A stretch of DNA of 21,394 nt from a virus: the IMG/VR virus record IMGVR_UViG_3300047299_000164, positions 1-21,394 of that record. The stretch is one strand, 5' to 3'. The notes under the pieces were generated by a model. It worked only from the letters and a program-made list of their open reading frames with translations. It ran no database searches and had not been told where the DNA came from. Below, one piece after another: positions 1 to 21,394 of the stretch. Position 1 is the first letter of the stretch. Each line of letters starts with the position of its first letter. The position numbers and the translations under genes are program-made.

Positions 1-98
1 TTATTGTCAATAATACAGAAGGGCCTCGAGCACACTAAGGTAGCCCTGGCCCCCCATCTTCTCTTGATGTGGTTACCATCCCTAACCAGTGCAGTCAT
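1..98 (-). CDS. Partial hypothetical protein running off the left edge
   Basis: An open frame of 32 codons starts with ATG at 98-96 and is still open at the window edge, so the C-terminus is missing. The start overlaps the stop of the upstream gene in an ATGA arrangement (stop TGA at 97-95), the usual sign of translational coupling in phage operons. The visible peptide begins MTALVRDGNHIKRR and is basic. I recognise no family. The call rests on the overlap and the continuous gene order, not on homology. Confidence 0.5.
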   Translation of the reverse strand, partial: MTALVRDGNHIKRRWGARATLVCSRPFCIIDN

Positions 99-298
99 GG
101 GGCAAAGCAATTTCCGTTCAGTCGGAGTAGTTCAGCAACACCTGCATCAAGAATGCAGCACTTGCCCAACGAAACGAATCGTGATTGTCTTGTCTCCTCA
201 GATAAGTAATTCTCACTCACTACCAGGTAGACAAACTTGGGACCACTAAACGTTGTTGTTTGATTAACCGCCACTGCTACGTTGTTTGTAGTAAACAT
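95..298 (-). CDS. Hypothetical 67-aa phage protein
   Basis: This small gene starts at ATG 298, one base into the stop codon of the preceding gene (TAATG), so its translation is probably coupled to that gene. It ends in an ATGA overlap with the next partial gene. The protein starts MFTTNNVAVAVNQTTTFSG and looks beta-prone and soluble, with two cysteines in the motif GKCCILD. There is no recognisable domain or membrane segment. It is one of a leftward run of small accessory genes. Function unknown. Confidence 0.6.
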   Translation of the reverse strand: MFTTNNVAVAVNQTTTFSGPKFVYLVVSENYLSEETRQSRFVSLGKCCILDAGVAELLRLNGNCFAP

Positions 299-609
299 TA
301 TGCACCTGCCTTGTCAACACAGTATGTTTTGAACAAGTACCATTCGATGTCGTCATCCGCTTCCCGACGCTCACCTTCAATCTTAGGGCACCACTCTTCT
401 CTCAGCTTTCTGTTACGTTCAGCCTTAACAGCATCCAACAATTCAGGTTCGTACTGTTCCATATAACGGACAGTTAGGGACTGTTCGACTATCCTCACCT
501 CTAATGGAGTCAGCTCCTTTATCTCTGGTCTTTGTGCCTTTGCCGTAAGGCTGTGCCCAGCCCCCATACATGTAACCAATACTAAGCCTATTACCGATTT
601 ATGTAGCAT
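298..609 (-). CDS. Small secreted (signal-peptide) protein, unknown function
   Basis: The 103-aa product begins with a classic export signal: MLHK, then a hydrophobic core (SVIGLVLVTCMGAG), then a plausible signal peptidase I site after AKA near residue 25. LVTC at residues 11-14 is only a poor lipobox. The mature part is highly charged and probably helical, with two cysteines near the C-terminal half (EEWCPKIEG and KTYCVDKAGA). A good ribosome site, GAGG, lies about 7 nt before ATG 609. The gene overlaps its upstream neighbour by 11 nt and the next start by 1 nt. Export to the periplasm suggests a lysis helper, a superinfection-exclusion factor or an enzyme inhibitor; the sequence does not decide among these. 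Confidence 0.7.
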   Translation of the reverse strand: MLHKSVIGLVLVTCMGAGHSLTAKAQRPEIKELTPLEVRIVEQSLTVRYMEQYEPELLDAVKAERNRKLREEWCPKIEGERREADDDIEWYLFKTYCVDKAGA

Positions 610-781
610 TGTAATCCTCAGGTTTATAAAGGTTTTCTAACCACCAGACGGCATCCTTCAAATCGTAAGAAACAGATGCCATATGATGCCTATCTGCTAC
701 AACTTGAAGGGCCTTCAGTATGTTTAGAAACCCATGGGTTTCTACCAAATCTTCCATCTCGTTTACAAGTGGTTCATCCAT
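599..781 (-). CDS. Hypothetical 60-aa protein
   Basis: ATG 781 is preceded by AAGGGG at good spacing, and that ribosome site sits right after the stop of the upstream gene. The protein is acidic and helical. Its segment LVETHGFLNILKALQVVADRH resembles a short helical motif found in many tiny phage proteins of unknown role. It overlaps the following secreted-protein gene by 11 nt. Function unknown; confidence comes from start signals and packing. Confidence 0.65.
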   Translation of the reverse strand: MDEPLVNEMEDLVETHGFLNILKALQVVADRHHMASVSYDLKDAVWWLENLYKPEDYNAT

Positions 782-793
782 AGTGCTTGCCCC

Positions 794-1000
794 TTAAAAT
801 GGCATCTGGTAATCCATGTAGTCGTCTTGTTTGTCAGCAAAATACTGTTCATCTGTTTGCCAACCATCATTGAGAGACATGTAAATCTCTAACTCTTCAA
901 TCAATTTGCGGTATGTGTCCTCTTCTGGGGACTGTACAAATACATCAAATGTGCGCTGAAGTTTACGTGCTGGTCGTGTATTTGGATTCAGTTTACTCAT
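794..1000 (-). CDS. Hypothetical acidic 68-aa protein
   Basis: It starts at ATG 1000 with a basic N-terminus (MSKLNPNTRPARKLQR) and continues into a strongly acidic, Tyr- and Asp-rich C-terminus (DKQDDYMDYQMPF). The nearest ribosome-site candidate, GGAG, is about 14 nt upstream and lies inside the 30-bp repeated element at 1003-1032, so initiation may be weak or that element may be a promoter just ahead of this gene. No domain recognised. The charge profile would suit a small protein that binds a host protein, but that is speculation. Confidence 0.6.
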   Translation of the reverse strand: MSKLNPNTRPARKLQRTFDVFVQSPEEDTYRKLIEELEIYMSLNDGWQTDEQYFADKQDDYMDYQMPF

Positions 1001-1002
1001 AA

Positions 1003-1032
1003 TAGGTTGAGGGTTCTCCGATAAATTTTATG
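1003..1032. promoter_or_regulatory. 30-bp repeated element, copy 1 (candidate phage promoter)
   Basis: This 30-mer begins TAGGTTGAGGGT and ends AATTTTATG, and matches the copy at 2958-2987 at 27 of 30 positions. It lies immediately upstream of the leftward gene starting at 1000 and overlaps the 3' end of the gene at 1028-1354. Leftward orientation is the economical reading, since both copies would then point into the leftward operon. A single-subunit phage RNA polymerase promoter is the leading inference. Confidence 0.45.
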
Positions 1033-1354
1033 TAGCAAGTGCACAGTTACCGAACAGCGTGTTATAGATGTGCGACTGCTCCCTGCTTGTGCAGTAAATG
1101 AATGGTACAATCCAGTATGCACCATTGAACTCAGAATACTGTACCGATACTCCATCCCAACCTGCGGCCTGTACTTTGTTGATGTCCTCCATCAGTTCGT
1201 ATGTCTGGGGTCGTTGTTCCAGACGTTTGCTTGCCTGGATACAACCAACAACCCAACCTGCTTCATGGTTTATTATTCTCTTGTCGAAAATATAATCCGC
1301 TATGCCTTGTTGTTCAGTGTTCACCAGTAAGCGTGCTGCTGTCATGCCGTCCAT
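1028..1354 (-). CDS. Hypothetical 108-aa protein
   Basis: The frame starts at ATG 1354 (MDGMTAARLLVN) after a CAA-rich leader with AGGA about 11 nt upstream. A second ATG nine bases inside is also possible, since GGACGGC precedes it closely. The protein looks soluble and globular, with GWVVGCIQASKRL and a Trp/Tyr-rich C-terminal half (GWDGVSVQYSEFNGAYWIVPF). I recognise no family. Its 3' end overlaps the repeated element at 1003-1032. Confidence 0.6.
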   Translation of the reverse strand: MDGMTAARLLVNTEQQGIADYIFDKRIINHEAGWVVGCIQASKRLEQRPQTYELMEDINKVQAAGWDGVSVQYSEFNGAYWIVPFIYCTSREQSHIYNTLFGNCALAT

Positions 1355-1380
1355 GTGTTGTTGTGTCCTATGTGTGTGTC

Positions 1381-1527
1381 TTACTTATGCAGTTTTATGA
1401 AAGAATCCCACTGGGACTGGTATATATTGTTCTGCTCAATCCCCTTGTTCATCAAGTGCACCATTCCAAAGCTGTAACATCCCATCACTGTTAGGACAGT
1501 GAGTGTCATTAAACGTAAGTCAAGCAT
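1381..1527 (-). CDS. Small lipoprotein-like or membrane peptide (48 aa)
   Basis: A 48-codon frame from ATG 1527 to TAA 1381-1383 fills the otherwise empty gap between its neighbours. The N-terminus MLDLRLMTLTVLTVMGC is hydrophobic and ends in VMGC, close to a lipobox, followed by a short polar tail (MNKGIEQNNIYQSQWDSF). It could be a lipid-anchored outer-membrane peptide of the o-spanin type, or a single-span membrane peptide. The start is preceded by a CAA-repeat leader (1528-1560) instead of a Shine-Dalgarno site, as for other genes here. Short length keeps confidence moderate. Confidence 0.5.
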   Translation of the reverse strand: MLDLRLMTLTVLTVMGCYSFGMVHLMNKGIEQNNIYQSQWDSFIKLHK

Positions 1528-1603
1528 GTTGTTGTCCCGTGTTGTTGTTGTTGTTGTGTACGGGGCCGCGAGGTTCGTAAACCGTCAAGCCTGCCCCTTA
1601 AGT

Positions 1604-2053
1604 CTATTGGTAGCAGCGGTACACGTTCTTCCAACAGAAGGGAATCACTGTGTATGCCAGTGCTTCGAGACCTTCGAGAAAGAGTAGAGAAAACTCACGG
1701 CTGAGTTCAACCAAGCCCCGCGCCCCTCTTCCCAGTGTTGTGGTTACCAACCGTTGCGGTGATACCTGCCCATTGCAGTATTGAGTTATAACCTGCTCTC
1801 CGTGGTCGAGTTTTTGTTGCCACCAATCCCATCCCTGTACTGTGAGTAGTACTGCACAGATGGATGCCGTGTAGACCAATGCAGCGGTTACTAGGGAGTA
1901 CTCCACTGTCCTTTGAATCAACATCTTTCGGTTGTTACAGGTCCAGATAGCTGCCCACTTATAGCCGTAGAAGCACATCACCGAGGTCCGAGCCGCTGCC
2001 CTTACCAAGTACTTCGTGATGTCATTCATTTGTTGTACTGCTGTAGTGTTCAT
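1604..2053 (-). CDS. Membrane protein, unknown function
   Basis: I choose ATG 2053 over the upstream ATG 2065. GGAG lies 6 nt before ATG 2053, and this start overlaps the previous stop as ATGA. The product is 149 aa. A clear membrane segment spans residues 52-73 (YSLVTAALVYTASICAVLLTV), and a weaker hydrophobic stretch lies near residues 122-142 (LLFLEGLEALAYTVIPFCW). The N-terminal region is basic and has several cysteines and tryptophans. No family recognised. It sits in the leftward accessory operon beside other membrane or exported products, so envelope remodelling, exclusion or lysis are possible roles. Confidence 0.65.
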   Translation of the reverse strand: MNTTAVQQMNDITKYLVRAAARTSVMCFYGYKWAAIWTCNNRKMLIQRTVEYSLVTAALVYTASICAVLLTVQGWDWWQQKLDHGEQVITQYCNGQVSPQRLVTTTLGRGARGLVELSREFSLLFLEGLEALAYTVIPFCWKNVYRCYQ

Positions 2054-2238
2054 CGGTTGCTCCATTGTGTGTGTTGTAGTAATGAGTTCATTGCTGCTTT
2101 GAGGTCTGCCTGTACCTGTGCTGTTTCAGCCATTGCAAGGTCATAAACTAGAGCGGTTTCTAACTGTTCCTTGTTCATTCGACTGTAGCCAGGGATTTTA
2201 ACTTCTTTAGCCAGTTGCTTCAGTTCACTAATAGTCAT
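2050..2238 (-). CDS. Small Rho_N/SAP-like domain protein
   Basis: The 62-aa product begins MTISELKQLAKEVKIPGYS, followed by RMNKEQLETAL. This matches the short helix-turn-helix pattern of the Rho N-terminal (SAP/LEM-like) domain, which binds nucleic acid in Rho and in many small phage proteins. The rest is an Ala- and Gln-rich helix. AGGA lies just before ATG 2238. It is the first gene of the leftward operon, directly next to the structured non-coding region, so a role in nucleic-acid binding or antitermination is attractive but unproven. Confidence 0.7.
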   Translation of the reverse strand: MTISELKQLAKEVKIPGYSRMNKEQLETALVYDLAMAETAQVQADLKAAMNSLLQHTQWSNR

Positions 2239-2269
2239 TGTCCTGTACCTTAAATGTGTCGTTGTTATC

Positions 2270-2700
2270 GTTGGTGATTCCTACCACAGAACCAACCTAC
2301 AGCCTAGAGTGAGTGGTAGTTCACTCCAGGGTGTAAGTGGCCGATACTTATCTGGGATGGCCATTCCCGATTGCTTTATTAAGGGAGAGCAACCAAAACC
2401 TACCAGGTGTTACGTGTGGTTCACGGCATCTTTTACGAGATTGCTTCAACGTGTGGTCGAAACCACAGCCAACCTTTGACTACCACATCAAAGGCTGGGT
2501 GTGATTGAGAGTTCCGCTTAATCACGTTAAGTAAGGTCACTCACAACTCAATACGCCTCAGTCTTTCTCTGAGGAATGTAAAGTTTAACTCTGCCCCGAA
2601 CGACTTTACCCACAGTCCTAACTAATAACAGACCGCTTGTGCTCTACGTTTCGGGTGATTGTCCCAGCTTCAGGGTGTTGCTGCTCGTCTACTCCGAGCT
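2270..2700. ncRNA. Candidate large structured RNA with kissing hairpin loops
   Basis: Perfect or near-perfect stems follow one another. They are 2270-2275/2291-2296, 2303-2312/2321-2330 (one mismatch), 2338-2342/2359-2363, 2371-2375/2388-2392, 2452-2457/2462-2467 (4-nt loop), 2473-2478/2489-2494, 2500-2507/2519-2526, 2556-2561/2569-2574, 2578-2584/2603-2609 and 2683-2687/2695-2699. The loop of the first (CTACCAC, 2281-2287) is fully complementary to the loop of the second (GTGGTAG, 2313-2319). The sense strand is unclear: G-U extensions favour + for some stems and - for others. No tRNA, tmRNA or known riboswitch was recognised. Folding was done by eye only. Confidence 0.4.
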
Positions 2701-2705
2701 GTGTA

Positions 2706-2752
2706 TTCGATGCATTCAATCTATCTCGTCCTTCCTTCTCTGTCAACTCAAC
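2706..2752. repeat. Two-part direct repeat, unit 1
   Basis: The unit is the 18-mer TTCGATGCATTCAATCTA, an 18-bp unrelated spacer, then GTCAACTCAAC. The same arrangement recurs 108 bp to the right. The conserved boxes with a fixed, diverged spacer suggest paired protein contact sites rather than a simple duplication. Confidence 0.75.
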
Positions 2753-2813
2753 GGCTACCACACCGTATTTATTTAGATTGGAAGGTCATCTCTGCTTGGC
2801 TCGTTCACCTCGC

Positions 2814-2860
2814 TTCGATGCATTCAATCTAACCCAACCGACCGAACTCGTCAACTCAAC
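2814..2860. repeat. Two-part direct repeat, unit 2
   Basis: This unit has the identical 18-mer at 2814-2831 and the identical 11-mer at 2850-2860, with the same 18-bp gap as unit 1 but different gap sequence. A third partial inverted match (TAGATTG, 2774-2780) lies between the two units. Confidence 0.75.
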
Positions 2861-2908
2861 AAACGCAAAGCTCTAGATAACAATAGATATAGGCGAACGC
2901 AAACAGGA

Positions 2909-2960
2909 GCAAGTAGCGGTCGCAAGTAATCGGTAAGCAGTAGCAAGCAGTAGAAAGTAG
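2909..2960. repeat. Phased short-repeat array (GCAAGTAG-like)
   Basis: Five degenerate octamers of the form G(C/T/A)AAG(T/C)A(G/A) begin at 2909, 2922, 2933, 2943 and 2953. They are spaced 13, 11, 10 and 10 bp apart, close to one helical turn. The array abuts the 30-bp element at 2958-2987, so it may be an upstream binding site for a regulator or an iteron-like origin element. Confidence 0.5.
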
Positions 2961-2987
2961 GTTGAGGGTCTTCCGAAAAATTTTATG
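2958..2987. promoter_or_regulatory. 30-bp repeated element, copy 2 (candidate phage promoter)
   Basis: It differs from the copy at 1003-1032 only at element positions 13, 14 and 20. It lies outside any gene, upstream of the leftward operon, next to the phased repeat array. If it is a leftward promoter, the structured region 2270-2700 would be its 5' leader. If rightward, it would lead into the late genes. Confidence 0.45.
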
Positions 2988-3039
2988 GGGGGAAGGGGGA
3001 GTGGTGTGTACTATATAAAACCTCTAAAAATTTTTACTT

Positions 3040-3376
3040 CTACCAAGGACCCCGCACATAAACGCTGAAGCTAATATGTCGGTCACCCAAGCAGAAATCG
3101 GGGTACGCCATAGGGCTAATAGGTTTTGCGGTTTGAAGCCGCAAAACTCCAAACGCTTGCTCTATCTGGGTTTGGTAAGTGTCAATATTTTCCAAAAAAG
3201 CTTCTATGCTCAATTCCCAGTCGCTCTGCAATTAGTCGAGAATCAACAACCAACTCACCATCGTAGACTTGGGAGCGGTATAAACCAACACCAGAGGTCA
3301 AACCACCAACGGTAGAAGGGGTAGTCAACGAGTACATCAACATAAAGAAAGGGTTGGTCACTGGAGAAGTGGTCAA
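3040..3376 (-). pseudogene. Frameshifted antirepressor-like (Rha/Ant-type) gene remnant
   Basis: Two minus-strand frames join into one family-like protein. The first starts at TTG 3376 and contains VVDSRLIAERLGIEHRSF. The second supplies LENIDTYQTQIEQAFGVL. The pattern DSRxIAERLGxxHxxF, then ID, then QAFG, is typical of phage and cyanobacterial antirepressor/regulator proteins that bind DNA. The break falls at a run of six T's (minus sense, near 3195-3200); with five T's the frame would be continuous. After LQTAKP the sequence no longer matches what I expect of the family, so the C-terminus also seems lost. A 1-nt sequencing error could explain the shift but not the short C-terminus. Confidence 0.6.
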
Positions 3377-3397
3377 CTGTTGGTCGTCTGTTGGTCA
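3354..3397. promoter_or_regulatory. Cluster of TTGGTC(A) boxes, possible operators
   Basis: TTGGTC-like boxes start at 3354, 3369 (GTGGTCA), 3380 and 3391, the last three exactly 11 bp apart. Inverted copies (GACCAA) lie at 3492-3497 and 3514-3519, with a partial GACCAT at 3507. The boxes overlap the start of the antirepressor remnant, so they may be old operator sites for it. Confidence 0.35.
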
Positions 3398-3785
3398 ATG
3401 AATGGGGGGCCACGGGCTTCCCTTTATATGCCTGCTGGGGTCCACTTCAACCGTAACTTTTCCCTGCCCAAGGCCAAGGCCCCCCGTTCACGACCAATGA
3501 AGTAAAGACCATCGACCAAACCTTCCGGGAATCACGCTACTATGCCTACTACACCCCCTTCGTCGTGTTTTTGTTTTCCCCTGGATGAAGTGGGGGAAAG
3601 TGAGCGAAGACTGCACCGTTGTTGTGTTTGCTGAGATTTTTGTTGAGGGAACCCCGAGCCCCCCCCCAAGAATAATAGAACACGTAGGGTGTGGTTACCC
3701 CCAACAATTGTTGTAGTACTGTCCCATTGCAGTCGCGCACTGACCACTTCCGTTAAACATTGGTTGCCAATTTATAAGGTAACCG
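3377..3785. other. Non-coding leader before the rightward late genes
   Basis: There is no credible gene here: the minus-strand frames at 3532-3747 are low-complexity and lack support. Visible elements are the inverted GACCAA boxes (3492-3519), a stem-loop 3575-3581/3593-3599 without a T-tract, a run of nine C's (3659-3667), and a perfect 12-bp palindrome CAACAATTGTTG at 3702-3713. AAGG with about 6 nt spacing precedes ATG 3786. A promoter for the late genes is expected here, but I cannot point to a convincing one. Confidence 0.5.
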
Positions 3786-4364
3786 ATGCAGCCAGCAGAA
3801 ATCCGAAATGTCCTTCCTCCCTGTGTGGAGTTGAAGGTACCTTATTTTTCACAACTGGACAACCGCAACAACCCTACTGGTTCCTGTAACGTCACGTCCA
3901 TTGCAATGGTCCTGTCGTTCTTTGGTATTAAGGGCAATGGTCAGGGACAACTTGAAGACCAGCTCTATAAGCGTATGCTTGCAGCGGGTCTAAGTCGTCA
4001 CAGCCCTTACGACCTTGCAGCCATCGTAAACCGTGATTACGGGAAGTTCGGAATCACGGATGTCTTCAAAGATAATGCAACCCATCAGGAGCTTAAAAAG
4101 CATCTGGCAGGGGGCAACCCAGCAGTCGTACACGGCTACTTTACAGACTTCGGTCATATCGTAGTAATTACCGGGTATGACAACAATGCCTATGGGGGGC
4201 GCGGTGCTTACATTGTTAATGACCCTTACGGTGAGTACTACGAAGATGGTTATGACACCCGTGCCTCAGGCAAGGGCCTCCGGTATAGCTACCGATTGAT
4301 GGAGGACCGCGCAGGAAAAGACGGAGACTTTTGGGTCCATTTTATTTCGAAAACAAAAGTGTAG
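3786..4364 (+). CDS. C39-like cysteine peptidase, candidate endolysin
   Basis: The 192-aa protein has the papain-like peptidase C39 (C39_2) pattern. The opening is VPYFSQLDNRNNPTGSC, with the likely nucleophile Cys34. GHIVVITGYD carries the likely catalytic His124, and YIVNDPYG carries Asp146. The closing strand is WVHFIS. No signal peptide or membrane segment is seen. In phages such domains serve as peptidoglycan-peptide-cutting endolysins, or sometimes as virion-associated hydrolases. It is the first gene of the rightward late cluster, away from the candidate holin/spanin genes at 11890-12415. Endolysin is the most likely role; processing of a phage protein is the alternative. AAGG lies before the ATG. 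Confidence 0.75.
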   Translation: MQPAEIRNVLPPCVELKVPYFSQLDNRNNPTGSCNVTSIAMVLSFFGIKGNGQGQLEDQLYKRMLAAGLSRHSPYDLAAIVNRDYGKFGITDVFKDNATHQELKKHLAGGNPAVVHGYFTDFGHIVVITGYDNNAYGGRGAYIVNDPYGEYYEDGYDTRASGKGLRYSYRLMEDRAGKDGDFWVHFISKTKV

Positions 4365-4369
4365 TAAAC

Positions 4370-4822
4370 ATGGAAGAACTAATTGAGGCTGTCCCACAGT
4401 CTCCCGAATCTTTCCTGTACCAGGCGTATGCAGTCGAAGGTGCACCCGATGAAGAGAGGCTTGAAGCCCACATGCAGCGGCGTGTTGACCTGCTCACTCG
4501 GATGACTGATAACGACCGTGAGCACATCGCGGTACAGCTCATTCGCCAAGAACAGTCTGAGAAGACTCGAAACTTGGTACGGGAACGACGACGCATTCGG
4601 GAACGGGAACAAGCACGAAAAGAGGGGCTTGCAAAACGTCACGAAGCTAAAAAGGAAGTATCCCTAGATGCAGCCAAACAATATCAGGAGCAACTCGAAG
4701 AAGAGTTCGATGAGCCTAAATCCAAAACCAGAAAACGAAAAGCGGCCCCGAAACAGAGTGAAAAGCTTGTCAAAATCGACGGACGGCAGGACCAAGAAAC
4801 TGACGGGCCTTCGGAAGAATAA
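4370..4822 (+). CDS. Charged coiled-coil hypothetical protein
   Basis: I choose ATG 4370 (MEELIEAVPQSPESF), six bases after the previous stop, over the upstream TTG frame that overlaps the peptidase. The 150-aa product has an acidic N-terminus, then a long highly charged Arg/Lys/Glu helix (about residues 55-115, including VRERRRIREREQARK), and a Lys/Arg-rich tail (SKTRKRKAAPKQ). This suggests a coiled coil able to bind nucleic acid. Its place just before virion and packaging genes would fit a small-terminase role or a head-assembly role, but I see no helix-turn-helix and no family match. Confidence 0.6.
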   Translation: MEELIEAVPQSPESFLYQAYAVEGAPDEERLEAHMQRRVDLLTRMTDNDREHIAVQLIRQEQSEKTRNLVRERRRIREREQARKEGLAKRHEAKKEVSLDAAKQYQEQLEEEFDEPKSKTRKRKAAPKQSEKLVKIDGRQDQETDGPSEE

Positions 4823-4837
4823 GAGGGGGGTATAACC

Positions 4838-5605
4838 ATGGGAATGGGAGGCGGAAGCGCCAAACCTTCTTTTACTTTCAACGACAAGGATGCCCTGGCC
4901 CTTAACCAACAGAATACCAAACAACTCCAGCAGTACCAACTACAGCGACAAAAAGCCGTAGCAGGACAGAATGCCAAAATGGCCCAACATTATGAAGGGG
5001 TTAACATGCTGGCTCAAGATAACCTGCTTCGCAACATGTCGATGTACACGAATGCCCTGGGTGGGTATCAGAATTCGCTTAACCAGAACACGGCTGATGC
5101 TCAGTCATTGATGAATGAACAGCAACAGTACTACAACTCTGTTTTGACGGGTCAACAACAGTACCAGAATCAGTTTGCTGGGTTGATGGGTCAGTACAAC
5201 CAGCAAGCCGCAGCCGACAATGCAGCCTATCAACAGCAGTACCTGAATCAGTTAGGTCAGTATAATCAGGACAACACAGCACAGCAGCAACAGTTCATGA
5301 GTAACTACTTGAACCAAATGAATGGGTACAACCAACAAAACATTGATGCCCAGCAGCGCTACCAGGAAGCTTACCAAAATCAGCGTCGTACCTTCCAGGG
5401 TATGAAGCAACAGACTGCAGCTAATCAAACTCAGATTGACCAACAAAACTCACAGCAGGGGTTAATGGCTTTGCTACAACAATGGCAGAATAACCCAACC
5501 TTCCAGGCTATGCAACACGCTGTGAATGGGAGTGTCCAGGCACAGATGAACCAGGGAAATCCTAACGTGATTTTCCCGAACAACAAAATGACAATTCGTA
5601 GGTAA
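4838..5605 (+). CDS. Gln/Asn-rich repeat protein, probable internal virion protein
   Basis: The 255-aa protein starts MGMGGGSAKPSFTF after a strong GAGGGGGG ribosome site. It is dominated by Gln, Asn, Tyr and Ala. About residues 95-175 contain tandem units of about 20 residues built on the pattern (Y/N)LNQ(L/M)xxYNQxN, predicting a long coiled coil or fibrous rod. Composition resembles the internal virion protein at 16142-17896, which suggests an ejection or core protein. A scaffold or fibre role is possible. In T7-like phages the known internal proteins lie after the tail tube genes, so the position before terminase is unusual. Confidence 0.6.
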   Translation: MGMGGGSAKPSFTFNDKDALALNQQNTKQLQQYQLQRQKAVAGQNAKMAQHYEGVNMLAQDNLLRNMSMYTNALGGYQNSLNQNTADAQSLMNEQQQYYNSVLTGQQQYQNQFAGLMGQYNQQAAADNAAYQQQYLNQLGQYNQDNTAQQQQFMSNYLNQMNGYNQQNIDAQQRYQEAYQNQRRTFQGMKQQTAANQTQIDQQNSQQGLMALLQQWQNNPTFQAMQHAVNGSVQAQMNQGNPNVIFPNNKMTIRR

Positions 5606-5614
5606 TTAAAAACC

Positions 5615-6130
5615 ATGCCAGCAAGAGCAATAGCTAAAATTTTTGATACCACAGAGAACCGATTGGCGGTGGCTCTCCAGAATGGGATGACTGAGCAGAT
5701 TTTGGTAGGGCGCGCACGGACAACTGCAGCATCCGCCGTAAACGTCAACTTTGAACCAGTCAATCACCCAGATTTCAACGGCACAACGGGTGGGCGAATC
5801 AAGATTCCTGAAGGAACCTCAGTAGCCTTCCGTGGGTTGGTCGTATGTGCTAATGCCACGGATGACCCGGCAACCTCCCTCAACTATGGTAACGCCTATG
5901 AGTTCAGTGGTGTTATTCGTAACCTGAATGGCGTTACTGCACTCCCGGTTGCGGGTGTAACGGTTACTGCCCTGGATACGACTGCTTCCCATGCACTACC
6001 AGCCGCTAACGTAGTTGTGACTGCCGATGACACCAACGACCTTCTCAACATTGCAGTGACGGGGGTTGCGGCCAAGACTCACTATTGGCGCGTTTTCTTG
6101 ACCATCAACTCAGTATCCTTCTTCGGTTAA
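5615..6130 (+). CDS. Beta-rich structural protein, possible head decoration or fibre-like
   Basis: The 171-aa product has a long run of short beta strands rich in Val, Thr and Ala. The C-terminal pattern VVVTADDTNDLLNIAVTG, followed by HYWRVFLTINSV, resembles the last strands of beta-sandwich domains seen at the ends of many phage fibre and decoration proteins. No signal peptide or enzyme motif is seen. It lies 9 nt after the Gln-rich gene and 3 nt before the terminase, so it is co-transcribed with virion genes. A capsid decoration protein or a fibre-associated knob is my inference. The ribosome site is weak (AGG about 12 nt upstream). Confidence 0.55.
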   Translation: MPARAIAKIFDTTENRLAVALQNGMTEQILVGRARTTAASAVNVNFEPVNHPDFNGTTGGRIKIPEGTSVAFRGLVVCANATDDPATSLNYGNAYEFSGVIRNLNGVTALPVAGVTVTALDTTASHALPAANVVVTADDTNDLLNIAVTGVAAKTHYWRVFLTINSVSFFG

Positions 6131-6133
6131 CCA

Positions 6134-7846
6134 ATGGACATAGCGCAGTTCAGCTACAAACGTAAGCAGGCAGCGCTACATAACTTCTTCGACTTCATCG
6201 ACCTTATCAGCTTCCGTGGTGGTCTTGAGAATTTCAAGGACTGTCATCGGGAGCTAATAAGGTTTATGGACAGGACCGGGGACATCAGTGAGGTGTGGCA
6301 GATTGGCACAACGCATGAGGTAATGCCTTATACCTACAGTGCGGGTAACCTCCGTAAACTAATCCTGATGCCCCGGGGTCACCTGAAATCGACTATCTGT
6401 TCTGTAGCATACGTCCTGTGGCGGATTTATAAAGACCCAAATGTCCGTATTGTGGTGGGTTCCGGGGTGTTATCTCTTTCGAAAGCTTTCATGAGAGAGG
6501 TCAGGAGCTACCTAGAAGACCCCGACTTAATCAAACACGTCTGGAACTCCAGGCCCCACATCCAAGGCCCCCTCATTCCAACCATGTCAGCAACGACTGG
6601 TGGGCGACGAAAGTCTCAGGCAGTAGAGGATGAAACAGATGCCGAAGACAAGAAGATTGTTTGGACCAACGATGCTATCCAGGTAATTCGTTCCAAGAAG
6701 ATGAAGGAACCTACCCTGATGGCTTGGTCGGTAGGCACCATGAGAACTGGTTTCCACTGTGATGTGGTTATTTTTGATGACATCGTTACCTTCGACAACG
6801 TTCGTTCACCACAACTAATCGAGACACTTCACGAGTGGGTTCGTGACATCAAATCAATTTTGGACCCCTACAATCCCGATACGGGGCTTGGTGGGGAAAC
6901 CATTGTTCTTGGTACACGGTATGCAGAGTCCGATTACTACGGGTTTATCTTGGAAGGCCTGCAGGATGTAGAATATGACATTCATTTCAGGAATATCTAT
7001 AAAAATGGAACAGACCCTGAGGGTGGTTACCTCTGGCCAGAGCGGTTCAACGAGCAGGTAGAGAAGGAGTTAAGGCTCGAACTCAAGATGAAGCGGTTCA
7101 CGTCCCAGTACCTGAACCGAATCCTTGATGAATCTGAGTGCTCGATGCACCCGGATAAGGTAACCCACTTGTATATGAAGCAGATTCAGAAGATTGTCAC
7201 TGGACTGGTTCATGTCAAGACAAGCCCCGAAGCCCCGACCATATATGTTCGACCTATTATCGTAATTGACCCTGCATTCGCTCAACACGAGGCAGCGGAC
7301 AATACGAGCATTCTGGTGGGTGGAATCGACAAAGACCGCAACATGTACGTTTTTGATGGTTACTATGGCAAATACACGATTAAAGGAATCATCGACCACA
7401 CCTATAAGCTTTGTGACCGCTGGCAAACCAAGATTGTCTGGGTTGAGGCAAACGGTACCCAAGTGGGACTACTCAACTCTTTTAAGGACTACTTCAAGCA
7501 ATACTATCCTGTTACACTCCGACCCTGGAACCCTAAAGGCATGGGAGAGAAAAAAGCGGCAATCAGTGCAGCGGTCGAGCCTTACGTTACCGATAATCGT
7601 TTATGGGTACGAGATGAATTGATGGCACGTCAACCAATACGTAACGAATTCCTCTACTTCCCAGCAGAGACGGTTCACGACGACTTCTTAGACACATTGA
7701 AAATGCTGGCACATTGCTGTGCTCCAACCTCAGGCCCCACAACCAAACAAAAGGGTAACCAAGTTCCGATGCATCAACGGATAAATCACAAGTATGGTGG
7801 TTACAGACTTTATGAACCAAGACCTTCAATTAGAAAGAATATTTGA
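6134..7846 (+). CDS. terL: Terminase large subunit
   Basis: This 570-aa packaging motor cuts concatemeric DNA and pumps it into the prohead through the portal using ATP. The ATPase half shows MPRGHLKST at residues 79-87 (Walker A, Lys85) and VVIFDDIV at about 211-218 (Walker B, Asp215-Asp216). The RNase H-like nuclease half shows IIVIDPAF with Asp379, WVEANG with Glu438, and a late acidic VHDDFLDTL motif. Length is close to T7 gp19. The gene begins 3 nt after the previous stop. A short HNH-like frame overlaps its last 35 bases. Confidence 0.95.
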   Translation: MDIAQFSYKRKQAALHNFFDFIDLISFRGGLENFKDCHRELIRFMDRTGDISEVWQIGTTHEVMPYTYSAGNLRKLILMPRGHLKSTICSVAYVLWRIYKDPNVRIVVGSGVLSLSKAFMREVRSYLEDPDLIKHVWNSRPHIQGPLIPTMSATTGGRRKSQAVEDETDAEDKKIVWTNDAIQVIRSKKMKEPTLMAWSVGTMRTGFHCDVVIFDDIVTFDNVRSPQLIETLHEWVRDIKSILDPYNPDTGLGGETIVLGTRYAESDYYGFILEGLQDVEYDIHFRNIYKNGTDPEGGYLWPERFNEQVEKELRLELKMKRFTSQYLNRILDESECSMHPDKVTHLYMKQIQKIVTGLVHVKTSPEAPTIYVRPIIVIDPAFAQHEAADNTSILVGGIDKDRNMYVFDGYYGKYTIKGIIDHTYKLCDRWQTKIVWVEANGTQVGLLNSFKDYFKQYYPVTLRPWNPKGMGEKKAAISAAVEPYVTDNRLWVRDELMARQPIRNEFLYFPAETVHDDFLDTLKMLAHCCAPTSGPTTKQKGNQVPMHQRINHKYGGYRLYEPRPSIRKNI

Positions 7847-7958
7847 CTACTTCATGGACCGTGTTGTAGTTAATCCTAGGGGATGTTGGGTTTGGCAGCA
7901 ATGTCTTGTAAATGGCTACGCGGTGGGCCGCTATGGTGTACAGTTAATGACCTTGTAA
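7812..7958 (+). pseudogene. HNH endonuclease N-terminal remnant (48 aa)
   Basis: A short frame starts at ATG 7812, overlapping the terminase end in another frame, and ends at TAA 7956-7958. It contains LERIFDYFMDRVVVNP, then RGCWVWQQCLVNGYAVGRYG. The arrangement NPxGCWxWxxxxxxGYxxxxYG is the conserved N-terminal hairpin of many phage HNH homing endonucleases. The catalytic His-Asn-His part that should follow is absent, because the frame stops 20 bases before the portal ATG. Most likely the rest of a homing endonuclease gene was deleted. A small functional peptide is possible but less likely. Confidence 0.55.
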
Positions 7959-7977
7959 AAGGAAGGACTTGGGCATA

Positions 7978-10026
7978 ATGCATGAAGACAACATGGGTCA
8001 GAAAATCCCCGCTGACTCTAATTTTTTAGTAACCAACACAGAGCTACCAGGTGAGGGGCTAGGGGATGGCCTCGACTTACAAGACGTTGCGAGTGAGGTA
8101 ACGCGACTCTTCCGGGACTACTCCCAGGTACGCCAAGACCTCGAAGATGATTGGCTCGATTGTTGGGCTCACTACTTCGGTAACGTCCGTTCCCAGACCC
8201 ACCTTAGGCAGGCAGCGGCCCGTATTGTTGGTGATGTCAACGACGACTGGCGACACAGGATATCGACCTCGAAAGCTTACGAGAATATCGAAACGATTTG
8301 TGGTTACTTCCAAAGTGCTTTTTTCCCGAATAAAGAATGGTTCAGTCTGACACCCACAGAACCGGGGTATGTCGAACTCGTTAAGCCCGTTGAGCGGTAT
8401 CTACAACAAAAACTAGAAGCTGCTCGATTTTCCTCTGTATGGGATATGTTCATTAGACAAGCGGTAATCCTAGGCACCAGTGCCATCGCCCTACCCTGGC
8501 GAGTAGAAACCGCGAAGCACAAGAAACGGGTGATGGTTAAAACCCCGGTCTTTGGTCAGTTCGGTGAAATCATTGATGAGCAACAACGCTTCGAAATCAA
8601 AGAAGAAGACAGATTAATCCACAACGGCCCTGACTTCGAAGTTCTCGACATGTTCGATTTCTTCCTCGACCCGATGGCCACTGACCCCAACAATGCCAAC
8701 GTTATTCGTCGTATGCGAAAAACGAAAGCTGAAGTGCTTCACTTAATAGAAGATGGTTACTACCCTTACGGTAGCAAATACTCGATTATCACATGTAAAG
8801 GAACCAGCACCCCTGACGTGTCGGAATCTCATAAAGACACTGTTAAGATGTTTGCGGGCCTTGAGTACAGACCTAACGAACAGATTGAGATACTCGAGTT
8901 TTGGGGAGATATCCAACTCCCAGGTAAAACCTACCATAATGTTGTGGTTACCATTACCGGGGGCAAAGTCCTTCGATTTGAATTAAACCCTTACTGGTAT
9001 GGTAAACCCTTCATGGTTGCAACGTATGTACCCGTGAATCGGTCGGTTTATGGGGTCGGGGCTTTGCAGCCTACCCTCGGACTACTGCATGAGATGAATA
9101 TCCTCACGAACCAACGCCTGGACAACCTTGAATTAGGGGTTGACCAGATGTGGACGATGATACCCGATGGGACATTGAGGAAAGAGGATATTTTCACAAA
9201 ACCCGGTCAAGTATTTGAGGTGAGTGACCACAATGCCTTACAACCAGTTGAAAGAGCTGATATTGGAAAGCTTACTATCACATATGAAGAGTCCAGCTTC
9301 CTCGAAACCAGAATTGATAAGGCTACAGGAACAGGGGCTTTTATCAGTGCAGGAGCTGGAAGAAGTGGAGAACGTGTTACAGCTACTGAAGTCCAGGCTC
9401 AAAGAGATGCTGGAGGAAATAGACTCGCATCTCGACATCAACATCTAGAAGAAGCCGTCCTTATCCCAACCCTCAGCAAGTTATACATTGGTTGCCAACA
9501 ATTCACCGAACATGATGAAGTAGTAAGGCTCCCGAGCCCACAACCCGGTGCTCACCTCTATGCCCAGGTAGGACCTAACGAACTCGTACACAACTTCCGG
9601 TTTAACGCTCAGGGTGCTACTCACATTGCAGATAAAGAGTTTGAGTTGCGCAAATGGCTCGATTTCTTACAGACTGTCGGTACCTCTCCCCAGATGGCAC
9701 CACAGATTAACTGGTCATTGTTACTTGAAAAGCTCGTCGGTAAATTCGGACTCGATGATGCCGAAGCACTTATCTTACCCCCAGCACCTCCCCCACAACC
9801 AATGATGCCTGAGGCTCCACCCCCTGACCCTCTACAGGAAGAGTTGATGGGTATGGGAGGGCAGGCAATGGTTGACATGTTCAAAGGGGAGCAGATGGCC
9901 GGGACAATGCCCGGAACGCTCGCGAACCTCTTCAACGAAAAAATGCTGAATGGTCAGGGTGACCCCAACAACCCTGCTCTTCAGGCTGGAATCCAGCAAA
10001 TGATGCAACAACAAGGTTTAGGTTGA
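7978..10026 (+). CDS. Portal (head-tail connector) protein
   Basis: The portal forms the dodecameric ring at the capsid vertex through which DNA enters and leaves, and on which the tail is built. The product is 682 aa from ATG 7978, which is preceded by GGAAGGA at workable spacing. A TTG at 7969 is in frame but too close to that site. Family-like features are YENIETICGYFQSAFFP in the N-terminal wing, the conserved core PVNRSVYGVGALQPTLGLLHEMN with NQRLDN, and the helix ERVTATEVQAQRDAGGNRL. The C-terminus is rich in Pro, Met and Gln (PPAPPPQPMMPEAPPP). It is longer than T7 gp8 (536 aa). Confidence 0.88.
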   Translation: MHEDNMGQKIPADSNFLVTNTELPGEGLGDGLDLQDVASEVTRLFRDYSQVRQDLEDDWLDCWAHYFGNVRSQTHLRQAAARIVGDVNDDWRHRISTSKAYENIETICGYFQSAFFPNKEWFSLTPTEPGYVELVKPVERYLQQKLEAARFSSVWDMFIRQAVILGTSAIALPWRVETAKHKKRVMVKTPVFGQFGEIIDEQQRFEIKEEDRLIHNGPDFEVLDMFDFFLDPMATDPNNANVIRRMRKTKAEVLHLIEDGYYPYGSKYSIITCKGTSTPDVSESHKDTVKMFAGLEYRPNEQIEILEFWGDIQLPGKTYHNVVVTITGGKVLRFELNPYWYGKPFMVATYVPVNRSVYGVGALQPTLGLLHEMNILTNQRLDNLELGVDQMWTMIPDGTLRKEDIFTKPGQVFEVSDHNALQPVERADIGKLTITYEESSFLETRIDKATGTGAFISAGAGRSGERVTATEVQAQRDAGGNRLASRHQHLEEAVLIPTLSKLYIGCQQFTEHDEVVRLPSPQPGAHLYAQVGPNELVHNFRFNAQGATHIADKEFELRKWLDFLQTVGTSPQMAPQINWSLLLEKLVGKFGLDDAEALILPPAPPPQPMMPEAPPPDPLQEELMGMGGQAMVDMFKGEQMAGTMPGTLANLFNEKMLNGQGDPNNPALQAGIQQMMQQQGLG

Positions 10027-10027
10027 T

Positions 10028-10759
10028 ATGTCACAAGCACAAATTGTAGACGATGGTGGTGTACTGCACACCAGTAATGCACAGTTACTTGGTATCAGTC
10101 ACCCAGCAGAAGAAGGGGCCTCGGTGGGAGCTCAACCCCCGGTAACCCAGGAATTGCAGTTATCCACTAATGGACAACAACAACAACAACAAAACCCCAA
10201 CAATGTAACACAACCGGAACAACAACTGCAGCTGACTCCTGAGCAAATGGCTCAAATGATGCAGCAACAACCACAGCAGATTGACTTCTCGAAGCTCGAT
10301 GACAACGGTAAAGCTTGGTGGAACCAATTCCAACAGTACACCGGATTCTCGCCTGAGCAGGTGATGAGCTTACCCCAACAGATTCAGCAGCTACAAAGTT
10401 TTGTTCATGCCCAACAACGGGAACAACAAGCACAGACACTACGGGCTGAATGGGGTAATGACTTCGACACAGTTATGCCACAAATCGCAGAACGTTTTCG
10501 GTCCCTCCCCCCACAGATGCAAGCTGCCCTAGATAACATTGACGGTGCTCGTTTGCTATATTCCCAAATTATGTCTGAGCGGCAGGCTCGGGTTCCAGGT
10601 GCACAACCACCACGATTCGACCGACCTACAACCCCGGCCCCCTCACGCAGCCAAGAGCCACAGTTTACAAAAGACCAGATTCGTAACATGAGCGACGCTG
10701 ATTATCAGAAAAATCAACAGCAGATTATGTACGCATATGCTAACGGCCTGGTACGGTAG
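10028..10759 (+). CDS. Capsid scaffolding protein
   Basis: This 243-aa protein sits exactly between portal and major capsid genes, the scaffold position in T7-like phages. It is acidic and very rich in Gln, Asn and Pro. A CAA run (10179-10192) encodes a Gln tract in the N-terminal third. The middle is helical (LTPEQMAQMMQQQPQQIDF), and the C-terminus is a helical, mixed-charge tail (FTKDQIRNMSDADYQK) of the kind scaffolds use to dock on the capsid shell. It starts 1 nt after the portal stop. Call based on position and composition. Confidence 0.75.
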   Translation: MSQAQIVDDGGVLHTSNAQLLGISHPAEEGASVGAQPPVTQELQLSTNGQQQQQQNPNNVTQPEQQLQLTPEQMAQMMQQQPQQIDFSKLDDNGKAWWNQFQQYTGFSPEQVMSLPQQIQQLQSFVHAQQREQQAQTLRAEWGNDFDTVMPQIAERFRSLPPQMQAALDNIDGARLLYSQIMSERQARVPGAQPPRFDRPTTPAPSRSQEPQFTKDQIRNMSDADYQKNQQQIMYAYANGLVR

Positions 10760-10768
10760 TAGCCCCCA

Positions 10769-10786
10769 CCTGTCCGGTAGGGCAGG
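10769..10786 (+). promoter_or_regulatory. Stem-loop upstream of the major capsid gene
   Basis: CCTGTCC pairs with GGGCAGG around a GGTA loop, seven pairs with one G-U. It is followed not by T's but by a CAA-rich leader reaching the capsid ATG. It may be an mRNA processing or stabilising site that lets the capsid message accumulate separately, like RNase III sites in T7. Confidence 0.4.
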
Positions 10787-10813
10787 GTTCACCAACACAA
10801 CAACAATAACACT

Positions 10814-11782
10814 ATGCTTCCAGCTCCTATGATTGGCTCAGCCGTTGGGTTGAGCAATGCCCAGAACTTCATTCCTGAGGTTTGGGTAGACGACATTTTG
10901 CGTTTCCGTGATAAGAAGCTGATGGCTTCTATGCTGTGCCGCAAGATTAACTTTTTGGGTAAAAAGAATGATACCCTCCACCTGCCTAAAATTGGTCGTC
11001 TGGGTGTGTACCCCCGACTTCCTGAAACTCCTGTCAATCTCCAGGCATTGAATGATGGTGAGTACACGATGGTGATTGATAAGGACGTTGAGTCGTCTTT
11101 TTCTATCGAAGATATCACCGAAATGCAAAGCAAGTACAATATCCGTGCTGAGTATACTCGTGAAGCAGCCTATGCCTTGGCTCGAGACATCGATAACCAG
11201 GTTCTGGGGATGCGTGCGGCTCTGAAGTTTTCTGGTCAAGAACTTGATACTGGTGCAACCATTGTCGAAGCGGACATTCTAGCTGCAAAAGAAGCACTTG
11301 ACGCTGCGGATGTCCCTGCCGAAGGTCGTAAGCTGTTGATTGCTCCCCAACAAGAATCCGACATCATGTCTCTGAACCGCTTCATCAGCCGGGACTACAT
11401 TGATGGGGGTTCCGTGATGCAGCGTGGTCGTATTATTGGCTCTATTTTTGGTGCCGATGTCCATGTGTCTACTCAAATTACCAAGAACTCACTGACTGGT
11501 TATGTCAACGGGTCCAACGGTATCGCAGCCCCTACCCCTGGGGTTTCTGGCTCTCCTTACCTTCCTACACAAGACTCCTTCACAGGCCTGAGTGTTACAG
11601 GCAACCGTTACTCTGCCCTCTACGTTCACCCTGATTGGTGCAACCTGGCAATGGCCCTAGAACCGCGTGTTACTGCGAGTTGGGAAAACCTCTACCAAAT
11701 GAATGTCATCGTATCACGTCAAGTATACGCGGTTAAAGGATACCGTCTCGACCACGGTTTCGTAATTACGACTACCAGCTAA
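10814..11782 (+). CDS. Major capsid protein
   Basis: The 322-aa protein has the look of an HK97-fold capsid subunit. The N-terminal arm (MLPAPMIGSAVGLSNAQNF) leads to the E-loop region with LHLPKIGRLGVY. The spine helix is about REAAYALARDIDNQVLGMRA. A P-domain with KLLIAPQQESDIMSLNRF and the A-domain strands YSALYVHPDWCNLAMALEP follow, and the protein ends in a beta strand (YRLDHGFVITTTS). It follows the scaffold gene and is followed by a strong terminator, as T7 gene 10 is. The leader is a CAA-rich, SD-poor sequence (10791-10813). Two cysteines are present. Confidence 0.88.
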   Translation: MLPAPMIGSAVGLSNAQNFIPEVWVDDILRFRDKKLMASMLCRKINFLGKKNDTLHLPKIGRLGVYPRLPETPVNLQALNDGEYTMVIDKDVESSFSIEDITEMQSKYNIRAEYTREAAYALARDIDNQVLGMRAALKFSGQELDTGATIVEADILAAKEALDAADVPAEGRKLLIAPQQESDIMSLNRFISRDYIDGGSVMQRGRIIGSIFGADVHVSTQITKNSLTGYVNGSNGIAAPTPGVSGSPYLPTQDSFTGLSVTGNRYSALYVHPDWCNLAMALEPRVTASWENLYQMNVIVSRQVYAVKGYRLDHGFVITTTS

Positions 11783-11813
11783 TTAGAAACAACAACAATC
11801 TAAACCTTCACAT

Positions 11814-11845
11814 AGGGGCTTGGGGGCAACCTCTAGCCCCTTTTT
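11814..11845 (+). terminator. Intrinsic terminator after the major capsid gene
   Basis: AGGGGCT (11814-11820) pairs with AGCCCCT (11835-11841) and is followed by TTTTT (11841-11845), then C and TTTT. It lies 32 nt after the capsid stop, the same place as the partial terminator T-phi in T7, and would give high capsid messages relative to tail genes. Confidence 0.85.
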
Positions 11846-11889
11846 CTTTTCCTGAGGGGGGAGAACGTACAACACAACGAGGCTACGCC

Positions 11890-12144
11890 ATGCTAAACAT
11901 GTACCGTAGAGTAGTTGGATGGCTTATCGCACGCCTGCTATTCATTTCAATTCAACTTACAACGCTCCAGGACCTCCCAAATGAACAACAGACCAACCAT
12001 CAAAGAGAGAGTACTAAACTGGATAATCCCGACTATTTTGACGGGGCTTATCGCAATCCTCGCCGGGGGAGTCCAAGTATCCCTAAGAACAAACCAACAA
12101 AACACCGAAGTTCTTCTTCAGGAGCTAAACAAGGTAAGAATTGA
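11890..12144 (+). CDS. Possible overlapping small membrane protein
   Basis: ATG 11890 has a good ribosome site, GAGG, at 7-nt spacing. The N-terminus MLNMYRRVVGWLIARLLFISIQL is a plausible membrane anchor. The rest overlaps the next gene in a different frame and is basic, Pro- and Ser-rich (NPRRGSPSIPKNKP), the kind of sequence out-of-frame reading can give by chance. Overlapping frames are common in spanin pairs (lambda Rz/Rz1), so this may be real. It could be translated mainly to couple expression of the gene at 11981. Confidence 0.4.
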   Translation: MLNMYRRVVGWLIARLLFISIQLTTLQDLPNEQQTNHQRESTKLDNPDYFDGAYRNPRRGSPSIPKNKPTKHRSSSSGAKQGKN

Positions 12145-12217
12145 ACGACAGCAGCTTAACGAACAGCTTTACCAAGAGAGAAAACGTAATGCAGACCGAC
12201 CACAACCAATTCGTTGA
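11981..12217 (+). CDS. Single-span coiled-coil membrane protein, i-spanin-like or holin-like
   Basis: I choose ATG 11981, with AGGA about 9 nt upstream. The 78-aa product has a short basic N-terminus (MNNRPTIKERVLN), one membrane segment at about residues 14-35 (WIIPTILTGLIAILAGGVQVSL), and then a coiled coil (about 38-72) ending basic. This is the plan of i-spanins such as Rz, which link inner and outer membranes at lysis. Small class II holins are another possibility. It overlaps the next gene's start by 29 nt. Confidence 0.6.
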   Translation: MNNRPTIKERVLNWIIPTILTGLIAILAGGVQVSLRTNQQNTEVLLQELNKVRIERQQLNEQLYQERKRNADRPQPIR

Positions 12218-12317
12218 CCTCCTACTTATATCCCTGGCAACCTACATATGGTTACGGTTTATTGTGACGCTCGTAGGACTACTCATACTACTACTTATTA
12301 TCGGATGTGACGAATGA
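12189..12317 (+). CDS. Tiny hydrophobic protein, lysis candidate
   Basis: A 42-codon frame starts at ATG 12189 inside the end of the previous gene and stops at TGA 12315-12317, overlapping the next ATG as ATGA. The peptide begins MQTDHNQFVDLLLISLATY and is almost all membrane segment (up to LLILLLIIGCDE). IIGC resembles a lipobox but sits at the very C-terminus, so lipid modification would leave only a few residues. It may be a small holin, antiholin or pore peptide. The evidence is the tight overlap chain and composition. Confidence 0.55.
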   Translation: MQTDHNQFVDLLLISLATYIWLRFIVTLVGLLILLLIIGCDE

Positions 12318-12415
12318 GCGCTAACACTGAGACACTGCTACTTGTTGCATACGGCTACTGGCTAATCTTAATTGCTGATTGGTTAGCCTTCCACTTATAC
12401 CAGGATGATGACTGA
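12314..12415 (+). CDS. Tiny membrane peptide (33 aa)
   Basis: ATG 12314 overlaps the previous stop (ATGA), and its own TGA at 12413-12415 shares a base with the ATG of tail tubular protein A (TGATG). The peptide has one membrane segment (TLLLVAYGYWLILIADWLAF) and an acidic tail (YQDDD). The unbroken overlap chain is the main support. It may be part of a lysis set, or a leader peptide coupling translation to the tail gene. Confidence 0.5.
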   Translation: MSANTETLLLVAYGYWLILIADWLAFHLYQDDD

Positions 12416-13080
12416 TGGCACAATCGACTACCACACTACTTAAAGCAGCTAACGAAGTCCTCCTCGATATCGGTGAGCGTCCAATACTGAACTTCGGTGG
12501 GAACCTCGGGCTAAAACTCAAGTCGGCAATGACATCAGCAGTTTATGACGTTGGCTTACTCGATGATTGGAGTTGGTTACAGGACAGGAGAAATGCAGAT
12601 GCTTGGGCAGGAAACACGGCAATTCTTAATAATCGCCGACGACTCTACAAAGTCCAGTACCGACCAGAGGCAGGCAGTCCTTACCTGGACGTCAAATATA
12701 TCACCCCGGCTGACTTTGATAGACAAACACACCTTGCTTATAACACCATTGGGACCTACCCACTCTACTACACAACTGGACCAGAACTCTCAGTATTCCT
12801 GAATCCTTATCCAACCACAGAAGATGAGCGGGTGAAACTTTGGTTTACGGCAGTGGATACCGTAGTACCCCCCACCAACAACACTGACACATTCCCAGTT
12901 CCTGAAAGGTTCGTACAACTCATCAAGAAACGAGCACTATACTACATGTCCCTTCGGCACCTTGACGATATACAAGCAGCTTCGATGTTCAACAACGAGT
13001 ATGAAATCATGGCACAACGCCTTCGTGATACTGAACGCTCGCACACGGTTGGGATACTCAATATGTACCGGAGGCGTTGA
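12415..13080 (+). CDS. Tail tubular protein A (gp11-like adaptor)
   Basis: The 221-aa protein matches T7 gp11 in length and position. Gp11 forms the ring joining portal and nozzle. Family-like features include the helical N-terminus LLKAANEVLLDIGERPI, the segment VYDVGLLDDWSWLQDR, and the C-terminal helix FVQLIKKRALYYMSLRHLDDIQAASMFNNEY. The protein ends in LNMYRRR. It overlaps the preceding peptide by one base, and its last codons carry GGAGG, which serves as ribosome site for the next gene. Confidence 0.82.
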   Translation: MAQSTTTLLKAANEVLLDIGERPILNFGGNLGLKLKSAMTSAVYDVGLLDDWSWLQDRRNADAWAGNTAILNNRRRLYKVQYRPEAGSPYLDVKYITPADFDRQTHLAYNTIGTYPLYYTTGPELSVFLNPYPTTEDERVKLWFTAVDTVVPPTNNTDTFPVPERFVQLIKKRALYYMSLRHLDDIQAASMFNNEYEIMAQRLRDTERSHTVGILNMYRRR

Positions 13081-13082
13081 TA

Positions 13083-16000
13083 ATGACTGACCGATTAAAT
13101 ATGGGTGGTGTTCGAAAAGCTGACAGTTTTGATGAGCAGCCCCAAATCAAAACAGGGGCATTCGGAGGCCTCAACACCGTAACACCCCTCCTCAACCTTC
13201 CATTCTCTGATTCCCCGATGCTTATAAACACGAACTCAGGTATCACGGGTTCGATGTCGAAGCGAAAAGGCACAAAGGTCACACACTACAAACCAGGGAC
13301 TATTGAAGGGTTCAGTGCTGCAACGGTTCGTACACCTCTTGGTCACCAGTACACGATTACGAAACAAGGACTCAACGCCGAAATCTACGAGACGGTTGGG
13401 GATGTCACCAACAATGTGATGACAAAGACCAATGTTTGGGACGCAAGGGCACAGAAGAAACGTGCAGTGACGGCAGTGACCAACGAACAGTACCCACGGG
13501 TGTTTTTCTGCACTGGCACAAACGTACCGATTCAGTTTGTGGTCCTTGAGGCAGGAGTAACCACAACAACAACAAGTACCAGCTTCACCTTTGACGACCC
13601 AAACTCAGATTTTGAATTCATCAACCCCATCAACGTTCTCCTTTACAAGGACGGCGTAAGGGTTACAACGGCTTACACAATAGGGTGGGCCTCGGGTGTG
13701 GTTACAGTTTCGGGGTTGACTTCTAGCCCCTCTGGCACCAACTACGACATCGTGTTCATTACCTGGCAGTGGGTTGCAGAAGCCTTCTACAATCGGGGCC
13801 AGGACCTTTACGCCTGGACTTCGAAATTCCACATCGACCGAACTGACCAGAACATCTCTATTCCTGAGGAGGTAAGGACGAGTCTCTTTACGTTGGGGTC
13901 TTCACGCGTGTACCCGTTCTGGGTTTACCGGACAACCGACTATGGTGACTCCTACACCCTCGATACAGGTTATGACCCATCAACAGTCGATGAATATCAC
14001 TTCGGCAGTGGTGCTATCTTCCTGCCAGGCACTCCGATGCAAGTTGCCCCCAACTACGTGACTTTCGGAACTACTCGCCCTTATGTTTCGGGAGTCCCCG
14101 CAGCCCCAGAAGAGGTCCACATTATTCGGGGTCGTGCACTACCCTTTAATGGTGGTGTTGGGGCTTCGGGCTCTGCTGTTCGTGTCTACGTAAACGGCGT
14201 GTTGTGGTCACAGAATATCAATCCGATGGTGTCTGCCAACAACTCCTATTATCTGCGGGATGCGAATGGCGACGTTATCACAAGCACGACAACACCTGCA
14301 TCAATGATTACGTTCGATGCAGCCCCAACCATCGGGCTAGCATACACCGATGAGGTGTGGATAATTAACATGACACCATCCGATGTGGGTTCCCAGGCTT
14401 TCCAGGCCTACGACAAGTATCGGGACTGGGTCGCGGCCCCAGCTTTTGGCTTAGGTTTGTTCTCGAAGTATGGTGATGGTTTTCATCCGTCATGTGTGTG
14501 TACCTACCAGGGTCGAGTTATCTTCAGTGGTTGGGCTCATGACAGTCTACGGATTGCCGCTTCGGATGTGTGGGACTCGAAACGAATTGGTCGTAACTTC
14601 TCGAACTTCGATATCCCCTACAACAGAGGGCTTGCCGAAGAACCCCTAGACCTTCAGCTCACATCTTACGCTGACGATTATGTGGTTAACCTTGCGGAAC
14701 TCCACAGCACTCTCTTTGTGTTCACCCGAAACTCAGTATACCAAATTAAACCAACACAGGGGGCCTTGAGCCCTACCGACGTTTCGGTCAGCAAGATTTC
14801 GAACCTGGGTCTGGTGAATGCACGTGCAATGGACACCATCGAGAACACAATCTTCTTTTTATCTGACTCTGGTGTTTACGACCTGACGGCGACCCAGGAA
14901 ACCGGGGATTACATCACGGGCGAGCGTACGATGAAGATTCGTAATCTCGTCAATCGCCAATTGTCCGAGGCCAACAAAGACACAACCTTTCTAACCTACA
15001 ACAAAATCACGAACGAGGTTTACTTAGCATATGCAGCACGAACTGACATTACCACGGCGTCCAGACTTTACGTCTACTCGACACTTCGAGATTCATGGTT
15101 CGAGTATCAGACCCCTTCCGGGTTTAACCTATGGGCAGCGACCCCTATCCTCGATTTGGTCAAGGGAGTTGGCTTCCTACTTTGGACGTCCGCTTCAAGC
15201 ACCTCAAATCTCTATGCCCTCAAAACCGATGATGAAGATAGCTATCTAGATTTCGTGACTACGACAACTGGTACCGGAAGCTCACAATCCATTACGATAC
15301 CACCAACACCCAGCACTACGCTAACTACGACCAACGCACAGCACGAGTACAAGCCTACATTTGTGGTTACCCCCTTCCCGGAGGTGGTAGACCTGGTACT
15401 TACACTGAATGGTTTACCGTTGGCACACGGTACGGATTGGGTGAAGAGAGCAAACGGAACGGTCTATCTTTTCAATAATCCAGGAGCTGGTAAAACATTG
15501 GTGATAAGACCCCGGCGCCCCATCAATGACGACGAAATTGGTGAAATCAACTATGGCACTGCCGACTACTACTGCCCTGTTGTTGTGGTTAATAATGTTG
15601 TCAAAGAGCAAGATACCGATTACACCGTCAATCCTATCACAGGGACAATAACGTTAACAGCACCCGCTGGCAGCACCGTGAAGGTGGGTCTATCCTATTT
15701 GACGATGTTTGCTACCCCCCTATTTACACAGAGTGTCCTAGGGAGATTTAAGAGGCTGTTTCACTTCTTTGGTTACTTCAACAATGATGTTGGCCTCGAG
15801 AACTTCACGGGGGCCGATGTGGTCGGTCCCCAGAACCCGGATGAAATTGTTGACAGGCCTCGACAACAACTGGGGGTTAACGTAGCCATTGCTTTTGATA
15901 GTGGCTATTCCAGTGAGTTAACCTACGACCTCTACAGTTCTGGAAACCTGGTATGGGATTTTAGTTTTTTTGATACCGCAAGTCCAGTACAGGATAAGCC

Positions 16001-16139
16001 CTATATCCTCTTCAAAGAACCAATTCAGGGCATTAATTACGGATTCCAGGTGTACTTCTACTCCTGGGATGAAAAATTCTTCGACCTTGTCGGTTGGCAG
16101 GTTGACGGAAAAGTTAAAGGACGTTACTCAGTGAGATAA
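13083..16139 (+). CDS. Tail tubular protein B (gp12-like nozzle), enlarged
   Basis: I choose ATG 13083, which has GGAGG 8 nt upstream inside the end of the previous gene; an in-frame TTG at 13077 is less likely. The 1018-aa protein builds the hexameric nozzle at the tip of the short tail. Typical features are GGLNTVTPLLNLPFSDSP near the N-terminus, VFTRNSVYQIKP and TIENTIFFLSDSGVYDL in the propeller, and a C-terminus with YGFQVYFYSWDEKFFDLVGW. It is about 220 residues longer than T7 gp12. Extra beta modules of the pattern hydrophobic-NGxxLxxGTDYxV appear near residues 178-224, 366-428, 763-812 and 831-876. Confidence 0.85.
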   Translation: MTDRLNMGGVRKADSFDEQPQIKTGAFGGLNTVTPLLNLPFSDSPMLINTNSGITGSMSKRKGTKVTHYKPGTIEGFSAATVRTPLGHQYTITKQGLNAEIYETVGDVTNNVMTKTNVWDARAQKKRAVTAVTNEQYPRVFFCTGTNVPIQFVVLEAGVTTTTTSTSFTFDDPNSDFEFINPINVLLYKDGVRVTTAYTIGWASGVVTVSGLTSSPSGTNYDIVFITWQWVAEAFYNRGQDLYAWTSKFHIDRTDQNISIPEEVRTSLFTLGSSRVYPFWVYRTTDYGDSYTLDTGYDPSTVDEYHFGSGAIFLPGTPMQVAPNYVTFGTTRPYVSGVPAAPEEVHIIRGRALPFNGGVGASGSAVRVYVNGVLWSQNINPMVSANNSYYLRDANGDVITSTTTPASMITFDAAPTIGLAYTDEVWIINMTPSDVGSQAFQAYDKYRDWVAAPAFGLGLFSKYGDGFHPSCVCTYQGRVIFSGWAHDSLRIAASDVWDSKRIGRNFSNFDIPYNRGLAEEPLDLQLTSYADDYVVNLAELHSTLFVFTRNSVYQIKPTQGALSPTDVSVSKISNLGLVNARAMDTIENTIFFLSDSGVYDLTATQETGDYITGERTMKIRNLVNRQLSEANKDTTFLTYNKITNEVYLAYAARTDITTASRLYVYSTLRDSWFEYQTPSGFNLWAATPILDLVKGVGFLLWTSASSTSNLYALKTDDEDSYLDFVTTTTGTGSSQSITIPPTPSTTLTTTNAQHEYKPTFVVTPFPEVVDLVLTLNGLPLAHGTDWVKRANGTVYLFNNPGAGKTLVIRPRRPINDDEIGEINYGTADYYCPVVVVNNVVKEQDTDYTVNPITGTITLTAPAGSTVKVGLSYLTMFATPLFTQSVLGRFKRLFHFFGYFNNDVGLENFTGADVVGPQNPDEIVDRPRQQLGVNVAIAFDSGYSSELTYDLYSSGNLVWDFSFFDTASPVQDKPYILFKEPIQGINYGFQVYFYSWDEKFFDLVGWQVDGKVKGRYSVR

Positions 16140-16141
16140 TT

Positions 16142-17896
16142 ATGGGTGTTGCAGCTCCAATCATCGGTGGTGTCGGAACAGTCGCAGGCTTAATCGGCCA
16201 GAGTAATCAGGCTTCAGCACAGAAGGCCGCAGCCGCTGACCAACAGGCTATGCTCGCAAAACAGGCATTCTATAATGCCCTGGCTCTGAACGCCGCTAAG
16301 CAAAACCTGGCATATGATTTTGATAACCAGGACTTACAACAACGAACGACAGACCTACAAGCCGTTCAACAAAACTTCCAGACTCTGATGCAGTCGCGTG
16401 AACAATATCTGGCTACCAATGGTCAGGTAGACAAAGCGCGGTATGATGCTCAGAAACAATACTTCGACACGCTGTTTCAGCAGGGCCAGCAGTCTACTGC
16501 ATCGGTGTTCGAATCTTCGAAAGGGAATAACGACAGACTCTTCAGTGCAGGGGTGAACTCGTTACAAGCCTCTGGGCAGGCAGTTAAGCAGGCTCAAGAC
16601 ACTACATTTGGGGCAGCTTCTACCGCAATGAAGAACGAGTTTCAGGCAAGTAGTCAGGGACTCAACAACATGCTTCAAGCGGGCACTGAAGGACTACAGC
16701 AGACGGGTCAGGCCCTAATGCAGGGTGGTAATGCAGTGTTTGAGACTGGGAATCAACTCACAGACCAGTATACCCAAGGCGTAGTCGACTACTTCGGTTC
16801 GCAGTCTCAGGGTTTTAATGAGTTGGGGCAGGTGAGTGACCAACTTACTGCACAGGCACAGGACATCAAAACAAACCAGGAGAAGGTTAACCAACAACAA
16901 TCAGCACTTCAAACGATGTATGCAGCATTGGTTGGGGGTAGTAACATGCGCTCTACACTGTCAGGGCAGAGATTAGATGAACAGAACATCAACAATGCGG
17001 TAACCACACAACAACAGTTTGAGCAGGGCGCTAATAAGGCATTAGGGAATACTCAACGTCAAGCCGACTACCGAAATGCAATGTCAGAAATTGCAATGGA
17101 AGAAGCAGGGTCCTTGGGTCTGCTGGGTCTGGACAATGCAGCCGAAATGTCGGGTATCAACTTCGACAACATCAGTATTCTGTCCTTCCTGAACAACCTG
17201 AATGCAGCGGGCAACTATAATCGTGATACGAACTTTGCCCGTGATATGGGTGCCCTGGATACGGGTTATGCTGCTATGAGTGGTGTACGCGATGTAAATA
17301 ACACGACCGCCGCAAACCAGTTAAACCTTGACTACGCCAATTATCAGGGTTCGTTACAGAACTCATTTTTGGGCTCGTATCTCAACAACCTGGATAGGGC
17401 AGTAGGGCGGGGGGCGATGGGTACCCTACAACAGACTAATGCCGGGCTCAACAACACAGCAATGAATGCCGCAGGGCAGAAGCAGGCAGCTGAGCAGGCC
17501 TACTTGGCTGGTAACTACCAGATTCAATCCCAGTCCATGATTAACAGGCTCGCGGCCCTCGCAGCAATGCAAACGGGGATGAACAATGCATCCCTTCAGT
17601 CGGACGCTAACGCTACACTCAATCAAGCACAACAGGCAGCTTTGAAAATGCAGGCAGCGGGAATTCGTGGACCTAACCTTGGTGATTATGCGAATGCAGG
17701 TCTGGGGATTGCACAGGGTCTGTCAGGGGCCTTCGGTGGAAACAAGATGCAGGCGACACCAACCTACAACACTAACAGCAGCCTGTTGAGTGGTTACGGT
17801 ACTTCCCCGACGTTCGGAAATACCAGTGGAATCAACTATTACGGTTCAAGCCCTGGAACCAGCTACAGCTATACCCCTAACACATTTGGATTTTAG
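16142..17896 (+). CDS. Internal virion (ejection) protein, Gln/Ala-rich
   Basis: The 584-aa product begins MGVAAPIIGGVGTVAGLIGQ, a small glycine-rich hydrophobic N-terminus like T7 gp14, followed by long Gln/Ala/Asn-rich helices (QNLAYDFDNQDLQQRT, QSREQYLATNGQVDKARYD and so on) and a Tyr/Ser/Gly-rich tail. In T7-like phages such proteins leave the virion with the DNA and form a channel across the cell envelope. The gene lies between the nozzle and the giant lytic protein, where T7 has genes 14 and 15. It starts 2 nt after the previous stop with only a weak ribosome site. Confidence 0.75.
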   Translation: MGVAAPIIGGVGTVAGLIGQSNQASAQKAAAADQQAMLAKQAFYNALALNAAKQNLAYDFDNQDLQQRTTDLQAVQQNFQTLMQSREQYLATNGQVDKARYDAQKQYFDTLFQQGQQSTASVFESSKGNNDRLFSAGVNSLQASGQAVKQAQDTTFGAASTAMKNEFQASSQGLNNMLQAGTEGLQQTGQALMQGGNAVFETGNQLTDQYTQGVVDYFGSQSQGFNELGQVSDQLTAQAQDIKTNQEKVNQQQSALQTMYAALVGGSNMRSTLSGQRLDEQNINNAVTTQQQFEQGANKALGNTQRQADYRNAMSEIAMEEAGSLGLLGLDNAAEMSGINFDNISILSFLNNLNAAGNYNRDTNFARDMGALDTGYAAMSGVRDVNNTTAANQLNLDYANYQGSLQNSFLGSYLNNLDRAVGRGAMGTLQQTNAGLNNTAMNAAGQKQAAEQAYLAGNYQIQSQSMINRLAALAAMQTGMNNASLQSDANATLNQAQQAALKMQAAGIRGPNLGDYANAGLGIAQGLSGAFGGNKMQATPTYNTNSSLLSGYGTSPTFGNTSGINYYGSSPGTSYSYTPNTFGF

Positions 17897-17899
17897 TGT

Positions 17900-20800
17900 A
17901 TGGTTAACCCAATTCAAACAGATGCAGCGGCCCCCCTGGTAAGGTTGGTCGGTGCGGATGGGCTGAAAGCAGTGCCCAATATGATTCAGTACCCTCAGAT
18001 AATGTCGGTACCAGACACCTCCCTTCAAAATCTCCAGAAGGCACAAAACAATACAGCCCAAGGTTACGAGATTGTAGCTGATACTTATGGGAAGCTTGCA
18101 AACATTCGTGGTCAGGCAGTACCGCGTGAGAACTTCGGAACGAGTATCGGAAGAAGTTTACAACAATCCAGTGAGACGTTAACCCAATGGGTTAAAGTTG
18201 AGGCTGAGAAGAAGCGAGCAGAGACAGAGCGAGCAGAGAAGGCCGCAGCGGAAGAGAAAAAGCTTCGACAGGACTCTAATTACACAGATGTGAACCTGTT
18301 CGCTAACGAGACTATATCGAAGGCACTCGAACAGGCACGTACCGATAACCCGATTCAGGCACGCTCAGATTTGATTCGAGCTGTGATGGAGTCAGATATA
18401 GGAGAGGATGATAAGCGAACCCTCATCAATCGTGCTTTCAATGACTTCAATGGGCTCTATAAAGAGTGGGATGACCGTAAGTTCAAAGCCGCTGAAAAAG
18501 CCCAGAATGCCTATGCTTCAAATGTGCAGGCCAAGGTTGAGTTCCAATCTGCTTTCTTACTTGGTGAATTAACGAAAGAGTTGATTACACCGGAACGTGC
18601 CAACGAGGTTCTGCTTCAGATTGATGAGTTGTATGACAACGAGGTCAAGAATAGTGGACTTGACCCCATCATCGCGATGGAGACACGAACCAGGATTCTC
18701 CAAGCAGCACAGTCTAAGCTTCTGGCAGGAACCACAGCACGCGCAGCTCTAGATACTAAGGTTCAGCAGTATTCGACTGCACAGTATCAGATTACAAAGA
18801 CTCTACAGGAGAAGTATGGGGGCGACGCATCTAACCCGAACTTCAGACACGAAGCTGCGATAATTGCGACTCAGAACGGCCTTCCCTCAGCCTACATGCC
18901 ATTCAACAAGGATGACCAGTTCAAGTACCGACTGGACATGGATAAACAACGGGAAGCCCTCGAGTCGTTGCAGCGCACCAACCTAATTGATAGTGAGAAG
19001 GCAAAGTCTTACACCCAGTTTCAGTATGGGCAGCGGGTTCTTGCGGGAATTCTTGACCCATCTAAAGCTGAGAAGTGGGACCCTGAAATCGATTCAGTAC
19101 CTGTGGGTTTGTTAAAAGCATGGAACAAGGATAAGAACAGGTATTACCAGCTACGTCAGGAGATTGTTGGCCTCAACACACGGATTGCAGAGGCAGCCAA
19201 CCCTCGGCAGTCAGGTTCGACATCACAGACCACAAACACACGCTCTGATGGGACGGTAACCACAACAACGAATGAAAGTAAGTCCTTTACTCCTGCTAAC
19301 GATGCCAAGGTTGCGGCACTACAAACTGAGCTGACACTACGTCGTCAGGAGATGGCAAAGTTAGAGGGGGCCTGGGCACCGTTCGGACTCAACAACTTCG
19401 ACAACCCATCCGTGAGTATGTCGGAAGCGAGTGGCCGAAATGCAGGTACTGGTAGTTTCGTCAGCGAGTGGCAGAAACAAAACCCTAATTCCGGTGTAGG
19501 GAGTAGCCGGGGACCCTACACCGCTAAAACCCCAACCGCAGGTTCTTTACAGGTGATTGGTGGTATTATCTCACCTTTCTCAACCAATGGAGGAGGTCGC
19601 CCGGAATTGGGTAGAACCTACGCAGGTGCCCACATAGGTGACAACACAACCTACAATCCCCACAATAGACCATCAATTGATTATGTAGTAGACCCTAATA
19701 CCCCTATCTACTCAGTCCTTCCTGGTACTGTTGTAGCGGTCGGTAAATTGGGTGGGTACGGTATGCGTGTCGAAGTCAAGCACGCGGACGGCACTCGAAG
19801 CTTATTCGGGCACCTGAACAGTGCACTGGTCAAGGTTGGTGATACGGTAGGCCCCGCGCAGCGTATTGGTCTATCTGGTGGTGTAAAAGGTCACCCAAAT
19901 GCAGGTACAAGCACCGGGTCGCACCTTCACTTCGAGGTTTTCGACCCTACAAACACCTATTCCATCGACCCTATTAAGTTCCTCAAAAATGTACCGCAAC
20001 AGATTGCACGCGCACAAAAGGGATATGGACTCCCACCAACGCAAACTACGGGCAGAAGCACTACTACTTCTTTGGCTGTTATCTCAATGCCCGATGGTTC
20101 TTACCTTGACCCCAGGACCAACGTCCACCACAAACCGGGTGGAGTTAAAACCAACATCAAAACCGGGCAAAAAACCTACTCCATCCCCACGAGCACCATC
20201 CAAAAATACGAGTCCATCAATTCCAGATACGGTATTACTCCGACGCACATCAAAAAATTCGGGTACGTCCCACAAAGGGAGGCACTGCCCACTGAGCTTA
20301 AAGTCTTGGCAGGAACAAGCGAAAAATTGATTGGTCCTGCGGCATCGGCCTGGAACCGGATGCAGTCGGCTGCAGCGTCGGCGGGGGTTAACCTCAGACC
20401 CATCTCTGCTTTTCGCTCAGTCGAGACACAGCGTCTGATTGTTGAGGACAAAGTTAAACGTCAAGGGATGAGCCCAGAGGGGGTTTTAAGTGCTTCGGCA
20501 CCCGCAGGCTACAGCGAACACCACACAGGTAATGCTCTCGACATTGGAACAAACGTAAATGGGACAGATTTGAATGCAAGTTTCGAACAAACAAAAGCTT
20601 TTGCTTGGCTTAAGCGTAATGCTGCCAAGTACGGTTTTAGCATGTCTTACCCTGGGGGGACCGGACAAACCCAACGGGAATCCTGGCATTGGCAGTATGT
20701 CGGAGGTGCGAGCCGAACAGGTAAAAAAGCGGCAGGGGGTGAGCCCCCGATTTCGATTGTGAAACCACTTTCGAATGGTAGAGTACCAATTCACAGACAG

Positions 20801-21364
20801 GCGTACCCTAGCCGCAATAACCCCAACGCTAACTACGGTTATGACAGGCTGGCAAAGGATACTGAGTTACAAAAAACCATTGCACGTGTAGCAGACAACC
20901 TCGGCATCCCTGGACAATTTCTTGCAGATATTATCGACTACGAAAATGACACCTGGAGTCCTTCCCGTTATGGGGGGGCTGGAGACCACTACGTAGGGTT
21001 ATTTCAGTTTGGTGCCTTGGCAGCAAAGGACCTTGGAACTACACGGGAAGCCATCGCACGAATGACACCAAGCCAGCAGGTAGAGTTAGCTGGCCGTTAC
21101 ATCAAGCTGCGCCCTGGTAAACACGACACCATCGAACAAGTCTACCAAAAAATCAACAATGGTAATTCCATCGATAAACCATATGCCGATGGAAACAACG
21201 AATTCAGTTATCACGTAAAGCGTCTTGGTAATCGTGCAGGCCGTAGGTACCAAACCTCCTACGATACTGGTGGCCCCATCCACACATCCTACCGTCCTGG
21301 ATGTTCCCTTTGTAATTCACTCGCTTCACGCGAAAGCGCAATTGTCCCCCACAGAGGTGCCTAA
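17900..21364 (+). CDS. Giant internal virion protein with three cell-wall hydrolase domains
   Basis: This 1154-aa protein occupies the place of T7 gp16. Residues 1-540 are mostly helical, with a charged coiled coil near 87-125. Three lytic domains follow. The first is an M23 metallopeptidase: His588 and Asp594 in NPHNRPSIDYV, and GSHLHFEVF with His675 and His677. The second is an M15/VanY D,D-peptidase: SEHHTGNALDIG with His874 and Asp881, and ESWHW with Glu927 and His930. The third is a lysozyme-like/transglycosylase domain: FLADIIDYENDTW with likely catalytic Glu1015, and YVGLFQFGALAAKDLG. Together they could cut peptide cross-links and glycan strands during DNA entry. A CSLC motif lies near the C-terminus. 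Confidence 0.85.
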   Translation: MVNPIQTDAAAPLVRLVGADGLKAVPNMIQYPQIMSVPDTSLQNLQKAQNNTAQGYEIVADTYGKLANIRGQAVPRENFGTSIGRSLQQSSETLTQWVKVEAEKKRAETERAEKAAAEEKKLRQDSNYTDVNLFANETISKALEQARTDNPIQARSDLIRAVMESDIGEDDKRTLINRAFNDFNGLYKEWDDRKFKAAEKAQNAYASNVQAKVEFQSAFLLGELTKELITPERANEVLLQIDELYDNEVKNSGLDPIIAMETRTRILQAAQSKLLAGTTARAALDTKVQQYSTAQYQITKTLQEKYGGDASNPNFRHEAAIIATQNGLPSAYMPFNKDDQFKYRLDMDKQREALESLQRTNLIDSEKAKSYTQFQYGQRVLAGILDPSKAEKWDPEIDSVPVGLLKAWNKDKNRYYQLRQEIVGLNTRIAEAANPRQSGSTSQTTNTRSDGTVTTTTNESKSFTPANDAKVAALQTELTLRRQEMAKLEGAWAPFGLNNFDNPSVSMSEASGRNAGTGSFVSEWQKQNPNSGVGSSRGPYTAKTPTAGSLQVIGGIISPFSTNGGGRPELGRTYAGAHIGDNTTYNPHNRPSIDYVVDPNTPIYSVLPGTVVAVGKLGGYGMRVEVKHADGTRSLFGHLNSALVKVGDTVGPAQRIGLSGGVKGHPNAGTSTGSHLHFEVFDPTNTYSIDPIKFLKNVPQQIARAQKGYGLPPTQTTGRSTTTSLAVISMPDGSYLDPRTNVHHKPGGVKTNIKTGQKTYSIPTSTIQKYESINSRYGITPTHIKKFGYVPQREALPTELKVLAGTSEKLIGPAASAWNRMQSAAASAGVNLRPISAFRSVETQRLIVEDKVKRQGMSPEGVLSASAPAGYSEHHTGNALDIGTNVNGTDLNASFEQTKAFAWLKRNAAKYGFSMSYPGGTGQTQRESWHWQYVGGASRTGKKAAGGEPPISIVKPLSNGRVPIHRQAYPSRNNPNANYGYDRLAKDTELQKTIARVADNLGIPGQFLADIIDYENDTWSPSRYGGAGDHYVGLFQFGALAAKDLGTTREAIARMTPSQQVELAGRYIKLRPGKHDTIEQVYQKINNGNSIDKPYADGNNEFSYHVKRLGNRAGRRYQTSYDTGGPIHTSYRPGCSLCNSLASRESAIVPHRGA

Positions 21365-21367
21365 TTT

Positions 21368-21394
21368 ATGAGTCTCGACCTTCTGAACCTTGAC
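21368..21394 (+). CDS. Start of the next gene, cut by the window edge
   Basis: ATG 21368 comes 3 nt after the stop of the giant virion protein and opens nine codons (MSLDLLNLD) without a stop before the edge. Position suggests another virion gene, perhaps a fibre or further internal protein, but nothing more can be read. Confidence 0.5.

Follow-up and report, generated by a model that had tools for sequence, protein, structure and literature searches.

Same-loop hairpins and a conserved leader element before the putative early operon of a Saffermanviridae-like phage fragment

Introduction

In a 21,394-nt stretch of viral DNA (IMG/VR record IMGVR_UViG_3300047299_000164; called here the window), two neighbouring hairpins at the head of a leftward operon display loops that match one another base for base. 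This raises the question of whether the loops touch, and in which molecule, or whether the match has some other origin. The original prediction regarded the pair as a kissing-loop candidate, belonging to a folded RNA or to a DNA cruciform-type element, and as unlikely to arise by chance. A well-known case of hairpins with fully complementary loops of about 7 nt is that of ColE1 RNA I and RNA II. The likeness to the window lies in these loops. The ColE1 partners, however, are an antisense RNA and its target, whereas here a single leader has both loops, on the same strand. To our knowledge, little is known of the control of early transcription in freshwater cyanophages of the family concerned. 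If the reading proposed below is true, the twin promoters, the covarying element and the same-loop hairpins described here would together make a testable RNA switch or stabiliser of the early operon.

Results and Discussion

The window and its relatives

The window derives from a Saffermanviridae-like podovirus of freshwater cyanobacteria and covers part of its genome. The best matches of its terminase (~38% identity) are those of A-4L, TR020, LPP-2 and PP, and its capsid protein matches the same group at ~40% identity; measured against the Saffermanviridae group (A-4L, Pf-WMP3, LPP-2 and TR020), the two proteins are about 38–42% identical. Its assignment as Saffermanviridae-like follows from terminase, portal and capsid homology together with gene order, the late genes being arranged as in A-4L. 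These late genes occupy the plus strand and begin with a C39-type peptidase at 3786, which is followed by terminase, portal, scaffold and capsid, then by tail tubular proteins A and B and an internal protein with peptidase domains. The minus strand holds small early genes, which are read leftward from 2238 to 298. The two operons are separated by a gap of ~1.5 kb with no convincing gene, and the hairpin region, which lies between them, corresponds to the genome-end region of the Saffermanviridae.

No close DNA relatives were found among annotated phages. In IMG/VR the nearest relatives found were L008 and L009, whose capsid proteins are 87–88% identical to that of the window; nothing nearer was present in the viral and genome contigs scanned, and no capsid relatives were found in bacterial and archaeal genomes. 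The first early gene of the window (2050–2238, minus strand) encodes 62 amino acids; in L008 and L009 the related sequence is the N-terminus of the first long early protein. In those two phages this protein is a single chain (1042–1680 in L008 and 972–1616 in L009), and the window appears to have it split into two overlapping genes (1604–2238).

Predicted twin promoters and a probably folded leader

Two sigma70-type promoters are predicted upstream of the early genes, at which both are aimed. P1 (2718–2746, minus strand) reads TTGACA-17-TAGATT and its sequence continues GAATGCATCGAA; P2 (2826–2854, minus strand) reads TTGACG-17-TAGATT. They lie in the two copies of a 47-nt direct repeat (2706–2752 and 2814–2860, minus strand), both of which carry TTGAC(A/G)-17-TAGATTGAATGCATCGAA. 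Related promoters are present in L008 and L009, and L008 holds two exact copies of TTGACA-17-TAGATTGAAT. By eye, a similar CATCGA also follows the likely −10 box of A-4L and Pf-WMP3. Both the twin promoters and the orientation of the early genes agree with a minus-strand transcript. From a 5′ end at 2711, inferred from the position of P1, to the first early gene, this transcript would have an untranslated leader of ~470 nt (2239–2711, minus strand).

The region also appears folded. The predicted minus-strand fold of positions 2240–2800 (561 nt) has a z-score of −2.95 and was equalled by none of 100 shuffled sequences, and the fold of the plus strand is weaker (z −1.31). Read in the sense direction, the leader of L009 (z −4.37) and that of A-4L (z −2.15) likewise look folded, and that of L008 folds no more than expected (z 0.06). 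The proposal of a folded RNA at the start of the leftward operon is therefore well supported by the location between promoter and gene, by the minus-strand z-score and by the G-U pairs described below.

Phage HK022 opens its early operons with a structured transcript, the put RNA, a cis-acting antitermination leader that acts on E. coli RNA polymerase (PMC9378689). Put would be a functional analogue of the leader by position only.

A covarying element near the 5′ end of the leader

One part of the leader, at 2577–2691 (minus strand), is common to the window, L008 (2041–2143) and L009 (1907–2014), and has the motifs ACCCTGAA....GG.CAA, AGCACAA and GGTAAAG in all three phages. Within it a stem between 2647–2655 and 2595–2602 covaries, with four of eight pairs changed on both sides. 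Across the three sequences 95.5% of its cells are paired, compared with 20–47% when the two sides are slid against each other. The pairs were counted on a trimmed segment of the element because a MAFFT alignment of the whole misplaced its 3′ part. The comparison, which spans three sequences in all, supports a conserved structured RNA as the probable head of these early transcripts. The element is absent from Rfam and distinct from the hairpins reported originally, and is possibly the better RNA finding of the two.

Four hairpins with one loop

The letters of the two hairpins reported originally were confirmed: GTTGGT (2270–2275) faces ACCAAC (2291–2296) around CTACCAC (2281–2287), and the second hairpin (2303–2330) has GTGGTAG (2313–2319) in its loop, so that all seven loop bases are exactly complementary, as claimed. 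Two further hairpins with the same loop, H3 (2469–2498) and H4 (2751–2766), had been missed. The loop heptamer GTGGTAG/CTACCAC thus caps four hairpins that lie within 500 bp of DNA; in H1 it is inverted and in the other three it has the same orientation. Their stem sequences are unrelated apart from a few bases; H1 and H3 have in common the TGA/TCA bases that close the loop and a CCNG base. At 12434 and 15384, the two other places in the window where GTGGTAG occurs, no stem accompanies it.

On the minus strand, H1 (2303–2330) is a 10-bp hairpin, CCTGGAGTGA-ACTACCAC-TCACTCTAGG, whose loop (2313–2320) is the inverted copy of the shared one. It has a predicted energy of −14.7 kcal/mol and, in the predicted leader ensemble, a pairing probability of ~1.0 with a fully unpaired loop. 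H3 (2469–2498, minus strand) is an 11-bp hairpin, CCAGCCTTTGA-TGTGGTAG-TCAAAGGTTGG, with its loop at 2480–2487, an energy of −17.1 kcal/mol and a pairing probability of ~1.0 in the same ensemble. H4 (2751–2766, minus strand) is short, ACGG-TGTGGTAG-CCGT, and lies just upstream of the −35 box of P1; by the predicted promoter positions it would be transcribed from P2 only. H2 (2270–2296, minus strand) is weak; its core is TGGTTC-TGTGGTAG-GAATCA (2275–2294) and its loop occupies 2281–2288. Alone it is worth −5.4 to −6.5 kcal/mol, and in the fold of the full leader its pairing probability is ~0.01 because its bases favour another local pairing. The two hairpins of the original prediction have thus fared differently, H1 being firm and H2 marginal.

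Two other roles for these hairpins were considered and rejected. A terminator scan flagged H3 as an intrinsic terminator, but its tail, CTGTGGTTTC, is not a U-run. Small frames of 27 and 35 amino acids overlap H1, H2 and H3; they have no clear ribosome site and are unlike the short ORFs that come first in L008 and L009.

RNA hairpins or sites in DNA

H1, H2 and H3 each have a single pair that is not Watson-Crick; on the minus strand it is G-U in all three, and on the plus strand A-C. These pairs favour an RNA made from the minus strand over DNA or the plus strand, as judged from sequence, although three of three falling on one strand is just a 1-in-8 event. The motif TGTGGTAG might nevertheless act in DNA, as repeated binding sites (operator or origin iterons, perhaps cruciforms) near the early promoters and the genome end, in which case orientation would be irrelevant and loop complementarity a by-product. 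The presence of the motif in both orientations would agree with this, as would the location of H4 outside the P1 transcript and just upstream of the P1 −35 box, the correspondence of the region to a genome end, and the tandem iterons with small palindromes found upstream of late genes in phage CHP58. A double-stranded site, however, needs no unrelated, self-complementary flanks of 6–11 bp; the wobble pairs point to RNA and no spacing pattern was seen among the four copies. We consider sites in DNA unlikely.

How often chance produces such hairpins

Dinucleotide shuffles of the window were scored for adjacent hairpins lying within 60 nt, with stems of at least 5 and loops matching over 7 nt. 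A pair of the reported type occurred nine times in 150 shuffled windows, both strands included (~6% per window), and a pair with stems of at least 6 within 300 nt occurred in 94 of 1,271 shuffles. A match like the reported one is thus expected in about 6–7% of shuffled windows, and that pair alone, being only mildly out of the ordinary, is not strong evidence; should the arrangement prove to be ordinary, it would show how weak a pairwise loop match is when taken by itself. The claim that chance is unlikely does hold for the cluster. Four same-loop hairpins within 600 nt were obtained in none of 2,200 shuffles, and three in 12 of them. Of 1,271 shuffles, one contained a pair as strong as H1–H3 (stems of at least 8, matching loops no more than 300 nt apart); 403 kb of DNA from other phages, for the most part related cyanophages, contained none. 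The real sequences that reached or neared the size of the cluster were mostly tandem or low-complexity repeats, such as the iterons of CHP58. The hairpins were already known when these tests were devised, which makes the chance figures somewhat optimistic.

We conclude that the four-hairpin set is real and unusual and that the reported pair is its weaker half. That the loops match by accident in a hairpin-rich stretch is improbable: the frequency of the reported pair in shuffles, a first reading that scanned for anything unusual and the lack of conservation in relatives all speak for accident, but the four-hairpin set and the H1–H3 pair are far rarer than the pair first noticed.

A feature of one genome so far

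Conservation speaks against the original prediction by its own standard, since the stems and the complementarity of the loops are both missing from L008 and L009. Their leaders contain no GTGGTAG hairpins and no hairpin pairs with at least six complementary loop bases, and the stretch corresponding to the hairpin region holds one or two small ORFs. What they do keep are the promoters and the different, covarying leader element. With the hairpins missing there, loop covariation does not support kissing, which failed the single comparative test at hand. The exact H3 stem-loop was not found in bacterial and archaeal genomes, and other pattern matches (L029, L030 and L045–L053) came without the remainder of the element and were put down to chance. 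The hairpin set is so far a feature of a single genome.

Such a distribution would also be expected if the hairpins were copies of a small palindrome that spread within the leader by replication slippage or template switching, their loops having no function. Besides the absence of hairpins from L008 and L009, the loop-closing TGA/TCA and the CCNG base common to H1 and H3 fit a shared origin of this kind. Drift alone, however, is insufficient to explain stems that have diverged almost fully and yet remain paired around an identical 7-nt core, which leaves the spread of a palindrome rather doubtful.

Known RNA families

The original prediction could name no known RNA family, and the searches bear this out. 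Rfam 15 covariance models gave no match at the gathering score over the whole window, and a permissive search of 2200–3000 gave one weak and irrelevant snoRNA match only. Kissing loops, some of them between molecules, are used by the phage-encoded structured RNAs GOLLD and ROOL, large non-coding families that have Rfam models and often lie near tRNA islands (PMC12286853). By these family models the window element belongs to neither. It differs from them in being a predicted mRNA leader of ~470 nt without an Rfam match, and no tRNA or tmRNA gene was found in the window.

Possible contact between the loops

H1 and H3 together provide what a kissing interaction requires, namely two stable hairpins with unpaired loops, complementary over 7 nt, in one predicted transcript. 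H2 lacks the stability, although the energy of a 7-bp loop duplex (~−9 kcal/mol) could favour its formation if it docks on H1. The linker between H1 and H2 is 6–8 nt long, which is probably short for an intramolecular kissing helix of 7 bp, and H1 and H3 are 138 nt apart; contact between H1 and H3, or between H1 and H2 of different transcripts, is therefore easier to picture. The neighbouring pair originally put forward is, for these reasons and because the H3 stem is far stronger than that of H2, not the best candidate. By inspection the complementarity ends at the loop edges, and its confinement to the loops argues against a long alternative duplex. Inverting one copy of a shared motif, it should be said, yields complementary loops automatically and pairing need not follow.

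Our preferred reading, held tentatively and somewhat short of probable, is a structured early-leader RNA with loop–loop contact between H1 and H3 (or H1 and H2). Within one minus-strand RNA molecule, the H1 loop (ACUACCAC) would pair with that of H3 (UGUGGUAG); alternatively, H2 may compete for the H1 loop, or the pairing may join two transcripts. Such pairing would hold the leader's 3′ half in a compact fold that lies ~30 nt upstream of the first early gene's start codon, and the likeliest effect, at a guess, would be on the stability of the early message or on ribosome access. Transcription, loop pairing and its effect are what we infer; the promoter-like sequences, the hairpins and the complementarity are read directly from the DNA. 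A more elaborate arrangement, in which the inverted hairpin serves the others as a common partner and the leader RNA switches kissing partners or dimerises, seems to us quite improbable.

Other repeats and motifs

On the minus strand at ~2985–3016, a TTCCCCCC run is similar to the left ends of the A-4L, Pf-WMP3 and TR020 genomes, and the contig may run through a terminal-repeat junction here. Ahead of the late genes in phage CHP58 (L037), at ~10205–10350, are ~19-bp tandem repeats of GTATAACTGGGGCATACAA that are iteron-like. The window has a 30-bp repeat at 1003–1032 and 2958–2987; its two copies are 90% identical, and on the minus strand it reads AAATTT...GGAGAACCCTCAACC. Motifs that appear similar by eye precede early genes in L008 and L009, and the repeat is a possible ribosome-site or regulatory motif.
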